Made by a program: the position numbers and the translations under genes | Shown here: positions 1 to 64,000 of the stretch, one piece after another | How positions within the stretch are numbered: the stretch's first letter is position 1 | Layout of the letters: the number at the start of each line of letters is the position of its first letter | Notes under the pieces: generated by a model | What the model was told of the DNA's origin: nothing | Seen by the model: the letters and a program-made list of their open reading frames with translations, nothing else | Database searches by the model: none | Assembly (NCBI GenBank): GCA_009694375.1 | Contig: SHVB01000005.1 | Coordinates: 62,001-126,000, forward strand | Length of the DNA stretch: 64,000 nt | Direction: 5' to 3' | Origin: Acidimicrobiia bacterium | Lineage (GTDB): Bacteria > Actinomycetota > Acidimicrobiia > Acidimicrobiales > VFJN01

Positions 1-212
1 AGGTTCAGGTGGGGATGGTGGGCATCAACGTGCCCATCCCGGTTCCGGTGGCCGCCTTTAGTTTCGGTGGCTGGCGCGACTCCCTCTTCGGTGACAGCCA
101 CATGTACGGCGCCGAAGGCGTGCGCTTTTATACCCGCAACAAAGTGATCACCACTCGTTGGCCCGACCCCTCCACCAGCACCGTCGACCTCGGCTTTCCC
201 CGGCCCGACTGA
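1..212 (+). CDS. mmsA: Methylmalonate-semialdehyde dehydrogenase (CoA-acylating), C-terminal fragment
   Basis: The frame is open from the window edge (codons from base 3) to TGA at 210-212, so only about the last 69 residues are visible. The segments [16 protein letters not shown] and [13 protein letters not shown] are the typical C-terminal end of the MmsA branch of aldehyde dehydrogenases. These enzymes oxidise methylmalonate or malonate semialdehyde to propionyl-CoA or acetyl-CoA in the cytoplasm. Its position at the edge of an aminotransferase/aldehyde dehydrogenase/polyamine locus suggests a role in beta-alanine or polyamine breakdown, with malonate semialdehyde as the link. The catalytic Cys and the NAD site lie outside the window, so the family call rests on the tail only. 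Confidence 0.75.
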
Positions 213-250
213 CCGGCGTCGCCCGCCAACGCCGGTCAGGGGCGGCGGAG

Positions 251-1672
251 TTAGTGCTTGATCATCACGTGCTTGAGTTCGGTGTAGTGCTCTACCGCGT
301 AGATACTCATGTCCTTTCCGTACCCGGACTGTTTGAAGCCGCCATGCGGCATCTCACTCATAATGGGGATGTGGTCGTTCACCCATACGGTGCCAAACCG
401 CAAACCCGCCGCCATTCGCATCGCTCGACCAACATCGCTGGTCCACACCGACGCGGCGAGGCCGTAGTCCACCCCGTTGGCCCAGGCCAGCAGGGTTTCT
501 TCGTCGGGGGCGCGCTGCACGGTGACGACGGGGCCGAATACCTCGCGCTGGACGATCTCGCTGTCCTGGGCGGGGCCCACCACGATGGAGGGGGCGTAGT
601 AGTAGCCCCCACCACCAGGAGCAGTAGCGCTGGTGAGCACTTCGGCTCCGGCTTCGGTGGCCCGGCGCACCATCGCCGTCACTCTCGCCAATTGCTCAGC
701 CGATACCACCGGACCCACCTCCGTATCGGGCAGGGTGGGATCGCCGAAGGGGATCTCGGTCACCTCTTGGTAGAGAGCCGCTACGAGCGCGTCGTAGACC
801 TTGGGGCCGGCGATCACCCGGCAGGCGGCGGTGCAGTCCTGACCGGAGTTGTAGTAGCCCGCCGCTCGAACGCCCGCGGCCACCGCCGCCGGGTCGGCGT
901 CGTCGAACACCACCACCGGCGCCTTGCCACCCAACTCGAGGTGCACCCGCTTGAGCGTGTTGGCGGATGCTCGGGCAACGGCCTGGCCGGCGGCCACCGA
1001 GCCGGTGAGAGACACCATCGCCACCTCGGGATGATCCACCAGCGCCACGCCAGCGGTCTCACCCTGGCCGCACACCACGTTGAATACACCGGGGGGCAAC
1101 ACATCGGCGGCAAGTTCGGCGAGACGCAATGCCGTATAGGGCGTGAGTTCCGACGGCTTCAGCACGACGGTGTTCCCGGCCGCCAGCGCCGGTGCCACCT
1201 TCCAGGTGGCCATGTTCAGTGGATAGTTCCAGGGGGCGATCGAACCGACCACGCCCAAGGGCTCCCGGCGCAACATCGAGGTGTAACCCTCCATGTACTC
1301 CCCGGCGGCGCGGCCTTCCAGGAACCGACCCGCCGACGCGAAGAAGTTCCAGTTGTCCAGGGTGAGATCCATTTCGAACTCCATAATCGACACCGGTTTA
1401 CCGACGTTCTCAGACTCGATCGCCGAGAGGGTCTCGATGTCGTCGCCGATGCGACGGGCCAACTCATGGAGTGCCTCGCTGCGCTGGCGCGGCGTCTGAG
1501 CCGCCCAGGCCGGAAAAGCGGCGGCCGCCGCTTGCACGGCATCGTCCACATCGGCGGCGTCGCTGGCCGGAGCGGTACCGATGATCCCGCCAGTGGCCGG
1601 ATTCACGATGTTGTCCGTGGCACCGGAGCGGGATGCCCGCCATTGGTTACCAATGAAATTCTCGTTACGCAT
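251..1672 (-). CDS. NAD-dependent aldehyde dehydrogenase, aminobutyraldehyde/betaine-aldehyde type
   Basis: 473-residue cytoplasmic ALDH, full length for the family. Visible landmarks in order: the APWNYPL segment of the NAD fold, LKPSE, the general-base Glu in LELGGK (about residue 245), the catalytic Cys in NSGQDCTA (about 280) and the late motif EVFGPV. The GQDCTA context is typical of gamma-aminobutyraldehyde and betaine-aldehyde dehydrogenases. The ATG at 1672 is preferred over one 7 codons upstream because GGAGGG lies 8-9 nt before it. It is divergent from the class III aminotransferase at 1787 and shares a promoter region with two perfect inverted repeats. The likely substrate is 4-aminobutanal or 3-aminopropanal from putrescine/spermidine; this is inferred from family and neighbours. 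Confidence 0.85.
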
Positions 1673-1716
1673 CGAGCAAACCCTCCGTTGCAAGCGTTTC
1701 TAGCGTCACTATGCCA

Positions 1717-1735
1717 TACTACGGGCGAGGTAGTA
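1717..1735. promoter_or_regulatory. Inverted repeat TACTAC-N7-GTAGTA in the divergent promoter region
   Basis: Perfect 6-bp arms around a 7-nt spacer, located between the divergent aldehyde dehydrogenase and aminotransferase genes. A candidate operator for a local regulator such as the Lrp-type protein at 4260. No match to a known consensus is claimed. Confidence 0.4.
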
Positions 1736-1752
1736 GTAAAAAATTCTTTTCG

Positions 1753-1767
1753 CAACGGATACCGTTG
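1753..1767. promoter_or_regulatory. Inverted repeat CAACGG-ATA-CCGTTG upstream of the aminotransferase
   Basis: A perfect 15-bp palindrome with a 3-nt centre ends 19 nt before the ATG at 1787. A single half-site CCGTTG recurs at 1685-1690, next to the start of the divergent aldehyde dehydrogenase. A 15-bp dyad fits the operator size of Lrp/AsnC regulators, and one is encoded nearby. It is therefore a candidate operator for both divergent units. Confidence 0.45.
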
Positions 1768-1786
1768 ATCACTTCGGAGGCAATCC

Positions 1787-3142
1787 ATGACCATGACCAG
1801 CGACGAAATGGCGGCAGCGGCGGCCGACCACCTTTGGCTCCACTTCTCCCGACTCGAGGGCGAACCCGGCAGCCCCCTCACGGTGATCGAACGCGGGGAG
1901 GGCGCCTACGTCTGGGATGACCAGGGCAAACGCTACGTCGATGGTCTGGCCGGGCTGTTCGTGGTGCAAGTTGGCCACGGTCGCGACGAGATCGCCGCCG
2001 CCGCCGCCGCCCAAGCCGGCAAACTCGGCTACTTCCCCCTCTGGACCTACGCCCACCCCACCGCCGTCGAACTAGCCGCCCGGCTCGCCGCCATGGCCCC
2101 CGGCGACCTCAACCGCGTTTTCTTCACCACCGGGGGCGGCGAAGCGGTGGAGTCGGCCTGGAAACTCGCTCGCCAGTACTTCCTCGCCATCGGGCAAACC
2201 GAGCGAGTGAAGGTGATCAGTCGCCAGACGGCCTACCACGGCACCACCCTGGGCGCCTTGGAAATCACCGGCCTGGAAGGCATCAAAGATCCGTTCCGAC
2301 CGATGCTGAGCGGGCAGGCCCGTCACGTGCCCAACACCCTCGAGGCCCACCGGGCCAACCCGGATGATCCACTCGCAGGGGCCGATGCCATCGAAGCGAT
2401 GATCATCGCCGAAGGACCCGAAACGGTGGCGGCGGTCTTCCTGGAACCAGTGCAGAACGCCGGTGGCTGCCTGGTGCCGCCGGAGGGCTATTTCCAGCGA
2501 GTACGAGAGATCTGCGACCGCCACGGCGTGCTGCTCGTATCCGACGAGGTGATCTGCGCTTTCGGACGACTCGGGGGTTGGTTCGGCGCCAGTCGACTCG
2601 GCTATCAGCCCGACATGATCACCTTCGCCAAGGGGGTGACCTCGGGCTACGCGCCTCTCGGAGGCGTGATGATCTCCGACCGCTTGGCCGAGCCGTTCAT
2701 GGGCCATGCCGAGTCTTTCCTGCATGGCGTCACCTTCGGGGGTCACCCCGTGAGTTGCGCCGTGGCCCTTGCCAACCTCGACATCATGGAACGCGAAGAC
2801 CTCCCCGGCCGCGTCCAGGGCCTTGAAAGCGAGTTCCGCTCCTCCCTCAACACCCTCACCGACCTGCCCATCGTGCGGGAGGTACGGGGCATGGGCTTCT
2901 TCTACGGCATCGAACTCACCAAGAACGGCGACGACTTCTCCGAGCCCGAGTGCGAGTGGCTCATCCGCGGGTTCCTGTCGAAGCGGCTCCTCGAACTTGG
3001 CCTCATCTGTCGGGCCGACGACCGGGGAGACCCCGTCATCCAACTTTCGCCATCGCTGGTGGCGGGCGGCGACGAGTTCGACCTGATCTCCGCCACCTTG
3101 CACCAAGTGCTCCTGGAGGCGTGGAAGGAACTCGATCGATGA
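1787..3142 (+). CDS. PLP-dependent class III aminotransferase (omega-amino acid/polyamine:pyruvate type)
   Basis: 451 residues, normal length for fold-type I class III transaminases. The PLP phosphate region FTTGGGEAVESAWK, the YHGTT segment, the cofactor Asp in LLVSDEVICAFGR and the Schiff-base Lys in TFAKGVTSGYAPLGG are all present in the expected order. CGGAGG precedes the ATG by 7 nt. The stop overlaps the start of alanine dehydrogenase by 4 nt (ATGA), so the two are translationally coupled. The family transfers the terminal amino group of putrescine, beta-alanine or related amines to pyruvate, giving alanine. The coupling to an alanine-consuming enzyme supports pyruvate as acceptor. The exact amine donor cannot be read from the sequence. 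Confidence 0.87.
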   Translation: MTMTSDEMAAAAADHLWLHFSRLEGEPGSPLTVIERGEGAYVWDDQGKRYVDGLAGLFVVQVGHGRDEIAAAAAAQAGKLGYFPLWTYAHPTAVELAARLAAMAPGDLNRVFFTTGGGEAVESAWKLARQYFLAIGQTERVKVISRQTAYHGTTLGALEITGLEGIKDPFRPMLSGQARHVPNTLEAHRANPDDPLAGADAIEAMIIAEGPETVAAVFLEPVQNAGGCLVPPEGYFQRVREICDRHGVLLVSDEVICAFGRLGGWFGASRLGYQPDMITFAKGVTSGYAPLGGVMISDRLAEPFMGHAESFLHGVTFGGHPVSCAVALANLDIMEREDLPGRVQGLESEFRSSLNTLTDLPIVREVRGMGFFYGIELTKNGDDFSEPECEWLIRGFLSKRLLELGLICRADDRGDPVIQLSPSLVAGGDEFDLISATLHQVLLEAWKELDR

Positions 3143-4260
3143 AACTCTCGGTGGGCGTCCCCACGGAGATCAAGGCGGACGAGCGACGCGTCGCCCTCAC
3201 TCCCGACGGCGTGCGTGAAATGGACAGCCACGGCGTTCAGGTCCTCGTGCAGGCCGGGGCCGGGGCGGGCGCCAGCATTCCCGACGACGTCTACCGGGCC
3301 GCCGGGGCCGAAGTGGTGGCCAGCGCCGACGAAGTGTGGGCCCGCGCCGGCATGGTCGTGAAGGTCAAGGAACCTCAGGCCAGTGAGTTCGTGCACCTAC
3401 GGCCCGACCTGACCCTATTCACCTACCTGCACCTCGCCGCCTATCCGAAGGTGGCCGACGCGCTGTGCTCGGCCGGTACCACCGGCATCGCCTACGAGAC
3501 CGTGATGCGGCCCGACGGCTCGCTTCCGCTCCTCGCTCCCATGAGCGAAGTGGCGGGGCGGCTCGCCGTCCAAGCGGGGGCCCGCTTCCTCGAAGCCCCC
3601 CAGGGCGGACGCGGCGTACTGCTGGGCGGCGCCCCCGGGGTGCAACCGGCGCGCGTCGTGGTGATCGGGGCGGGCAACGTCGGTTGGAACTCAGCGTGGA
3701 TCGCGGCGGGCATGGAAGCCGAAGTGAACCTCCTCGACAAGAACCTCGACCGCCTGCGCTTCGTGGACCAGATCCATAAGGGGCGCATCACCACACTGGC
3801 CTCTAATCGCGGCACCGTGGAGCGATGCATCGCCGAAGCCGACCTCGTGATCGGGGCCGTGCTGGTGGCGGGGGACCGCGCCCCGGTAGTGATCACCGAG
3901 TCCATGGTGCGAACGATGAAGCCCGGGGCGGTGATCGTGGATGTGGCCATCGACCAGGGCGGGTGCGTGGAGACTTCGCGCGAGACCACCCACCACGACC
4001 CCACCTATACAGAACACGGTGTGGTGCACTACTGCGTCGGCAACATGCCCGGCGCCGTACCGATCACCTCCACCCACGCCCTCACCAACGCCACCCTCCC
4101 CTACCTCGTGGAGGTGGCTCTCCTGGGCATCACCGAGGCCGGCCGCGCCGACCACACCCTGGCCCACGGTCTCAATACCGAAGGCGGTGAGGTAGTCAAC
4201 GCGGTGGTGGCCGAAGCCCTCACAAGACCCGCCGGCACCCCCAGCCACGGCGTCGTGTGA
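3139..4260 (+). CDS. ald: Alanine dehydrogenase
   Basis: 373 residues, beginning MKLSVGVPTEIKADERRVAL, a hallmark of NAD-dependent L-alanine dehydrogenases. The substrate-binding Lys75 (VVKVKEP) and active-site His98 (YLHLAAYP) are in their usual places. The Rossmann motif VIGAGNVGWNSA follows at about residue 175. The start ATG overlaps the preceding aminotransferase stop (ATGA), and the next gene starts on its own stop (TGATG), so three genes form one coupled unit. Likely job: oxidatively deaminate the alanine made by the transaminase, returning pyruvate and NADH and releasing ammonium. A longer in-frame extension upstream overlaps the aminotransferase and lacks family similarity, so it was rejected. 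Confidence 0.92.
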   Translation: MKLSVGVPTEIKADERRVALTPDGVREMDSHGVQVLVQAGAGAGASIPDDVYRAAGAEVVASADEVWARAGMVVKVKEPQASEFVHLRPDLTLFTYLHLAAYPKVADALCSAGTTGIAYETVMRPDGSLPLLAPMSEVAGRLAVQAGARFLEAPQGGRGVLLGGAPGVQPARVVVIGAGNVGWNSAWIAAGMEAEVNLLDKNLDRLRFVDQIHKGRITTLASNRGTVERCIAEADLVIGAVLVAGDRAPVVITESMVRTMKPGAVIVDVAIDQGGCVETSRETTHHDPTYTEHGVVHYCVGNMPGAVPITSTHALTNATLPYLVEVALLGITEAGRADHTLAHGLNTEGGEVVNAVVAEALTRPAGTPSHGVV

Positions 4261-4721
4261 TGCCGGAACCCGCAACGGAGCTCGACGACACCGACAAGGC
4301 GATCATCCGTCTCCTGCAGGTTGATGGACGAGCGCCGTATTCCAAACTCGCTCCGCAGGTGGGCCTCTCCCAGGCGGCGGTTCGCCAACGCGTACAACGG
4401 CTAACCGAACGCGGGGTCATGCAAGTGGTGGCCGTCACCGACCCTGTCACCCTTGGGTTCGACATCCAGGCCATGGTGGCCATTTCGGTGGTCGGCGATG
4501 TACGCCAAGTCGCCAGCGCCCTCGAACACCTGGCCGAAGTGGCCTACGTAGTCATCACTGCGGGACGGTTCGACCTTCTCATTGAGGTGGTGTGCACCGA
4601 TCAACAGCACCTGCTCGCGTTGGTGAACGACCATGTCCGAGCCATCCAGGGCGTATCCAAAACCGAGGTCTTCACCTACATGAGCCTCGTAAAACAGACC
4701 TACAGCTGGGGTGTCCGCTAA
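4260..4721 (+). CDS. Lrp/AsnC-family transcriptional regulator
   Basis: 153 residues, the standard Lrp size. An N-terminal winged helix-turn-helix (TDKAIIRLLQVDGRAPYSKL, then GLSQAAVRQRVQRLTERG) is followed by an alpha/beta RAM ligand-binding domain ending near residue 150. The ATG overlaps the alanine dehydrogenase stop (TGATG); a GTG one codon earlier is possible. Lrp-type proteins sense amino acids and often control the catabolic genes beside them. Here alanine or an omega-amino acid is a reasonable ligand, and the two dyads at 1717-1735 and 1753-1767 are reasonable targets. It ends 17 bp from the convergent potC. Confidence 0.88.
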   Translation: MPEPATELDDTDKAIIRLLQVDGRAPYSKLAPQVGLSQAAVRQRVQRLTERGVMQVVAVTDPVTLGFDIQAMVAISVVGDVRQVASALEHLAEVAYVVITAGRFDLLIEVVCTDQQHLLALVNDHVRAIQGVSKTEVFTYMSLVKQTYSWGVR

Positions 4722-4738
4722 CGAAAGCCCCGGGTTGC

Positions 4739-5557
4739 TCAGTGCCCGTCCGTCCGGCGCCGGAAGACCACCCCGGCCAGCATCAAGGTGATGCTGCCGA
4801 GCAGCACGACGGTGGCCAGCACGTTGATCTGGGGAGAAATTTGGGCGCGCGAGGCCCCAAAGATCCGGAGGGGAAACGTCTCCTCGGAGCCTGAGTTGAA
4901 GAACGTGATGATGAAGTCGTCGATGGACAGGGCGAAACTGAGCAGCCCGGCGGCGAGAATCCCGGGGGTGATCAGAGGCAGGGTCACCCGGCTGAACGTG
5001 CGCCACGGACTCGCCCCGAGATCCATGGCGGCATCCTCCAGGTTCCAGTCGAAGCCGCGAATACGGGCCTTGACCGTGAGCGCCACAAACGACGTGCAGA
5101 ACAGAACGTGGGCGATCAATATTGTGACGAAACCCCGCTGTACGCCCCGGCTGATGAACAAGGTCGCTAACGATGAGCCCATCACGATCTCGGGCGTGGT
5201 GATGGGCAGTACCAGCAGCAAGCCGATGAGCGCTCCGCCTCGGAACCGGTAGCGCACGAGGGCCAGCGCCATCAGGGTCCCCAGGATGGTGGCCACCACC
5301 GCCGAGATAGCGGCCACCTTGAGCGAGAGCACCATGGCGTCGGTGAGGGGACCGGGAGCGAAGGGAGACTTCCAGTTATCGAGCGTGAATTCCTGCCAGA
5401 TGATGTTGAACTTCCCGCGTGGCTTGTTGAACGAATAGGCCACGATGACGGCGATGGGCAGGAAAAGATACACGAACCCCGCCGCCGCGAAGGCTGTGAG
5501 CCCCCACCGGCCGGCCCGACCGAGGGCGGTCTCAGGGGGTTGGGAGCCGGTACTCAT
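4739..5557 (-). CDS. potC: Spermidine/putrescine ABC transporter permease, PotC type
   Basis: 272-residue inner-membrane permease with about six hydrophobic segments. The EAA-loop region (DAAMDLGASPWRTFSRVTLP), which docks on the ATPase, is clear in the second half. It is the last gene of the four-gene pot operon. Its ATG overlaps the potB stop by one base (TGATG); a TTG one codon upstream is a less likely start. It pairs with PotB to form the transmembrane channel. Family members import polyamines; some close relatives carry other small cations or amino acids, so substrate identity rests on the operon and the polyamine-catabolic neighbours. Confidence 0.87.
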   Translation of the reverse strand: MSTGSQPPETALGRAGRWGLTAFAAAGFVYLFLPIAVIVAYSFNKPRGKFNIIWQEFTLDNWKSPFAPGPLTDAMVLSLKVAAISAVVATILGTLMALALVRYRFRGGALIGLLLVLPITTPEIVMGSSLATLFISRGVQRGFVTILIAHVLFCTSFVALTVKARIRGFDWNLEDAAMDLGASPWRTFSRVTLPLITPGILAAGLLSFALSIDDFIITFFNSGSEETFPLRIFGASRAQISPQINVLATVVLLGSITLMLAGVVFRRRTDGH

Positions 5558-6462
5558 CAAATGAGATCGTCGGTGCCGAGCATCCGGGCGTAGATCAGCG
5601 TGCCTATCGTCATGATGATCATCAGCATGAAGCTCAGGGCCGCCGCGGTGGGGAGGTCTCCCTGCACGAGGAAGCGATCCTGGATGACCGACCCAATCAT
5701 GGTGTTACGCGGCCCCCCTAAAAACTTGGCGTTTATGAAATCGCCGGACGCCGGGATGAAGGTGAGCAGACTGCCGGCAAACAAACCCGGCAACGACAAC
5801 GGCAGCACAACCTTTCGGAAGGCCTGCCAGCCGTTGTTGTAGAGGTCCTTGGCGGCATCGGCGAGCCCGAGGTCGATCTTCTCCAGGCTCACATAGATCG
5901 GCAGGATCATAAAGGGGAGGAAGTTGTAGGTGAGCCCTCCGATCACCGCCGTGTGGGTAGACAACAGCCGCCCATCGCTCATGATCCCTAGTGATTCGAG
6001 CAAGCCGCTGAACTGCAGGTACTCAATCGCCGACACCACCGGCCCCTTATCGGAGAGCACATTCACCCACGCCAGGGTGCGGATCAAGAAGGACGTGAAG
6101 AATGGAATCACCACCAGACCCAGGAGCACGTTGCGGTACCGACCACCACGAAAGGCGATCACGTAGGCGATGGGGTAGCCAATGAGAATGCAGGCCACCG
6201 TGGCGATACCGGCGTAGGCGAAGGACCGGAGGAACTGCTCGGAGTAATCCCCGATGGCGTTCGTGTAGTTGGAGAGTTCCCAGGTGAGCCGGATGTCGTT
6301 GGGGTCGAAGCGACTGGTCTTCACCGATAGGGAGGTCCGCCCGAGCGTGACCAGCGGCACGAGGAAAAACAGCAGCAGCCACAAGACGCCCGGCGACAGC
6401 AGGCCGTACGGCACGATGCCAGACGACCGCCGAGAACGATCCTCCCCGCTCCGGCTCACCAC
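5557..6462 (-). CDS. potB: Spermidine/putrescine ABC transporter permease, PotB type
   Basis: 301 residues with about six transmembrane stretches and an EAA loop (DLGLADAAKDLYNNGWQAF, then KVVLPLSLPG). Opening residues are GTG-GTG-AGC; either GTG may start translation. It lies 11 nt after potD and overlaps potC by one base. It is the PotB half of the heterodimeric channel. No frameshift or missing core segment is visible. Confidence 0.87.
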   Translation of the reverse strand: MVSRSGEDRSRRSSGIVPYGLLSPGVLWLLLFFLVPLVTLGRTSLSVKTSRFDPNDIRLTWELSNYTNAIGDYSEQFLRSFAYAGIATVACILIGYPIAYVIAFRGGRYRNVLLGLVVIPFFTSFLIRTLAWVNVLSDKGPVVSAIEYLQFSGLLESLGIMSDGRLLSTHTAVIGGLTYNFLPFMILPIYVSLEKIDLGLADAAKDLYNNGWQAFRKVVLPLSLPGLFAGSLLTFIPASGDFINAKFLGGPRNTMIGSVIQDRFLVQGDLPTAAALSFMLMIIMTIGTLIYARMLGTDDLI

Positions 6463-6473
6463 AGATTCGCGCT

Positions 6474-7649
6474 CTAGGCCCCGGTGATTTCCGAGAAACG
6501 TTCGTCGAACGCGGCTTCGGCCTCGTTGTCGAGGTTCGCAAATACATTGAGCCGTTCGAGCGTGGCGGGGTCGGGGAACAGGAGCTGGCTCTTCGCCAGG
6601 GCCTGCTGCGCCTCGTCCCCGGCGGCCATGACGGCCTGAACCCCCTCCACCGGTGTGTTGTAGCCCACGTAGCTCGTGATGCGAGCGGCGTTTTCAGGGT
6701 CGTAGAGGTAGTTCATCCATGCGGCGGTGTTGGCCGCATTCTTCGACCCCGAAGGAATGACCATCACGTCGCTCCACTGCATCCCCCCCTCGTCGGGGAT
6801 AACGAAGCGAATATCGGGGTTATCAAGCGATAGTTGCAAGACGTCGCCAGACCACCCGATGCAGGCGGCGTAGTTACCGGTAGCCAAATCGTCCATGTAG
6901 TCGTTGCCGGTGAAGGCCCGTATCTGTCCGCTGGAGGTGGCGTCCTCGATCATGGAAAAGGCCTCGGTGGCACCCTCAAAAGTGGCCTTAGTGGGGTCCT
7001 GGCCGGTGAGCAGCATCGTAAGGCCAACGGTGTCGCGCATCTCGAGGAGCATCCCCACCCGTCCCTTGAACGCCGGATCGAACAGGTCGCCCGTGCTCGT
7101 CAACTCCCGGCCCGTCTCGGTAATGTTGTAGGCGATCCCGGTCATACCCGAGGCGTAGGGAAGCGAGAAGCGACCATCCGGATCCCAGGCCGGCTTGCGC
7201 AATTGGGGAACGAGGTTGGCGGCATTCGGGATGTTGTCGAAGGGGACCTCCTGCACCCAGCCCAGGTCGATCAGCCGGGCGGCCAGCCAAAAGGTGGGCG
7301 TGATGATGTCGGGACCGATCGACTTCTTGGCGGCTAGGTCCGCCTGCACCTTGGCGAAATACTCGTTGTTGTCGTTGAATCCCTCGGTGTATTTGAAGTC
7401 GAGACCGGAGTCTTTTCGGAACAGGTCGAGCGTCTCTTCATCCATGTAGGCGGGCCAGTTCTCGTGCCAGAGTGAGTTCGAGGAGCCCTCGGCGTTGTTG
7501 GCGTCGCCGCTGTCGTCGCTACCACAGGCGGCCAGAAGGCCGGGGCCGACTACCCCGGCAGCAGCCAGGGCGCTCATCCGACCGAGCAAGGTTCGGCGCG
7601 AGAGCAGCGGCCCAAGCGCGGGGCGCGGGTTCATCGGGGTGTTAGTCAT
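6474..7649 (-). CDS. potD: Spermidine/putrescine-binding lipoprotein, PotD type, with Tat signal
   Basis: 391 residues. The N-terminus has a twin-arginine motif SRRTLLG (Arg18-Arg19), a hydrophobic stretch and a lipobox LAAC with Cys42 as the lipidation site, so the protein should be exported folded and anchored outside the membrane. The mature part matches the bacterial extracellular solute-binding fold of PotD/PotF: NWPAYMDEETLDLF near the N-terminus and WMNYLYDPENAARI near the C-terminus. Its start overlaps the potA stop by 4 nt (ATGA). It captures the polyamine and delivers it to PotBC. The ligand is inferred from family and operon. Confidence 0.88.
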   Translation of the reverse strand: MTNTPMNPRPALGPLLSRRTLLGRMSALAAAGVVGPGLLAACGSDDSGDANNAEGSSNSLWHENWPAYMDEETLDLFRKDSGLDFKYTEGFNDNNEYFAKVQADLAAKKSIGPDIITPTFWLAARLIDLGWVQEVPFDNIPNAANLVPQLRKPAWDPDGRFSLPYASGMTGIAYNITETGRELTSTGDLFDPAFKGRVGMLLEMRDTVGLTMLLTGQDPTKATFEGATEAFSMIEDATSSGQIRAFTGNDYMDDLATGNYAACIGWSGDVLQLSLDNPDIRFVIPDEGGMQWSDVMVIPSGSKNAANTAAWMNYLYDPENAARITSYVGYNTPVEGVQAVMAAGDEAQQALAKSQLLFPDPATLERLNVFANLDNEAEAAFDERFSEITGA

Positions 7650-8824
7650 GTGGGCGTTCCTCCGTGAGGATCAGTGGTAGCGGGTTTCCCGCTGGGTACA
7701 AGATAGGCGTCGGAGCGGGGCCAGGTAGCCCAGGCGTGATCGCCGGGCCCGAGACCATCGAGCGAGTGATCATCGCCGAGGTGGGCCACCAGGGGGGCGC
7801 CATCGCTGCCGGCGAGGCCTACATGCAGTGTTGCCCCGCGGAAAATCACTTCTTGCAGCACCACGGGCACTCCATCGGAGCCCTCAACGGGTGGGTTGCG
7901 CCCCACCTGGACCCGCTCCGGGCGGATCATCACCAACGCGTCGCTGCCGACACCCACTTCGCCCGCCGAGCGCGGCGAGACGGTGCCACCCGGCACCGAC
8001 ACGGCCGCCAGACCTCCATCCACCCGCTCGACCGTGCCCGGCAACAGATTGGCCTCGCCGATGAACCCGGCCACAAACGGCGTCGCCGGCCGATGGTAGA
8101 TCTCGGCCGGGGTGCCGATCTGCTCCACCCAACCATCGCTCATCACCGCGATGTGATCGCTCATCGTCAGTGCTTCTTGCTGATCGTGAGTAACGAACAC
8201 GAAGGTGACGCCGGTATCGCGCTGGATACGCTTCAATTCGAGTTGCATTGCCTGCCGCAGTTTGAGGTCCAACGCCGCCAGGGGCTCATCGAGCAAGAGC
8301 GCCGACGGCTTGTTCACCAAGGCGCGGGCTAGGGCCACTCGCTGCTGCTGGCCACCAGAGAGTTGGGCGGGACGGCGCGTGGCGAAGTCGTTCATGCGCA
8401 CGATTTCCAGCATCTCGCCCACTTGCTGTGTTATGTCCCGCTTCGGCACCTTCCGGCTCCGAGGACCAAACGCCACGTTGTCGAACACCGACATATGGGG
8501 AAACAGCGCGTACTGCTGAAAGACGGTGTTGACGTTTCGCCGGTATGCCGGGGTTCGCGAGACGTCGTCTCCATCGAGAAAAATTCTCCCCGAGGTTGGC
8601 GATTCAAACCCGGCAATCATGCGAAGAGTTGTCGTCTTGCCGCAGCCCGAGGGGCCGAGCATCGAAAAGAACGACCCCCGCTCAATACCGAAGCAGGCAT
8701 CCTGCACGGCCACGAAATCAGCGAAGCGTTTGGCGACGTGATCAAGGACGATCACATCGTTTGAGGGGTCGGTGACCTCGGCGATCTTCACCTCGGTTGG
8801 CCCTGGCTGGCTTGCCTCACTCAC
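7646..8824 (-). CDS. potA: Spermidine/putrescine ABC transporter ATP-binding protein, PotA type
   Basis: 392 residues. ATPase domain: Walker [10 protein letters not shown] (residues 57-65), Q-loop region [13 protein letters not shown], signature [15 protein letters not shown] (about 156), Walker [13 protein letters not shown] and the switch His in FVTHDQ. A C-terminal TOBE-type regulatory domain follows (ERVQVGRNP region). It is the first gene of the operon potA-potD-potB-potC, all joined by overlaps or gaps of 11 nt or less. The GTG start has only a weak ribosome-binding site. It is divergent from the puuB-like oxidase, with 48 bp between the two start codons. Confidence 0.9.
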
Positions 8825-8858
8825 GCCGCTACATTCCCATATATCTTAAGGAGTTAGT

Positions 8859-8872
8859 TACCATCGTTTCCT
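8859..8872 (+). promoter_or_regulatory. TANNNT -10 box for a leaderless start (puuB-like gene)
   Basis: TACCAT at 8859-8864 lies 8 nt before the ATG at 8873. AAGGAG at 8848-8853 is 19 nt from the ATG, too far to act as its ribosome-binding site. A leaderless transcript starting at or beside the ATG is therefore likely. Confidence 0.4.
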
Positions 8873-10153
8873 ATGATGACTCATCTCTCGCCCGGATATG
8901 CGCCGGGCGTGCTCTGGCAGGAAACCGCCACCCCCCACCCGGTAGCGCCACAGCCGCTGCCGGACGCGGTTGATGTCGTCATTATTGGTGGCGGCTACTG
9001 CGGCCTCTCGGCAGCGACCGAATTGGCTCATCGAGGCCGATCCGTCGCAGTTCTCGATGCCCACGATCTTGGATGGGGTGCGAGCACCCGTAACGGTGGG
9101 ATGGTACTGCCCGATCTCAAGGCCGGGCCGGCGTCGCTCAAGGCGCGCTACGGCGATCTCGGGCTTCGCCTCCATGCTGCCGTCGAAGCTGCCTTCGACC
9201 ACGTGGAGCACGTGATCGCTGCCGGATCCATCGACTGCGCCTACGAACGCACCGGCCAGCTCTACCTGTCCCACGGTGAGCGGGCGCCGGCTCGCCTCGA
9301 CGCCCTGGCGACCGAGTTGGCCTCGGTTGGATCCGCCGCGCGTGTGGTGCGGGGAGAGGCACTGCGTGCCGAGGTCGGCTCTGCGGCGTTCTCCGCAGGC
9401 CTCGTGGTTGAGCGCAGCGGGGGGCTGCACCCCGCCCGCTTTCATGCGGGCCTCACCCGACTAGCGGAGGCGGCGGGGGCCTCATTGCACCCCCACACTC
9501 CGGCCACAGCGGTAACCCGGGCTGCGACCCGCTGGACCGTTTCCACCCCCCGCGGGGTGATCGATGCCGGCCACGTGCTCCTGGCCACCAACGCCTACGC
9601 CGATGCGCTCGTGCCCGCCCTGCGTCGCCGCGTCCTCCCCATGGGGTCGTTCATCATCGCCACCGAGCCACTCGCTCCCGAGGTCGCCCAGGCGGTTCTC
9701 CCCACCGGCCGCATGTGCTTCAACGACCGCAATCTGCTGTGGTACTGGCGCCTCGACGATGCCGGACGCATGGTGTTTGGCGGACGAAAACGCTTGGGTA
9801 GCGTGGGCCTTGAGGAGGCCCGCGACTACCTCTATCAATCCATGCTGGAGGTCTATCCGCAGCTGGCCGGCACCAAAGTGGAACGGGCCTGGGGGGGCCA
9901 GGTGGCCCTCACCCTCGACCGCCTCCCCCACTGCGGGCAGGAGGGCGGCCTCTGGTATGCGACGGGCTGCAACGGCTCTGGCGTAGCGCTCAATACATGG
10001 ATGGGCCAGCGTATGGGAGCCGCCATCGACGGCGAGGGTCTCCCGGCCTTTGCTGAGTTGCCGCCCCGAGCGATACCGCTGCACTCACTCCGGCGAGCAT
10101 GGCTTCCCCTGGTATCGACATGGTTCCAACTTCAAGACAGGAGAGCGACGTGA
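8873..10153 (+). CDS. puuB: FAD-dependent oxidoreductase, DAO family, gamma-glutamylputrescine oxidase-like
   Basis: 426 residues. The FAD dinucleotide motif GGGYCGLSAA (residues 39-48) is followed by LDAHDLGWGASTRNGG, typical of the PuuB/OrdL branch. The C-terminal part has a second FAD segment, ATGCNGSGVALNTWMG. PuuB oxidises gamma-glutamylputrescine to the aldehyde with release of H2O2 and ammonium. A glutamylputrescine synthetase (PuuA) is not in this window, so the true substrate may be another polyamine derivative. The gene is divergent from the polyamine importer and coupled by a 4-nt GTGA overlap to the next gene. Confidence 0.78.
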   Translation: MMTHLSPGYAPGVLWQETATPHPVAPQPLPDAVDVVIIGGGYCGLSAATELAHRGRSVAVLDAHDLGWGASTRNGGMVLPDLKAGPASLKARYGDLGLRLHAAVEAAFDHVEHVIAAGSIDCAYERTGQLYLSHGERAPARLDALATELASVGSAARVVRGEALRAEVGSAAFSAGLVVERSGGLHPARFHAGLTRLAEAAGASLHPHTPATAVTRAATRWTVSTPRGVIDAGHVLLATNAYADALVPALRRRVLPMGSFIIATEPLAPEVAQAVLPTGRMCFNDRNLLWYWRLDDAGRMVFGGRKRLGSVGLEEARDYLYQSMLEVYPQLAGTKVERAWGGQVALTLDRLPHCGQEGGLWYATGCNGSGVALNTWMGQRMGAAIDGEGLPAFAELPPRAIPLHSLRRAWLPLVSTWFQLQDRRAT

Positions 10154-11367
10154 AGATCCTCGTAGTGGGTAGTGGCGGGGTTGGGGCGGCCTTCGCCATG
10201 ATCGCCCGGCGGCGCACCTTCTTCGAGCAGGTGGTGCTAGCCGACCTCGACGCATCCCGCGCCGGCGCGGCCGCCGAAGCCACCGGTGATCCACGGTTCA
10301 TCGGCGTGGCTCTTGATGCATCGGATCGGGACGAGGTGGCCACCTGTATCCGTACCCACGGATGCACCCATGTCCTGAACGCGGCCGACCCTCGGTTCGT
10401 GATGCCGATCTTTGGTGGGGCATTCGATGCAGGCGCCACCTACCTCGACATGGCCATGTCGCTGTCGAAACCGCACCCCTCCCAGCCCCATCAACAGCCC
10501 GGGGTGAAGTTGGGCGATGAGCAGTTCGAGCAGGCGGCAGAGTGGGAGGAACGCGGGTTGCTGGCCCTGGTGGGCATGGGGGTGGAGCCGGGCCTTTCGG
10601 ATGTGTTCGCCCGTCATGCCGCCGATTCCCTCTTCAGCACCATCAGCGAATGTGGCGTCCGAGACGGCGCCGACCTCGTGGTGGATGGTTTTGCCTTCGC
10701 CCCCACGTTTTCCATCTGGACCACCATCGAAGAATGTCTGAACCCTCCAGTGATCTGGGAAAAAGACCGAGGCTGGTTCACCACCCCGCCCTTCTCCGAG
10801 CCCGAGACGTTCGTGTTCCCCGAGGGTATCGGCCCCGTTGAATGTGTGAACGTGGAACACGAGGAAGTACTCCTCATCCCGCGCTGGGTCGACTGCGACC
10901 GCGTCACGTTCAAGTACGGCCTCGGCGACGAGTTCATCGAGGTGTTGCAGGTGCTCAACAAGATCGGGCTCGATCGCACCCCCACGGTAAAAGTGCGGGG
11001 GATGGATGTGTCTCCGCGCGACGTCGTGGCGGCCTGCCTCCCCGACCCCGCCGGCCTGGGCGACCGCATGCGGGGGCGTACCTGCGCGGGTACCTGGGTC
11101 ACCGGCACCGGTGTGGATGGCCGTCCCCGGGAGGTGTACCTCTACCATCTGGCCGACAACGAAGAGACCATGCGACGCGATCATTCCCAAGCCGTCGTCT
11201 GGCAGACCGCCATCAACCCGGTAGTGGCGCTGGAACTGCTCGCGACGCGGGCCTGGTCGGGGACGGGGGTACTCGGACCGGAGGCCTTCCCAGCGCAGCC
11301 ATTCCTCGACCTGCTCGTCGACCACGGCTCACCGTGGGGCATGGAAGAACGTACCCCCCAACCCTGA
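10150..11367 (+). CDS. Saccharopine dehydrogenase-family NAD(P)-dependent oxidoreductase
   Basis: 405 residues from a GTG start, chosen because AGGAG lies just before it and the Rossmann fold (VKILVVGSGGVGAAFA) begins at once. The middle and C-terminal parts have the alpha/beta substrate domain of saccharopine/carboxynorspermidine dehydrogenases, with a conserved GMGVEPGLSDVFARHA segment. Family members act on C-N bonds of lysine- or polyamine-derived imines. It is coupled to the puuB-like oxidase, so it may process the aldehyde or imine product of polyamine oxidation. The precise reaction is not known from sequence. An upstream in-frame ATG inside the previous gene was rejected. Confidence 0.75.
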   Translation: MKILVVGSGGVGAAFAMIARRRTFFEQVVLADLDASRAGAAAEATGDPRFIGVALDASDRDEVATCIRTHGCTHVLNAADPRFVMPIFGGAFDAGATYLDMAMSLSKPHPSQPHQQPGVKLGDEQFEQAAEWEERGLLALVGMGVEPGLSDVFARHAADSLFSTISECGVRDGADLVVDGFAFAPTFSIWTTIEECLNPPVIWEKDRGWFTTPPFSEPETFVFPEGIGPVECVNVEHEEVLLIPRWVDCDRVTFKYGLGDEFIEVLQVLNKIGLDRTPTVKVRGMDVSPRDVVAACLPDPAGLGDRMRGRTCAGTWVTGTGVDGRPREVYLYHLADNEETMRRDHSQAVVWQTAINPVVALELLATRAWSGTGVLGPEAFPAQPFLDLLVDHGSPWGMEERTPQP

Positions 11368-11441
11368 TCCCCGCCGGGGTCCCCCCGGTCGGTGAGCAGG
11401 GGATGCCCCGTCAACTTGGCCCACCGGAGCCGCCCGTGGGC

Positions 11442-12272
11442 TTAGCGGAACCCGAAGGTGCCGCTCGCCACGATCGCAGCACTCAGCGGCCGCACAAGGC
11501 GACGCAACTCGTCACAACCTTCCTGACCGAGCACCAGCCAGGGGGCGAGCGCGAGACGATCGGTGTGGTCCTCGATGTGCTGCCGCAACGCCAACCCCGC
11601 CTCGGTGAACCCCCCCGTGCGATCCACCAGCGAGCGATCAGCCAGCCGGCCAATCGAGGCGTCCCAGGCGGCGTCGTCCCACTGGCGCGACTCTTGGAGG
11701 GCTGCCCGCGGCACATCACCCGAGGCCGCATGCAGCACGAGAGCATCCACCCCATCGAGACCCGCTTCTAGGAGGCAGGCAATATGGCCGTCGCCGCGAA
11801 ACTCCCGCAGCAGTGTGATGGCGTGCCAAAGGACCAGACGCGGCGAGGCGGGCCAGGGCAAGCTGGCGTGGCCCGCATAGAGGGGACGACCCGGCGCCGT
11901 ACAACCCTGCGCGGCGAGGCGGGCCAACTCGGCGGCACGCCCCATGCCTGGGTCCTGGCTCGCGTCACCGAGCCCCCGTTCGAGAGCGGCGTCAGCGGCG
12001 GCGAGACGGGCCTGGATGAGCTGAGCGGGGTCGGCGATGGCCCACACCGCTGGGATGGCGGCGTGCACCACCAACGGGTTGAAATTGTAGAACGTAGCCA
12101 CCACCACCTCGGCGGGTACCGCCCCCATCGGAGCTGCTCGGGAAGCGAAGTACCCGTCGCGTCTCTCCACGCCGAGCGCCTCGTAGGCGGCGGTGGCCTC
12201 GGGCGCGAAGTAGATCATCGCGTGGTACGGCTCAAGGGTCCGCCACATCTTGCGGGCCATCGCTGGTTCCAT
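11442..12272 (-). CDS. SCO6745-family protein of unknown function
   Basis: 276 residues. The opening MARKMWRTLEPYHAMIYFAP and the segment FYNFNPLVVHAAIPAVW are typical of an actinobacterial conserved family often named after Streptomyces coelicolor SCO6745. No catalytic motif is recognised and no signal peptide is seen. It is mainly helical, with many Ala/Leu runs. The ATG at 12272 is preceded by TAGGGT with an 8-nt gap, suggesting a leaderless mRNA. It stands alone, convergent with the saccharopine-dehydrogenase-like gene and divergent from the helicase. The family name is from memory. Confidence 0.65.
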   Translation of the reverse strand: MEPAMARKMWRTLEPYHAMIYFAPEATAAYEALGVERRDGYFASRAAPMGAVPAEVVVATFYNFNPLVVHAAIPAVWAIADPAQLIQARLAAADAALERGLGDASQDPGMGRAAELARLAAQGCTAPGRPLYAGHASLPWPASPRLVLWHAITLLREFRGDGHIACLLEAGLDGVDALVLHAASGDVPRAALQESRQWDDAAWDASIGRLADRSLVDRTGGFTEAGLALRQHIEDHTDRLALAPWLVLGQEGCDELRRLVRPLSAAIVASGTFGFR

Positions 12273-12286
12273 GACGGTGGACCCTA
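12273..12286 (-). promoter_or_regulatory. TANNNT -10 box for a leaderless start (SCO6745-family gene)
   Basis: On the minus strand TAGGGT (12286 to 12281) lies 8 nt before the ATG at 12272, and no purine-rich ribosome-binding site is present. Confidence 0.45.
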
Positions 12287-12379
12287 GAACTTCGTCCCGG
12301 CACCCCGGGCGCCAACAGACCCAGTGCCCGTGACGGCCCCCGGAGGGATACCGATAGTGGTGGTGGGGGCGGGGACCGG

Positions 12380-12410
12380 TATAGTGATGAGGCGCCAGCA
12401 GTCGCTGGCG
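12380..12410 (+). promoter_or_regulatory. Possible -10 box and 5'-leader hairpin before the helicase
   Basis: TATAGT at 12380-12385 resembles a -10 box. It is followed by a perfect 7-bp stem CGCCAGC-AGTC-GCTGGCG (12393-12410). This would give the helicase mRNA a leader of about 160 nt with a stable hairpin near its 5' end, as seen in some regulated RNA-helicase leaders. The -35 region is not recognisable. The rest of 12287-12550 holds no gene that I can support. Confidence 0.3.
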
Positions 12411-12550
12411 GGCCGTGTCGAGCTGTGGCTTGAGACTGCCACCCATCAGCAGCGTACGAATCGCTGCACTCGACACGAGATCGGCCACCGTCGGTCTATT
12501 CCATCGAGTGTGCGCGCGTCCCTGCCCCCTCGATGCAGGAGAACCCCCCC

Positions 12551-14068
12551 ATGTCCCCCACCTTTGCCTCACTCGGCGTGCCCGCTCGCCTGTGCGAGCG
12601 CCTGGACGTCCTCGGTATCGCCGAGCCGTTCCCGGTGCAGGCCGCCACCCTTCCCGATGCCCTCGCGGGCCGCGACGTGTGCGGTAAGGCCCCGACCGGC
12701 TCCGGTAAGACCATCGCCTTCGGCCTTCCGTTGCTGGCCCGAGTTGAAAAGGCGGCCCCCCGCCGCCCCAAGGCACTCGTCCTGGTACCCACCCGGGAAC
12801 TGGCGTCGCAGGTACAAGACCAACTCATGGCCCTGTGCTGGGGCACCAAAACCGAGGTGCTGGCGGTGTACGGCGGTGCCGGCATGGACCGCCAGATGCG
12901 TGCCCTCGCCAAGGGCGTCGAAGTAGTGGTGGCCACCCCCGGTCGCCTCAAAGACCTTCTCGAGCGCGGCTCTTTGCGCCTCGACGACGTGAGCATCGTG
13001 GTGATCGACGAAGCCGACCGCATGGCCGACATGGGGTTCCTCCCCGAAGTCCGTCGCCTCCTCGACCTCACCAACAAGAACCGCCAGACCATGCTCTTCT
13101 CCGCCACCCTCGACGGCGATGTCGACGTGCTCATCCGCAATTACCAAACGAACCCGGTGCATCACGAGGCGGCTTCGCTCGAGGTACAGGGCGAGGTCAC
13201 CCATCGCTTCTGGGCCGTGTCCCACGGAGAGCGCATCGAGGTGGCCACCGCCATCGTGCAGCGATGCTGGCCGGCCATCGTCTTCAGTCGGACCCGCCAT
13301 GGTGCCGAGCGTCTGTCGAAACAGCTGAACAAGGCCGGTATTCGCTCCGAGGCCATCCACGGTGACCGCAGCCAGAGCCAGCGCGAGAAGGCGTTGCGAG
13401 CGTTCGGCAAGGGCGATGTGCACGTACTGGTGGCCACCGACGTTGCCGCTCGCGGCATCCACGTGGACGGGGTGGCCTGCGTTTTGCAGTACGACCCGCC
13501 CGCCACCGACAAGGACTACGTCCATCGCTCCGGTCGCACCGGCCGGGCTGGCGAGCCGGGAACGGTGATCACGCTCATCTCCCCCGAAAAGGAAAAAGAC
13601 GTGCGCAAGATGCAGCGGGAACTCCGGCGCCGGGAGCCCATCGAGGCGGCGACCGTGGCTACCGCCGCCGCGGTACTGGCCGCCACTCCGGCCCCGCCGG
13701 TGGACCGTGGCGACGGTCTCGACGGTGTGTCACGCCGCCAACGGGCCCGGGCCGAGGACCGCCCCCGTCCGGCTCGTTCGGACCGTCCGGCTCGTTCGGA
13801 CCGTCCGGCTCGTCCGGACCGTTCGGACCGTCCGGCTCGTCCGGCTCGTCCGGCTCGTCCCAGCAGCTCCACCAACCCCAAGCCCACCCGGGGTAAGGGA
13901 CACCGCAAGGGCGAAAGCCCCCGCGCGGTGTCGGAGGGGGATTGGACCCCCCGCCCCAAGCCGGCCAGCACCGGCGGCAAAGCCAAGCCCGGTAGACGAC
14001 CCACTGGTGCTGGAGCCGCCCGCCCGGGCCGCCCCGCCAGTGGCAACGCACGCCGACGCAGCAGCTGA
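12551..14068 (+). CDS. DEAD-box ATP-dependent RNA helicase with basic repetitive tail
   Basis: 505 residues. Domain 1 has the Q-motif region (FPVQAATLP), motif I APTGSGKT, motif II DEAD (VIDEADRM) and motif III SAT. Domain 2 has the VFSRTRHGAE segment, DVAARG and motif VI HRSGRTGR. The tail from about residue 400 is low-complexity and Arg/Pro/Lys-rich, encoded partly by the tandem repeat at 13766-13860, and probably binds RNA non-specifically. Such RhlE-type helicases unwind mRNA or rRNA structures in ribosome assembly and cold adaptation. The start at 12551 has AGGAGA 8 nt upstream; an ATG six codons earlier overlaps that site and is less likely. Confidence 0.9.
   Translation: MSPTFASLGVPARLCERLDVLGIAEPFPVQAATLPDALAGRDVCGKAPTGSGKTIAFGLPLLARVEKAAPRRPKALVLVPTRELASQVQDQLMALCWGTKTEVLAVYGGAGMDRQMRALAKGVEVVVATPGRLKDLLERGSLRLDDVSIVVIDEADRMADMGFLPEVRRLLDLTNKNRQTMLFSATLDGDVDVLIRNYQTNPVHHEAASLEVQGEVTHRFWAVSHGERIEVATAIVQRCWPAIVFSRTRHGAERLSKQLNKAGIRSEAIHGDRSQSQREKALRAFGKGDVHVLVATDVAARGIHVDGVACVLQYDPPATDKDYVHRSGRTGRAGEPGTVITLISPEKEKDVRKMQRELRRREPIEAATVATAAAVLAATPAPPVDRGDGLDGVSRRQRARAEDRPRPARSDRPARSDRPARPDRSDRPARPARPARPSSSTNPKPTRGKGHRKGESPRAVSEGDWTPRPKPASTGGKAKPGRRPTGAGAARPGRPASGNARRRSS
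13766..13860 (+). repeat. In-frame tandem repeat encoding an Arg-Pro-Ala-Arg tail
   Basis: About 95 bp of 9- and 18-bp units of the form CGTCCGGCTCGT(T/C)CGGAC, with partial copies at the end. The unit length is a multiple of three, so gain or loss of units changes tail length without breaking the frame. It encodes RPARSDRPAR-type repeats in the helicase. Confidence 0.8.
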
Positions 14069-14113
14069 GCCAAACCTCCCGTTACCCCCCGCCTACGCGT
14101 TCTGTCGTTGTTG

Positions 14114-14132
14114 CGGGCCGCCGCCGGGCCCG
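14114..14132. terminator. GC-rich hairpin between convergent genes
   Basis: CGGGCC-N7-GGCCCG, a 6-bp perfect stem between the helicase stop (14068) and the stop of the small minus-strand gene (14158). It has no U-tract. Possible bidirectional transcription barrier. Confidence 0.3.
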
Positions 14133-14157
14133 ATGCTGCGACGACGCCGGGTGGGGG

Positions 14158-14346
14158 TTAGCGGTTGCCGCGGCGGCCGGAGCGGGTGGGACCGCCGGGA
14201 ACGGCTCCCGGACGGCCGGGAGTGGCGGGCAGCCGGACGGGGCCGAAGGTGGGCCGGGCCGGGGGTGGGCTGGCGGACTTGGATCCAGCGGGCTGCGTGC
14301 CCTTGGGGGTGACACGACCGCCGGAGCGGGACGGCTTCTTGGCCAT
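14158..14346 (-). CDS. Small basic low-complexity protein
   Basis: 62 residues, starting MAKKPSRSGGRVTPKGTQ and ending GRRGNR, rich in Arg, Lys, Pro, Gly and Ser, without hydrophobic segments. Support for a real gene is a near-perfect ribosome-binding site (AGGAGG with 6 nt to the ATG) and its own position between a convergent helicase and enoyl-CoA hydratase. It resembles short actinobacterial basic proteins that bind nucleic acid, but I do not recognise the family. It shares Pro/Arg-rich composition with the tail of the adjacent helicase, which may only reflect base composition. Confidence 0.55.
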   Translation of the reverse strand: MAKKPSRSGGRVTPKGTQPAGSKSASPPPARPTFGPVRLPATPGRPGAVPGGPTRSGRRGNR

Positions 14347-14437
14347 AGTGAACCTCCTGTTACCCATCCAGACGAACCGGCGAAGCGCCCACGGCGCCAG
14401 CGGCGATTGCTATGACCTTAGCCACCGGTCCACCGCT

Positions 14438-15247
14438 TCAGGTCCCGGTGAAGTTGGGTTTGCGCTTCTCCATGAACGCCCGGGGTCCCTCCCGAGCGTC
14501 CTGACTCGCCATGACCTCCATGCCCAGTTCCAACTCACGGGCGAAGGCGTCGGCCTCGGTGAGTTCGAGGGCGGCGGTCACCGAGGCTTTGATGTTACGC
14601 ACCGCCAGTGGGCCATTGGCGGAGATGCGCTCCGCCACCTCCTGCGCCACCGCCAGCGCCCCGCCACCGGGGGTGAGGTGACTCGCGAGCCCTACTTCAT
14701 ACGCCCGCGCCCCCGTGATCGGGTTGCCCACAATGAGCATGTCCATCGCCACCGTGTACGGAATCTGACGGGGTAGCCGGATCGTGCTGGCCGACATGGG
14801 GAACAGGCCCCGTTGCACCTCCGAAACGGCCAGTTGCGCGTTCTCCGCTACCACGCGGATGTCGAAGGCCTGGAGGATTTCCATCCCGCCGGCGTAGCAG
14901 TAGCCCTCCACTGCCGCGATGATCGGCTTCTTCACGTAGTGGTCCTTGAGGAACCCTTTGTAAATAAGGGTGAAGTCCTGACGGATCCGTTCCTCGTACT
15001 CGTCTTCGGCCGGCTTGCCCGAGATGAGAGCGCCCACCAGTCGATCAAGGTCGGCCCCGGCGGAGAAGTTGCCGCCCGCGCCGGTCATCACTCCCACCCG
15101 AAGATCGTCATCGGCATCGAGGAGGTCCCACGCATCGCCCAGCAAGCAGAGCATCTCCGCATTGAAGGCGTTGCGCTTTTCCGGTCGGTTCAGCGTGATG
15201 ATGAGGACGTGGTCGTGGCGCTCCACGAGGACAGCGGGGTCAGACAT
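14438..15247 (-). CDS. Enoyl-CoA hydratase/isomerase family protein
   Basis: 269 residues, normal for the crotonase family. The oxyanion-hole segment FSAGADL, the first catalytic Glu in AGGMEIL and the second in SEVQRGLFP are all visible, so hydratase activity is plausible. It starts at ATG 15247 (MSDPAVLVERHD), not at the longer upstream frame, which has no similarity. TAAAAC 7 nt upstream resembles a weak -10 box. It is likely to act on fatty acyl or other enoyl-CoA esters in beta-oxidation. The next gene on the same strand is an LLM-class oxidoreductase, whose stop lies 66 bp upstream of this start. Confidence 0.87.
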   Translation of the reverse strand: MSDPAVLVERHDHVLIITLNRPEKRNAFNAEMLCLLGDAWDLLDADDDLRVGVMTGAGGNFSAGADLDRLVGALISGKPAEDEYEERIRQDFTLIYKGFLKDHYVKKPIIAAVEGYCYAGGMEILQAFDIRVVAENAQLAVSEVQRGLFPMSASTIRLPRQIPYTVAMDMLIVGNPITGARAYEVGLASHLTPGGGALAVAQEVAERISANGPLAVRNIKASVTAALELTEADAFARELELGMEVMASQDAREGPRAFMEKRKPNFTGT

Positions 15248-15313
15248 ACACCCAGTTTTAGCGGCCGGTGGCCGGCATGACCACACGCCGCTCCAACAAC
15301 CCTCCGCGCCGGA

Positions 15314-16417
15314 TCAGCGAAAGGCCGGGATGACGTGCTCGCCCATCATGCGGATCGTCTGCATGACGGCATCGTGGGGAATCTTGTAGGGGTTCACAAG
15401 GCACAGAAGTTGGTCGACCCCCGCCGCCTCGTACCGCTTACAGGTCTCGATGCACTCATCCGGTGTACCCAGCACACAGGCGCCGATCCCCTCGAGATAC
15501 TCAAGATCCAGGAAGTCGAGGGAACCATCATCAGCCACCTGCTTCAGGTCGGCGGCGTACGCGTAAGAACCGAGATCCTGGCCACGATCGGCCTGCATAT
15601 CGGCCACCGAGGCGATGAGCCGAGCCCCGGCCTTCGGGTACCACTCAAAACTCTCGCGGGCCGTGGCCCGGGCTTCGGCAGTGGTGGGGGCGCACACCGC
15701 CATCGTGAAAGTGGATGCCTGGTTGTGCACGTAGGCCCCGAGCGGCGCGGTGCAGGTGGAGATGGCCTGTCGATAGATGTCGATCTTTTCCTTCACCTCT
15801 TCAGGGGCCACGCCCACCGCGAAGGAACACAGGCCCAAGCCGAGGCCGCCCACTTGCCGATGGCCGTCTTCGGAACTGGTGGCCCCCCAGATCGGCGGGT
15901 GGGGCGACTGGATGGGCTTGGGCAACACCCGGCGGCGCGGCATCGACCAGTGCTCGCCCTCGAACTCGTACTCGTCGTTGGTCCAACAGCCCACGACGTG
16001 ACCGATCGCCTCCTGCCACATGGCCCGCGTGTCGGCGGGATCGATCCCGAAGCCCTCCAGTTCGGCCCGGGTAGACGAGCGGCCCGTACCCATGTCGACG
16101 CGGCCATTGGAGATGAGGTCGAGCACCGCCACCGACTCCGCCGTACGGATCGGGTGGTTGTACGGCTTCGGCATCAGGCGCACACCGAAGCCCAACCGCA
16201 TTCGCTCGGTGCGGGCGGCGATGGCCCCGAAGAGCACCTCCGGATTCGAGCAGTGCGAATACTCCTCCAAGAAGTGGTGCTCCACCGTCCAAAACGCGTC
16301 CCAGCCGTATTGTTCCCCGGCCACCGCTTGCTCGATGGTCTGTTGGTAAGCCAGCCGCTCGGAATCCGGGCCCCACGGGCGAGGAACCGGAATCTCGTAG
16401 AACAAGGCGAAGCGCAT
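15314..16417 (-). CDS. LLM-class flavin-dependent oxidoreductase (luciferase-like, probably F420 or FMN)
   Basis: 367 residues with the luciferase-like TIM-barrel signature: RFALFYEIPVPRPWG at the N-terminus, GWDAFWTVEHHFLEEYSHC, RMRLGFGVRLMPKPYNHP and the GRVDMGTGRS segment. A conserved EHHF motif is typical of alkanal-monooxygenase-like members. The start at 16417 places the beta-1 strand directly at the N-terminus. It is divergent from the SDR at 16452 with only 34 bp between start codons. Substrate unknown; such enzymes in actinobacteria oxidise or reduce lipids and xenobiotics with reduced flavin or F420. Confidence 0.85.
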   Translation of the reverse strand: MRFALFYEIPVPRPWGPDSERLAYQQTIEQAVAGEQYGWDAFWTVEHHFLEEYSHCSNPEVLFGAIAARTERMRLGFGVRLMPKPYNHPIRTAESVAVLDLISNGRVDMGTGRSSTRAELEGFGIDPADTRAMWQEAIGHVVGCWTNDEYEFEGEHWSMPRRRVLPKPIQSPHPPIWGATSSEDGHRQVGGLGLGLCSFAVGVAPEEVKEKIDIYRQAISTCTAPLGAYVHNQASTFTMAVCAPTTAEARATARESFEWYPKAGARLIASVADMQADRGQDLGSYAYAADLKQVADDGSLDFLDLEYLEGIGACVLGTPDECIETCKRYEAAGVDQLLCLVNPYKIPHDAVMQTIRMMGEHVIPAFR

Positions 16418-16451
16418 AAACAGTGTTCTACCCGAAAACAAAGGAGCAGTT

Positions 16452-17240
16452 ATGAGCACCGTCACAGACAAGGTCGTAGTGGTCACCGGGGCGGCATCGG
16501 GGATCGGCTTAGCCACCGCCCAGCGCCTGTTGGCTGACGGCGCCACCGTGGTAGGCGCTGACCTCGGCACCGGGCCCGGCGACCTCGGCCCCCGCTGGGC
16601 GTACATAGCCACCGACGTGACCGACGAGGCCGCCGTCGAGGCCCTCGTGGCCGCCGCCGTGGCCCACGGGGGGCGCCTCGACGGGGTGGTGAACGCAGCC
16701 GGGGTAGCAGGAGGCGGACCCGCCCATCAGGTAGACGCCGGGGAGTGGCATCGCGTCATCAGCGTCAATCTCACCGGCACCTTCTTCGTGATGAAACATG
16801 CCATCGCCCAACTTCTGAGCCAAGACCCGGTGCAGGGCGAGCGCGGGTCTCTCGTGACCATTGCCAGCATTGAGGGCCTCGAGGGCACCGCCGGGGGGAG
16901 CGCCTACAACGCGGCCAAAGGCGGAGTGGTGTTGCTCACGAAGAACCTGGCGATCGACTACGGGCCCTCGGGCATCCGGGCCAACACCATTTGTCCTGGC
17001 TTCATCCAGACCCCGATGACCCACGACCTGTTCGAACTGCCCGGCATGGAGGATGTGGCCGAGGGCTACCGGATCGAACATGCCCTGCGTCGCTACGGAC
17101 AGCCGGAGGAGATTGCCGCCGCCGCCGCCTTCCTGCTGTCGTCGGACGCATCCTTCGTTACGGGTCATGCCCTCGCCGTGGACGGTGGCTACACCGCCGG
17201 CCGTGACCACGGAATCACCAAGATGCTCGGCCTGAGTTAG
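16452..17240 (+). CDS. Short-chain dehydrogenase/reductase (classical SDR)
   Basis: 262 residues. The cofactor motif TGAASGIG is near residue 15, NAAG is at the end of beta-4, and the catalytic Ser (TIASIEG) and Tyr-x3-Lys (YNAAK) are in place. PGFIQTPM follows the active site. AAGGAG lies 6 nt before the ATG. The Asp after the second strand (GADLG) suggests NAD(H) preference. Located among LLM and CoA-metabolism genes, it probably oxidises a secondary alcohol on a lipid or xenobiotic. Exact substrate unknown. Confidence 0.88.
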   Translation: MSTVTDKVVVVTGAASGIGLATAQRLLADGATVVGADLGTGPGDLGPRWAYIATDVTDEAAVEALVAAAVAHGGRLDGVVNAAGVAGGGPAHQVDAGEWHRVISVNLTGTFFVMKHAIAQLLSQDPVQGERGSLVTIASIEGLEGTAGGSAYNAAKGGVVLLTKNLAIDYGPSGIRANTICPGFIQTPMTHDLFELPGMEDVAEGYRIEHALRRYGQPEEIAAAAAFLLSSDASFVTGHALAVDGGYTAGRDHGITKMLGLS

Positions 17241-17256
17241 CCATCCGGGCGACGGC

Positions 17257-17769
17257 TCACCAACCGGCGGGCGGGACTACGGGGGCCAGACGGCCCGAAT
17301 GCAGGTCGTACACCAACCCCGCCACCACGGTTCCGTCGGGGATCAACGGGCTGCCCAGTACGAGGGCTACGTCGTCTTCCAGCACCCGCCGCTGATCAGA
17401 AATCGCCAGGGGCTCGAACCCTTCGATCACCCGACCGGTGGCTTGGGCCACCGCGGCACGCAATTCCGCATCGGTGACGGAGGTCATCTTGCAATCAGTG
17501 TGCTGCACCACCGCGATGCGAACGACCCCGAGGGCTGCCACCGCCAACGCCAGGCTGCGCAGCATGTCCTCGGTCACTCGGGCACCGGCGTTCCGGAGAA
17601 TCTTGGCGTCTCCCGGCTCGAGCCCGAACACCGCCAATGGGTCGATCCGGGAGTCGATGCAGGTGAGGATGGCGAGGCCCCGGCGGGCGGTGCCAGTGCC
17701 GGCCACCTCGTGGTCGAGCGCTGCGTAGCGGGCATTGGCGTCGAATAGGTCGGAGAAGGCGTCGTCCAC
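17257..17769 (-). CDS. Beta-class carbonic anhydrase
   Basis: 170 residues, matching the short mycobacterial Rv1284-like beta-carbonic anhydrases. Zinc ligands are Cys37 (TCIDSR), His90 and Cys93 (QHTDC). The Asp39-Arg41 dyad that gates the active site is present. RNAGARVTEDMLRSLA follows, as usual. One oddity: the residue after HTDC is Lys94, where relatives usually have Gly. It interconverts CO2 and bicarbonate in the cytoplasm. GTG start; divergent from the SDR at 17830. Confidence 0.85.
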   Translation of the reverse strand: MDDAFSDLFDANARYAALDHEVAGTGTARRGLAILTCIDSRIDPLAVFGLEPGDAKILRNAGARVTEDMLRSLALAVAALGVVRIAVVQHTDCKMTSVTDAELRAAVAQATGRVIEGFEPLAISDQRRVLEDDVALVLGSPLIPDGTVVAGLVYDLHSGRLAPVVPPAGW

Positions 17770-17829
17770 GAGGGCCTATCCGAGCAGGCAAAGAGGTCCG
17801 CTGCCCAATCCGTGCCAACATCGACCCCC

Positions 17830-18768
17830 ATGACAACCTTCGGCTTCCACTCCACCACCGACGACGTAATCGTCGGCCTTGACCTCACCGGCCAACGGAT
17901 TCTGGTCACCGGTGCCAGCACCGGACTCGGCCTCGAGACCACCCGGGCCCTCGTCGCCGCCGGGGCATCGGTGATCATGGCGGTGCGCGACCTCGCCAAG
18001 GGCGCCGCCGCCGTCGAGGAAGTGCGCGTCCACGTGCCGGCGGCAGACCTGGAGCTTCGCCGGGTGGACCTCGCCGATCTCGCCAGCGTGCGAACCTTCA
18101 CCGACGACTTGCTCCACGACCATGCGAGTCTCGATGTGCTCATCGCCAACGCCGGCATCATGGCGTGCCCGAAAGCCACCACGGTGGACGGATTCGAGTT
18201 GCAGTTCGGCACCAACCACCTCGGCCATTTCCTGCTCATTACCCGCCTCATGCCCGCCCTGATCGCCGCCGGCGGGGCCCGGGTGGTACTTCTGAGTTCG
18301 GCCGGCCACCGCTTCGGCGACATCGACCTCGACGATCCCGCCTTCGAACAGGTTCCCTACGACCCCTGGATGGCCTACGGGCGGTCCAAGACCGCCAACT
18401 CACTGTGCGCGGTAGGCATCGACGACCGTTTCCGTTCTCAGGGGGTGCGAGCCTTCGCCGTCCATCCCGGGGGTATCCAAACCGAACTGGGTCGCCACCT
18501 CACCAACGAATCACTGCAGATCCTCATCGATCACCTCGCCGATGCCACGGTAGAGATGCCGTGGAAAACCATTCCGCAAGGCGCTGCGACCAGCGTGTAC
18601 GCCGCCACCTCGCGCGACCTCGACGGTCAGGGCGGCGTGTACCTAGAGGACTGCCACATCGCCCAGATCACGGAAGACCCCACGGCCCGTGAAGGTGTAC
18701 GGGGCTACGCGCTCGACCGCCAGTCGGCGGATGCCCTGTGGACCTTGTCGGAGAAACTGGTCCAGTGA
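17830..18768 (+). CDS. Short-chain dehydrogenase/reductase, retinol-dehydrogenase/WWOX-like
   Basis: 312 residues from ATG 17830. Cofactor motif TGASTGLG, the NADP-type basic residue region MAVRDLAKG, NAGIM, catalytic Ser (VVLLSSAGH) and Tyr-x3-Lys (YGRSK) are all visible, and AVHPGGIQTELGR follows the active site. This is the pattern of the retinol dehydrogenase-like branch. It overlaps the following LLM oxidoreductase by 4 nt (GTGA), so the two are co-translated and may work on one substrate. Substrate unknown. An in-frame ATG six codons upstream is a weaker start. Confidence 0.86.
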   Translation: MTTFGFHSTTDDVIVGLDLTGQRILVTGASTGLGLETTRALVAAGASVIMAVRDLAKGAAAVEEVRVHVPAADLELRRVDLADLASVRTFTDDLLHDHASLDVLIANAGIMACPKATTVDGFELQFGTNHLGHFLLITRLMPALIAAGGARVVLLSSAGHRFGDIDLDDPAFEQVPYDPWMAYGRSKTANSLCAVGIDDRFRSQGVRAFAVHPGGIQTELGRHLTNESLQILIDHLADATVEMPWKTIPQGAATSVYAATSRDLDGQGGVYLEDCHIAQITEDPTAREGVRGYALDRQSADALWTLSEKLVQ

Positions 18769-19625
18769 GGTTCACCTTCGCCGAGGCCATGACCGATCCG
18801 AGCTACTACCTCCCGCTGGCTCAGGCCGCCGATGCGGCCGGCTTCCATGGCTTCCTGGTCCCCGACAGCATCTGCTACCCGGCTGAATCCGACGCCGTCT
18901 ATCCCTATACCGCCGATGGCGATCGGGGCTTCATCGAGGACAAGCCGTTCCTCGAGCCCTTCTCCATCATCCCGGCCATGGGAGCGGTGACCGAACGCAT
19001 CCGTTTCGTGATCTCGGTGCTCAAACTCACCGTGCGCCATCCCGTGCTGGTAGCCAAGCAGGCGGCGTCTACCGCCGTGCTCACCAACAACCGGCTCACC
19101 CTCGGCATCGGCACCAGCCCGTGGCCGGAGGATTATGAGGTGTGCGACGTGCCCTTCGTTCGCCGCGGGAAGCGAGCCGACGAGAGCATCGAGGTGATGC
19201 GCGGCCTTCTCACCGGACAGTGGTTTGAGTTCCACGGCGAGATCTACGACGTGCCGCGCATCAAACAGTGCCCGGTGCCCTCCACCCCGATCCCCATCAT
19301 CGTGGGGGGCCATTCGGAGCCGGCCTTACGGCGAGCGGTCCGCAACGACGGATGGATCCACGGGGGCGGGGATCTTGAGGCCTTGCCCGGCCTGATTACC
19401 CGTCTCCACGAACTTCGCGCCCAGGAGGGACGCCCATCGGACCCCTTTGAGATCCACGTGATCTCGATGGACGCCTACTCGCCCGATGGCATCAGCCGTC
19501 TGGAGGAGATGGGGGTCACCGACGTGATCGTGGGATTCCGGTGGGCCTACGACCGGACCCAGGATGCCGAGCCGCTCCAAACTAAGATCGACAGCCTCAA
19601 TCGGTACGCCGAATCGATGTTCTAA
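18765..19625 (+). CDS. LLM-class F420-type oxidoreductase
   Basis: 286 residues from GTG at 18765, which overlaps the SDR stop by 4 nt. The N-terminus VRFTFAEAMTD and the segments RIRFVISVLKLTVRHPVLVAKQAAS, split here by family variation, and LTLGIGTSPWPEDYE are luciferase-like barrel landmarks. PIPIIVGGHSEPALRRA near residue 180 is typical of F420-dependent members. It is likely paired with the upstream SDR: one handles a hydroxyl/keto group, the other a double bond or ketone. It converges on the EthD-like gene with 18 bp between stops. Confidence 0.83.
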   Translation: MRFTFAEAMTDPSYYLPLAQAADAAGFHGFLVPDSICYPAESDAVYPYTADGDRGFIEDKPFLEPFSIIPAMGAVTERIRFVISVLKLTVRHPVLVAKQAASTAVLTNNRLTLGIGTSPWPEDYEVCDVPFVRRGKRADESIEVMRGLLTGQWFEFHGEIYDVPRIKQCPVPSTPIPIIVGGHSEPALRRAVRNDGWIHGGGDLEALPGLITRLHELRAQEGRPSDPFEIHVISMDAYSPDGISRLEEMGVTDVIVGFRWAYDRTQDAEPLQTKIDSLNRYAESMF

Positions 19626-19644
19626 TCCGCCCGGGTAAGCGGAT
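19625..19644. terminator. Hairpin between convergent stops
   Basis: ATCCGC-N8-GCGGAT, a perfect 6-bp stem whose arms touch the stop codons of both convergent genes (19625 and 19644). Possible bidirectional terminator; no U-tract. Confidence 0.35.
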
Positions 19645-20372
19645 CAGGTCTTCACGAAGTGCTCGCTCATCGTCACGCTGCGGAGACGATCCAGATCCAG
19701 ACAAGCCGCCACGTTGACCATCATCAGCGCCAGGTTGGCCTGCAGAACGGCTGGGTCGCCGTCGGCGTTGAAGAACAGCATGGGATCCGCCACGTGGGCG
19801 GCGGAGGGCCAGCCTTCCTCCACGATCCCATCGATCGCCGGGGCATCGGAGGTAACCCCGCGGTGCACCTCGTTGCGGATGTATCGGGTACGGGGCTGAA
19901 GCCGACCGGAGGCGGGCGACTGCGTGCCGTGCCATTTGTCGATCCACTCGCCATAGGCCAACCCCTTGCGGCGGTGCACGAGGGCCACGGTCAACACGCC
20001 CGGCGAAGGTTCCCCGTCGGGCCAATCCCGCGGAGCCGCATGGGGAGTGGTGCCGTAGTCGTCGTAGCACGACTCGGTCACAAGATGCCCTGATACCGGC
20101 AACCCGATGGTGGCGAGGGCATCGTCCACACCGGGCCGTTTGTCGTAACTATCCAGCCAGACGGAAACCTGAGCCACCGGGGCCGCCTCACCGACCGGCG
20201 GCGGGGCCGGGCTGGGGGCCTCGGCGGCGCGGGTGTCGTGCACATTCACCGTCACCCCCCGAGCGCCCAACCTGAGCAGGTGAGGCGCCACCTCACCGAG
20301 GAGTTGACTCCTCACCCGGTCGCCGAGGGCTGGCTGGAGATCGGCCCAGAGCAGGAAAATGATCTTTTCCAT
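19644..20372 (-). CDS. EthD-like conserved protein
   Basis: 242 residues. Two related halves can be seen. The second has an EthD-like pattern (LVHRRKGLAYGEWIDKWHGTQ, then TRYIRNEVHRG, then DPMLFFNADG), typical of dimeric alpha-beta barrel proteins that assist or carry out small-molecule turnover. The first half (MEKIIFLLWADL to LVTESCYDDY) looks like a degenerate copy. AGGAGG is just before the ATG. It follows the HlyIII-family gene after 7 nt on the same strand. Function unknown. Confidence 0.6.
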   Translation of the reverse strand: MEKIIFLLWADLQPALGDRVRSQLLGEVAPHLLRLGARGVTVNVHDTRAAEAPSPAPPPVGEAAPVAQVSVWLDSYDKRPGVDDALATIGLPVSGHLVTESCYDDYGTTPHAAPRDWPDGEPSPGVLTVALVHRRKGLAYGEWIDKWHGTQSPASGRLQPRTRYIRNEVHRGVTSDAPAIDGIVEEGWPSAAHVADPMLFFNADGDPAVLQANLALMMVNVAACLDLDRLRSVTMSEHFVKT

Positions 20373-20379
20373 CGCCCTC

Positions 20380-21054
20380 CTACGCCGGTGCCGGGGTGTG
20401 GACCACCAAGGCGATGGCCACGAAGTGGCAGACCACCGCCGCCACCACCAGCACGTGCCAGACCTCGTGATAGCCAAACACCCGCGGAAAGGGATCCGGC
20501 CAGCGGGTGAACAGGAACACACTGCCCAGCGTGAACAGGACGCCTCCCACCACCAACAGGGTCATCTCGACGCCGCTGAGGTGGTTCCACAGCTGCGGGA
20601 TCGCCACCACCGCCGCCCATCCGAGGCAGAAATACAGCACGCCGCGCAACCAGCGGCTGGCCCGTCCCGCCGTGAAGGCCAGGGCGAAGCCAATGGCGGC
20701 GCCGGTCCAGGCCAACGCCAGCATCGCCCATGCCATCCATCCTCGTAGCACCAGCACACACAGCGGGGTGTAACTCCCGGCAATCATCACAAAAATGGTG
20801 CCGTGGTCGAGCTTTTGCATCAACGCTTGCTTGGCCGAGGTCCAGTTGAGCCGGTGGTAGAAACCACTCACGGCGAACAGGGCGATGAGCCCCAGCGCGT
20901 AGACCAGAGAAGCCACGCGGCCCCGAACCCCCGACGCCAGTGCCACCACCACCACTGCGGCGGGAACGGCCAAGAAGAAACAGACGAGGTGCAGCCAGCC
21001 CCGCAGCAACGGCTTCGGGGGCGAACCCGTCGACTCCGGGGCGGCGGCGATCAT
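20380..21054 (-). CDS. Hemolysin III / PAQR-family membrane protein
   Basis: 224 residues with seven predicted membrane helices. The family motifs are present: SGFYHRLNW after helix 2, an acidic-His pair in KLDHGTIF, and HEVWHVLVV in the last third. These His/Asp residues form a metal site in the PAQR/HlyIII family. Bacterial members sit in the inner membrane and are linked to membrane-lipid homeostasis, though the name comes from haemolysis in E. coli. Its ATG carries TAGGCT 6 nt upstream, so it may be leaderless. It is co-directional with the EthD-like gene. Confidence 0.85.
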   Translation of the reverse strand: MIAAAPESTGSPPKPLLRGWLHLVCFFLAVPAAVVVVALASGVRGRVASLVYALGLIALFAVSGFYHRLNWTSAKQALMQKLDHGTIFVMIAGSYTPLCVLVLRGWMAWAMLALAWTGAAIGFALAFTAGRASRWLRGVLYFCLGWAAVVAIPQLWNHLSGVEMTLLVVGGVLFTLGSVFLFTRWPDPFPRVFGYHEVWHVLVVAAVVCHFVAIALVVHTPAPA

Positions 21055-21066
21055 GCCCTCAGCCTA
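21055..21066 (-). promoter_or_regulatory. TANNNT -10 box for a leaderless start (HlyIII gene)
   Basis: TAGGCT (21066 to 21061, minus strand) lies 6 nt before the ATG at 21054. Confidence 0.45.
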
Positions 21067-21124
21067 GGGCTGCGGGTTTCAAATGGGAACGGAGGGCCTG
21101 GCGAGTCCGACTACGTTCCGGGGG

Positions 21125-21759
21125 ATGATCCCCTTCGGGCGCGGCCCCCACGAAATCGCCGAGAGCACGTGGGCCTCTCTGCAGCCCGATGGCGGCTGAG
21201 GTTGGTCCAACGCTGGGCTGGTGACCGACGGCATCGAGATCACGCCCCCACCACTACCTTCGACGGCGCGCTCACCCTGCGGGTGGGTGATCGCGTGGTG
21301 GAGTTATACGAACTCGGCCCCGCCCACACTCAGGGCGACGTCATCGTGCACATACTGGATCGCCAGGTGGTGTGCACCGGCGATCTCGTCTGTCACGGTG
21401 GCCACCCGATTGCCTGGGCCGGGCCCATCGCGAGCTGGATCGCCGCCTGCGATCGCATCCTGGCGCTCGAACCAGCCATCGTGGTTCCCGGCCATGGCCC
21501 GCTGGGCGACCGCCAATGTGTGGTGGACCAGCGCGGCTACTTCGAGTGGCTGGTCGCCGAAAGCACCCCCCGCCTGCAGGCCGGAATGGCGCCCCTTGAC
21601 ACCGCCTTCGACCTGGCCGGGGGGCCCTACGCCGGCGGGGGCGAAGGCGAACGGCTGGTGGTGAACCTCATCGCGTTAGCCCGCGACCTGGGCCAAAATC
21701 CCTCCGATGAGCTGCTCGCCATGTTGGGGGCGATGGCTACCTTGGCCGCCCCACAGTGA
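21125..21759 (+). pseudogene. Decayed MBL-fold metallo-hydrolase gene
   Basis: The frame starting at ATG 21125 reads like the N-terminus of a known MBL-fold family (STWASLQPDGG, stop, GWSNAGLV). The TGA at 21197-21199 sits where relatives have Trp. The text then jumps to GIEIT, which in relatives precedes a TTTFDG segment; here the frame is lost by one base in CCCCC at 21245-21249. It resumes in another frame as TTTFDGALTLRVGDRVVELY, continuing GPAHTQGDVIVH, CTGDLVCHGGHPI, VVPGHGP to the stop at 21759. About 90 residues between NAGLV and GIEIT are missing, including the HxHxDH zinc motif. Three separate lesions make a functional product very unlikely. Confidence 0.8.
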
Positions 21760-21792
21760 TCGCCCCCGGTTCGCTCTGCTAGCAAAGGCAAC

Positions 21793-23493
21793 GTGCTGAA
21801 CTACGAGGAAGCCACTGCGGTGGTCACAGGACCCGGCGAGCGGTTCGAGATTGAGACCATCGACATAGGCGGGGTGGAGGTGAAGGCCTTCAAACACGCC
21901 CCGCCGAGCCTGCGCGAAGTGTTCGCCACCGCCCGCGACCGGGGGGAGGACACCTTCTTGGTCTACGAGGACGAGCGTTGGAGTTTCCCCGAAGTGATGG
22001 TGCACGTGGACGCCATGGCCTCCCTGCTGGTGGACCGCTACGGCGTGGTTCCCGGCGACCGGGTGGCGATCGGGATGCGGAACTATCCCGAATGGGTTAT
22101 CGCCTTCGCCGCCATCACCTCCATCGGGGCCATCTCGGTGTCGCTCAACGCCTGGTGGACCAGCGACGAACTCGACTATGCCCTCCAAGACTGCGGCGCC
22201 CGCGTGCTCATCGCCGACATCGAGCGGGCCCAACGCGCCCATGCCACCACCCGCCGCCTCGGCACGCACCTTGTCGTAGTGCGCGAACTCGGCGCCGTTC
22301 CCGAGGGTGCTGACCGCTGGGAGGATGTGCGCCAACTCGGTGCCCCGATGCCGGAGGTGGTGATCACCCCCGACCACGACGCCACCATCCTCTACACCTC
22401 CGGCACCACCGGACGACCCAAGGGAGCGGTATCCACCCATCGGGCCGTGGTGCAGGCGCTCATGGGCTTCGGCTGCAAGTCGGTGCTGGATCGCGTCCGC
22501 CGCGAGGGAGGACCCGAAGCCGAGGTTGCGGGCCTGCCCCCCTCCTTCATTCTGATCGTGCCGCTGTTCCACGTGACCGGCTGCGTTCCCGTGTTGCTGT
22601 CGTGCTTCTCCGCCGGCCTCAAACTCGTGATCATGTATAAGTGGGACGCTGACCGCGCCCTTGAATTGATCGAGCGAGAGCAGATCACCAACTTCGTAGG
22701 CGTGCCCACCCAAAGTTGGGACCTGCTGGAGTCGCCCCGGTTTGCCCAAACAGACACCTCCAGCCTCGTGAGCATCGGGGGCGGTGGTGCCCCCGCCCCG
22801 CCGAAACTGGTGAGCCGGGTGGCGTCGAGTTTTCGCGGCGGCGGCCCCTCGATCGGCTACGGCATGACCGAGACCAACGCCTACGGACCCGGCAACAACG
22901 GACAGGACTACCTCACCCACCCCACCAGCACGGGCCGGGCCACCCCCATCATGGACCTGGCCGTTCGCGATCCTGACGGCAGGGACCTGCCCATCGGTGC
23001 GCGGGGTGAAATCTGGTTCAAGGGACCTCACCTCATCCGGGGCTACTGGAACAAACCCGAAGCCACCGCCGAGACCATTGTCCAGGGTTGGCTCCGCAGC
23101 GGCGACCTCGGTCGCGTGGACGAGGAAGGGTTCGTCTATGTGGAGGACCGAGCCAAAGACATGGTCCTGCGGGCCGGCGAGAACGTGTTTTGCGCCGAGG
23201 TGGAAGCGGCTATCTATGAGCACCCTGCGGTGCACGAAGCCGCCGTGTTCGGCGTGCCCCATGAGCGCCTCGGCGAGGAGGTAGGCGTGGCGATCTACCC
23301 ACGGACCGGCGAAACCCTCGGCGCCGAGGAACTCCAAAACCACGTACGGGAGCGACTGGCCGGCTTCAAGGTGCCCAGCATCGTGATGATCGTGGACGCC
23401 CCGCTCCCCCGCAACGCCGCCGGCAAGATCCTCAAACGCGAACTCCGAGACCTCGCCACCCCTAACCCATCCCCGGCTTCTGCCGGTGGGTAA
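21793..23493 (+). CDS. Acyl-CoA synthetase / class I adenylate-forming ligase
   Basis: 566 residues. Motifs in order: P-loop YTSGTTGRPKGA (about residue 200), GYGMTETNAYGPG (A5 region), SGDLGRVDEEGFVYVEDRAKD (A7-A8 hinge) and the catalytic Lys in NAAGKILKREL near the C-terminus. The large acyl pocket region and overall length fit fatty-acid or aryl-CoA ligases. It activates a carboxylic acid through an acyl-AMP to its CoA thioester. GTG start, with AAAGG upstream. It is convergent with the patatin gene, with only 3 nt between stops. Substrate not readable. Confidence 0.88.
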   Translation: MLNYEEATAVVTGPGERFEIETIDIGGVEVKAFKHAPPSLREVFATARDRGEDTFLVYEDERWSFPEVMVHVDAMASLLVDRYGVVPGDRVAIGMRNYPEWVIAFAAITSIGAISVSLNAWWTSDELDYALQDCGARVLIADIERAQRAHATTRRLGTHLVVVRELGAVPEGADRWEDVRQLGAPMPEVVITPDHDATILYTSGTTGRPKGAVSTHRAVVQALMGFGCKSVLDRVRREGGPEAEVAGLPPSFILIVPLFHVTGCVPVLLSCFSAGLKLVIMYKWDADRALELIEREQITNFVGVPTQSWDLLESPRFAQTDTSSLVSIGGGGAPAPPKLVSRVASSFRGGGPSIGYGMTETNAYGPGNNGQDYLTHPTSTGRATPIMDLAVRDPDGRDLPIGARGEIWFKGPHLIRGYWNKPEATAETIVQGWLRSGDLGRVDEEGFVYVEDRAKDMVLRAGENVFCAEVEAAIYEHPAVHEAAVFGVPHERLGEEVGVAIYPRTGETLGAEELQNHVRERLAGFKVPSIVMIVDAPLPRNAAGKILKRELRDLATPNPSPASAGG

Positions 23494-23496
23494 ACA

Positions 23497-24501
23497 TCAG
23501 CGGTAGGAGCGCTCATGGGACCGGGCGGACGGGCGTAGCGGCGCCGTGCGCTCGATCAGATCGTCGCCCGCCAAGCGCTGACGGGCGGCAGCATGGGCGG
23601 CCGTGGCGATGCCCGAGCGCCGGGATGGATCCAGAGAGTTGAGCCCTATCTCCGCCAGCACGGTGGCACCGGGCTGAAACCCCACCACCGGCACACCCCG
23701 GCGCCGCAGGCGGCGCGCCTCGGTATCGAGCAACGCACTCGCGAAGCCGCGCATGGCCTGATCGGCAGCCCATCGGGGGCGCCGACCCTGACGGGACATC
23801 GGCGAACTCACAATCACCAGATCGAGCGGCCCGGCCTCGAGTAGGACATCGGCGTTGGTGGGCGAGTGGACGCCACCGTCGATGTAGGGGTCGCCGTCGA
23901 TCGTCACCGGGCTGAAGAAGCCCGGGATGGCGCACGAAGCCGCCACCGCCGCCGACAGGGGCGGGCAGGACCCGTCGCGTCCCAACACCACGCGACGCCC
24001 ATCGGCTTGGCGCACGGCGCAGATCCACAGCGGCGATTCGGGCCAGGCCGCCGGGTAGAGACGCCCGATGCCCATCGAGATCACGTCGGTGCTCACCGAC
24101 CCTTCGGGTAGCAGCGTTGCCAACAGCGACCAAGGTCGCGTGGCCCAGGGTCGACGCAGCACCCGGGCCAGCGTGCCGGCCAACTCCGCCGGGGGCCGGC
24201 GCTGGCGCGTGGAGCGCAGTGGGAGCGGCGATCCTGGCGGACCGATGCGCTGCGCCAATGCCTCCCCCGCCTCCGAGAGCGGTCGGTCCTGGGCCTGGGC
24301 AAGCAGGTCCGCCCCGCTGAACCCCGCCCGCAGTGCCGCTCCGGTGATGGCCCCCGCCGAGGTACCTACGATCACCGCCGCCGATCGCGGGTCCCATCCG
24401 GTGGCCTCTTCCAGAGCCGCCAGCACGCCAGCATGGAACGCGCCGCCGGCCACGCCGCCGGCCCCGAGGACCAAACCAATGCGAGGAGGGGCAACGGCCA
24501 T
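23497..24501 (-). CDS. Patatin-like phospholipase
   Basis: 334 residues. The oxyanion glycine-rich loop LGAGGVAGGAFH, nucleophile elbow GTSAG with Ser48, and catalytic Asp in the YIDGGV motif (about residue 208) are all present, so the Ser-Asp dyad is intact. No signal peptide is seen. Patatin domains hydrolyse acyl esters of lipids. TACCGT lies 6 nt before the ATG at 24501, suggesting leaderless initiation. Neighbours act on acyl-CoA, so a lipid-remodelling or turnover role is plausible. Confidence 0.87.
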   Translation of the reverse strand: MAVAPPRIGLVLGAGGVAGGAFHAGVLAALEEATGWDPRSAAVIVGTSAGAITGAALRAGFSGADLLAQAQDRPLSEAGEALAQRIGPPGSPLPLRSTRQRRPPAELAGTLARVLRRPWATRPWSLLATLLPEGSVSTDVISMGIGRLYPAAWPESPLWICAVRQADGRRVVLGRDGSCPPLSAAVAASCAIPGFFSPVTIDGDPYIDGGVHSPTNADVLLEAGPLDLVIVSSPMSRQGRRPRWAADQAMRGFASALLDTEARRLRRRGVPVVGFQPGATVLAEIGLNSLDPSRRSGIATAAHAAARQRLAGDDLIERTAPLRPSARSHERSYR

Positions 24502-24513
24502 CGTTCGACGGTA
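24502..24513 (-). promoter_or_regulatory. TANNNT -10 box for a leaderless start (patatin gene)
   Basis: TACCGT (24513 to 24508, minus strand) lies 6 nt before the ATG at 24501. Confidence 0.45.
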
Positions 24514-24541
24514 GCGCGCGGGGGGCCAGTTCCGGCTGGGG

Positions 24542-25663
24542 TTACGCCTCCTGGAGCACGTTGAGACCGTCCACGGAGTCGATGTACTCCTCCACCAGTC
24601 GTTGGATCACCGCGGCGGTCTTTTCCACCGAGTTGAGTTGGCCCACCACCTGCCCGACCGGGTTGAACTGCACCGCCTGGGCCTTATCGGCGTAACGGTG
24701 GCCCCGAGCCACGCAGTTGCCCGACACCATGTACTGCATCGGCATCGGCAGCGGGTCGGGGGTGTCGGGCCGGTCCCAGGCCTCAGTCCAGTCGCTCTTG
24801 AGCATGCGACAAGGCTTACCGGTGAAGGACGCGCTGCGCACGGTGTCACGCGAGCCGGCGTCGAGTAGTTGCTGCTTCTGGGCGGGAGGCAGATCGGCCT
24901 CTTCCACCGTGAGCCACAGCGATCCGGCCCACACGCCCTGGGCACCCAGCGCCAGGGCCGCCGCGATCTGGCCCCCGGAACCGATGCCGCCCGCCGCCAA
25001 CATCGGGGTGGGAGCGATGGCCTTGACTACCTGAGGCCAGAGCACGATCGATCCCACCTCGCCGGTGTGTCCGCCACCCTCGCCGCCTTGCGCGATCACG
25101 ATGTCGACGCCCGCGTCTTTGTGCTTCATGGCCTGATACGGCGATCCACACAGCGCCGCCACCTTGAGACCAGCGGCGTGGATGTGATCGATGACCTCCG
25201 GCGGGGGGGTGCCGAGCGCGTTGGCGATCAAGCGAACCTTCGGGTGGGCCAGGGCCACCTCGATCTGCGGCAGCGCCGACGCCTCGGTCCAGCCGAGCAG
25301 ACGCATGCGCTCGTCTTCCTCGGGGGGAAGATCAGGCACACCGGCGTCGGCCAGGATCTGATCGGCAAACTGCACGTGGCTGTCGGGCACCATGTCGCGC
25401 AGCATCTGGCCGAGCTTCTCCGGATCGAGTTCATCCATGCCCTCGTACTTCCCGGGGATCACGATGTCCACGCCATAGGGCTTGTCGCCCACGTGCTCGT
25501 CGATCCACTGGAGTTCGATCTCCAGTTGTTCGGGCGTAAACCCAACGGCGCCGAGCACACCGAAACCGCCCGCCTTGCTCACCGCCACCACCACGTCGCG
25601 GCAATGAGTGAAGGCAAAGATGGGGAACTCGATACCAAGGTCTTCGCACAGTTGGGTATGCAT
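24542..25663 (-). CDS. Nitronate monooxygenase (2-nitropropane dioxygenase family)
   Basis: 373 residues, FMN-dependent TIM barrel. The N-terminal LGIEFPIFAF, the FMN-site segment GGFGVLGAVG, the glycine-rich AQGGEGGGHTGEVGS with its catalytic His, and AAGGIGSGGQIAAALALGAQGVW are family hallmarks. The ATG has GGAAGGA 7 nt upstream. It is the third gene of a TetR-P450-NMO unit (2-nt gap to the P450). Members oxidise nitronates, but many are general flavin oxidases or enoyl-type reductases. Here the P450 context suggests a role in xenobiotic or lipid oxidation. Confidence 0.85.
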   Translation of the reverse strand: MHTQLCEDLGIEFPIFAFTHCRDVVVAVSKAGGFGVLGAVGFTPEQLEIELQWIDEHVGDKPYGVDIVIPGKYEGMDELDPEKLGQMLRDMVPDSHVQFADQILADAGVPDLPPEEDERMRLLGWTEASALPQIEVALAHPKVRLIANALGTPPPEVIDHIHAAGLKVAALCGSPYQAMKHKDAGVDIVIAQGGEGGGHTGEVGSIVLWPQVVKAIAPTPMLAAGGIGSGGQIAAALALGAQGVWAGSLWLTVEEADLPPAQKQQLLDAGSRDTVRSASFTGKPCRMLKSDWTEAWDRPDTPDPLPMPMQYMVSGNCVARGHRYADKAQAVQFNPVGQVVGQLNSVEKTAAVIQRLVEEYIDSVDGLNVLQEA

Positions 25664-25665
25664 GG

Positions 25666-26907
25666 TCAGTCCTTCCAGGAGGGCGCAGTAGGAGTAAAAC
25701 GGACCGGCATCGTTTTGATGCCGTTGACGAAGTCGGAGTGAAGGCGGTTGGGCTCGCCCACCAGTTCGAGGTCGGGTAGGCGTTCCACGATCTGGCGCAT
25801 GGTGGCCCGGATCTCGGCGCGGGCCAGGCTGGCCCCAAGGCAGTAGTGCACCCCGCCCCCGCCAAAGGCCAGGTGATCGTTGGGCGTGCGGCCCACATCG
25901 AAAGAGTGCGGGTTCACGAACACATCCTCGTCCCGATTGGCCGCCGCGTAATACAACACGACCTTGTCGCCCTGTTTGATCGGCACGCCTCGTACTTCGG
26001 TGTCCTCCGTGGCGGTGCGACGGAAGTTATGGATCGAACTTCCCCAGCGGAGCATCTCGTCGGTGGCCGTGTCCCACAGTGACGGGTCGTCGCGGAGGCG
26101 CTGCGCCTGATCTGGGTTCTCGATGATGGCGAGCATGGAGTGGTTGATGAGGTTGCGGGTGGTCTCGTTGCCTGCCACCACCAGCGTGAGGAAGAACATG
26201 TTCAGATCGAATTCGTCGAGGCGCTCACCGTCGACCTCGGCCTGCACCAGCAGCGTCATGATGTCTTCGCGCGGGTTGATCCGCCGGTCGGCTGCCACGG
26301 CATCGCAGAGCGCGTAGATCTCCATCGCCGAAGCCTCGGGCCCGCCCGGAATCTCCTGGAAGTCGGGATCATCACGCGAGCCGATGAGTTGGTTGGAGAT
26401 CTCGAACATGCGAGGCCACACCTCCTTCTCCAGGCCGATCATCTCGCAGATCATCTGCACGGGGATTTGCGCCGCGATTTCCTCGACGAACTCCACCTCA
26501 CCGCGCTCGCACACATCATCGATCACCGCCACGGCGCGTCGTTCGATCTCCTCCACCAGTGCCCCGATCATGCGAGGCGTGAACCCCTTTGACACGAGTC
26601 GCCGGTAGCGGTTGTGCCGAGGCGGGTCCATGTTCAGGATCGTGAGACGCAGTTGGGCCAATGCCTCCTCATCGGAGGTGGGGATGAACGTGCCCCCCAC
26701 TTCCGCGGAGAACCGTTGGTGGTCGTGGCTCACCGCTCGCACATCAGCGTGCTTGGTGAGCGCCCAGAAACCGGTGTCGTCGGCTTCGGGGTGCCAATAG
26801 ACCGGCGCCTCGGCGCGCAGCCGATCGAACTGGTCATGGGGCTCACCCCGGCCCCAGGTGGCGGCGAGAAGGTTGATCCCCTCAATGTTGGGCTGGGTCA
26901 TGGTCAT
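25666..26907 (-). CDS. Cytochrome P450 (CYP125/142/124-like)
   Basis: 413 residues. I-helix AGNETT (oxygen activation), K-helix ExxR in DEMLRWG, and the haem loop FGGGGVHYCLGASLAR with the axial Cys are intact. Overall it resembles the actinobacterial P450s that hydroxylate sterol or fatty-acid side chains. The start at 26907 has AAGGAG 8 nt upstream and overlaps the TetR stop (ATGA). A longer frame upstream was rejected. It needs ferredoxin and reductase partners, and a ferredoxin is encoded at 48498. The substrate assignment is inferred from overall resemblance only. Confidence 0.88.
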   Translation of the reverse strand: MTMTQPNIEGINLLAATWGRGEPHDQFDRLRAEAPVYWHPEADDTGFWALTKHADVRAVSHDHQRFSAEVGGTFIPTSDEEALAQLRLTILNMDPPRHNRYRRLVSKGFTPRMIGALVEEIERRAVAVIDDVCERGEVEFVEEIAAQIPVQMICEMIGLEKEVWPRMFEISNQLIGSRDDPDFQEIPGGPEASAMEIYALCDAVAADRRINPREDIMTLLVQAEVDGERLDEFDLNMFFLTLVVAGNETTRNLINHSMLAIIENPDQAQRLRDDPSLWDTATDEMLRWGSSIHNFRRTATEDTEVRGVPIKQGDKVVLYYAAANRDEDVFVNPHSFDVGRTPNDHLAFGGGGVHYCLGASLARAEIRATMRQIVERLPDLELVGEPNRLHSDFVNGIKTMPVRFTPTAPSWKD

Positions 26908-27512
26908 CGGGCGTGCTCCTTTTGCGGCTGCGTGGCACCGACAGCCCCCCGGAGGGTGGCGACGGCAGTGCAATCATCAATGGCATTCGGATCGAGGCGG
27001 CGCATCATCTCAAGACCGAGCAACACGCCGATCACCGCCGAGCCGAGGGGACGAGATGGCGGCGCCATGCCTTCGTCGCGGGCCCACTCGCCAATGGCGC
27101 TATCTATGCCCGCCCAAGCGGCCTCGTAGCGTTGTCGCAAACGGGCGCGCGCCCCTTCATGGCGCGCCGCAAACGACCACAGTTCGTGCTCGAGACGGAT
27201 CCACTGACCCTCCCCGGTGGGGGGATGGGCCACGTTGCGCCAGAGCGCCGCCAACCGATCATCGAGCGTGGAGGCCGCCGCCAGTTCGGCGGTGATCACG
27301 GCCGCGACGTCGTCGGCCCACCCCTCGAGCAGCGCGTATAACAGGCCGTCCTTGCCCCCGAAATGGTCGTAGACCGCCCCGGAGGTGCGCTCGGCCCGCT
27401 CGGCAATGGCATCGACCGATGCCCCCTCGATACCGCGCTCGGCGAAGAGTTCGGCGGCGGCGTCGAGCAGGCGTTGACGCGTCTCTGTTTTCCGCTCCCC
27501 CTGGGTTGCCAC
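26904..27512 (-). CDS. TetR/AcrR-family transcriptional regulator
   Basis: 202 residues. The N-terminal helix-turn-helix (RLLDAAAELFAERGIEG, ASVDAIAERAERTSGAVYDHFGG, overlapping blocks) is typical TetR; the rest is a helical ligand domain. GTG start with TATGTT 6 nt upstream. Its stop overlaps the P450 start, so the regulator is the first gene of the operon it probably controls. The 18-bp palindrome at 27520-27537 overlaps its -10 box, the usual layout for autorepression. The ligand is likely the P450 substrate. Confidence 0.88.
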   Translation of the reverse strand: MATQGERKTETRQRLLDAAAELFAERGIEGASVDAIAERAERTSGAVYDHFGGKDGLLYALLEGWADDVAAVITAELAAASTLDDRLAALWRNVAHPPTGEGQWIRLEHELWSFAARHEGARARLRQRYEAAWAGIDSAIGEWARDEGMAPPSRPLGSAVIGVLLGLEMMRRLDPNAIDDCTAVATLRGAVGATQPQKEHAR

Positions 27513-27518
27513 CGAAGA

Positions 27519-27537
27519 AACATAGCGCTTCCTATGT
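27519..27537. promoter_or_regulatory. TetR operator palindrome over a leaderless -10 box
   Basis: Inverted repeat ACATAG-N6-CTATGT (27520-27537). On the minus strand TATGTT (27524 to 27519) forms a TANNNT -10 box 6 nt before the GTG start at 27512. A repressor bound here would block RNA polymerase, giving autoregulation of TetR-P450-NMO. The arm pattern is of the size used by TetR dimers. Confidence 0.6.
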
Positions 27538-27545
27538 AACCTGCG

Positions 27546-28946
27546 CTAGCGGAGGATGCGCCGGGCGATCTTCTCCACCTTGGGCGTGTACGGCGGGTAG
27601 AGCAGTTTCAGGTCAGGTTTGGAGCGCTTTTTCAGGACGCTCTTGCGGTGGCTGAACACGTCGAACCCGGCCCGGCCGTGATACGACCCCATGCCGCTGT
27701 CGCCCACCCCGCCGAAGGGCAGGTTGGAGGGGAGGAGATGCATGATCGTCTGGTTCACACACACCCCCCCGCTACTCGTGGCGCCAATGATCTCGTCGAT
27801 CACATCGCCCCGGCCCGCAAACACGTAGAGCGCCAGTGGCTTGGGCCGGGCGGTGATGAACGCCGTGGCGGCGCGGGAGTTCGCCACCCCGAGCACGGGA
27901 AGGATCGGCCCGAAGATCTCTTCCTGCATTACCGGAGCTTCGGGAGACGGTTCCACCGTGATGGTGGGGGCCACATAGCCGGCCCCGGCATCCACCTGAC
28001 CACCGGCGGCGATCGTGCCCGCCCCGGCCGCCAGCAGGCCCTCCAAGCGCCGCAGGTGTCGCTCGTTCACGATGCGCCCGAAACTGTGGCTGGCCTGCGG
28101 ATCGGTGCCGTAGAACTCGGTGATCTGGGCCGACAGTTTGGTCACCAGTTCGTCTTTCACTTCTTCATCAACCAGCACGTAGTCCGGCGCGATGCAGGTT
28201 TGACCGGCGTTGAGAAACTTGCCCCAGGCGATGCGGCGGGCCGCCACATCGAGGTTGGCACTGGCGTGCACGTAGGTGGGCGACTTGCCACCCAGTTCCA
28301 ACACGGTGGGCGTGAGGTACTGGGCTGCCGCGACGGCCACCACCCGCCCCACCGCCGTGGAGCCGGTAAAAAAGATGTGATCCCACCGCTCGGCGAGCAG
28401 CGCGGTGGTGTCCTCCACGCCTCCCTCCACCACCACCACCGCCTCCGGATCGAGGTAGAGCGGCAAGAGGCGAGCCAAGGCGGCACTGCAGGACGGGGCC
28501 ATTTCGGAGGGTTTGGCCACCACGCAGTTGCCCGCCGCCAGCGCGGCGGCCAGCGGCTCGATAAGCAACTGCACCGGGTAGTTCCACGGCGCGATCACCA
28601 ACACCACCCCCAGCGGCTCCGGCACGATCCGGGCCGTCGCGGGAGCAACGGTAAGCGGCACCCGCACTCGGGTGGGTTTCATCCACGAGCCAACGTGCTT
28701 AGCGAGATAGCGAAGCTCAATCTTGGTATGACCAATGTCGGCGCCGTACGACTCCATCCGGGGCCGGCCCAGGTCAGTGTGCAGGGCCTCCACCAGCTCC
28801 TCGGCAGCTTCCTCCATCATGCGCCGCAACCCGGCCAGTTGGGCCTGCCGCCAGGCCAGCGGACGGGTTCGTCCGCTCTCAAAGGTGGCTCGCAGCGATT
28901 TGTTCAGCGTCGTGGCATCAAGGGGCACAGGAGAGGAGGCGGTCAT
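27546..28946 (-). CDS. Aldehyde dehydrogenase, class 3-like (fatty/aromatic aldehyde type)
   Basis: 466 residues from ATG 28946 (GGGAG upstream). An alternative ATG at 28973 would add 9 residues. APWNYPVQL, general-base Glu in LELGGKSP, catalytic Cys in NAGQTCIAPDY and EEIFGPILPV are all present. The sequence lacks the extra N-terminal part of classes 1-2, and the PFGGVGDSGMGSYHG ending is typical of ALDH3-type enzymes. They oxidise medium- to long-chain or aromatic aldehydes to acids with NAD(P). The C-terminus is basic (KKRSKPDLK), and may attach to membranes. It is divergent from the alpha/beta hydrolase at 29048. Confidence 0.88.
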   Translation of the reverse strand: MTASSPVPLDATTLNKSLRATFESGRTRPLAWRQAQLAGLRRMMEEAAEELVEALHTDLGRPRMESYGADIGHTKIELRYLAKHVGSWMKPTRVRVPLTVAPATARIVPEPLGVVLVIAPWNYPVQLLIEPLAAALAAGNCVVAKPSEMAPSCSAALARLLPLYLDPEAVVVVEGGVEDTTALLAERWDHIFFTGSTAVGRVVAVAAAQYLTPTVLELGGKSPTYVHASANLDVAARRIAWGKFLNAGQTCIAPDYVLVDEEVKDELVTKLSAQITEFYGTDPQASHSFGRIVNERHLRRLEGLLAAGAGTIAAGGQVDAGAGYVAPTITVEPSPEAPVMQEEIFGPILPVLGVANSRAATAFITARPKPLALYVFAGRGDVIDEIIGATSSGGVCVNQTIMHLLPSNLPFGGVGDSGMGSYHGRAGFDVFSHRKSVLKKRSKPDLKLLYPPYTPKVEKIARRILR

Positions 28947-29032
28947 CGGGACTCCCAGAGGATCGACGGACATCCCCATTCTCGCACGCTCCAGCCGGTC
29001 GCGCACCCGTACCCATCATTGCGAATCTGGCC

Positions 29033-29047
29033 TACCTTGTTGCCCGC
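29033..29047 (+). promoter_or_regulatory. TANNNT -10 box for a leaderless start (alpha/beta hydrolase)
   Basis: TACCTT at 29033-29038 lies 9 nt before the ATG at 29048, with no ribosome-binding site between. Confidence 0.4.
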
Positions 29048-30148
29048 ATGACCACCGTTCAACGCCAATCGGTAGCCCTCACCTCCGCCACCAGCACCCT
29101 CGCCGGCCACGGCCCTCATCCCTGCCAGGGCATCTACTACCGCCCCACCGGCCCGGCACCGCGCGTGGCCTGCATCGCCACCCACTACAACCTCGACTTC
29201 TCCGAGCACTACATGGCCGAACGCCTCGCTGAGCGCGGCATCGGCTTCCTCGGTTGGAACACCCGCTACCGCGGCAACGAGCCGTATTTTTTGCTCGAGC
29301 ACGCCCTCATCGACATCGGTGCCGGGGTGCGTTGGCTCCGGGAGGAAGCGGGGATCGACACTGTGGTGATCCTCGGCAACTGCGGCGGCGGATCCCTCAT
29401 GGCCACCTACCTCTCCCAGACCATCAGCCCGTCGATTGAACCGGCGATCGGCCTGCCCCTTCCCGATGCGGTGCTCAACCTCCCCGGAGCCGACCTCTAC
29501 GTGTCGCTGAATGCCCACCTCGGGCGAGCCGAGGTGATGTCGACCTGGATGGATCCATCCGTCACCGACGAGACCGACCCGCTGTCGGTCGACCCGTCAC
29601 TCGACATGTTCCAGCACGACGCGCCCTACGACGCCGCCTTCGTGGCCCGCTACCGAAGCGCCCAGGAAGCCCGCAACCACCGCATCACCGCCTGGGTGTA
29701 CACGGAAGTTGATCGGCTCGCCGCGGCCGGCGCCTGGGACCGGACCTTCAACGTGCACCGAGCGTGGGCCGACCTGCGCTTCGCCGACCTCAGCCTCGAT
29801 CCCTCCGACCGGTTAGCCGGTTGCTACGCCGGCGACCCTCGCGGCGCCAACTACGGCCCGTTCACCCTCGGGGGCACCAGCACCCTGCGCTCCTGGCTGG
29901 CGATGTGGAGCCTCGAAGCCTCGCAGTGCCAGGCCGCCCCCCACCTCGCTCGGATCACCGTCCCCGCCCTGGTGGTGCAGTCGCTGGCCGATCGCGGGGT
30001 GTTCCCCAGCGATGCCCGTTCCATCAGCGATGCCCTCGCGTCGGTGGACAAGACCCTGGAATGGGTCCCCGGTGAGCACTACTTCGAGACCGGCGGTCGC
30101 GATGAGGTGGCCGACCTTGTGAGCATGTGGATCGGCGACCGAAGCTGA
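29048..30148 (+). CDS. Alpha/beta-hydrolase-fold protein with Cys at the nucleophile position
   Basis: 366 residues. The fold is suggested by strand-turn pattern CIATHYN near residue 45, a nucleophile-elbow-like ILGNCGGGS centred on Cys112, and a late His in PGEHYFETGG. In most alpha/beta hydrolases the elbow residue is Ser or Asp; here the codon is TGC (Cys), as in dienelactone hydrolase. A late acidic residue lies in the VVQSLADRG region. The substrate may be an ester or lactone. No signal peptide. It lies 61 bp before an SDR gene on the same strand. Confidence 0.72.
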   Translation: MTTVQRQSVALTSATSTLAGHGPHPCQGIYYRPTGPAPRVACIATHYNLDFSEHYMAERLAERGIGFLGWNTRYRGNEPYFLLEHALIDIGAGVRWLREEAGIDTVVILGNCGGGSLMATYLSQTISPSIEPAIGLPLPDAVLNLPGADLYVSLNAHLGRAEVMSTWMDPSVTDETDPLSVDPSLDMFQHDAPYDAAFVARYRSAQEARNHRITAWVYTEVDRLAAAGAWDRTFNVHRAWADLRFADLSLDPSDRLAGCYAGDPRGANYGPFTLGGTSTLRSWLAMWSLEASQCQAAPHLARITVPALVVQSLADRGVFPSDARSISDALASVDKTLEWVPGEHYFETGGRDEVADLVSMWIGDRS

Positions 30149-30209
30149 CCAGGCGCCGGCGGTGGCCCCGGTTGTCGCCCGCCTCGAAGCCGAGCGCTAA
30201 ACCAGTGGG

Positions 30210-30971
30210 ATGAGCACGATCGCCATCACCGGGTCGGCGGGCGGAATCGGAGGGGCGCTGCGGGCCCGGCTGGAGGCCCAGGGCGACACCGTGATCGGGG
30301 TGGACGTGCGCGACGCGGAGGTGATCGCCGATCTGGCCTCGGCGGTGGGCCGGGCCGCCATGGTGGCGGCCATCACCGAGCAGAGCGGCGGGACACTGGA
30401 CGGCCTCGTGGCGGCGGCGGGGGTCACCCACGACGACGGTGCGCTGGTCACCTCCATCAACTACTTCGGCGCCATCGCCACGCTCGAAGGGCTCCGCCCC
30501 TTGCTCGTTGCCGGGGGCAGCGCGGTGGCGGTGAGTTCCAACTCCACCACCACCCAGCCGGGGTTGCGACTCGCCCACGTGGAGGCTTGTCTGGCGGGCG
30601 ACGAAGACGCCGCCCGCGCCTTGGCTGGCCCCGGAGTGGGGGCCTACGGCGCCAGCAAACTGGCCCTGGCCCGTTGGGTGCGCCGCCACGCCACCACCGA
30701 AGCGTGGATCGGTACGGGCATCCGTCTCAACGCCATCTGCCCCGGGTTCATCGACACCCCTATGACGGCGGGTTCGCGCGAGTTCATCCTGAGCCTCGGC
30801 GAGATCTACCCGATCCCGATCGGTCGGGCGGGTGACGCCCGGGAAGTGGCGGGTCTGCTCGTCTACCTGCTGTCATCGGAGGCCTCCTTCTTCTGCGGGT
30901 CGGTGATCACCATGGACGGGGGCACCGAGGCCGCCCTCCGGGGCGAAGACTGGCCGCACGCTCTGCCCTAG
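30210..30971 (+). CDS. Short-chain dehydrogenase/reductase (3-alpha-hydroxysteroid-dehydrogenase-like)
   Basis: 253 residues. Cofactor motif TGSAGGIG at residues 7-14, Asp in VDVRD suggesting NAD, AAAG, catalytic Ser (VAVSSNS) and Tyr-x3-Lys (YGASK). An insertion of about 20 residues between Ser and Tyr (HVEACLAGDEDAARALAG) is typical of the 3-alpha-HSD/carbonyl reductase branch. PGFIDTPM follows. It probably oxidises alcohol groups on sterol-like or lipid substrates; the two P450 genes nearby fit that theme. Confidence 0.85.
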   Translation: MSTIAITGSAGGIGGALRARLEAQGDTVIGVDVRDAEVIADLASAVGRAAMVAAITEQSGGTLDGLVAAAGVTHDDGALVTSINYFGAIATLEGLRPLLVAGGSAVAVSSNSTTTQPGLRLAHVEACLAGDEDAARALAGPGVGAYGASKLALARWVRRHATTEAWIGTGIRLNAICPGFIDTPMTAGSREFILSLGEIYPIPIGRAGDAREVAGLLVYLLSSEASFFCGSVITMDGGTEAALRGEDWPHALP

Positions 30972-30994
30972 CCGGTTCGCCCGGCGAAGGGGTA

Positions 30995-32191
30995 CTAGAG
31001 CGCGTCGGCGATGAACGGCAGTGTCTCGTAGCGCCGCACGAAGTGTCCGGCCGCAAACGAACCGGCGGCATAGTCGACCGCAAAACGCGGACACCGGACC
31101 AGCAGTTCCTCCAACGCGATGCGGGCCTGCAACCGAGCGGCGGCCGCCCCCAGACAGTGGTGGGCACCGTAGCCAAAGGACAACATGGGGCCGATCCGCC
31201 GGTCTACGTCGAAGTCCTCCGCGGTGGGCCCGAACTGACGGGGATCCCGATTAGCCGAGCCATAGAGGAGCAACACCTTTTTACCCACCGGGATCGTCAC
31301 GTCGTGCAGGGTCACCGCCGAGGTGGTGGTGCGGGCCAGACCTTGCACCGGGGCGGCGAGGCGCAGCATCTCCTCCACGGTTGTATCCAACAGGCTCGGA
31401 TCGGCCAGCAGACGGGCTCGCTGATCCGGCCGGCGCGTGAGGAGTTCGGCGCCGGTGCTGAGCATCCCGGTGGTGGTGTCGTTACCACCGGTCACCATCG
31501 TGAAGGCAAAGCCGAGCACCTGCATGATCGGTACATCCCTCGCCCCGGTGGCGACGAGCGCGGAGATGGTGTCCTCGCCGGGGTGGGCCCGCTTCTGGCT
31601 GATCAGGTCGCTGAAGTATTCGAACAACTCCCCCACGCTCGCCCCCGCCTGCAGGGGGTCGCCCGCGGCGTTGGCGGCCACGATGCCTTGAGTCCAGGCG
31701 TCAAAGCGCCCCCAGTCGGTCTCGGGTACCCCGAGATAATACGCCACCACAAAACTCGGCATGGGCTTGAACAGATCGGCCACCACATCACCCCCACCGG
31801 CGGCGCGGAGGCGTTCAAGACGCTCCACCACAAAGGTCCGCACCGCCGGTTCGATCTCCTGAACATGCCGGGGAGTGAACCCCTGGCCCACCAATCGACG
31901 AAAGGCGGTGTGTTCCGGCGGATCCATCATCACCATCGGGGCGGCTTCGGCGAGGCCCGCTTTGTTGCGCTCGTCGTAGGTGAAGGTGAGCCCCTCGGCC
32001 GAGGAGAACGTGCGGGTGTCGCGCACGGCGGCGAATACATCGGCAAAGCGCGACAGCACCCAATAGTCGAGTTCCTCCGCGTGGTGCACCGGATCGCCAT
32101 CGCGTAAACCGGCGTACATCGCCCATGGGGAGCGCCAGGACTCACCACTGCAGGGGATGAACCTCGGACGGGTCGACGGATCGGAATCCAT
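30995..32191 (-). CDS. Cytochrome P450
   Basis: 398 residues from ATG 32191. I-helix VTGGNDTTTGML, ExxR in VEEMLRLAAP, and haem loop FGYGAHHCLGAAAARLQ with the axial Cys are intact. The threonine after the acidic residue is present, so normal monooxygenase chemistry is expected. The call to a CYP family cannot be made by eye. It converges on the SDR at 30210, separated by 23 bp, and is divergent from the SRPBCC protein. Confidence 0.88.
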   Translation of the reverse strand: MDSDPSTRPRFIPCSGESWRSPWAMYAGLRDGDPVHHAEELDYWVLSRFADVFAAVRDTRTFSSAEGLTFTYDERNKAGLAEAAPMVMMDPPEHTAFRRLVGQGFTPRHVQEIEPAVRTFVVERLERLRAAGGGDVVADLFKPMPSFVVAYYLGVPETDWGRFDAWTQGIVAANAAGDPLQAGASVGELFEYFSDLISQKRAHPGEDTISALVATGARDVPIMQVLGFAFTMVTGGNDTTTGMLSTGAELLTRRPDQRARLLADPSLLDTTVEEMLRLAAPVQGLARTTTSAVTLHDVTIPVGKKVLLLYGSANRDPRQFGPTAEDFDVDRRIGPMLSFGYGAHHCLGAAAARLQARIALEELLVRCPRFAVDYAAGSFAAGHFVRRYETLPFIADAL

Positions 32192-32274
32192 GGTGGCCGA
32201 CTGTGGCACAGATCCTCTGCCCAAGCCGGAGCGGCTATTACCGACCTCTGCCCCCCAGAGGCTAGAACCTCCCC

Positions 32275-32727
32275 ATGCTCACCGCCTCCACGACCACCAT
32301 CATCCGCCGCCCGGCTGCCGACGTGTTCTCGGCGGTGGCCGACATCACCCGTATGGGCGAGTGGAGCCCCGAGTGCACCGCCGGCCGCTGGGTTGCTCCC
32401 GCTACGGGCCCAGCCCTGGGTGCCCAGTTCGAAGGCGACAACATCGCCAAGGTGGGCCCCATCACCCTCAAGAAGTGGACCACCACCTCCGAGGTAACCG
32501 AGTGCGTGACCAACCAGGTGTTCGAGTTCTTCGCCGAGGGGTACACGACCTGGCGCTACGAGTTCGTGGAACGGGATGGCTCCACCTCGGTGACCGAGTC
32601 CTGCAGTTATGCGCCCAGCGAGGGGTGGAAGAAGTTTGCCTACGAGACCGTCCTTCGTCGGCCCCAAGTGGTGGCCCGCGGCATGGAGCAGACCCTCGCC
32701 CGCCTCAAGACCGCCCTCGAACGCTAA
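32275..32727 (+). CDS. SRPBCC-family (polyketide cyclase/START-like) protein
   Basis: 150 residues. The opening STTTIIRRPAADVFSAVAD and MGEWSPECTAGRW are the beta-1/helix start of the SRPBCC hydrophobic-cavity fold. The family binds or cyclises lipid-like ligands. TAGAAC lies 6 nt before the ATG, a near match to the TANNNT leaderless pattern. Neighbouring P450 suggests binding of a hydrophobic metabolite, but function is not established. Confidence 0.78.
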   Translation: MLTASTTTIIRRPAADVFSAVADITRMGEWSPECTAGRWVAPATGPALGAQFEGDNIAKVGPITLKKWTTTSEVTECVTNQVFEFFAEGYTTWRYEFVERDGSTSVTESCSYAPSEGWKKFAYETVLRRPQVVARGMEQTLARLKTALER

Positions 32728-32756
32728 GGAAGGAAACCCCCCACGCCGCCGCCGCG

Positions 32757-33224
32757 CTAGCGGGGCGGGTCCGGGAACGCGAAGGACTCGACGCGCGCAC
32801 CGGTGCGCGCCAGCGAAGTGTACCGACGGTCGGCGATGCGCCAGTGGCCGTCACTACGCCGATATCGATCCCGGTAGAGGCCGTAGGCCTGGGTCCACTC
32901 CCCGGCATGATCGTGACGCAACTCGCAGATGTACACCCTCCCGGTGGCGGTGGCCTCCCCCGTAAGTTCGACCACCGCGTTGAGAATGGCAAACTCAAAA
33001 AAGGCAAACCCCTCCAGGCTCTGCTCGATGAAGGTCGCAATCGCCTTGGGACCAGTGAGCGTGAAGGCCGGGCGCGTGCGGGTATCGATGTGCACCGACG
33101 CGTCGGCATCGAAGAGGGCTACCACCTCATCCCAAGCCCGCCGGGTAACGGAATCGCCGTAGGCGCTCTGCAACCGATGCACGGCGACCACCGAGCGCGT
33201 CCCCGCATCGTCGAGTTCGCGCAT
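32757..33224 (-). CDS. SnoaL-like / NTF2-superfamily protein
   Basis: 155 residues. The pattern HRLQSAYGDSVTRRAWDEVVALFDADA, read in two parts, with HWRIADRRYTSL near the end, is the cone-like SnoaL/NTF2 fold. Such proteins act as isomerases, cyclases or ligand-binding domains, often on polyketide or steroid-like compounds. The ATG overlaps the stop of the Fae-like gene by one base (TGATG), so it is co-translated as the third gene of the dioxygenase-Fae-SnoaL cassette. No catalytic Asp-His dyad is confidently assigned. Confidence 0.75.
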   Translation of the reverse strand: MRELDDAGTRSVVAVHRLQSAYGDSVTRRAWDEVVALFDADASVHIDTRTRPAFTLTGPKAIATFIEQSLEGFAFFEFAILNAVVELTGEATATGRVYICELRHDHAGEWTQAYGLYRDRYRRSDGHWRIADRRYTSLARTGARVESFAFPDPPR

Positions 33225-33721
33225 CAGGCTGGACGGAAGAAGGGGTTCCAGGCCAACTCGCGCTGGGCCACCACGTCAGCCGCCTCCGGCAGGCCTGCTC
33301 GGCCCAGGGCCAGCGCGCCGGCGGTGGCTTCCCGGTTGTTGGCGAACACCACCTCGGCGTCCCGAGCCAGGGGATCGACCCACACCGCCGCGATGACCAC
33401 CAGTGATGGCACCAACCCCTCGGTGATCGTGCCGGCGACGACCGCATCGGCCACCCCGGCAGCCACCCCGGCCTGCGCAGCACCCCAGGTGAGCCGGGCG
33501 TGCTCGTCGCCGTCGATGCGGGCCTTGTTCACGAAGAGGGTGAAGGGCACCACCGGCAACCCTGGCCGCAGTACCACCACAAACGGGGCGTGCCCGGCGG
33601 TGGGGGTGGCCAGGGCGGTGGCCCAGGCCTGGCCGACCGGCCCGTCTCGAAGACCCAGCACGGTGTTGAGGTGGGCGGCGGCGGCCCCCGAACCCACGAA
33701 ACATTCACCGATTTCCATCAT
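33224..33721 (-). CDS. Formaldehyde-activating enzyme (Fae) homologue
   Basis: 165 residues, the full length of Fae. Colinear Fae signatures: EIGECFVGSG, AAAHLNTVLG with the conserved active-site His17, FVNKARI, AQAGVAAGVADAV, VVIAAVWVDP, NNREATAGAL (compare NYEAT in methylotroph Fae) and a WNPFF tail. Fae condenses formaldehyde with tetrahydromethanopterin; homologues outside methylotrophs are poorly understood. Its ATG overlaps the stop of the dioxygenase by 4 nt and its own stop overlaps the SnoaL start. No methanopterin gene is in the window, so either the C1 carrier differs or the enzyme has another carbonyl substrate. Confidence 0.75.
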   Translation of the reverse strand: MMEIGECFVGSGAAAAHLNTVLGLRDGPVGQAWATALATPTAGHAPFVVVLRPGLPVVPFTLFVNKARIDGDEHARLTWGAAQAGVAAGVADAVVAGTITEGLVPSLVVIAAVWVDPLARDAEVVFANNREATAGALALGRAGLPEAADVVAQRELAWNPFFRPA

Positions 33722-34551
33722 CCGGACACTCCCCCGGGGTGACGGCGTCCATAGCGAATCTCTTTCAGCACATCCGAACTCATGGTGCCCTCTTTCGTGT
33801 CGTAGCCCAACAAGACAACCAACCGTGCTGTGGGGCCTTGCACGGGGGTGACCCGGTGCAGGGACCCCCGTCCCTCGAACACCACGAGGGTGCCGGGAAC
33901 CATCGGGACGGTGGTGATCAACTCCGGGGCCTCGCCCGCCAGCACTCGTCCCACCGTGTCGTAGTGCTCATCGGCTTCCTCACTTACTTCCCCGCGCAGA
34001 CAAGGCACGTTCTGGAACTCGCCCCCGCCATCGCTGGACTGAAGAGCCAGCGACACGACGAAGTCTGTTTGGTCGAAATGCCATCCGAGGGTGTCGCCCT
34101 CGTGCATCACGGTGAGGTTCATCGCCCCCAACGGATCGGCGTAGCGATAGAGGGGGGCGCGTCCGAGTAGCCGAGACACGAAATCCAGCAGGGCGTCCCA
34201 CTCGAACAGCGCCCGTAAGCCCGAGGTGGCCGCCAAGAAGCGGTCGTAGGCCACCGTGTGCACCGACGACCGGGCCCATGCCCGTCGGGGGTGGTCCGCT
34301 GGCCAGGCCTCAGGATCGGGAACTTCTAGGTACGGAGTGGACTGCACATCCTGGCGGTGGGCCCCCGCCGCCAGGCCGTCGCTTTCCTCCACCAATGCGG
34401 CCAGGACGTCGTCGCGCAGAAAGCCGGGCAAGATCGACACCCCGTGCTTCTGCAGTTCGGCGGCGTGGTGCCCGATCACCGATGCACCCGCACCGGTGGG
34501 AGACAGCACCGGATAGCGACCGAGATCAACAAGCGCGGCGGGGTCCGGCAC
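33718..34551 (-). CDS. 2-oxoglutarate/Fe(II) dioxygenase (phytanoyl-CoA hydroxylase-like, ArpA/HalD-like group)
   Basis: 277 residues. The iron facial triad is visible: His158-x-Asp160 in LGWHFDQTDFVV and distal His232 in GSLHRVTPV, with Arg243 placed to bind 2-oxoglutarate. The Asp in HxD means hydroxylase chemistry, not halogenase. GTG at 34551 is chosen as start because TAGGCT lies 7 nt upstream and longer frames have no similarity. It is the first gene of a three-gene overlapping cassette (dioxygenase, Fae, SnoaL). Substrate unknown; an oxidative demethylation would release formaldehyde for the Fae partner. Confidence 0.75.
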   Translation of the reverse strand: MPDPAALVDLGRYPVLSPTGAGASVIGHHAAELQKHGVSILPGFLRDDVLAALVEESDGLAAGAHRQDVQSTPYLEVPDPEAWPADHPRRAWARSSVHTVAYDRFLAATSGLRALFEWDALLDFVSRLLGRAPLYRYADPLGAMNLTVMHEGDTLGWHFDQTDFVVSLALQSSDGGGEFQNVPCLRGEVSEEADEHYDTVGRVLAGEAPELITTVPMVPGTLVVFEGRGSLHRVTPVQGPTARLVVLLGYDTKEGTMSSDVLKEIRYGRRHPGGVSG

Positions 34552-34564
34552 AGGCGACAGCCTA
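34552..34564 (-). promoter_or_regulatory. TANNNT -10 box for a leaderless start (dioxygenase-Fae-SnoaL cassette)
   Basis: TAGGCT (34564 to 34559, minus strand) lies 7 nt before the GTG at 34551. It would drive the whole three-gene cassette. Confidence 0.45.
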
Positions 34565-34730
34565 TGACCCCCTGGCCTGCTCCCACCGTTCGGAACTGGT
34601 CCGGGACGGGCTGGTGAGACTGCGGGACGCCCTCGCGGTGTCGAGCGACCCCGAGGACTTACGCATCGCCCTCTCCCAGGCGGGCGGCGGCAGCGCCTTC
34701 GGAGGGCGCCGGGCGGTTCGGACCCGGTGA
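34563..34730 (+). pseudogene. C-terminal fragment of an unidentified gene
   Basis: An open stretch reads YDPLACSHRSELVRDGLV and continues RLRDALAVSSDPEDLRIAL to a TGA at 34730. Its stop overlaps the GTG start of the CCA-enzyme relic by 4 nt (GTGA), the normal layout of an intact operon. No credible N-terminal part is present upstream, where the divergent dioxygenase gene lies. I read it as the surviving tail of the gene that once preceded the CCA enzyme. Family not recognised. Confidence 0.35.
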
Positions 34731-34920
34731 CCGCCCCCCAGCAGCCGTCGCGGGTGATCCCCGAGCGGCTGGCCCCGATCCTCGCGGCGGGCGCCCGCTG
34801 GTGGCGCGCTTCGAGGCCGACGGCCACCACCTTTACCTGGTGGGCGGCAGCGTGCGGAACCTGGTGCTGGGCCGTCCGGTCGGGGGTGACATCGACCTCA
34901 CCACCGATGCCCGGCCCGAG
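34727..34920 (+). pseudogene. Relic of a CCA tRNA nucleotidyltransferase (N-terminal fragment, frameshifted)
   Basis: From GTG 34727 the text VIPERLAPILAAGA matches the start of actinobacterial CCA-adding enzymes. At CCC 34794-34796 one base is missing relative to the expected GAPLVARFEA. The other frame then continues VARFEADGHHLYLVGGSVRN and DIDLTTDARPE, the nucleotidyltransferase GGxVRD and DxD region (with D to N in the first). Similarity ends at about 34920, so over 80% of the enzyme is absent. The remaining 34921-35016 holds nothing I can assign. An intact copy must exist elsewhere in the genome. Confidence 0.72.
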
Positions 34921-35016
34921 CAGGGCGTCGACGCGGAAGTTGGCCCGGATGAACGCCAGCTCGGCACCGCAGCCGAGTTCGACCGAGGCCCCGAAGGCCA
35001 GGGGCCTGCAGTGCGG

Positions 35017-36357
35017 TTACAGGTCGGCAACGGGAACGCTGCCATCCGCAATGGCTTGCACGAGTTCGGCGTGGTCGAGCTCGTTCTGAATGGTCACGCG
35101 ATCGGCGTACTCCACAATCGCCCGGTCGAACACCTCCGAATCCCTCCCCAGATAGCCGCTGATGGCAGCGGGGTCTCCCGAGCGGGCGTGCGCCCGGGCC
35201 AGCACTTCTCCGCAGCGCGCAATGTAACTGGTTAGTGCGGCGGCCGGAATCGTGGCGGGATCGATGCTCCCCTTCATGTCGGCTAGTTGGCGAACGTAAG
35301 TTTGGAAGTCCAACGCTTGGCTGTGGCCGAGGAAGAGGTCGCTGGCGGCCTGCATGCGGCGCTGCCCGTCGGTCACCCGCTTGCCGTTGTGCTCAACGGT
35401 GGGGGCATCGGGAAGGATCGCGAGCACCGAATTCACAGCCTGTTTGATCTGAAGGAACAGCGGCGCCCCGGTGGGGTCGATGAGCAGCGCCACGAAACAG
35501 CGAGTACCCACACTGCCTACCCCCACGACCTTGCGGGCAAAGTCCACCACCTCGTAGCGGGCCACCAGTTCGGCCCGCTCAGGAGGGAGGGACGACAGAT
35601 ACCCGTTGTACAGGCCGAGAAGGGCCTCGGGTTCGTTAGTCAGGATGTTGAGATGGTTGATGAGCGGGGGGTTGTCGACGATCCTGTACGAGCCGTTTAC
35701 CTTGACCGCTAATTTACGCAGCAGCCGGTCTGAGGTTCGTTTGCGACTGGCGGCGATCGTGGATTGGAACGAAACCTCCCGCAACTGTTCCAAGGCCGTG
35801 GCTCGCACGTTTTCGGGTACGAGTTGCTCGTAGAACACATCCACCAATGATTGTCGGGCGTGGCGAGCCATGCCCGTTCGGTAGGCCGTCACGCCAGCGT
35901 GCACCGCTTCCTGGCCCACCGAGCGCGGGAAGCCGCGCCACTTGGCCACAATGGCCGCGCTCGCTGCGAGCCGTTTGACGTCCCACTCCCAAGGCCCAGG
36001 AAGTGTCTCGTCGAAGTCGTTTAGGTCGAATACGAGTTTACGTTCCGGGGTGGCGAAGAGCCCGAAGTTGGTCAGGTGCGCATCGCCGCAGACTTGTACC
36101 TTCTGCCCAGTGATCGGCGTCTCGAGTAAATCGAGGGCCATGACCCGGGCGGCTCCTCGGAAGAAGGAAAATGGGGAATCGGCCATGCGCTGCATGCGGA
36201 TCGGAACCAACTCGGGGACACGGGTGGAGTTTTCCTGCTGGAGCACAGCAACCGGATTGCGTCGGTTGGCCGCCGGCACCCACTCAGCGTGGGACGACCG
36301 GGGAACCTCAACGCGCCGCGAGCGGCCCTCTTGCGTGCTGGCCTCTACTTTCGTCAT
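35017..36357 (-). CDS. DUF2252-family protein
   Basis: 446 residues from ATG 36357, which has AGGAG 6-7 nt upstream. Family hallmarks: ELVPIRMQRMADSPFSFFRG, VCGDAHLTNFG, then FDLNDFDETLPGPWEWDVKR, which resembles a kinase-like catalytic/metal loop (H-x-N and D-x-N-D-F-D). Members are probably distant aminoglycoside-phosphotransferase-like enzymes, but no substrate is established. It lies downstream of the flippase/kinase-like gene on the same strand, with a 107-bp gap, so co-expression is possible. Confidence 0.82.
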   Translation of the reverse strand: MTKVEASTQEGRSRRVEVPRSSHAEWVPAANRRNPVAVLQQENSTRVPELVPIRMQRMADSPFSFFRGAARVMALDLLETPITGQKVQVCGDAHLTNFGLFATPERKLVFDLNDFDETLPGPWEWDVKRLAASAAIVAKWRGFPRSVGQEAVHAGVTAYRTGMARHARQSLVDVFYEQLVPENVRATALEQLREVSFQSTIAASRKRTSDRLLRKLAVKVNGSYRIVDNPPLINHLNILTNEPEALLGLYNGYLSSLPPERAELVARYEVVDFARKVVGVGSVGTRCFVALLIDPTGAPLFLQIKQAVNSVLAILPDAPTVEHNGKRVTDGQRRMQAASDLFLGHSQALDFQTYVRQLADMKGSIDPATIPAAALTSYIARCGEVLARAHARSGDPAAISGYLGRDSEVFDRAIVEYADRVTIQNELDHAELVQAIADGSVPVADL

Positions 36358-36464
36358 GTGATCTCCTGTAGGCAACCGAGGCTTCAAAACTTAGGGCTCG
36401 CGGCGCTGGCGGACCAACGCCACGAAGGCCAATCCTGCGGATTAAGCGGCGTGCCGGCGGCGGC

Positions 36465-38846
36465 TTAGACAAGATCTGATCGTTGCACTCGGGCGAGGAA
36501 CAACCAGCAGGGCAGAATGGGCAACCAATAACTGAACAGACGGAACACCAGCACAATAGCGGCGGCCTCCCCGGCTTCTACCCCCAAGCCCACGAGGCCG
36601 GCGATGAGGGCGGCTTCGATAGCACCGACGCCACCGGGGGTAGGGGCGGCGGAAGCGATCGTGGTGGCAGTGATGTACATGGCCCCCACGGCCGCAAAAC
36701 TCAATGAGGTACCGAACGCCTCGATCGTCAACGCGAACGTGATGATGGAGGCGAGTTTTCCGGCCAGCGCTCCGGTGAAGAGCAGCAGCAACTTGGAAGG
36801 CTGGTGGGCGAGCGTCCGTAGATCCCGGAAGGCGGAGGCGAGGTTTACCCGGAGGTATCGGAGCAACTTGCGCCCCTTCGCAGTGGCATAGACAACTCCC
36901 ACCACGGTCAGGAGCACGAGGGCCACTACCGCGAGAAGCATTCCCGCGGGGAACGACACGTTGATGGCGCTATTGGAGCTCCCCACCCAGGTGAAGAAGA
37001 CGAGCGCCAGGACCACTTGCACCACCCCCGACGCGGCACTGGTGATCGCCACACTGGAAGCGGAGTTGACCAGCGGAATGCCATTGCGCTGCAGATACCG
37101 GGTGCGCAATGCCATCCCGCCGGCGTTGGCGGGGGTGAACCGGTTCAGGAAAGCCTGGGCAAACATCACCTCGGTGGTGGGAAGGAAAGCGATGGGTCTT
37201 GGGACCGCCCCCATGAGGCTGACCGCCCCGGCGGGGTATCCGAGCAGCGGAATGACTAGGAGGAAGGGGAGATAGGCCGGGTTGGCCCCTTTGATGGCCG
37301 CCCAGATTTCGTTGATGTTCCCCAGCAACGTCAACAGAACGGTGGCCAACAGCAGGGTGGCGACGAACACGATGAGCTTGCGGAAACTCAGCCGCTCAAG
37401 TTTCGCCATTTCGTAGGTGTCCACCTGGGCGACCCGTTGTATCTCCGTGCGAAGTTCGCTGAGCAGGTCCTTGGTTCCGCGCACCGCCGCTCGCGTCTCG
37501 GGATCCAGGGACAGAGGTTGGATGAGCGGGAGGGTGACACCCAGTTGCTGGGGTGAGAAGGCTGACGCCGCTGCCACGGAGCGAGTGACGCCATGGGCGG
37601 CGGCCACGGCGATGAGCATCCCGGCGAGATCCTGGGCCAGGTGACTTTCGGTGGCCGAGAACCTTGCCCAGCGAAGGTCAATGAGGCTCACCGTCTGATC
37701 AGGTCCGACCCAGATGTGGTGCAGGCTGGGCCAGCCGTGGGTGATCCGAGCCTTGTGCAGCATGCTGAGTTGATCGAAGGCGCCCCGGAGCAGTTCGTCG
37801 GATGGATTGTCGATGGTGTCGAGGCCTTGGCCCTCCACGAAGTCCATTACCAGCATCGCCCCGTACTGCGGGGCACTGGCGACCGCAACGGGGTGGGGAA
37901 TCGACGCGCCAGCGCGAGCGGCGAAGAGCAGGTGGAGGGCCTCGTTGTTGATGGTCTCCGAGACCCCCACGGCGGTTCGGTTGGCGGGGCTGGCCACCCT
38001 CAAGGCACGCCAGGCGCGCATCAGTAACTTGGCGTCTCGCTCGTCGCGTCCTACGAGCTTGATGAATCGTCGGCGGCCGTCGGCCCCCGTGGCCTCGTAG
38101 GTGGGACCGTGACGGTGACGGGTGGGGGTGAGCGTCACCGTCATAACCGGCTCGCCCGCCGCTATGAGGGCGGCTTCGATGTCGGCCACTGGCGGCGAGC
38201 GCAGGGGTGCCCGGGCCACCACCATCACCAGCGAGCCCATGAACACGCCCGCGGCGATGCCGGTGAGCAGGCCGACGGGGGTTTCCAGGGCGGTGACCAC
38301 CCGGGCGAAGGAGATCACCGCCACGCTGGACCAGATCAGCCGTCGCCAACCGCGGGGCAAGTCGGGGGACAAGACGGTGGCGGCGGCGGCCGCAGCGGCT
38401 AGATAGGTCCCGGAGGGGAAGGCTGCGCCCGTCACCCAGGACGGTTGCTCGCCGGCGGCGATCACCTCGGAGGGAACCGCTGGGGCCCGGAAGGGGGCGG
38501 TCAAGACGGTGGCGACGACCGTAGCGGCGGCGGCTCCGGCGGCTAATACCAACTCGCGCCAGCGGCCCCGGCGGACGAGCATCAGCACCACCAACGGGGC
38601 CGCCACCGCCGCCAGTTGGACCAGTCCGACCACCAGTTGGGCCAGCGAATCGGGGAGGGCCGCTACCAACTGAACGAGGTCCTCGGAGAGACCGAGGGTT
38701 TGACCCGAGTACGCAACGCTCATGGCCGTGAAGGACAGCCAGATCATGGCAGCGACCACCATGCGGGCAACATCGGCCGGATGGCGAACCCAGGTGACCC
38801 TGGGTTGAGGTGGTCGGGTATCGACAGGAGTTGGTAAGCGGGCCAC
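36465..38846 (-). CDS. Large membrane protein: kinase-like domain joined to a lysylphosphatidylglycerol-synthase/flippase-like membrane domain
   Basis: 793 residues in three parts. Residues about 25-215 form five or six hydrophobic helices (the second cluster resembles a PAP2-like membrane segment). Residues about 250-450 are a soluble kinase-like fold: RRFIKLVGRDERDAKLLMRA holds the candidate ATP Lys, then HGWPSLHHIWVGPD at the catalytic-loop position and SLIDLRWARF at the DFG position; the catalytic Asp is not clear, so it may be inactive. Residues about 475-790 are a YbhN/LPG-synthase membrane domain with NRFTPANAGGMALRTRYLQ and TPGGVGAIEAALI. GTG start with AAGGAG upstream. Likely role in lipid or glycolipid handling at the membrane. 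Confidence 0.8.
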   Translation of the reverse strand: MARLPTPVDTRPPQPRVTWVRHPADVARMVVAAMIWLSFTAMSVAYSGQTLGLSEDLVQLVAALPDSLAQLVVGLVQLAAVAAPLVVLMLVRRGRWRELVLAAGAAAATVVATVLTAPFRAPAVPSEVIAAGEQPSWVTGAAFPSGTYLAAAAAAATVLSPDLPRGWRRLIWSSVAVISFARVVTALETPVGLLTGIAAGVFMGSLVMVVARAPLRSPPVADIEAALIAAGEPVMTVTLTPTRHRHGPTYEATGADGRRRFIKLVGRDERDAKLLMRAWRALRVASPANRTAVGVSETINNEALHLLFAARAGASIPHPVAVASAPQYGAMLVMDFVEGQGLDTIDNPSDELLRGAFDQLSMLHKARITHGWPSLHHIWVGPDQTVSLIDLRWARFSATESHLAQDLAGMLIAVAAAHGVTRSVAAASAFSPQQLGVTLPLIQPLSLDPETRAAVRGTKDLLSELRTEIQRVAQVDTYEMAKLERLSFRKLIVFVATLLLATVLLTLLGNINEIWAAIKGANPAYLPFLLVIPLLGYPAGAVSLMGAVPRPIAFLPTTEVMFAQAFLNRFTPANAGGMALRTRYLQRNGIPLVNSASSVAITSAASGVVQVVLALVFFTWVGSSNSAINVSFPAGMLLAVVALVLLTVVGVVYATAKGRKLLRYLRVNLASAFRDLRTLAHQPSKLLLLFTGALAGKLASIITFALTIEAFGTSLSFAAVGAMYITATTIASAAPTPGGVGAIEAALIAGLVGLGVEAGEAAAIVLVFRLFSYWLPILPCWLFLARVQRSDLV

Positions 38847-38936
38847 GCCAACTCCTTTCGGTCAGGGCGCGCCCTCAGAGTAGCGATTGGCGAGTCAACC
38901 GGGCGCGTCGGCTACCGCCGAACCCGCCACCGCCAC

Positions 38937-39566
38937 TTAGCTGGGGAGCACGTCGCGCAGTGACATCACCAGGAAGACGCCGATGATCGCCTCGTTCACG
39001 ATCCACGAGTGGGTGGTGGTCCAATGACGCAGGCGTGGGAGGTCGTGCTCAGCTCGATGCCCGAAGGCGAGAAGGATGAACAGCGGGATGCCCGCAAGCA
39101 TGACGGTTGCAGCCACCAACAAAAAGATGGTCACCCACGGTTCGCCCTGGCTGGCCAGCACGTTGGCCACCACGAACATGGTGATGACATCGGTAGGCAT
39201 CACTAGGAAGAGGATGAAGCCGATGCGAAAGGAGAAGCCTGGCCTGGCGTCCTGCAACTTACCCATCCAGGAGGGTGGCTCGGACCGGCTTCGTCGCCGG
39301 TACACCACGAGGGCCAGCACCAGGAGCAGGACCACCACCGCGATGTCGAATGCCTGGCCGAGAGCGAAAGGCGATCTCGAGCTCTGAGCATAGACGGCCG
39401 CCAGGTAAAACACCGACATGGCGATGGTGGTGGCGGCGGTCACCCCCGCCAGGAACGCCGCGGAGTTGGCTTTGGCCCGCTGGCTGGTCGCCAGCATGAT
39501 GGCGGTGATCATCTGCGGGCCTGCGACCATCACGATGGCCATGGGCAAGATGCGTAACGGGTTCAT
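38937..39566 (-). CDS. GAP-family (Sap, peptidoglycolipid/sulfolipid addressing) membrane protein
   Basis: 209 residues with six hydrophobic helices. The pattern NPLRILPMAIVMVAGPQMI and GKLQDARPGFSFRIGFIL, with P-T-D-V in helix 4, fits the LysE-like GAP family. Mycobacterial members help place glycolipids at the cell surface. ATG 39566 has GGAGG about 8 nt upstream; an ATG five codons earlier overlaps that site. It is followed on the same strand by the kinase/flippase-like gene and DUF2252, a possible envelope-lipid group. Confidence 0.65.
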   Translation of the reverse strand: MNPLRILPMAIVMVAGPQMITAIMLATSQRAKANSAAFLAGVTAATTIAMSVFYLAAVYAQSSRSPFALGQAFDIAVVVLLLVLALVVYRRRSRSEPPSWMGKLQDARPGFSFRIGFILFLVMPTDVITMFVVANVLASQGEPWVTIFLLVAATVMLAGIPLFILLAFGHRAEHDLPRLRHWTTTHSWIVNEAIIGVFLVMSLRDVLPS

Positions 39567-39610
39567 ACCGGCGGCCTCCATCGCTCAACGCGAACCTAAT
39601 GGTGGGAGCC

Positions 39611-39626
39611 AACCCCACGAGGGGTT
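39611..39626 (-). terminator. Hairpin downstream of the SDR at 39655
   Basis: AACCCC-ACGA-GGGGTT, a perfect 6-bp stem with a 4-nt loop about 29 nt after the SDR stop. No strong U-tract follows on the minus strand. Candidate terminator before the GAP-family gene. Confidence 0.4.
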
Positions 39627-39654
39627 TGGGGATCAGGATCGGCCGGGCCCTGGG

Positions 39655-40398
39655 TTAGGCCCAGCCGCCGGCATACGCCACGAACTGGCCGGTGGTGAAG
39701 CCACTGGTCCCATCGACAAAGGCCATGCAGAACGCAGCGAACTCTTCCATCGTGCCGAGCCGTCCCATCGGCACCTGGGCCTCCACGCGGGCTCGTACCT
39801 CAGGGTCGGTGGCCCCCGAGGCGGCCAGGAACTCCGGGAAATCCATGAAGTTCGTGCCCACGGCGTTCACCTGCACCCCGTGACGCGCCACCTCGGCCGC
39901 CACGTTGCGGGCCAGCATCGTGGATCCGGCCCGGGCCGCTGAATACAACGGCGCTCCGGGCGTGGGGCGGGCTCCGGCGGCACTGGTGATCAGGAGGATT
40001 TGCCCGGAGCGCTGTTCGATCATCGGGTCCACCATCGCCTTGAGGAAGTGGTAGGGGCCTTCCAGACATCCCGTGAGAACGGTCCGCAGGTCTTCGATGG
40101 TGGAGTTGGTGAACCGACCCGTCACGATCTGCCCGGCGAAGGCCACCGCTGAGTCCACCCGACCGAAGCGGGCCAGGGCCGCTTCCGCCAGGGCCGGGGC
40201 GGACTCGGGCCGCGCCAGGTTGCTGACGTTTGGTACTACTTCCACCGCCGCGCCGGCGGCGTGAACTTCGGCTACGAGTTCCGGGGTGGGATCCCCGAGC
40301 ACGAGGTCATGGCCCCGGGCGGCGAGGTGACGAGCCAACTCCGGACCCACGTAATGACGCGCATCTCCAATCACCGAAACGCGACGAGCGCCGGACAT
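39655..40398 (-). CDS. Short-chain dehydrogenase/reductase-family protein, atypical cofactor loop
   Basis: 247 residues. The fold is SDR-like: beta-1 VSVIGDARHYVGPELARHL, a later LITSAAGARPTPGAPLYSAARAG with candidate Ser and Tyr-x3-Arg, and GQFVAYAGGW at the end. Two departures are notable. The glycine-rich loop is GDARHYVG, not TGxxxGxG, and the catalytic Lys of YxxxK is replaced by Arg (YSAAR). The protein may thus be a weak or non-canonical enzyme. ATG 40398; a longer frame upstream was rejected. Confidence 0.72.
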   Translation of the reverse strand: MSGARRVSVIGDARHYVGPELARHLAARGHDLVLGDPTPELVAEVHAAGAAVEVVPNVSNLARPESAPALAEAALARFGRVDSAVAFAGQIVTGRFTNSTIEDLRTVLTGCLEGPYHFLKAMVDPMIEQRSGQILLITSAAGARPTPGAPLYSAARAGSTMLARNVAAEVARHGVQVNAVGTNFMDFPEFLAASGATDPEVRARVEAQVPMGRLGTMEEFAAFCMAFVDGTSGFTTGQFVAYAGGWA

Positions 40399-40533
40399 CA
40401 GACGCGACCGCCATCGTTCACGGGCTGCTCGGTTAGTAGCCGAGGGGGGCGGGGACGCTGATGTTCCGGCATGGCAGGGTCCGATCGCAGTAGCGGGGAT
40501 GGGTGGGCTTGCGCAGGGTTCTAGCGCAGAAAC

Positions 40534-40545
40534 TAGGTTCGGCGC
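40534..40545 (+). promoter_or_regulatory. TANNNT -10 box for a leaderless start (GTG 40546)
   Basis: TAGGTT at 40534-40539 lies 6 nt before the GTG start of the alpha/beta hydrolase, with no ribosome-binding site. Confidence 0.45.
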
Positions 40546-41277
40546 GTGATCGTTTTTGTCCACGGAGTACCCGAAACCGCCGCTATCTGGGACAGCATCC
40601 GCAGTCGCTCGTCTCGGCCCTCGCTCGCTCTGGCGATGCCGGGATTCGACTGCGCCCGTCCCAACGGTTTCGGGGCCACCAAGGACGACTACGTGCACTG
40701 GTTGCTGGGCGAGTTAGATCCCCTCGAGGGGCCGATCGATCTGGTGGGTCACGACTGGGGGGCCGCCCTCACCTACCGGGTGGCGACCGCCTTCGGCGAC
40801 CGACTGCACTCCTGGGCCGCCGATGTGGGCAACATCATCCACCCCCGCTACCAGTGGCACGACTTCGCCAAGATCTGGCAGACCCCCGGTGATGGCGAGG
40901 CGTTTGTAGAGAACACCGACGCCCAGACCCCGCGTGAGCGAGCCGGCCCGTTCGAATTCATGGGCGTTCCGGCCGCCGATGCGCTGGCCATGGCCACGGC
41001 CTTCGACGCCACCATGGGGGCCTGCATCCTCGATCTCTATCGGTCCGCTACCCCCAACCTTCACGACCATTGGGGTCCGTGGTCGCCCACGGTGGCCCCC
41101 GGTTTGGTTTTGCACGCCAGTGACGATCCCTTTGGTGATGAGACATTGGCGATGGAGGTGGCGGCCGCATTGGGAGCGCAGTTCGCCACCATTACCGGGG
41201 CTGGACATTTCTGGCCCTACCAGTACCCGGCGGAGGCGTTGGCGGTGTTGGACGGGTTCTGGGCGTCGCTGGACTGA
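40546..41277 (+). CDS. Alpha/beta hydrolase, epoxide-hydrolase/haloalkane-dehalogenase-like
   Basis: 243 residues. HGVPETAAIW carries the oxyanion His-Gly, GHDWGAAL carries the nucleophile Asp, and GAGHFWPYQYP carries the catalytic His. An Asp nucleophile separates this group (epoxide hydrolases, haloalkane dehalogenases) from Ser esterases. ASDDPFG is a candidate acid position. It is short for the family; the cap region is reduced. The start GTG at 40546 removes any N-terminal extension. Confidence 0.8.
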   Translation: MIVFVHGVPETAAIWDSIRSRSSRPSLALAMPGFDCARPNGFGATKDDYVHWLLGELDPLEGPIDLVGHDWGAALTYRVATAFGDRLHSWAADVGNIIHPRYQWHDFAKIWQTPGDGEAFVENTDAQTPRERAGPFEFMGVPAADALAMATAFDATMGACILDLYRSATPNLHDHWGPWSPTVAPGLVLHASDDPFGDETLAMEVAAALGAQFATITGAGHFWPYQYPAEALAVLDGFWASLD

Positions 41278-41308
41278 CGGTGACATCGCTTGGATGCCGG
41301 CATCCCCC

Positions 41309-41821
41309 TTAGCCCGGCGGTTCGGCAAAGAGCAGTTGGTGCGCCACCAGATCCGATGCGAAGCCCGGTTCAAAGGGGAGCACCCCGGCCCGATCGGGCC
41401 AGGCCAGCTGCACCATGTCGAAGTTGTCGGGGGGGCGGCCGGCGAGTTGTTGATGCTCGGTCAGCGACGGAAAGAGGGCGGCGTTAGCGGTGGCGTCGAG
41501 CGGGAGGAGTGCGCACGGTTGGCCTCCGTCGAGAAGCCCGATGAACGACGCGCCAATGGGCAACTCGCTGCCGGCCGCCAAGGCGTCGACCACGAGATCG
41601 AAGAGGCCGCGGCAGGCCACCGGGGAGAGCCCCACCACGCAGAGCTCGGGAAATCCGAACCGCTCCTGGATACCGATGGTGTAGGCGTAGCGAGGGAACG
41701 GCGGGTCCAGATCGGCCCGGGTGGGCACCGCATCGAGTGCCCAGCCCTCGCGCTCGAGCATGAACACCACCTTGTCGCGATGGCTCATGTCACGGTCGGG
41801 GAACACATCTTCGCCAGGCAT
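41309..41821 (-). CDS. DUF4262-family protein
   Basis: 170 residues. The pattern YAYTIGIQERFGFPELCVVG, CRGLFDLVVDAL and FDMVQLAWPDRAGVLPFEPG is that of DUF4262, a small family of unknown function in actinobacteria and proteobacteria. No signal peptide or membrane segment. Divergent from the nitroreductase at 41862 with 40 bp between start codons. Confidence 0.75.
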   Translation of the reverse strand: MPGEDVFPDRDMSHRDKVVFMLEREGWALDAVPTRADLDPPFPRYAYTIGIQERFGFPELCVVGLSPVACRGLFDLVVDALAAGSELPIGASFIGLLDGGQPCALLPLDATANAALFPSLTEHQQLAGRPPDNFDMVQLAWPDRAGVLPFEPGFASDLVAHQLLFAEPPG

Positions 41822-41849
41822 GCCTGACAGCCTGACAGAGCGCAGCCCC

Positions 41850-41861
41850 TACGCTTGGGGT
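41850..41861 (+). promoter_or_regulatory. TANNNT -10 box for a leaderless start (nitroreductase)
   Basis: TACGCT at 41850-41855 lies 6 nt before the ATG at 41862. Confidence 0.45.
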
Positions 41862-42515
41862 ATGGACCTGGCCGAGGCGCTGTGCAGCAATCCCTCCGTC
41901 CGTGAGTTCACCGACGAGCCGGTGTCCGATGAGGAGGTGGCGGCCCTGCTGGAGGTGGCGCGGTTTGCCCCCAGCGGCGGAAATCGCCAGCCCTGGCGGG
42001 TGGCGGTGATCAAGGAACCGTCGCTGCGGCGGGCGCTGGCGGACCTGTGTGGCCCGGTGTGGTCGGAATATCTGGCGGAGGGAATCACCGGGGCCACGCC
42101 GTTCTCGGTGGTGGGGCCGCCGCCGGAGATCGAGCCGCTCGGTCCGCAGCCCAACCCGCTGCTCGACGCCATCGAATCGGTGCCCGTTGTGTTGGTGGTG
42201 GCCGCCGATCTTGGGCAGATCGCCATGATGGACAAGGACCTGGCGCGGGTGCCGCTCACCGGGGGCGCATCGGTGTACCCGTTCGTGCACTCGATTCTGC
42301 TGGCGGCTCGTGATCGCAACCTCGGCGGGGTGATGACCACCTTCTTGGCCCGGGCCGAACCGGCGGCCGCCCCGCTAATGCGCCTTCCGGACACCTGGGC
42401 GCTGGCGTCGATGGTGTTCCTCGGGCATCCGGTGAGGCGGGCCACCAAACTCACTCGCCGCCCCGTGAGCGACTTCGCCGTGATCGACCGGTTCGACGGG
42501 GTGTCTTTTGGCTGA
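41862..42515 (+). CDS. Nitroreductase-family FMN-dependent oxidoreductase
   Basis: 217 residues. VREFTDEPVSDEEVAALLEVARFAPSGGNRQPW, read as three family blocks, covers the FMN-phosphate Arg and the SGGNRQPW dimer/flavin loop. GGVMTTFLAR and FLGHPV occur in the usual C-terminal positions. Family members reduce nitro compounds, quinones or enones with NAD(P)H. The stop lies 16 nt before the start of the SDR-Ddn fusion, so the two may be co-transcribed. Confidence 0.87.
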   Translation: MDLAEALCSNPSVREFTDEPVSDEEVAALLEVARFAPSGGNRQPWRVAVIKEPSLRRALADLCGPVWSEYLAEGITGATPFSVVGPPPEIEPLGPQPNPLLDAIESVPVVLVVAADLGQIAMMDKDLARVPLTGGASVYPFVHSILLAARDRNLGGVMTTFLARAEPAAAPLMRLPDTWALASMVFLGHPVRRATKLTRRPVSDFAVIDRFDGVSFG

Positions 42516-42531
42516 GGATGACCGGACTGGA

Positions 42532-44061
42532 ATGACCGTGGCCATCACCGGAGCCACTGGCTTTGTGGGATCACATACCGTGGTGCGTCTGCTGGCGCAC
42601 GGTCATCGCCCTCGACTCCTGGTGCGCAACCCGGCTAAGGCCGCCAGGGTGCTGGGGGCGCTGGGGGTGGACATGACCCGCCTCGAACTCATCGAGGGCG
42701 ACATGGTGGACGCCCAGGCGGTGGCGCGTCTGCTCGACGGCGCCGACGCCGTGATCCATGCGGCGGCGGCCGTGGCGGTCACCGGCACTCGGGCCGACGG
42801 CTCGGCCCAAAACGTGGTGGGTGGCGAGGTGGTGCTGGGAGGCGCCGCGGAGCGGGGCCTGGACCCGGTGATCCATGTGTCTTCGGTGGCCGTCTTCATC
42901 CCGCCGGACGGGTCGGTCATCACCGCCGATAGCGCGCTGGCCTCGCCCCGCACCGCCTACGGGCGTGCGAAATTGTCGGTGGAGCGTTTCGCCCGGGGAT
43001 TGCAGGAGGAGGGAGCCCCGGTAACCACGGTGTACCCCGGGGGCGTGGTGGGTTCGCACCAACCCACCCACGACTCAATGATGGAGGGCCTCGCGGGAGC
43101 CCTGAGTGCGGTGTGGCCGATGCCCCGCAGTGGGGTGGCTCTGATCCACGTGGAGGACCTGGCGGAGGCGTTGGCCCGGATGGTGGTGGTCGGGCAGGGA
43201 CCGCGCCGGTTGATGCTCGGTGGCGACTTCCTTACCTGGACCGACTTGGCCGATCTGTGCGACGAACTCACGGGCGTGGCGTGCCGGCGGGTGGTGGTGC
43301 CCGACTGGCTGATGATGGGGTTGGGGGCGCTGTTCGATGTGGCACATCGCATCGGCTGCTCCCGCTATCCCCTCACGCGAGACGGCGCTGAGATCATGGT
43401 GTCGATGGTTCCCACCGACGACTCGGACACCGAGACCCTGCTCGACCTCACTCGGGTTTCGGTACGCGATTCCGTCGAGGAGGCCTTGCGCTGGTTGGCG
43501 GCGGAGGGATATCTGGCGCCGCACCATGCCGGCCGGTTGGCGCCGGCCGGGTCACCGCCCGCCCGGCCGTCACGCTGGCGTTGGTGGCAGGCATGGCTGG
43601 CGCGTCGGGTGGTGCACCCGATCGCCAGCAGCGCCGCGTTTGCTCGGATCGGCCCTCGGATCTTCCCGCCTCTCGACCGGGCGGTGCACAAAGTTACGGG
43701 CGGCCGGATACTCACAAGCCAGTTGTTCGTGGACTCGTTGGTGCTCAGGACCACTGGGCGGCGCAGCGGGGAAGGGCGCGACGCCCCCCTTGCCTGTGCC
43801 AGCGAACCCGGGGGCACCTGGCTGGTGGTGGGCAGCAACTTCGGCAAAGAGCATCACCCGGCCTGGACGGCCAACCTCCTGGCCAATCCCGTGGCGCGGG
43901 TGACCCGTCATGGAACCTCCGTGGCGGTGGTGGCCCGCTTGCTCACCGATGATGAACGGGAGGAGGCGTGGGCCAGGCTGCGTGACGTGTGGCCAATCTA
44001 TGACCGGTACGAGGATCGTTCGGGCCGCTCGCTGAGGGTGTTTCGCCTCACCCCGTCTTGA
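42532..44061 (+). CDS. Fusion of an extended SDR (NAD-dependent epimerase-like) and a Ddn-type deazaflavin-dependent nitroreductase domain
   Basis: 509 residues. N-terminal part (about 1-330): Rossmann TGATGFVGSHTV, RNPAKAARVLG, VIHVSSVAVF and catalytic YGRAK, an extended/atypical SDR. Linker with Pro/Arg (about 335-365). C-terminal part (about 370-509): LVLRTTGRRSGEGRDAPLAC and NFGKEHHPAWTANLLANP, the split-beta-barrel Ddn family that reduces quinones or nitro compounds with F420H2 in mycobacteria. The two domains are usually separate genes. ATG 42532 is preferred over TTG 42508 because the Rossmann strand begins directly. The tail overlaps the convergent glutathione peroxidase by 14 nt. Confidence 0.8.
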   Translation: MTVAITGATGFVGSHTVVRLLAHGHRPRLLVRNPAKAARVLGALGVDMTRLELIEGDMVDAQAVARLLDGADAVIHAAAAVAVTGTRADGSAQNVVGGEVVLGGAAERGLDPVIHVSSVAVFIPPDGSVITADSALASPRTAYGRAKLSVERFARGLQEEGAPVTTVYPGGVVGSHQPTHDSMMEGLAGALSAVWPMPRSGVALIHVEDLAEALARMVVVGQGPRRLMLGGDFLTWTDLADLCDELTGVACRRVVVPDWLMMGLGALFDVAHRIGCSRYPLTRDGAEIMVSMVPTDDSDTETLLDLTRVSVRDSVEEALRWLAAEGYLAPHHAGRLAPAGSPPARPSRWRWWQAWLARRVVHPIASSAAFARIGPRIFPPLDRAVHKVTGGRILTSQLFVDSLVLRTTGRRSGEGRDAPLACASEPGGTWLVVGSNFGKEHHPAWTANLLANPVARVTRHGTSVAVVARLLTDDEREEAWARLRDVWPIYDRYEDRSGRSLRVFRLTPS

Positions 44062-44533
44062 GGGCCGCTTCGATGTCGTCTTTGATTTTTTCCGGCGGGG
44101 TGTTGGGGGCGTAACGCTTGATCACATGGCCATCACGGCCGATGAGAAATTTGGTGAAGTTCCATTTGATGCGGTTACCGAACACGCCGCTCTTGGCCTG
44201 GCGCAGCCACTGGAACAGGGGGTGGGTGCCAGATCCGTTCACCTCGATCTTGGCGAACATGGGGAACGTCACGCCGTAGTTGATCTGGCAGAACTCCTTG
44301 ATCTCCTCGGCATCGCCGGCTTCTTGACGAGCGAACTGGTTGCACGGGAAGCCGAGCACCACCAGGCCCTGTTCCTCGTACTGCTCGTACAGTTTTTCGA
44401 GGCCGGCGTACTGCGGGGTGAGGCCGCAGGTGGAGGCCGTGTTTACCACCAACACGGCCTTGCCCCGATAGTCGGAGAGGTTGACTTCCTGTCCAGTGAG
44501 AGATGAGGCGGTGAAGTCGTTCAGGGTGGTCAC
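44048..44533 (-). CDS. Glutathione/thioredoxin peroxidase (Cys form)
   Basis: 161 residues, normal for bacterial GPx. Peroxidatic Cys36 is in NTASTCGLTPQY where animal enzymes have selenocysteine; the second triad residues are in NQF and WNFTKFL. The FPCNQF motif carries a candidate resolving Cys. It reduces organic hydroperoxides or H2O2, probably with thioredoxin. GTG 44533 is chosen because TACACT lies 7 nt upstream and the longer frame has no similarity. Its 3' end overlaps the fusion gene. Confidence 0.9.
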   Translation of the reverse strand: MTTLNDFTASSLTGQEVNLSDYRGKAVLVVNTASTCGLTPQYAGLEKLYEQYEEQGLVVLGFPCNQFARQEAGDAEEIKEFCQINYGVTFPMFAKIEVNGSGTHPLFQWLRQAKSGVFGNRIKWNFTKFLIGRDGHVIKRYAPNTPPEKIKDDIEAALKTG

Positions 44534-44546
44534 CGGAAGGAGTGTA
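44534..44546 (-). promoter_or_regulatory. TANNNT -10 box for a leaderless start (peroxidase)
   Basis: TACACT (44546 to 44541, minus strand) lies 7 nt before the GTG at 44533. It decides the start, since no ribosome-binding site is present on that strand. Confidence 0.45.
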
Positions 44547-44599
44547 TGCCCCCGGGCGTGGAAAGATGTACTGATCTTGTGGCAGCAGGGGACGAATAG

Positions 44600-45664
44600 A
44601 TGATCGATACGGTGGTATGGGGGACCGGCAACGTGGGGCGGGCGGCTATTCGTGCCGTGGTGGCTCACCCGGGACTTCGGCTCAGCGCGGTAGTGGTGCA
44701 CAACCCCGAGAAGGTTGGCCGCGACGCGGGGGAACTGGCCGGGATGGATGAGGTCCTGGGGGTGGTGGCGACCGACGACGCAACGGCGGTACTGGAGGCG
44801 GGTCCGAGGGCGGTGGTCTACGCCGCGTCGGGCGACGTCCGGCCCGACGACGCGCTGGCCGATGTCGCCTGCGCCCTGCGGGCCGGGGCCGTGGTGGTCA
44901 CCCCCGCGATCTATGCGCTCTACGACCCGCGCTCGGCACCCAGCGAGGTGCGCGATCCGGTGATCGAGGCCGCTGAGCAAGGAGGTTCGGCCTTGTTCGT
45001 GTCGGGCATCGACCCGGGCTGGGGCAACGACATCCTCCCCCTGTTCGTGGCTGGCCTTGGGTCCACTATCACCCAGATCCGCTGCCAGGAGATCTTCGAT
45101 TATTCCTCCTACGACCAGCCGAATTCGGTGCGTTACCTCGTGGGCATGGGCCAGCCAATGGATTACCAACCGCCCATGGTGGCCCCCACCATCCCCACCA
45201 TGGTGTGGGGCGGGCAAGTGCGGCTCATGGCCCGCGCTCTCGGCATGGAACTCGACGAGATCCGCGAGACCCTCGAACGTCGACCGCTCGAGCACATGGT
45301 CACCAATGTGATGGGCGATTTCGAGGCGGGTACCCAAGGGGCTCTGCGCTTTGAGGTGCAGGGCATCGTGGGAGGTCGGCCGGTGATCATCATCGAGCAC
45401 GTCACGCGCATCAGCCCGACCTGCGCCACCGACTGGCCGATGCCGCCCGACGGCGGCGACGGTGCCCACCGGATCATCATCGAGGGCCAACCTCACATTG
45501 AAGTGACAGTCGAGGCCACCGACGAGGGCGGCAACCGGGCGGCGGGTGGCAACGCCACGGCGGTGGGACGACTGGTGAATGCCATCCCGTTCCTGCGAGC
45601 GGCCGAGCCGGGATTGTACGACGCCCTCGACGTGCCCTTGCTCCCACCCTCAGGCCGGTTCTGA
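44600..45664 (+). CDS. DapB/diaminopentanoate-dehydrogenase-like NAD(P)-binding protein
   Basis: 354 residues. Rossmann motif VVWGTGNVGRAAIRA at the N-terminus and a dihydrodipicolinate-reductase-like C-terminal half (SGIDPGWGNDILPLFVAG, then IRCQEIFDYSSYD). Related proteins in actinobacteria are often annotated as dihydrodipicolinate reductase or 2,4-diaminopentanoate dehydrogenase, but few have been tested. It is divergent from the peroxidase. Substrate unknown. Confidence 0.78.
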   Translation: MIDTVVWGTGNVGRAAIRAVVAHPGLRLSAVVVHNPEKVGRDAGELAGMDEVLGVVATDDATAVLEAGPRAVVYAASGDVRPDDALADVACALRAGAVVVTPAIYALYDPRSAPSEVRDPVIEAAEQGGSALFVSGIDPGWGNDILPLFVAGLGSTITQIRCQEIFDYSSYDQPNSVRYLVGMGQPMDYQPPMVAPTIPTMVWGGQVRLMARALGMELDEIRETLERRPLEHMVTNVMGDFEAGTQGALRFEVQGIVGGRPVIIIEHVTRISPTCATDWPMPPDGGDGAHRIIIEGQPHIEVTVEATDEGGNRAAGGNATAVGRLVNAIPFLRAAEPGLYDALDVPLLPPSGRF

Positions 45665-45706
45665 GCGCGGTTGTACCGGCACTCGGTTGGTCGAGCGGAT
45701 CGGTAG

Positions 45707-47185
45707 TCAGTCGGGCGGCAGGGAGGACTCGGGTGTCCAGCAGGAGTGGGTCCCGGAGCTGATGCGCTCGGGGAGGCGCACACGGGCGATGGGGCCGGTC
45801 GTGATGTCGGCGGCGTCGAACACGAGGCACTCGCTGAGATCACGGCCCACATCGGTGGTGAAGGTCACGAGGTAACCATCGTCCTCGGCGGTGCCGCCGG
45901 GGCGGGGAGCGAAGGGGGTTTCGCTGCCGAACACGCCATCGCCAAAGGCGTAGGACTGCTCGGCACCGGTGTGCAGGTCGTGCTTCACGAGGCCGTTGAA
46001 CAGGAACCAACCCGGCTCGCCGGTGACGCTGTAGGTGTAGCGGTATGGCCGACCAGCGCGCTGTGCGTTGATCATTCCGAACTCCATGATCTGATCCGAC
46101 AATGACTCCTCGCGGGTTTCGCCGGTGACGAGGTTGAACCGCCACCGATGAGGACGAGTTTGGAGTTGGTGGATGTCGAGGTAGCGGTACACCGACGCCA
46201 GGTGGGGATCGACGGCCCCGCGCTTGCGCGGGGAGGGGTCGTGCTGGAAGAAGCCGTCGAGCACCACTTCGTCGCCGTCTTCGTAGGCGTTGATCCAGTG
46301 GAGGACGTAGGTGGGGTCGGCCTCGAACCAGCGCACGGGGCCGGTGCCGTCGCGCCGCACGAGAGCGAAGCGGCTGGGCACGTCGGGGAAGAAGCGCGGG
46401 AGATGGATCCCGCCCGCCAGCAGTTCCGGGTCCCAGAAGAGAGGCAGGTCGTTGAGGATGGCGTAGTGCTCGGTGAAGGCCATGTCGTGCGGGAGGCGCG
46501 GGCCGGGGAGCTCTACATCGATGGATCGTTCCAGTGCGCCCTTCGCGTTCACGATCCCGAGGTGCAGGTAGGGGTGCTCCTTGCCGTAGCCGAACACGAG
46601 CAGTTCGCCGGTGCGCTCGTCCACCTTGGGATGGGCGGAGATCCCGGTGGGTGACGGGAAGCTGCTCGCCCAGGTGGCCTTGCCGTGCTGCTCGAGCGTG
46701 CGCGGATCGAGGGCATAGAGGTCGCCGCACTGCCAGAAGCTGGTGAGGGCCTGGCCGTTGTGCACCACGACGTCGGTGCTGGAGGCGTCCTTCATGCGGC
46801 CCCGGGCGCCCCAACCGTCTTCCCGCTTGGAGTGCTCCGGGGTGTCGAGCATGCCGGTCCAGAGCGACTCGGCCGCCTCCTGCTCGGCGAGGAACCCGTC
46901 GGTGCGCACGAAGCGGTTGCGGTAGCTGGCCGCCCCGTCGTGAAAGGCGATCTGATGGAGCATGCCGTCGCCGTCGAAGGGGTGGTACGCCCCGATGGCG
47001 GGATGCACCGGGTTCTCGGTGTTGCGGAGGTACACCCCGGAGAGATCGGCCGGGAGCTCCCCTTCCACTTCGAGGTCATCCGCGTCCCACTCCCGCACGT
47101 TCGGCCGCCACGCCCCGCTCCGATACGGGTGCTGGTCGTCGGCCGGCAGGGTGGACGCAACGGTGTTCCGCAGGATCGAGGCCAC
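45707..47185 (-). CDS. Carotenoid-cleavage/lignostilbene-dioxygenase-family protein
   Basis: 492 residues. Four His expected to hold the non-haem iron are seen in ISAHPKVD, MAFTEHYAIL, VLHWINAYEDGDEVVLDGF and the C-terminal SSGTHSCW. The N-terminal GVYLRNTENP and YHPFDGDGMLHQIAF blocks belong to the beta-propeller of this family. Members cleave C=C bonds in carotenoids, stilbenes or related aromatics with O2. The GTG start sits 2 nt after the thiolase stop, so both form one operon. Substrate unknown. Confidence 0.87.
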   Translation of the reverse strand: MASILRNTVASTLPADDQHPYRSGAWRPNVREWDADDLEVEGELPADLSGVYLRNTENPVHPAIGAYHPFDGDGMLHQIAFHDGAASYRNRFVRTDGFLAEQEAAESLWTGMLDTPEHSKREDGWGARGRMKDASSTDVVVHNGQALTSFWQCGDLYALDPRTLEQHGKATWASSFPSPTGISAHPKVDERTGELLVFGYGKEHPYLHLGIVNAKGALERSIDVELPGPRLPHDMAFTEHYAILNDLPLFWDPELLAGGIHLPRFFPDVPSRFALVRRDGTGPVRWFEADPTYVLHWINAYEDGDEVVLDGFFQHDPSPRKRGAVDPHLASVYRYLDIHQLQTRPHRWRFNLVTGETREESLSDQIMEFGMINAQRAGRPYRYTYSVTGEPGWFLFNGLVKHDLHTGAEQSYAFGDGVFGSETPFAPRPGGTAEDDGYLVTFTTDVGRDLSECLVFDAADITTGPIARVRLPERISSGTHSCWTPESSLPPD

Positions 47186-47187
47186 CG

Positions 47188-48423
47188 TTAGGCCCCTACT
47201 CCCACGACGAAGGTCACCGTGGTGGTGGTGGACCCACCGATGTTGAGGGTGGCCACCCGTCGAGCGCCGTCAACCTGGGTGGCTCCCGCCCTCCCGCTGG
47301 TCTGGCGGGCCGCATCGACCACCATGCGCACACCGGTGGTGCCCACGGGGTGGCCGCCGCCGATCAGCCCGCCCGATGGGTTCATCGGGGTGGCCCCGTC
47401 GCGTTCGAGGGTGCCGTCTTCGATGGCCTGCCAACTTTGTCCGGGTGGGGTGATGCCGAAGTGGTCGATGGCGGCGTACTCCGAGGGGGTGAAGCAGTCA
47501 TGGGTCTCGATGGCATCGATCCCCGACACGTCGGCCACCCCGGCGCGCCCGAACGCGTCGGTGATGGCCCGGCGCACATGCGGGAGGACGTAGGGGTGGT
47601 TCGCCGAGCGCCGTACCTTCTCCGCATAGGGCAAACCCACGGTCCGGTGGCCCCAACCGAGGAGCCGGGGAACGTCGTCGAGGTCGCGACCTTGGGTGAC
47701 GGCCCACGCCTCCGCGGTGCGACGCCCCGCCAACACCACGCCGGCGCCGCCGTCGGTGACCTGGCTGCAATCGGTGCGGCGGATGCGGCCGTCGATCACT
47801 GGGTTGAGGTCTTCATCGGCGGTAAAGCTCTCGGGCGTGTGCGACCACGCCCGCGTCTGCGCGTTGGGGTTGTCCTTGGCGTTGCGGAAGTTGAGCTCGG
47901 CGATGGCGGCGAGGTGCCGGTCGTCGATCCCGTAGCGATGGTCGTACTCATCGGCGAGCAGGTTGAACATGTGCGGCCACATGAACTTGGCCTCGGTGCC
48001 CTCGTGGCCCACCCAGGCGGCTGCCCCGAGGTGCCCAGCCGCTTGGTCGCCGGGCACGTTGCGTTCCTGCTCGGCGCCGAGCACCAGCGCGCAGTCGTAG
48101 CGGCCGGCCTCGATTTCCGCCATCGCCGCCAGCACGGCAATGCCGCCCGAGGCACAGGCGGCTTCGTGGCGGGCGGCGGGGATACCCCAGAGGTCGGGGG
48201 CAACCGTGGCGGGCATGGCCCCGAGATGGCCCTGTCCGTTGAAGAGTTGTCCGAAGGCGTTGCCCACGTGGATCGTTTCGATCGTGGACGGCGCAACCTG
48301 GGCATCGGCGAGGGTGCCGGCCACGGCATCAGCCACGAGGTCGCTGATTTCCAGGCCCTCTTTGGCGTAGTTGCGGGCAAAGTCGGTTTGATAGCCGCCG
48401 AGAATAAACACGTCGATGCTCAT
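47188..48423 (-). CDS. SCP2-type thiolase / acetyl-CoA acetyltransferase-family protein
   Basis: 411 residues. Nucleophile Cys90 in HEAACASGG, a second active-site region DAIETHDCFTPSEYAAI, and the late GGGHPVGTTG with the catalytic His. The pattern matches the SCP2/lipid-transfer thiolase branch, in which the usual second Cys is often missing. Such enzymes cleave branched or sterol side-chain acyl-CoA. GGAGGAG lies before the ATG. It leads an operon with the carotenoid-oxygenase-family gene and is divergent from the ferredoxin. Confidence 0.87.
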   Translation of the reverse strand: MSIDVFILGGYQTDFARNYAKEGLEISDLVADAVAGTLADAQVAPSTIETIHVGNAFGQLFNGQGHLGAMPATVAPDLWGIPAARHEAACASGGIAVLAAMAEIEAGRYDCALVLGAEQERNVPGDQAAGHLGAAAWVGHEGTEAKFMWPHMFNLLADEYDHRYGIDDRHLAAIAELNFRNAKDNPNAQTRAWSHTPESFTADEDLNPVIDGRIRRTDCSQVTDGGAGVVLAGRRTAEAWAVTQGRDLDDVPRLLGWGHRTVGLPYAEKVRRSANHPYVLPHVRRAITDAFGRAGVADVSGIDAIETHDCFTPSEYAAIDHFGITPPGQSWQAIEDGTLERDGATPMNPSGGLIGGGHPVGTTGVRMVVDAARQTSGRAGATQVDGARRVATLNIGGSTTTTVTFVVGVGA

Positions 48424-48497
48424 CGGATCTCCTCCCCGGCGAGCGTAGGCTCAAATGTCCGGATGATGTGCACCCTTGGTTGAGGAGCGTGATCTCG

Positions 48498-48698
48498 ATG
48501 CGAGTGAAGATTGACGAAGCCTCCTGCCAGGGCCACGGCCGCTGCTACGCACTGGCGCCGGCGTTGTTCGAGCCCGACGAGATCGGTAACGCCTCCGTCC
48601 TCGGTGACGGCATCGTGCCCGCCGCCGAAGAAGATCGGGCGCGCCGGGCGGTCGCCAACTGCCCGGAGCATGCCATCGCGATCGACGCGAACACCTGA
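48498..48698 (+). CDS. [3Fe-4S]-type ferredoxin, probable P450 partner
   Basis: 66 residues. The cluster ligands are CQGHGRC (Cys-x2-His-x2-Cys) and a later CPEHAI. His replaces the second Cys of a classical [4Fe-4S] motif, the usual sign of actinobacterial P450-linked ferredoxins with a [3Fe-4S] cluster. The acidic surface (FEPDE, EEDRA) suits docking. GAGGAG lies 10 nt before ATG 48498. It is followed after one nucleotide by a P450, its likely electron acceptor. Confidence 0.88.
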   Translation: MRVKIDEASCQGHGRCYALAPALFEPDEIGNASVLGDGIVPAAEEDRARRAVANCPEHAIAIDANT

Positions 48699-48699
48699 G

Positions 48700-49905
48700 A
48701 TGACCACCGATCACCCGCCGGTAGAGGATTGGGCCGTCGACTTCGATCACACCGACGAGAGGTACGCCGCCAACCCGTTCCTGATCTGGGACGAGATTCG
48801 CTCGTCGGCCTGCCCGATCGCCCGCACGGAACGCTACGGCGGGGCTTGGCTACCCACCCGGCACGCCGATGTGTCGGCCATCGCCTACGACACCGATCAC
48901 TTTTCCTCCCGCAGCATTCTGATGTCGGCGGTACGTCCGCCCCTCGAGGCCGCCCCGATGGGGATCGCGCCGCCCATCTCGTCGGACCCCCCGTTCCATG
49001 GGGGTGCCCGCCGCGTGTTGTTGCCCGCCTTTTCGCCTCAGGCGGTGGGGAAACTCGAGGCGTCCACCCGGGCCTACTGTGACGAACTCATCGACGCCAT
49101 GCGGGGCCGGGAGGTCGTTGACGCCGCCACCGACTACGCCCAGAACATCCCCGTGCGGGTGATCGCCACCATGCTCGGGTTCCCTCTCGGCGATGACGAC
49201 CGTTTCCGGGAGTTTGTGGTGGAAGTCATCGAGGGCGTGGACCTTCCCCCTGAGGCGCGGATGGATTCCATGGTGGCCCTCTATGATTATCTCCGCGCGC
49301 AGATCGAGGACCACACGGCCCATCCCCGCGACGACCTCACCAGTTTTCTGCTCAACGCGGAGATCGATGGGGAGCGGCTGGGGTTCGAGCATGTGGGTCG
49401 CACTATCGCGCTCTTGCTTTTGGCGGGGATCGACACCACCTGGAGTGCCATCGGTGCGTCACTGTTTCATCTCGCGTCCACGCCCGGCGATCGCGACCGC
49501 TTGGTGGCGGAGCCCGAGTTGGTTCCCACGGCGGTGGAGGAACTGCTGCGGGCCTACGCCCCGGTGACGATGGCGCGATTGGTCACGGAAGACATCGACT
49601 TCAATGGCTGCCCCATGAAGGCAGAGGATTGGGTGCTGCTCCCGTTCCCGGCGGCCAACCGCGACCCTGAGTTCCTGGCCGACGCCGCTCAGGTCGTCAT
49701 CGATCGGGAGGTGAACCGCCACAGCGCCTTCGGGCTGGGCATCCACCGCTGTGCCGGCTCGCACCTGGCTCGGATGGAGCTGCGGGTCGCCCTCGAGGCC
49801 TGGCTGGATGCCTTCCCCACCTTTACCTTGGCCGACGCCGAGGCGGTGCGCTGGTCCGGCGGTCAGGTGCGGGGGCCCCGCCGCTTGCCCATCGCCATCG
49901 GCTGA
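48700..49905 (+). CDS. Cytochrome P450
   Basis: 401 residues from ATG 48700. I-helix LAGIDTTWSA, ExxR in VEELLRAYAP, and haem loop FGLGIHRCAGSHLARME with axial Cys are intact. It is placed one nucleotide after the ferredoxin stop, a standard ferredoxin-P450 pair. Function: monooxygenation of a hydrophobic substrate; type not readable. A longer frame overlapping the ferredoxin was rejected. Confidence 0.9.
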   Translation: MTTDHPPVEDWAVDFDHTDERYAANPFLIWDEIRSSACPIARTERYGGAWLPTRHADVSAIAYDTDHFSSRSILMSAVRPPLEAAPMGIAPPISSDPPFHGGARRVLLPAFSPQAVGKLEASTRAYCDELIDAMRGREVVDAATDYAQNIPVRVIATMLGFPLGDDDRFREFVVEVIEGVDLPPEARMDSMVALYDYLRAQIEDHTAHPRDDLTSFLLNAEIDGERLGFEHVGRTIALLLLAGIDTTWSAIGASLFHLASTPGDRDRLVAEPELVPTAVEELLRAYAPVTMARLVTEDIDFNGCPMKAEDWVLLPFPAANRDPEFLADAAQVVIDREVNRHSAFGLGIHRCAGSHLARMELRVALEAWLDAFPTFTLADAEAVRWSGGQVRGPRRLPIAIG

Positions 49906-50140
49906 GGGGTAGACGCCATCGCGAGGCGCCCGATCGGCCAGGTCGTCTGATCGAGGGGAGCGCGCCGCAGGCGGGTTGGCATCGTTGGTTCACCGTCCCG
50001 CGATCGTTCACCTCCCGTTCAAGAGCGCGCCAGACGGTCCACTTAGCGTGCTCGCATGGCCGTTGTGGACACCGAGGTGCTCGCCAGCATGGCCGTCGCG
50101 ACGGGGATTGGGGAGCGCTACCCAGTTGCCCCGGGGCGCT

Positions 50141-50391
50141 GGCCACCTTGGTCAGTACGGCGCGGTCGAGCACGTAGTAGGTGAAGGCACCGCACCGTTC
50201 GGTGCGCACCACGCCCGCTTGGCGTAGGGCGCGAAGGTGGTGACTCACCAAGGGCTGGGCGAGGGCGAGATCGTCCCGAGGTGGCCCACGCACAATTCCT
50301 CGCGGGCCAGACGCTGCACGATGCTCCAGCGGATCGGCTCCCCGAGGAGTTTGAGGAGCGCCGACGGCGACGCGTCTACATCAACGAACAT
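50141..50391 (-). pseudogene. ArsR-family regulator gene with a frameshift
   Basis: From ATG 50391 the text ALLKLLGEPIRWSIVQRLAR and EELCVGHL is the first half of an ArsR winged helix. At GGG (50275-50277) one G is missing; restoring it joins the text to DDLALAQPLVSHHLRALRQA, GVVRTERCGAFTYYVLD, the recognition helix and wing. So the gene is intact except for one base, or the read is in error. The C-terminus after VLTKVA is unclear. The region 49906-50140 has no other gene I can support. Probably a metal- or stress-sensing repressor. Confidence 0.72.
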
Positions 50392-50413
50392 ACATATCAA
50401 TTTTGCTATATGT
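50392..50413. promoter_or_regulatory. ArsR operator-like inverted repeat
   Basis: ACATAT-N10-ATATGT, perfect 6-bp arms directly adjoining the ATG at 50391. AT-rich with the spacing of ArsR/SmtB operators. It also covers the promoter position for that gene, as expected for autorepression. It stands out from the GC-rich surroundings. Confidence 0.6.
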
Positions 50414-50526
50414 CGCGGGGAGCGCAAGGCCACTGGGTGAGTGGTCGGAACCGGGGGGGCGCCGTACGCGCTACCGTCGCATGTTGCCGCGGAACGTCCG
50501 TTCCCCACTTGACCCGGGAGAATCTA

Positions 50527-50916
50527 ATGGCCCACCAGTTCCTGTCCGATGAGTGGCTCGCCGAAGTTCAGAAATTGGCCGAAGAGAGCGACGGCGAGGG
50601 CGGGTTTCCGGCCGATGCCAAGATCAACATGGTGGTCACCGGTGGCCCCGCCGGCGATCGCGAACTCCATGTTTCCGACGGATCCTTCGGGGCGGGTCTC
50701 ATCGAGGCGCCCACCAAGATCACCTTGGCCTACACCCTGGCCCGTCAGATGTTCGTGGAAGGGAACCAAACGGCGGCCATGCAGGCCTTTATGGGGGGCC
50801 AGATCAAGGTCGAAGGCGACATGACGAAGTTGATGGCCATGCAGAACAGCGGGGGCGATCCGGCGGCCGCCGCCGCCATGCAGGCCAAGTTGCTGGAGAT
50901 CACCGCTCCCGACTGA
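50527..50916 (+). CDS. SCP2 sterol-carrier-domain protein
   Basis: 129 residues. FLSDEWLAEVQKLAEESD is the N-terminal helix, followed by a beta sheet and the hydrophobic-tunnel helix MQAFMGGQIKVEGDMTKLMAM, a clear SCP2 signature. It binds or carries lipids, sterols or acyl-CoA. GGGAG precedes the ATG. The next gene, an SDR, starts 21 nt after its stop, so both are likely on one transcript, with a lipid or sterol-like substrate. Confidence 0.85.
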   Translation: MAHQFLSDEWLAEVQKLAEESDGEGGFPADAKINMVVTGGPAGDRELHVSDGSFGAGLIEAPTKITLAYTLARQMFVEGNQTAAMQAFMGGQIKVEGDMTKLMAMQNSGGDPAAAAAMQAKLLEITAPD

Positions 50917-50937
50917 GCCCACTAGGAGGCAAGGCCC

Positions 50938-51870
50938 ATGAAGTCGTTCGAAAAGAAGTTGGCCGTCGTCACCGGCGGGGGCACCGGGATGGGACGCGAA
51001 CTCGTGCGGCAGTTGGCCGCCGAGGGTTGTCACGTGGCCACCTGCGATGTGCATCTCGACACGCTGGAGGAGACCCTTCGGCTGGCCGAGAAGGATGCGC
51101 TCCCGGGCACGCGACTCACGATGCATCGGTGCGACGTGGCCGACGAAGCGCAGATGTTCGCCTTCCGGGATGAGGTGGTGGAACAGCACCACACCGATCA
51201 CGTCAACCTCGTGTTCAACAACGCGGGGGTGGGCGGTGGCGGGAGTTTTGTGGCTGGGGATCGGGCCGAGTGGGATCGCACCTTTGCCATTTGCTGGGGC
51301 GGGGTCTACAACGGCTGCCGGGCGTTCGTTCCGCTCCTGGTTGCGTCCGACGAGGGCCATTTGATCAACACGAGCAGCGTGAATGGGTTCTGGGCCTCGT
51401 TGGGACCGGGCATTCCCCACACCGCCTACAGTTCGGCCAAGTTTGCCGTCAAGGGCTTCTCGGAGGCGCTGCTGGAAGACTTCCGGTTGAACGCACCCCA
51501 TGTGCAGGTTTCGGTGGTGATGCCTGGCTACATCGGTACCGACATCGTGAATAACAGTCAGCGCGTGTTCGGGGATCGTGAGCCGGTCATCAGCGACATC
51601 AAAGTAGGCATGGAGCGTCGCGGTGTTTCCACCGCCGGGATGGACGACGACACGCTACGGGCCCTGGCGGCGGGTTTCGGCGACATGTTCCGAGACCACG
51701 CACCGATGACTGCGGCAGAGGCAACCACCGTGATCCTCAACGGGGTGAGGTCCGGGACCTGGCGCATTCTGGTGGGGGACGATGCCCATAAACTCGACGC
51801 CGCCGTGCGGGCCGATCCGCTGAGCGTCTACGGCGCCAACGGACTCTCGCTGGATCTAGGCGAGATCTAG
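50938..51870 (+). CDS. Short-chain dehydrogenase/reductase
   Basis: 310 residues. Cofactor motif TGGGTGMG, NNAGVG, catalytic Ser in INTSSVNGFW and Tyr-x3-Lys in YSSAK, then MPGYIGTDI. The acidic residue after beta-2 (CDVHLD) suggests NAD. AGGAGG lies 8 nt before ATG 50938. It is translated with the SCP2 protein. Its last 15 nt overlap the convergent hypothetical gene. Confidence 0.87.
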   Translation: MKSFEKKLAVVTGGGTGMGRELVRQLAAEGCHVATCDVHLDTLEETLRLAEKDALPGTRLTMHRCDVADEAQMFAFRDEVVEQHHTDHVNLVFNNAGVGGGGSFVAGDRAEWDRTFAICWGGVYNGCRAFVPLLVASDEGHLINTSSVNGFWASLGPGIPHTAYSSAKFAVKGFSEALLEDFRLNAPHVQVSVVMPGYIGTDIVNNSQRVFGDREPVISDIKVGMERRGVSTAGMDDDTLRALAAGFGDMFRDHAPMTAAEATTVILNGVRSGTWRILVGDDAHKLDAAVRADPLSVYGANGLSLDLGEI

Positions 51871-52293
51871 CGGTTCGAGAGCCGCCGGCGGCGGGTCCGT
51901 TTCAGGGGCGAGGCGGAGGCCGAGGGCGGCGAGACGCTGCTGGAGCGCTTCCACGAGGGCATCGGGATCGGCGCGGCATTGGTTCAGTTGCTCTGCCCGC
52001 AACAGCACGAGCAGGCCCGTGGCGGTTCGGCCCAGCACCATGGGGGTGGCGTCACCGGTGATGGCCAGCACATCGGGCGGACGCTCGTCACGGTGGAGCA
52101 GGGTGAAGTTCATCCCGAGTGTCGTGCACGCCGCATCGAACGAGGACCGCCTCCGCAGGGGGCCGTGGGTGATGTCGCAGAGCGAACAGTGGCCGCGCCC
52201 GGCGGCTTTCTTCACGACGTAGGCCAACTCGCCCCGCCACGAACCGTTGGCGTGGTACACCCCGATGAGTTCAGTGACAGCCTGGGTGGTCAT
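51856..52293 (-). CDS. Conserved protein with GHCSLCDITHG motif
   Basis: 145 residues. YHANGSWRGELAYVVKKAAG is followed by GHCSLCDITHG, which may bind a metal or form a thiol pair (Cys-x2-Cys plus His). Similar short proteins with a HCxLCDITHG motif occur in diverse bacteria, with no established function as far as I know. The remainder shows an alpha/beta pattern. Convergent overlap of 15 nt with the SDR. The longer frame reading through the LLM gene is spurious. Confidence 0.62.
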   Translation of the reverse strand: MTTQAVTELIGVYHANGSWRGELAYVVKKAAGRGHCSLCDITHGPLRRRSSFDAACTTLGMNFTLLHRDERPPDVLAITGDATPMVLGRTATGLLVLLRAEQLNQCRADPDALVEALQQRLAALGLRLAPETDPPPAALEPLDLA

Positions 52294-52307
52294 GGGGGGA
52301 GTATGCC

Positions 52308-53300
52308 CTAGAGACCGGCGGCGGTAGCGAAGGCGGTCAACTCGCGTTGCGGATCCGGACCGCAGGGCTGATAGGCCACTTCGGTGATGCCCTGGGCTGC
52401 GTAGGCGGCCAGGCGCTCGGTAACTTCGGCGGCTGGTGCCGTGAGGGTGAAGGCTCCGATGAGTTCGCTCAGCCCTCCGGTAAGCCCGGCGCGGTCTCGA
52501 TCGGTGAGTTCCACCAGGTGGCCCTCGTGGGTGGCGAGGTGGCGGTGGCGTGCGTCGATTTCCTCGAGGCCGGCGCGCCATTCCGCCCCGCCGGGGAACC
52601 GGTCGACCACCTCTGGCCCGCCTCGCTCGTACATGCCGTGCAGCACCACCGCCACCCCCGGCCCGGCGGCTTCGATCACCCGCGCGCTCCTGGGGGTCTC
52701 GCCGTCTTCCAGCACCGTTCCGAACGTCAGTAATGCTCGCCATTCCCCGGTGGCATTGGCATTGGGTGCCCCTGCCGCCATCGTGCCATCGCCGAGTTCT
52801 TCGGCCACGGCGTTCCCTTTCGGTCCGTCGGCACCGATGAGGATGGGCACCTCGATCGGTCGCGGGGCGCCAAACCCGGAGGGGTGAACCATTCTGATGG
52901 GACGGCCCTCCCACTCCACCTCCTCGCCTCGCAGCAACCCCTTGATGGCCATCACGTGGGCCCGCACGTCGGCCCAGCGCATGGGCTTCTGGCCGAGCAC
53001 ATGCCGCCCGGTGAACCCCGCCCCGATGCCCACCGCCACGCGTCCGGGGGCGAGGTCGCACAGGGTGGCGATGGCCGCCGCGTTCACCATCGGGTGACGC
53101 AGGCTCGGCACCAAAACGCCGGGGCCGAGGCCAATGCGCTCAGTCCGTTCGGCGGCCCGGGCGAGGGTGATCCACACGTCGTGATAGAGCGCCGGGGAGT
53201 CGTAGACCCATGCCCTCTCATAGCCAAGGTTCTCGGCGAGGGCGATGAGGTCGGGCGTGTGGAGCCCGGGAGGAAAGGCGGCGGAGATGACGATCGACAT
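52308..53300 (-). CDS. LLM-class F420-type oxidoreductase
   Basis: 330 residues. RIGLGPGVLVPSLRHPMVNA and GRVAVGIGAGFTGRHVLGQ are the flavin-binding barrel blocks, and PIEVPILIGADGPKG follows. It fits the F420-dependent branch (methylene-tetrahydromethanopterin reductase-like). TACGGT lies 6 nt before ATG 53300, suggesting leaderless initiation; an ATG eight codons upstream overlaps that box and is less likely. Substrate unknown. Confidence 0.85.
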   Translation of the reverse strand: MSIVISAAFPPGLHTPDLIALAENLGYERAWVYDSPALYHDVWITLARAAERTERIGLGPGVLVPSLRHPMVNAAAIATLCDLAPGRVAVGIGAGFTGRHVLGQKPMRWADVRAHVMAIKGLLRGEEVEWEGRPIRMVHPSGFGAPRPIEVPILIGADGPKGNAVAEELGDGTMAAGAPNANATGEWRALLTFGTVLEDGETPRSARVIEAAGPGVAVVLHGMYERGGPEVVDRFPGGAEWRAGLEEIDARHRHLATHEGHLVELTDRDRAGLTGGLSELIGAFTLTAPAAEVTERLAAYAAQGITEVAYQPCGPDPQRELTAFATAAGL

Positions 53301-53312
53301 CCCCGCACCGTA
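53301..53312 (-). promoter_or_regulatory. TANNNT -10 box for a leaderless start (LLM gene)
   Basis: TACGGT (53312 to 53307, minus strand) lies 6 nt before the ATG at 53300. Confidence 0.45.
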
Positions 53313-53369
53313 CGCACTTTCCACCGGTCCGTGGCGAAGGCCGATGCGACCTGGCGTCGGCCCCCTCGC

Positions 53370-53383
53370 TACCGTCCTGGCCT
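53370..53383 (+). promoter_or_regulatory. TANNNT -10 box for a leaderless start (thioesterase)
   Basis: TACCGT at 53370-53375 lies 8 nt before the ATG at 53384. Confidence 0.45.
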
Positions 53384-54226
53384 ATGTCTGAGACTTGGTC
53401 CGACCTCACCATCGACGGCCAGGACCGCCGTTCTGATCACGCCTTGCTCGGTTTGGAGCACGTCGGGCCCGGTCGCGCCAGTTTCGTGCTCACCCAACCC
53501 CTGGCCCGCTTCGACGGAAAACTGTTCGGCGGCACGGCGATCGCCGTGGCAGTGGCCCTGGCGGAGGTGACCACGGCGCGTCCGGCGCTGTGGACCACCG
53601 TGCAGTTCATTTCGGGTGCCACCTCGATCGGGGACCGCTTCGAATGCACCACCGAGGTACTCGCCGACGGCAAGAGCGCGGCACAGGTGCGGGTTCGAGC
53701 GCTCGTGGAGGGCCGGGAGATCTTTTGTGCGCTGGGGGCGACGGCCCACCACAAGGCCGATCGGATCGAGTCGGCGTTCATTCCGTTTCCCTCGGTTCTC
53801 ACCCCCTCGGAGGCCCCGCCCTTTGAGCTTCCACTGCCGCCCGCCCTGCGGCCCGTCGCCGCCAAGGCGCATCGCAACATTGAGATGCGCTCGGCCGAGC
53901 CGCTCGCCCGCGCTGAAGGTTCGCACCCCCATCTCCGGTTGTGGACCCGGGTGCCCGGATCGGTGGCTACCCCCGCGGTTATGGCCTATCTCGCCGACAT
54001 GGTGCCGCTGTCGATCACCCGCGCCGCCGGACGCTCCGGTGCGGGCAGCAGCATCGACAACACGATGCGCTTCTCCGGGGCCGCCACCGCTGAGTGGGTC
54101 CTCCTTGATCTGGCTCCATCCTTCGCCTCCGGGGGCTACGGCCACGGAGGTCTGCGGGTGTGGTCTCCCGAGGGCGAGTTGCTCGCCACCGGGAGTCAAA
54201 CCTCCAGCCTGTTGCTCTTCGGCTGA
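53384..54226 (+). CDS. Acyl-CoA thioesterase (TesB/double hot-dog type)
   Basis: 280 residues. FDGKLFGGTAIAVAVALAE in the N-terminal hot dog and DNTMRFSGAATAEWVLLDLAPSFASGG, read in two blocks, in the C-terminal one are typical. The active-site Asp/Gln residues of TesB are probably in the second domain, but not all are certain. It hydrolyses acyl-CoA to free acid and CoA. It fits the lipid-oxidation theme of the region and is convergent with the LysR gene. Confidence 0.82.
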   Translation: MSETWSDLTIDGQDRRSDHALLGLEHVGPGRASFVLTQPLARFDGKLFGGTAIAVAVALAEVTTARPALWTTVQFISGATSIGDRFECTTEVLADGKSAAQVRVRALVEGREIFCALGATAHHKADRIESAFIPFPSVLTPSEAPPFELPLPPALRPVAAKAHRNIEMRSAEPLARAEGSHPHLRLWTRVPGSVATPAVMAYLADMVPLSITRAAGRSGAGSSIDNTMRFSGAATAEWVLLDLAPSFASGGYGHGGLRVWSPEGELLATGSQTSSLLLFG

Positions 54227-54238
54227 ACCCGGCCGGGG

Positions 54239-55105
54239 CTAGCCCGCCGGGAGCGCGAGGGGCAAGAAGCGCTCGGCGGCGGGGCCGAGCGGCCCGGTCC
54301 GGTGGACCACCACGAGGGAGCGCCGCAGACGCGGGACAGTGGGCTGCACAGTGGCCCCTAGTTGGCGGGCCGCCCGGGCCAGGGTGGTGGGCAGGAAGGT
54401 GGTGCCGGCTCCGGCGAGCACGAGCGGAATGAGGGCATCGCGCTGAGCCGTCTCTACGGCCACCTCGGCGGTTACCCCGGCGGCGTCCAGGGCCGTCTCC
54501 ACCGTGTCGCGCAGCGACGTGCCGGTGGGGGTGAGCACCAAGGGCACCCCGCCGAGCCGGTCGAGACGAAGGGCGCGCTTCGACCCTCCCGGCGGCGACA
54601 CCGCCACTAGTTCCTGGTGGTGCAAGGGGATCTCCTCGAGCAAGCGGTTGGCAGGACCGGCCTCGGTAATCCCGAGTTCGGCCGCCCCGGACCGCACATC
54701 CTCGGCCAGGTCGGCCAGGGTGAGGGGTGCCCCGAGCCGGACGGTGACCGCCGGGTGGGCCCTGCGGAACCGTCCCACCAACTCCGCCATGGGATCCGCC
54801 GCCAGCGTAGGTAAGGAGGCGAGATCCAGGCGCCCCGCGACGAGACCGGTTACCGCCGCTACTGCGGCGGTGGCGTGGTCGATGTTGCGCAGCGCTTGCC
54901 GGGCGGGCCCCACGAGCGCCTCTCCTGCCGGGGTGAGGCGGGTCCCGTGCCGGGAGCGCACCAACAGGGGTGCCCCCAGTTCCGTTTCGAGTTCACGCAC
55001 CGCCAAGGACACCGCCGGCTGGGCTACCGCCACGGTATCGGCGGCGGCGGTGAAACTGCCTTCGTCCACGACGGCGAGGAACAAACGGAGGCGACGGAGA
55101 TCCAT
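54239..55105 (-). CDS. LysR-family transcriptional regulator
   Basis: 288 residues. N-terminal helix-turn-helix (MDLRRLRLFLAVVDEGSFTA, VAQPAVSLAVRELETELG) followed by a periplasmic-binding-like effector domain. The ATG has TAAGAT 6 nt upstream, so it may be leaderless. It is divergent from a TauE/SafE transporter; LysR proteins usually control the divergent neighbour, with a small-molecule coinducer. The dyad at 55127-55145 is a likely binding site. Confidence 0.9.
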   Translation of the reverse strand: MDLRRLRLFLAVVDEGSFTAAADTVAVAQPAVSLAVRELETELGAPLLVRSRHGTRLTPAGEALVGPARQALRNIDHATAAVAAVTGLVAGRLDLASLPTLAADPMAELVGRFRRAHPAVTVRLGAPLTLADLAEDVRSGAAELGITEAGPANRLLEEIPLHHQELVAVSPPGGSKRALRLDRLGGVPLVLTPTGTSLRDTVETALDAAGVTAEVAVETAQRDALIPLVLAGAGTTFLPTTLARAARQLGATVQPTVPRLRRSLVVVHRTGPLGPAAERFLPLALPAG

Positions 55106-55117
55106 AGGAATATCTTA
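55106..55117 (-). promoter_or_regulatory. TANNNT -10 box for a leaderless start (LysR gene)
   Basis: TAAGAT (55117 to 55112, minus strand) lies 6 nt before the ATG at 55105. Confidence 0.45.
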
Positions 55118-55126
55118 TAGAGATAA

Positions 55127-55145
55127 GTCAAAACATGTCTTTGAC
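55127..55145. promoter_or_regulatory. LysR-type operator dyad GTCAAA-N7-TTTGAC
   Basis: Perfect 6-bp arms around 7 nt in the 70-bp divergent region. Just left of it, CTTAT-N4-ATAAG (55114-55127) forms a second dyad that overlaps the LysR -10 box. The right arm contains the TTGAC of the transporter's -35 element, so binding could control both directions. Confidence 0.55.
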
Positions 55146-55175
55146 TTCTACCTTTCGCTAGCGTTGGATAGAGGG
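55141..55175 (+). promoter_or_regulatory. -35/-10 promoter for the TauE/SafE gene
   Basis: TTGACT (55141-55146), 17-nt spacer, TTGGAT (55164-55169), then 6 nt to GTG 55176. The -10 is weak but the -35 is near consensus. Transcription would begin at or next to the GTG, i.e. leaderless. Confidence 0.5.
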
Positions 55176-55922
55176 GTGCCTCACTTCCTGATCCTCCTCG
55201 CGGGCGTGGCCGCCGGAGGGGTGTTCGGACTGTTCGGAGCGGGAGGCTCGGCCTTTGCCACCCCGATGCTCGCCCTGGTGGGGGTGCCCGGCATCTTGGC
55301 CATCGCCACACCGTTGCCGGCGCTGCTGCCCGCCTCGATCGTCTCGGCCCGTCGCCAACTCCGCCAAGGCAACCTCGACCATCGGGTCGCCGGCCTGGTC
55401 ATCGCCGGCGGCGTGCCGGGGGCGGTGGTGGGCGCGGTGGGTTCGCGTTACGTGAGCGGGAGCGCCCTGCTGATCGCATCGGGGGTGTTGCTCCTGGTGG
55501 TGGGGGCACGCGTGCTGCTGCCCGACCCGACCGGCCACGTTGATCGGGCCGCCGCCCGTCGGGACCAGCCCCTGATCATCCTGATCCCCGCCTTCGCCGT
55601 TGGCCTCCTCAGTGGGTTGCTCGCCAACAGCGGCGGATTTTTGCTGGTGCCTCTGTGCATCGTGCTGCTGGGCCTCACCGCGGCGAGGGCGGCGGGCACG
55701 AGCATCGTGGCCGCCGGGGCGCTGTCGATACCGATCCTCCTCGTCCACTGGAACCTCGGCCACATCGACTGGATGGTGGCGCTCGTCTTTGCCCTGGGGA
55801 TGCTCCCCGGCTCCCTTGTGGGCAGCCAGTTGAGCGATCGAATTCCACCGGTGCGCGCCCGCCAGCTCTTTGGCGTGGCGCTGGTGGCTTTCGCCATCTG
55901 GTTCCTGGGCGTTCAGTTCTAA
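55176..55922 (+). CDS. TauE/SafE-family sulfite/anion exporter
   Basis: 248 residues with about eight hydrophobic helices. The two repeated motifs are visible: GLFGAGGSAFATPML in the N-terminal half and SGLLANSGGFLLVPLCIV in the second half. The family moves sulfoacetate, sulfite or related organic anions across the inner membrane. The GTG start is chosen from the promoter layout. It is controlled, by position, by the divergent LysR regulator. Substrate not readable. Confidence 0.85.
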   Translation: MPHFLILLAGVAAGGVFGLFGAGGSAFATPMLALVGVPGILAIATPLPALLPASIVSARRQLRQGNLDHRVAGLVIAGGVPGAVVGAVGSRYVSGSALLIASGVLLLVVGARVLLPDPTGHVDRAAARRDQPLIILIPAFAVGLLSGLLANSGGFLLVPLCIVLLGLTAARAAGTSIVAAGALSIPILLVHWNLGHIDWMVALVFALGMLPGSLVGSQLSDRIPPVRARQLFGVALVAFAIWFLGVQF

Positions 55923-56141
55923 GCGCTCCCCCGGCGGGGTCATCCCCCGGTGCCCGCCGCCGCCGAACGCGCCGCCCGACCAGCTCGTAGGGGTGGACGG
56001 GGCCAGTGGAGGGCAAGCGAGTGCTCGTGCGATCGGGCCCGAAGCAGGGCCGGGTCGGTCCCTATGGAAGGATTCGTGACGTTCGGTGGTCCAGTGATCC
56101 TGCCGAGCCCGCGATCGCCTCAACCCGTTCGGATTGGTACC

Positions 56142-57662
56142 GTGAAGTCTCCCAGCGCCAGCGCCCCTCCCCCGGAGGGAACTTCCCTTCCCACGCCCGT
56201 TCGGGTGCTCGTTACCGGTGCATCGGGCTACATCGGCGGACGTCTGGTCACCGAACTTCTTACCCACCATCACCACATTCGTTGTGTCGCCCGCGATCCG
56301 CGCAAACTCGATCCCGCGCCGTGGCGGGCCGGCGTCGAGGTCGTGCGGGCCGACCTCGCCGATGATCTCACCGCCGCCATGGACCAGATCGATGTGGCCG
56401 TCTTCCTCGTCCACAGCATCGGTGAGGGCAGCGACTGGGTGGCCCGGGAACGAGCCATCGCCGAGAACTTCCGCACCGCGGCGGAGCGGGCGGGCGTCGG
56501 ACGGATCGTCTATCTCGGCGGCCTGGGCGACGACCACAGCGAACTGAGCATCCATCTGCAGAGCCGCCACGATGTGGGCGCGACGTTAGCCAACGGACCT
56601 ATCGAGACCGTCGAGTTACGGGCCGCCGTGGTCATCGGCTCCGGGTCGGCCAGTTTCGAAATGCTCCGTTACCTAACGGAAGTCCTGCCGGTGATGGTCA
56701 CGCCCAAGTGGGTGGACACGCTGTGCCAGCCCATCTCGATTCGAGACGTTCTGCGCTATCTGGCGGCGGTGATCGAAGAACCCGCGCCCCTGGCGGGAAT
56801 CCTGGAAATCGGCGGCCCTGATGTGGTGTCCTACGCCAGGATGATGGCGATCTACGCCGAACAGGCTGGGCTCAAGAAGCGCCGACTCTTACCGGTACCC
56901 GTACTCACCCCTCGTCTGTCCTCGCTGTGGGTCGGTCTCGTCACGCCGGTTCCTGCCCAACTCGCCCGACCCCTAGTGGACTCCCTCGTGAACTCGGTGA
57001 TCGTCACTGACCATCGGGCGGAGACGTTGTTCCCCTTCGAGCGGATACCCCTGGCCGAGTCGATCCACAACGCAATTGGTCGCACCGCCATCGGCGACGT
57101 CCCCACCAAGTTTGATGATGCCTCCTCGCCGGTGTGGCAATCGGCGGCCACTGATCCGGGCTGGACCGGCGGCACCGAAGTCACCGATGTTCGCACCCTG
57201 GTGGTGGCCGCTGATCCGCACCGCACCTGGCAAGCAGTGTGTCGAGTGGGCGGCGACCGTGGCTGGTACCGGGGCGAAATGCTCTGGCGAGCGCGCGGGC
57301 TAGCCGATCAAATCGCCGGTGGCCCGGGCCTCCGTCGCGGCCGCCGCCACCCCGACCACCTCGCGGTGGGCGAACCGGTGGACTTCTGGCGAGTCGAAGA
57401 CCTCGAAGTCGACCACCGCTTGGTGCTCCACGCAGAGATGCGCCTCCCCGGAGTGGCCTGGCTCGAGTGGACGATAGATCCAGTCACCGACGGCTCGCTG
57501 ATCGTTCAGACGGCCCGCTTTCGCCCCCGTGGATTGTGGGGCCGCGTCTATTGGTACGCCGTGGCGCCCTTCCACGGTCTCGTGTTCCCGGGCCTGCTCA
57601 AGGGCATTGCCCAAGATGCGCTCAGCCATCCCGAGCCGGTCACCGCTACTGCTCCGCAATAG
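56142..57662 (+). CDS. NAD(P)-binding atypical SDR with C-terminal DUF2867-like domain
   Basis: 506 residues from GTG 56142. Rossmann TGASGYIGGRLV and RDPRKLDP, then a LAAVIEEPAPLAGILEIGGPDVV segment; from about residue 345 a START-like DUF2867 domain (PHRTWQAVCRVGGDRGWYRG, PVDFWRVEDLEVDHRLVL, ending VFPGLLKGIAQDAL). Such two-domain proteins are widespread in actinobacteria, possibly quinone- or redox-stress-related. In-frame ATG 56064 is an alternative start. It is located 107 bp before cydA, and a respiratory link is possible but not proven. Confidence 0.75.
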   Translation: MKSPSASAPPPEGTSLPTPVRVLVTGASGYIGGRLVTELLTHHHHIRCVARDPRKLDPAPWRAGVEVVRADLADDLTAAMDQIDVAVFLVHSIGEGSDWVARERAIAENFRTAAERAGVGRIVYLGGLGDDHSELSIHLQSRHDVGATLANGPIETVELRAAVVIGSGSASFEMLRYLTEVLPVMVTPKWVDTLCQPISIRDVLRYLAAVIEEPAPLAGILEIGGPDVVSYARMMAIYAEQAGLKKRRLLPVPVLTPRLSSLWVGLVTPVPAQLARPLVDSLVNSVIVTDHRAETLFPFERIPLAESIHNAIGRTAIGDVPTKFDDASSPVWQSAATDPGWTGGTEVTDVRTLVVAADPHRTWQAVCRVGGDRGWYRGEMLWRARGLADQIAGGPGLRRGRRHPDHLAVGEPVDFWRVEDLEVDHRLVLHAEMRLPGVAWLEWTIDPVTDGSLIVQTARFRPRGLWGRVYWYAVAPFHGLVFPGLLKGIAQDALSHPEPVTATAPQ

Positions 57663-57769
57663 CGCCGCACCGTGGTGATGGCCCGCCCTGCCGGGGGCGG
57701 CGCAGTCCGTCGGCCCCAACATCGTGGTCTGCTAGGAACATGGTTGTGCGCTCGCCGGGAGAGTTCTAG

Positions 57770-59170
57770 ATGCGCTCATCGCTCGCCAGCATCCTGGCCG
57801 TCGACCCGGTGCCGTGGGCCCGAGCGCAAATGGCTTTCACGCTGGCGGCCCACATCATCCTCGTGCCGCTCGGGGTGTCGTGGGCCTTGATCATGCTGAT
57901 CGCCAACTATCGCGGGGTTCGCCATGGCGACGCCGATGCCCTCGTCTTGGCCCAGCGGTGGTCCAAGTACCTGGCCATCACTTTCGCCGTGGGTGCGGTC
58001 ACCGGCACCGTGCTCTCCTTCGAGTTCGGTCTGCTCTGGCCGCGCTTCATGGGACAGTGGGGCGAAGCCTTCGGTATCCCCTTCGCCTTCGAAGGCCTCT
58101 TCTTCTTCGCCGAGGCCATCTTCGTGTCCATCTACATCTTCGGGTGGCGACGGATGAAACCATGGCCACACTTCTTTTCCGGGGTCCCCATCGTCATCTG
58201 CGGCATCGGCGGCAGTGCCGCGGTGATTGCCTCCAATGCGTGGATGAACGATCCATCTGGGTTCACCCTCGATAAGGCCGGCCAAATCATCGAGGTCGAT
58301 CCCTGGGGGGTCATCTTCAATGATGCCATGCCCTTGATGGCCGCCCACATGGTGGTGGCGGCCTACGTCGTGGGCGGATTCATGATCGCTTCGGTCTACG
58401 CGGTGGGCATGGCGCGAGGTCGCCGAGATCGGTACCACCGCCTTGGATTCCTCATCCCCTTCACCGTGGCGGCCATCGCGGTGCCGATCCAAATCGGGGT
58501 AGGCGATCGCCTCGCTGAATGGGTCCAGGAGAACCAGCCCGTGAAGTTCGCCGCCATCGCACTGGTGCCGGAGACCGCCAGTGACGTGCCCGAAACCCTC
58601 TTCGGTCGTCTCCAAGACGACGGCACCGTGTCCGGTGGCATCCCCATCCCCGGCATGACCTCGTTCATGGCGAACCCGTCGACGGGCACAGCCACGGTGA
58701 TCCAAGGCCTCGACACGGTGCCGGCCGGAGACCGTCCCACTACTTCCCAGGTCAACATCGTGCACTGGTCGTGGGATGTCATGGTGGGCATCGGGATGCT
58801 GCTCCTGCTCCTTGCCCTTTGGTACGGCGCGGCCTGGCTCTTCCGGCGCGACATGCCCCAAAGCCGCCTGTTCCTGCTCATGGCCTCGGCCAGTGGCGTA
58901 CTGGCGCTGATCGCGATGGAAGCCGGATGGGTGGTGACCGAGGTGGGCCGTCAGCCCTGGATCGTCTACAACCTCCAGCGGGTGGACGACGCCGCCACGG
59001 CCAACACCGGTGTCTGGATCACCTTTATCGGCATCGTGGTCTTGTACGCGGCGTTGGCGGCCACCACGATCTATGTGTTGCGCACTATGAGCATTCGCTT
59101 CAAACGGGAAGACCATCACAACCAGCCGGTGCCCTACGGCCCTTCCGACGGTGGTCAATCGGATCCATGA
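57770..59170 (+). CDS. cydA: Cytochrome bd quinol oxidase subunit I
   Basis: 466 residues with about nine membrane helices. His28 (AAHIILVPLG) is the likely haem-b595 ligand. AAHMVVAAY carries one haem-b558 ligand and VHWSWDVMVG the Met ligand. The GWVVTEVGRQPW motif is highly conserved. The Q-loop is short, so this is the short-Q-loop (CIO-like) form. It oxidises quinol and reduces O2 to water with no proton pumping. The stop overlaps cydB (ATGA). The cydCD assembly transporter is not in this window. Confidence 0.93.
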   Translation: MRSSLASILAVDPVPWARAQMAFTLAAHIILVPLGVSWALIMLIANYRGVRHGDADALVLAQRWSKYLAITFAVGAVTGTVLSFEFGLLWPRFMGQWGEAFGIPFAFEGLFFFAEAIFVSIYIFGWRRMKPWPHFFSGVPIVICGIGGSAAVIASNAWMNDPSGFTLDKAGQIIEVDPWGVIFNDAMPLMAAHMVVAAYVVGGFMIASVYAVGMARGRRDRYHRLGFLIPFTVAAIAVPIQIGVGDRLAEWVQENQPVKFAAIALVPETASDVPETLFGRLQDDGTVSGGIPIPGMTSFMANPSTGTATVIQGLDTVPAGDRPTTSQVNIVHWSWDVMVGIGMLLLLLALWYGAAWLFRRDMPQSRLFLLMASASGVLALIAMEAGWVVTEVGRQPWIVYNLQRVDDAATANTGVWITFIGIVVLYAALAATTIYVLRTMSIRFKREDHHNQPVPYGPSDGGQSDP

Positions 59171-60249
59171 GCACGATCGCTGCGATCATCCTGTTCACCA
59201 CCGTGATCGCCTACGCCGTGTTCGGGGGCGCCGATTTCGGCGCCGGATTTTGGGATCTCATGGCGGGCGGTACCGAACGCGGCGACCGACCCCGTCGGAT
59301 CATCGACCACTCCATCGGCCCGGTGTGGGAGGCCAACCATGTGTGGCTGATCTTCTGCTTCGTGGTGCTCTGGACATGTTTTCCCGAGGCCTACGCCTCC
59401 ATCACCCTCACCCTGTTCGTTCCCCTGACCCTGGCCGCGGTGGGCATCGTCCTGCGGGGCTCTGGCTTCGCCTTCCGCCACGCCGTATTTCGCACTCGGG
59501 ACCGCCGGGTGTTCGGGGCATTATTCGCCACGTCATCCGTGCTCGTCCCCTATTGCCTCGGGGCGGTAGCCGGGGCGATCGCTTCGGGCCGGGTCCCTGA
59601 CGGTGGCCGGGCCGGTGATCCAATCGGCAGTTGGATCAACCCAACCTCCATCCTCGGCGGGGTGCTCGCGGTGGGCACCGGAGCCTTCCTGGCGGCCACG
59701 TTCCTGGTCTGGGATGCCGGCCGACTCGATGAGGCCCCGATGGTGGAATACTTCCGCCGCCGAGCGGCGGGGTCGGCGACAGCCATGGGGGTGCTATCGC
59801 TCATAGGCGTCTTCGTCCTCCGAGAAGACGCCAAGTACCTCTTTGGGGGGTTGACCACGCGCGGGTTGCCGTTGGTGATCACCGCAGCCGTGTGCGGCAC
59901 GGCCGCGTTGGTGCTGTTGCACCGTCAGTCGCATCGCGGGGCCCGCCTTGCCGCGGTCGTGGCGGTGGCGTCCATTCTGCTGGGGTGGGGAGTGGCCCAA
60001 TGGGACTACATCCTCCCCGAGTCGCTCACCCTGGAAGCGGCCATCGCTCCCGATGGCACCGTCATCGCGGTCTTGGTGGCGGTGGGGCTGGCGGTCGTGT
60101 TCATCCTGCCGGCCTTCGCCTTGTTGTACCGACTCGATCAACGTGGCTTCCTTCCCGAAGAAGGCGCCGAGGACTCCCCGGGCGAACGCCGCCTGGATTC
60201 GCCCTTCCCCGCCATCACGAAACCGATGGGCCGATCATCTGAGCAGTAG
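59167..60249 (+). CDS. cydB: Cytochrome bd quinol oxidase subunit II
   Basis: 360 residues with eight or nine hydrophobic helices. The N-terminal block YAVFGGADFGAGFWDLMAGG and WEANHVWLIFCFVVLWTCFP are classic CydB motifs. ATG 59167 overlaps the cydA stop by 4 nt. It partners CydA in the inner membrane. The C-terminal tail is hydrophilic (EEGAEDSPGERRLDS) and extends beyond most homologues. Confidence 0.92.
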   Translation: MSTIAAIILFTTVIAYAVFGGADFGAGFWDLMAGGTERGDRPRRIIDHSIGPVWEANHVWLIFCFVVLWTCFPEAYASITLTLFVPLTLAAVGIVLRGSGFAFRHAVFRTRDRRVFGALFATSSVLVPYCLGAVAGAIASGRVPDGGRAGDPIGSWINPTSILGGVLAVGTGAFLAATFLVWDAGRLDEAPMVEYFRRRAAGSATAMGVLSLIGVFVLREDAKYLFGGLTTRGLPLVITAAVCGTAALVLLHRQSHRGARLAAVVAVASILLGWGVAQWDYILPESLTLEAAIAPDGTVIAVLVAVGLAVVFILPAFALLYRLDQRGFLPEEGAEDSPGERRLDSPFPAITKPMGRSSEQ

Positions 60250-60305
60250 CATCTCCGCGTCTACCCCCATGCCTCCCTAGGTATGGCTCAGCACCTCGGA
60301 GAGCC

Positions 60306-60566
60306 ATGATTATTCTTATTTTCGGCCTACTCGGATTCGGCATGATCATCGGCTGGCTGGCCCAGCTAGCCCTCGGTATGGGCTCGAAGCCCAACAGTCA
60401 AAGTTTGATTGCCGGCGTCGCCGGCTCGTTCGTCGGCGGCCTGTTCGCCAGCATTGTGCACGGCGATGGCCTCGAGCTTCGGCCCAGCGGTTTCATCGGT
60501 TCCTTCCTGGGGGCCCTGGTGGTATTGGCCATCTGGCGGGCCAACGCCCGCCGCTCTGCTCACTGA
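60306..60566 (+). CDS. GlsB/YeaQ/YmgE-family stress-response membrane protein
   Basis: 86 residues with three hydrophobic helices. GMIIGWLAQLALGMG and GVAGSFVGGL are typical of this transglycosylase-associated small membrane family, often induced by stress. CGGAG precedes the ATG. Located 56 nt after cydB on the same strand. Biochemical role unknown. Confidence 0.82.
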   Translation: MIILIFGLLGFGMIIGWLAQLALGMGSKPNSQSLIAGVAGSFVGGLFASIVHGDGLELRPSGFIGSFLGALVVLAIWRANARRSAH

Positions 60567-60627
60567 GGCCACTTCCCCGCTATCTGAACTCCTCACCCGG
60601 CATGTTCTCCCGTCATGAAAGGTAGAG

Positions 60628-61611
60628 ATGCAACCCACCACCGTCATCCTGCCGGGTTGTGCCACCCCCCTCGCCCCCCTCGGAGTGGGCACCTGGGCAT
60701 GGGGTGACCGTAAGACGTGGGGCATGGGGGGCTACGACACGTCCCTCAGCGAGGCCACCATCGCCGAGGCATGGGAGGCCTCCATCGACGCGGGCCTCAC
60801 CCTCTTCGATACCGCCGAGGTCTACGGCGACGGCGAGAGCGAACGGATCATCGGCCGCCTGCTGGCGCAGGAACCAGCCCGCCGCCGTTCCTTGGTGTTG
60901 GCCACCAAGTTCCTGCCCTCCCCCCAGAAGTTGGCGGTCAAGGGCGCCATGCGGGCCGCCTTGGAGGCGTCCCTCGAACGGCTTGGGGTGGAACACGTGG
61001 ATCTCTACCAAATCCATGGTCCGATCAGTCTGCGGTCGAAATCAGCGTTGGCCGAGGCCCTCGCGGAGGTACAGGCTGCCGGGCTCACCTCGGCGGTAGG
61101 GGTGAGCAACTATTCGATTACCGAGATGACCAAGATCCACGCGGAACTGGCGAAGCGAGGGGTGCCGTTGGCATCCAACCAGGTCGAATACTCACTGTTG
61201 CGACGCGGTCCGGAGACCGGCGGGCTCTTAGCCGCCTGCGGACGCTTGGGCGTGGTGTTGCTGGCCTACTCCCCGATTGGTCAGGGCCGTCTCACCGGCA
61301 AGTATTCCGCTAGCCACCCGCCGCCGGGTGCCCGCGGGTTCTCGGCCCACCCGATGACCGAAGTGGACATTGTGGTGGCGTTACTGCGGCGGATCGGCGA
61401 CGAGCGCCAACGGACCCCCAGCCAGGTGGCGCTGCGGTGGCTCATCGAGAAGGGAGCGGTACCGATCCCGGGGGCAAAAACCGCCGAACAGGCCCGGGAG
61501 AATGCCGGCGGGTTGGGATGGTCTCTCACCACGGAGGAAATGGCCGACCTCGACGACGCGGCTCTCGCCGGCACCCGCAGCCTGGCCAACCGATTCTGGC
61601 AACACGGCTGA
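60628..61611 (+). CDS. Aldo/keto reductase
   Basis: 327 residues, (beta/alpha)8 barrel. Catalytic tetrad: Asp and Tyr in FDTAEVYGDGESE, Lys in LATKF, His in YQIHGP. The NADPH phosphate region near the C-terminus is SKTAEQAREN-like (GAKTAEQARENAGG). GAAAGGTAGAG lies before the ATG. It reduces aldehydes or ketones with NADPH. The stop adjoins the stop of the convergent sulfatase-like gene without any spacer. Confidence 0.9.
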   Translation: MQPTTVILPGCATPLAPLGVGTWAWGDRKTWGMGGYDTSLSEATIAEAWEASIDAGLTLFDTAEVYGDGESERIIGRLLAQEPARRRSLVLATKFLPSPQKLAVKGAMRAALEASLERLGVEHVDLYQIHGPISLRSKSALAEALAEVQAAGLTSAVGVSNYSITEMTKIHAELAKRGVPLASNQVEYSLLRRGPETGGLLAACGRLGVVLLAYSPIGQGRLTGKYSASHPPPGARGFSAHPMTEVDIVVALLRRIGDERQRTPSQVALRWLIEKGAVPIPGAKTAEQARENAGGLGWSLTTEEMADLDDAALAGTRSLANRFWQHG

Positions 61612-63735
61612 TCAACCGGCGATGAGGCCGGTGTCCACGACCTGCTCCCCGCGCACCAGACCCAGGCGCAACTCGCGTAGATCCATGGCGCCAGTCGTCG
61701 GCAGCAGCATGGCAAAGCCCGGTCCACCACCCACTCGCTCGATCACCGGCGACACGGCCACGATGCGGCCGTTGCGGGCGGCCACCACATACTCCGCCCC
61801 CCAGCCGCGATCCTCCACCGTGCCGGTGAGGGCGAGCACCAACTCCTTGCCGTTAGCGAGGCGGTCGAGATCGTCCACCGCCACCGAGGCTCGGCGTAGT
61901 TCGGTGGTGGGTCGATAGGCCTCGCCCATGAGATCCTGGCGGGCCAAGAACGCGTGCAGGCCACTCAGGAGATCGCCCTCGGAAGCGAGGGGGGGAAACG
62001 ACAGACCTAACACGGTGCTGAACCCGACGGCCGCGTCGGTCACCATCGCCGAAGACTCGTTCGGGTCGGCCGCCGATTCGAACCGGAAGAACGGCTTGTC
62101 GTTGCCCCGGGAAGAAGGGCCATCCCCCGTCGCGTCGAGCCCATCTACCGGCCAGGGGATCGTGGCCCCGATCAGAGCGGCGAGCGTGGGCAGCACATCG
62201 ATGTTCTGCACGTTGGCATCGTCGACGCGCGGCGAGCGCTGGCCCGGTGCTTTGATAATGAGTGGAGTCCACATGATCTCCGGCAAGGCCTCCACCACCG
62301 GGAGGCGCCGGTTCTCCAGCCCAATTTGAAACGCCACCCCATGATCAGCGGTCACCGCGATGGCGGCATCGTCATAGATGCCCAGCTGGTCCAGTCGGTC
62401 CAGGATCTTGCCCACCAGGCGATCGCTGTAGCTGGCTTGCAGGAGGTGCCGTTGGCGCTCCAGCGCCACCACCCAAGGCTCGCCACCGCCGTTGATGAGC
62501 AGGTTCGCGCTCGTCGACGGCTCGGCGTAGGAGCGCCCATCGGGGAGATAGTGCCAGGGGAAGTGGGGCGATACGAGGTGCACCACCGCCGCCAGCGGCC
62601 GATCGCCCGGCTGCAGGGCGGCCAGGAAGTCACCGAGCCGCCCGGGTTGATTGGCCACCGCGAACAGGGCTGGGTCCGGGCGTGACACCGCCGAAGCGGA
62701 GTCAAAACGCCCATCGCTGGCTGGCACGGTGGTGTCGGGCACTACCTGTTCTTCGAACTCACCAAAGTCCACCGTGGCTTGCGTTCCGGTGAGGCGTCCT
62801 CGCCACAGATCAAGCGCGTCGCCGAACAAAGGGGCCAGCACTGGTTTCGCTTCGGAATCGTCTGGCTCGTTGGCGCTCCCCACCGGTGCCCGCGGGTTGG
62901 CCCCACACACCGATGTAGGACACAGGCGGGTCACGGCCTCCGATACCACCAGGTCATGAGAACCGGCTAGGAGCCGAAAGATGTTGTCGGGGTTCTCGGT
63001 AAACAACGGTGCGATCCCCTTCGGAGTCCGGCCCGTGAAGATGGTGGGCACCGCCGAGTCGGTGAAACCGGACTGGGTCGTGTGGTTTCGGTACCAGGTC
63101 CCTTCGCCAGCCAGTCGCGCCAGGTTGGGGAACCGCTCCGCGTCGATGGTGCCATCGGCATCAATGATCGAGGCCGTGGGGAGTTCGTCGAGAATGATCA
63201 GCACCACTGGGGCCACCTCGTCCGAGTTGGTTACCGCCGTGAAGTCCGTCCCGGTGAGCAGGGCGCTCGCCGGCGAGGAAAACAGGAACACCCCCAGCGC
63301 CAAGAGCGGGAGCACCACCAGGAACTCACTCCACATCCGAAAGGGCCCAGATCGCACGGTCAGTAACCACGCTGCGCCAGCGAGTGCCCCCGCCGAGGCC
63401 ACGGCGAGGGGACGAGGCCACCCCGACAACGCCGACAGCGCCGCGAGTGCCACGAGGGCCCCAATGGATGCACCCTGCACCACGAGGCGACCGGTGGGCC
63501 ACACCCGGGCGACGAGCAGGCCGAGCCCCCACAAGACCAGCGGTGGCACGAACACCACCGCCAGACCGAAAAGCACCAGATCCAAACCTTCGGCACCGCG
63601 AAAGACAAACGTCTCCGGGCTGTCCCCGAAAGCACCGAGCACCGGATGCGCAATGGCCACCCCGGCGAGACCTACCAGCGCGACCAGGTACCCCAGTTCC
63701 GGCCGAACACCGCCGCGGGCGTGGGGGTCTCCCAC
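61612..63735 (-). CDS. Membrane-anchored sulfatase/alkaline-phosphatase-fold protein
   Basis: 707 residues from GTG 63735. The first 170 residues hold five hydrophobic helices. The remainder is an extracytoplasmic sulfatase-like domain: metal Asp in VVLIILDELPTAS, candidate nucleophile Thr/Ser in GFTDSAVPTIFTGRTPKG, and late metal ligands in VTADHGVAF. The layout resembles LtaS/phosphoethanolamine-transferase-type proteins. The Cys-x-Pro-x-Arg sulfatase motif is absent (so no formylglycine), which favours a phosphotransferase or hydrolase acting on lipid or cell-wall polymers. Substrate unknown. Confidence 0.75.
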   Translation of the reverse strand: MGDPHARGGVRPELGYLVALVGLAGVAIAHPVLGAFGDSPETFVFRGAEGLDLVLFGLAVVFVPPLVLWGLGLLVARVWPTGRLVVQGASIGALVALAALSALSGWPRPLAVASAGALAGAAWLLTVRSGPFRMWSEFLVVLPLLALGVFLFSSPASALLTGTDFTAVTNSDEVAPVVLIILDELPTASIIDADGTIDAERFPNLARLAGEGTWYRNHTTQSGFTDSAVPTIFTGRTPKGIAPLFTENPDNIFRLLAGSHDLVVSEAVTRLCPTSVCGANPRAPVGSANEPDDSEAKPVLAPLFGDALDLWRGRLTGTQATVDFGEFEEQVVPDTTVPASDGRFDSASAVSRPDPALFAVANQPGRLGDFLAALQPGDRPLAAVVHLVSPHFPWHYLPDGRSYAEPSTSANLLINGGGEPWVVALERQRHLLQASYSDRLVGKILDRLDQLGIYDDAAIAVTADHGVAFQIGLENRRLPVVEALPEIMWTPLIIKAPGQRSPRVDDANVQNIDVLPTLAALIGATIPWPVDGLDATGDGPSSRGNDKPFFRFESAADPNESSAMVTDAAVGFSTVLGLSFPPLASEGDLLSGLHAFLARQDLMGEAYRPTTELRRASVAVDDLDRLANGKELVLALTGTVEDRGWGAEYVVAARNGRIVAVSPVIERVGGGPGFAMLLPTTGAMDLRELRLGLVRGEQVVDTGLIAG

Positions 63736-63775
63736 TACGTCGATGCCCCGAGGCGCGTCGACGGGGATCCTGCGC

Positions 63776-64000
63776 TCACGAATCGGGTGCTCCCTCGTCT
63801 GCGCCAGCCAGCTTCCAACCAGCCAGCAGCCCGTCGATCATCAGGTCCACCAGCCAATCGGCTTGACGCATCTCCGGGCTCATCGACAACACGGTGGCGG
63901 CGCCGTGCATGGCCGCCCAGAGCCCCAGCGCCAATTGGACCGGAGAGGCGCCAGCGAGGATGCCGGCGTCAACCCCTCGTTCGATCACCGCCAGCGATTG
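63776..64000 (-). CDS. TetR-family regulator, C-terminal part (cut by window end)
   Basis: About 74 C-terminal residues are visible; the open frame runs to the window edge. VQLALGLWAAMHGAATVLSM is typical of the TetR WHG-type C-terminal domain. The DNA-binding part lies beyond 64000. It is upstream of and co-directional with the sulfatase-like gene, with 40 bp between its stop and that GTG, so it may regulate it. Confidence 0.7.
   Translation of the reverse strand, partial: QSLAVIERGVDAGILAGASPVQLALGLWAAMHGAATVLSMSPEMRQADWLVDLMIDGLLAGWKLAGADEGAPDS

Follow-up and report, generated by a model that had tools for sequence, protein, structure and literature searches.

A 2-oxoglutarate oxygenase of the HalD/BesD family and a non-canonical Fae homologue form a conserved gene pair in Acidimicrobiia

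Organization of the locus

A 64,000-nucleotide stretch of an Acidimicrobiia genome (contig SHVB01000005.1), here called the window, contains three genes on the minus strand, preceded by a putative promoter element. The features are as follows:

34559..34564, minus strand: TAGGCT, putative -10 element, 7 nt upstream of the oxygenase GTG
33718..34551, minus strand: Fe(II)/2-oxoglutarate oxygenase gene of the HalD/BesD/Hydrox family (277 aa, GTG start), first gene of the conserved pair
33224..33721, minus strand: Fae-family gene of a non-canonical, Asn-containing type (165 aa), second gene of the conserved pair
32757..33224, minus strand: SnoaL_4-type gene (155 aa; PF13577, E 2.6e-21), third gene

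As a preliminary description of the locus had stated, the three genes overlap at their stop and start codons, with ATGA at the oxygenase/Fae junction and TGATG at the Fae/SnoaL junction. The interval that it gave for all three genes, 33224-34564, contains the oxygenase gene, the Fae gene, and TAGGCT, while the SnoaL gene lies outside it. The TANNNT promoter that it proposed corresponds to TAGGCT, and this putative element is kept in the two closest relatives of the locus, L100 and L101. Both retain the block GTGGGAGCAGGCCAGGGGGTC(A/C)TAGGCT, i.e., TAGGCT together with ca. 20 bases on its 5' side. The persistence of this block, despite an unrelated L100 sequence further upstream, fits the assignment of TAGGCT as a candidate -10 box for leaderless transcription.

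The window genome, G000, is 2.58 Mb long, 96% complete, and contains a single Fae gene. Among named relatives in our scan, a Candidatus Microthrix MAG (L101) stands closest to it. On the plus strand, window positions 34801-34930, immediately upstream of the oxygenase gene, encode the first part of a CCA-adding enzyme/poly(A) polymerase head domain, which breaks off after ca. 30 profile positions. Since an intact copy is present elsewhere in the genome (G000:C16), the fragment is probably what is left of a gene truncated at the breakpoint of a rearrangement.

The oxygenase belongs to the HalD/BesD family

In a profile search, the window oxygenase matched PF23169 (HalD) with an E value of 2.8e-14, and the same profile was matched by 24 of 24 aligned relatives. 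The best solved-structure matches of its AlphaFold model (pLDDT 93) were HalB, lysine hydroxylase 7jsd, BesD, HalA, and HalD, with Z scores of 22-24, while other 2-oxoglutarate enzymes scored well below (Z about 17). We conclude that the oxygenase is a member of the HalD/BesD family, the free-amino-acid hydroxylase/halogenase family, and is not of the generic demethylase type.

The iron site and the 2-oxoglutarate-binding Arg that had been reported as intact are indeed present and conserved: H158 and D160 of the HxD motif (H158-F-D160), the distal H232, and R243. The intact HxD marks the protein as a predicted hydroxylase-type enzyme. A radical halogenase is ruled out, as the His and Asp of HxD are present in all Fae-linked copies of the oxygenase (47/47), at the place where halogenases have HxG. 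A role in a defence system was also rejected, PADLOC having returned just a generic, weak match to a 2-oxoglutarate-dependent domain.

In a quick tree of the oxygenases, the copies not accompanied by Fae and three proteobacterial plasmid copies formed a single group (support 99). The Fe and 2-oxoglutarate ligands are common to this group and to the Fae-linked one, whereas E117, N145, M149, and R113 are invariant solely in Fae-linked oxygenases, as would be expected if the Fae-linked set had its own substrate. In BesD, E123 and D143 hold the amino group of the substrate lysine (PMC13244439). E117 and D139 of the window oxygenase align approximately with these acidic residues in a sequence alignment of what are distant proteins; the alignment is suggestive only, a lead that may point to a free amino acid as the substrate.

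Plasmid-borne relatives of the oxygenase (35% identity) were found in Pantoea, Ensifer, Pseudomonas, and Rhodobacteraceae, beside importers of amino acids, amines, or peptides. These copies are not linked to Fae, and most belong to the other oxygenase clade; their importer neighbours give a hint as to the type of substrate. On one Rhodobacteraceae plasmid (L191:5956-12783), a related oxygenase is located beside a peptide-type importer and a gene of the trimethylamine-methyltransferase family, a possible hint that relatives of the oxygenase act on methylated amines.

The Fae homologue forms a clade separate from canonical Fae

The product of the second gene matches PF08714 (E 1.4e-44; 152 bits, cut-off 27) and TIGR03126 (128.1 bits, cut-off 118.05), which places it inside the Fae family, as initially supposed. 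The full-length Fae signatures that had been claimed for it are seen in the full-length profile match and in the active-site His, H17, which aligns with the His of 1y5y; Lys66 and Gln83 are also kept. The claim has to be qualified two residues after the His, where the window protein has Asn (N19). The canonical residue at this position, which we take to be a pterin contact, is Asp, and it is found in 6/6 canonical copies (1y5y and five plasmid-borne copies, which made up the canonical set in both the residue table and the tree), while Asn occupies the position in nearly all of the 109 other Fae copies compared. His, Lys, and Gln are invariant among intact oxygenase-paired copies. In a quick tree, canonical Fae and the present proteins form separate clades with a support of 100 and a very long branch. 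Solved relatives of the window Fae are the M. extorquens enzyme and 8ub7, which contains the same sequence inside a longer chain. A scan of viral contigs with the window Fae revealed no relatives, and viral carriage was rejected.

Full-length Fae paralogues that have lost the His were observed at L041:9468-9980, L044:9468-9980, and L047:9444-9929, in each case away from oxygenase genes. In the first two loci, the paralogue is flanked by Rv3169-family-type genes, with an enolase-superfamily gene close by. The genomes of these two loci also carry a His-bearing, oxygenase-linked Fae.

The oxygenase and Fae genes are conserved as a pair

A co-occurrence search, which the preliminary description had proposed for all three families, revealed a strong association between two of them. 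A clear Fae gene is present in 37 of 296 genomes of the class, and a close oxygenase in 35 of 292 of these genomes. Both genes were found in 33 genomes, Fae alone in 4, the oxygenase alone in 2, and neither in 253 (Fisher 9.5e-37, not corrected for relatedness). The two genes are adjacent in 24 of the 33 co-bearing genomes, where random placement would give ca. 0.05 adjacencies; in the other nine they are unlinked, being on different contigs or far apart (276 kb in G003, for example). Co-presence extends over nine family groups. In one of these (f5), all six Fae-bearing genomes have the oxygenase, and both genes are missing from the five that are listed as Fae-free.

The oxygenase gene precedes the Fae gene on the same strand in 39 of 40 distinct adjacent pairs, and the 4-nt ATGA overlap is found in 22 of the 40. 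Two pairs were observed outside Actinomycetota, in a Myxococcota MAG and a Pseudomonadota MAG (L103 and L163). In a sample of the phylum, strong oxygenase matches were accompanied by Fae in 6/6 cases and weaker paralogues in 0/8. The mirror-tree correlation between oxygenase and Fae was r = 0.50 (shuffle maximum 0.27), species relationships being uncorrected. The genes that flank the pair show no conservation between families. We conclude that the pairing is well supported and strongly conserved, and that the oxygenase and Fae constitute a translationally coupled two-enzyme module.

The third gene behaves differently. Apart from the window, SnoaL neighbours the pair in L100 and L101 alone and is missing from the other pair loci. 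The conservation of the trio in relatives, which had been set as a test, is therefore not borne out, and the trio as a unit is ruled out; SnoaL is an addition specific to the Microthrix-like lineage, outside the conserved module.

Known formaldehyde routes are missing from the window genome

To our knowledge, the one established role of Fae is to feed formaldehyde into tetrahydromethanopterin (H4MPT)-dependent oxidation. Methenyl-H4MPT cyclohydrolase (Mch) was found in 0/39 carriers and close relatives, and formyltransferase (FTR) in 0/22 genomes searched; both searches were positive in methanogen controls. The gene context is thus non-methylotrophic, as it had appeared to be from the window, and with the H4MPT markers missing, Fae of the carriers cannot act as it does in methylotrophs. 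The window protein departs from canonical H4MPT-dependent Fae (EC 4.2.1.147) in two respects, the Asp after the His and the rest of the H4MPT pathway both being absent.

A mycothiol formaldehyde dehydrogenase (MscR-type) above the TIGR03451 cut-off is present in 16/39 genomes, and none was found in the window genome or its two nearest relatives (G000, G326, and G327). The search for methanopterin and mycothiol genes that had been suggested at the outset has therefore given a mixed answer: no H4MPT marker in any carrier tested, and a mycothiol enzyme that is absent from the window genome and present in others. Both routes are rejected for the window genome, which lacks Mch, FTR, and the MscR-type dehydrogenase, and no known acceptor pathway is thus at hand there.

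A second genomic context of the same Fae clade

Approximately 44 of 80 named Fae loci lie behind an importer of the OpuC/ProU type (Cryobacterium, Microbacterium, Nocardioides, Actinomadura, and others), and a similar importer/Fae operon is carried by Streptomyces clavuligerus. In most of these operons, genes for an aldehyde dehydrogenase, a HIBADH-like reductase, and an Fe-alcohol dehydrogenase follow; an enolase-superfamily enzyme is often encoded, and an IclR regulator is found near by. The solute-binding protein of the importer is closest to binders of the choline, betaine, and ergothioneine type, and the enzymes gave generic matches only. No description was found for these actinomycete loci (L104-L177, e.g., L149:2499-11272).

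The oxygenase was present in 0/25 named genomes tested that have Fae in the importer-type context, and no recognised oxygenase or demethylase was seen in the operons themselves. The same Fae clade thus occurs in two alternative contexts, and we infer that either would be consistent with small amines, cationic or methylated.

Discussion

The oxygenase and Fae genes are kept together in many uncultured bacteria that lack the one known pathway of Fae, and the oxygenase with its divergent Fae therefore probably constitutes an undescribed two-step pathway. No published description of the pair was found in the open-licence literature, which agrees with the initial impression of an undescribed combination and is weak evidence of novelty.

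The preliminary description had pictured a module that demethylates and detoxifies. This view is weakened by the absence of a known acceptor pathway, by the nearest structures to the oxygenase, whose targets are C-H bonds in free lysine or ornithine, and by the failure of Fae3, a distant Fae homologue, to replace Fae1 (PMC11748545, PMC5023235). We infer the chemistry of the pair, from substrate to acceptor and including demethylation, as follows. The oxygenase would hydroxylate a small cationic compound resembling an amino acid or an amine, and hydroxylation of the carbon concerned would expose or release a one-carbon unit (N-methyl or similar). Fae would take the carbinolamine or formaldehyde-level unit on its active-site His and might then hand it to a non-H4MPT acceptor, with tetrahydrofolate as the simplest candidate. 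We tentatively favor such sequential action, in which the oxygenase would make a C1-labile hydroxylated product and Fae would handle this product or its C1 unit without H4MPT, while keeping some doubt about it. The quaternary-amine-type importer in the other Fae context was counted in its favor because such compounds often bear N-methyl groups. Weighing against it are the lack of any demethylase among the structural relatives of the oxygenase, the Asn in place of the canonical Asp, the failure of Fae3-type homologues to complement Fae1, and the importer-type operon with no recognised oxygenase or demethylase. In a broader view, which is possible though we hold it with considerable reserve, a widespread H4MPT-independent Fae clade would receive formaldehyde-level carbon straight from a 2-oxoglutarate oxygenase, of the amino-acid-hydroxylase family, that is dedicated to it. 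The two enzymes would then remove C1 units oxidatively as a self-contained module in non-methylotrophs, and the C1 acceptor would be one that is new for the Fae fold.

The main rival explanation is that Asn-type Fae is no formaldehyde enzyme and has been repurposed as a lyase or hydrolyase, whose substrates would be the hydroxylated compound made by the oxygenase and, in the importer operons, an analogous intermediate. The clade-wide change of Asp to Asn and the very long branch to canonical Fae would be in keeping with such re-use, as would the missing H4MPT pathway in all carriers tested, the lack of complementation by Fae3 (PMC11748545), and the content of the importer operons, whose enolase-superfamily, aldehyde dehydrogenase, HIBADH-like, and Fe-alcohol dehydrogenase genes are not C1 genes. 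However, the protein retains the catalytic His, Lys, and Gln and still scores above the TIGR03126 cut-off, which suggests ligand chemistry of the same kind, and we consider a lyase or hydrolyase role doubtful but a real possibility.

It is unlikely that Fae serves generally in the detoxification or sensing of formaldehyde and accompanies the oxygenase only because one small mobile unit carries both. The variable flanks of the pair are as expected for a mobile unit, and the window genome is without a mycothiol formaldehyde dehydrogenase above the cut-off; however, other carriers have the mycothiol enzyme, both genes are kept in the nine genomes where they are unlinked, and the 4-nt overlap persists in 22/40 pairs. 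Quite improbable, too, is a small natural-product cluster in which the pair and SnoaL would work with the nearby P450 and polyketide-cyclase-like genes, the oxygenase being a biosynthetic amino-acid hydroxylase as in BesD/Hydrox: its fold and family, and the P450, SRPBCC, and SnoaL genes near by in the window, agree with this, but beyond the closest relatives the pair shares no P450, SnoaL, or other biosynthetic neighbours, and an unsystematic look at the neighbours examined noticed no carrier-protein or NRPS/PKS genes.

The pair bears on the role of the many divergent Fae homologues: the present clade has a specific, strongly conserved partner in organisms where the known reaction cannot run. 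The partner fixes the type of chemistry, an Fe/2-oxoglutarate-dependent oxidation of a small amino-acid-like compound, and the two-protein system is small enough to be expressed and assayed. Automatic "formaldehyde-activating enzyme" labels in Actinomycetota should accordingly not be taken as a sign of methylotrophy.

Comparison with known systems

The canonical Fae of Methylorubrum extorquens AM1 (PDB 1y5y/1y60, EC 4.2.1.147) belongs to the same family over its full length, with 34% identity in the aligned region, and shares the active-site His, Lys, and Gln; the window clade differs from it in the Asn for Asp, in its separate position in the tree (support 100), in the absence of the H4MPT pathway from the genomes, and in having an oxygenase partner. 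The Fae-like proteins of Groups 2-4, three groups whose function is unknown (PMC11748545), and Fae1-2 and Fae3 of methylotrophs are likewise Fae homologues of unknown function, and those of methylotrophs do not fully replace Fae1 (PMC11748545, PMC5023235). For Fae1-2, flux modelling alone has led to the proposal that it works with tetrahydrofolate (PMC11748545). Fae1-2 and Fae3 were studied in methylotrophs that also have canonical Fae and H4MPT, and no oxygenase pairing was described for them (PMC11748545, PMC5023235).

The free-amino-acid halogenases and lysine hydroxylase BesD, HalB, HalD, and Hydrox (PDB 6nie, 7u6i, 7u6h, and 7jsd) share the fold (Z 22-24) and the Pfam family PF23169 with the window oxygenase, and Hydrox also shares HxD. 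Identity to them is just 16-20%; the halogenases have HxG where the window oxygenase has HxD, and E117, N145, M149, and R266 are invariant residues peculiar to the Fae-linked clade. Free lysine or ornithine is the substrate of these nearest structures, which oxidise its C-H bonds and not N-methyl groups; no demethylase is among them. The betaine-importer/Fae operons of Cryobacterium, Microbacterium, Nocardioides, and S. clavuligerus contain Fae of the same Asn-type clade as the window; instead of the oxygenase gene, they carry genes for an ABC importer of the OpuC type and for dehydrogenases, frequently with one for an enolase-superfamily enzyme as well.
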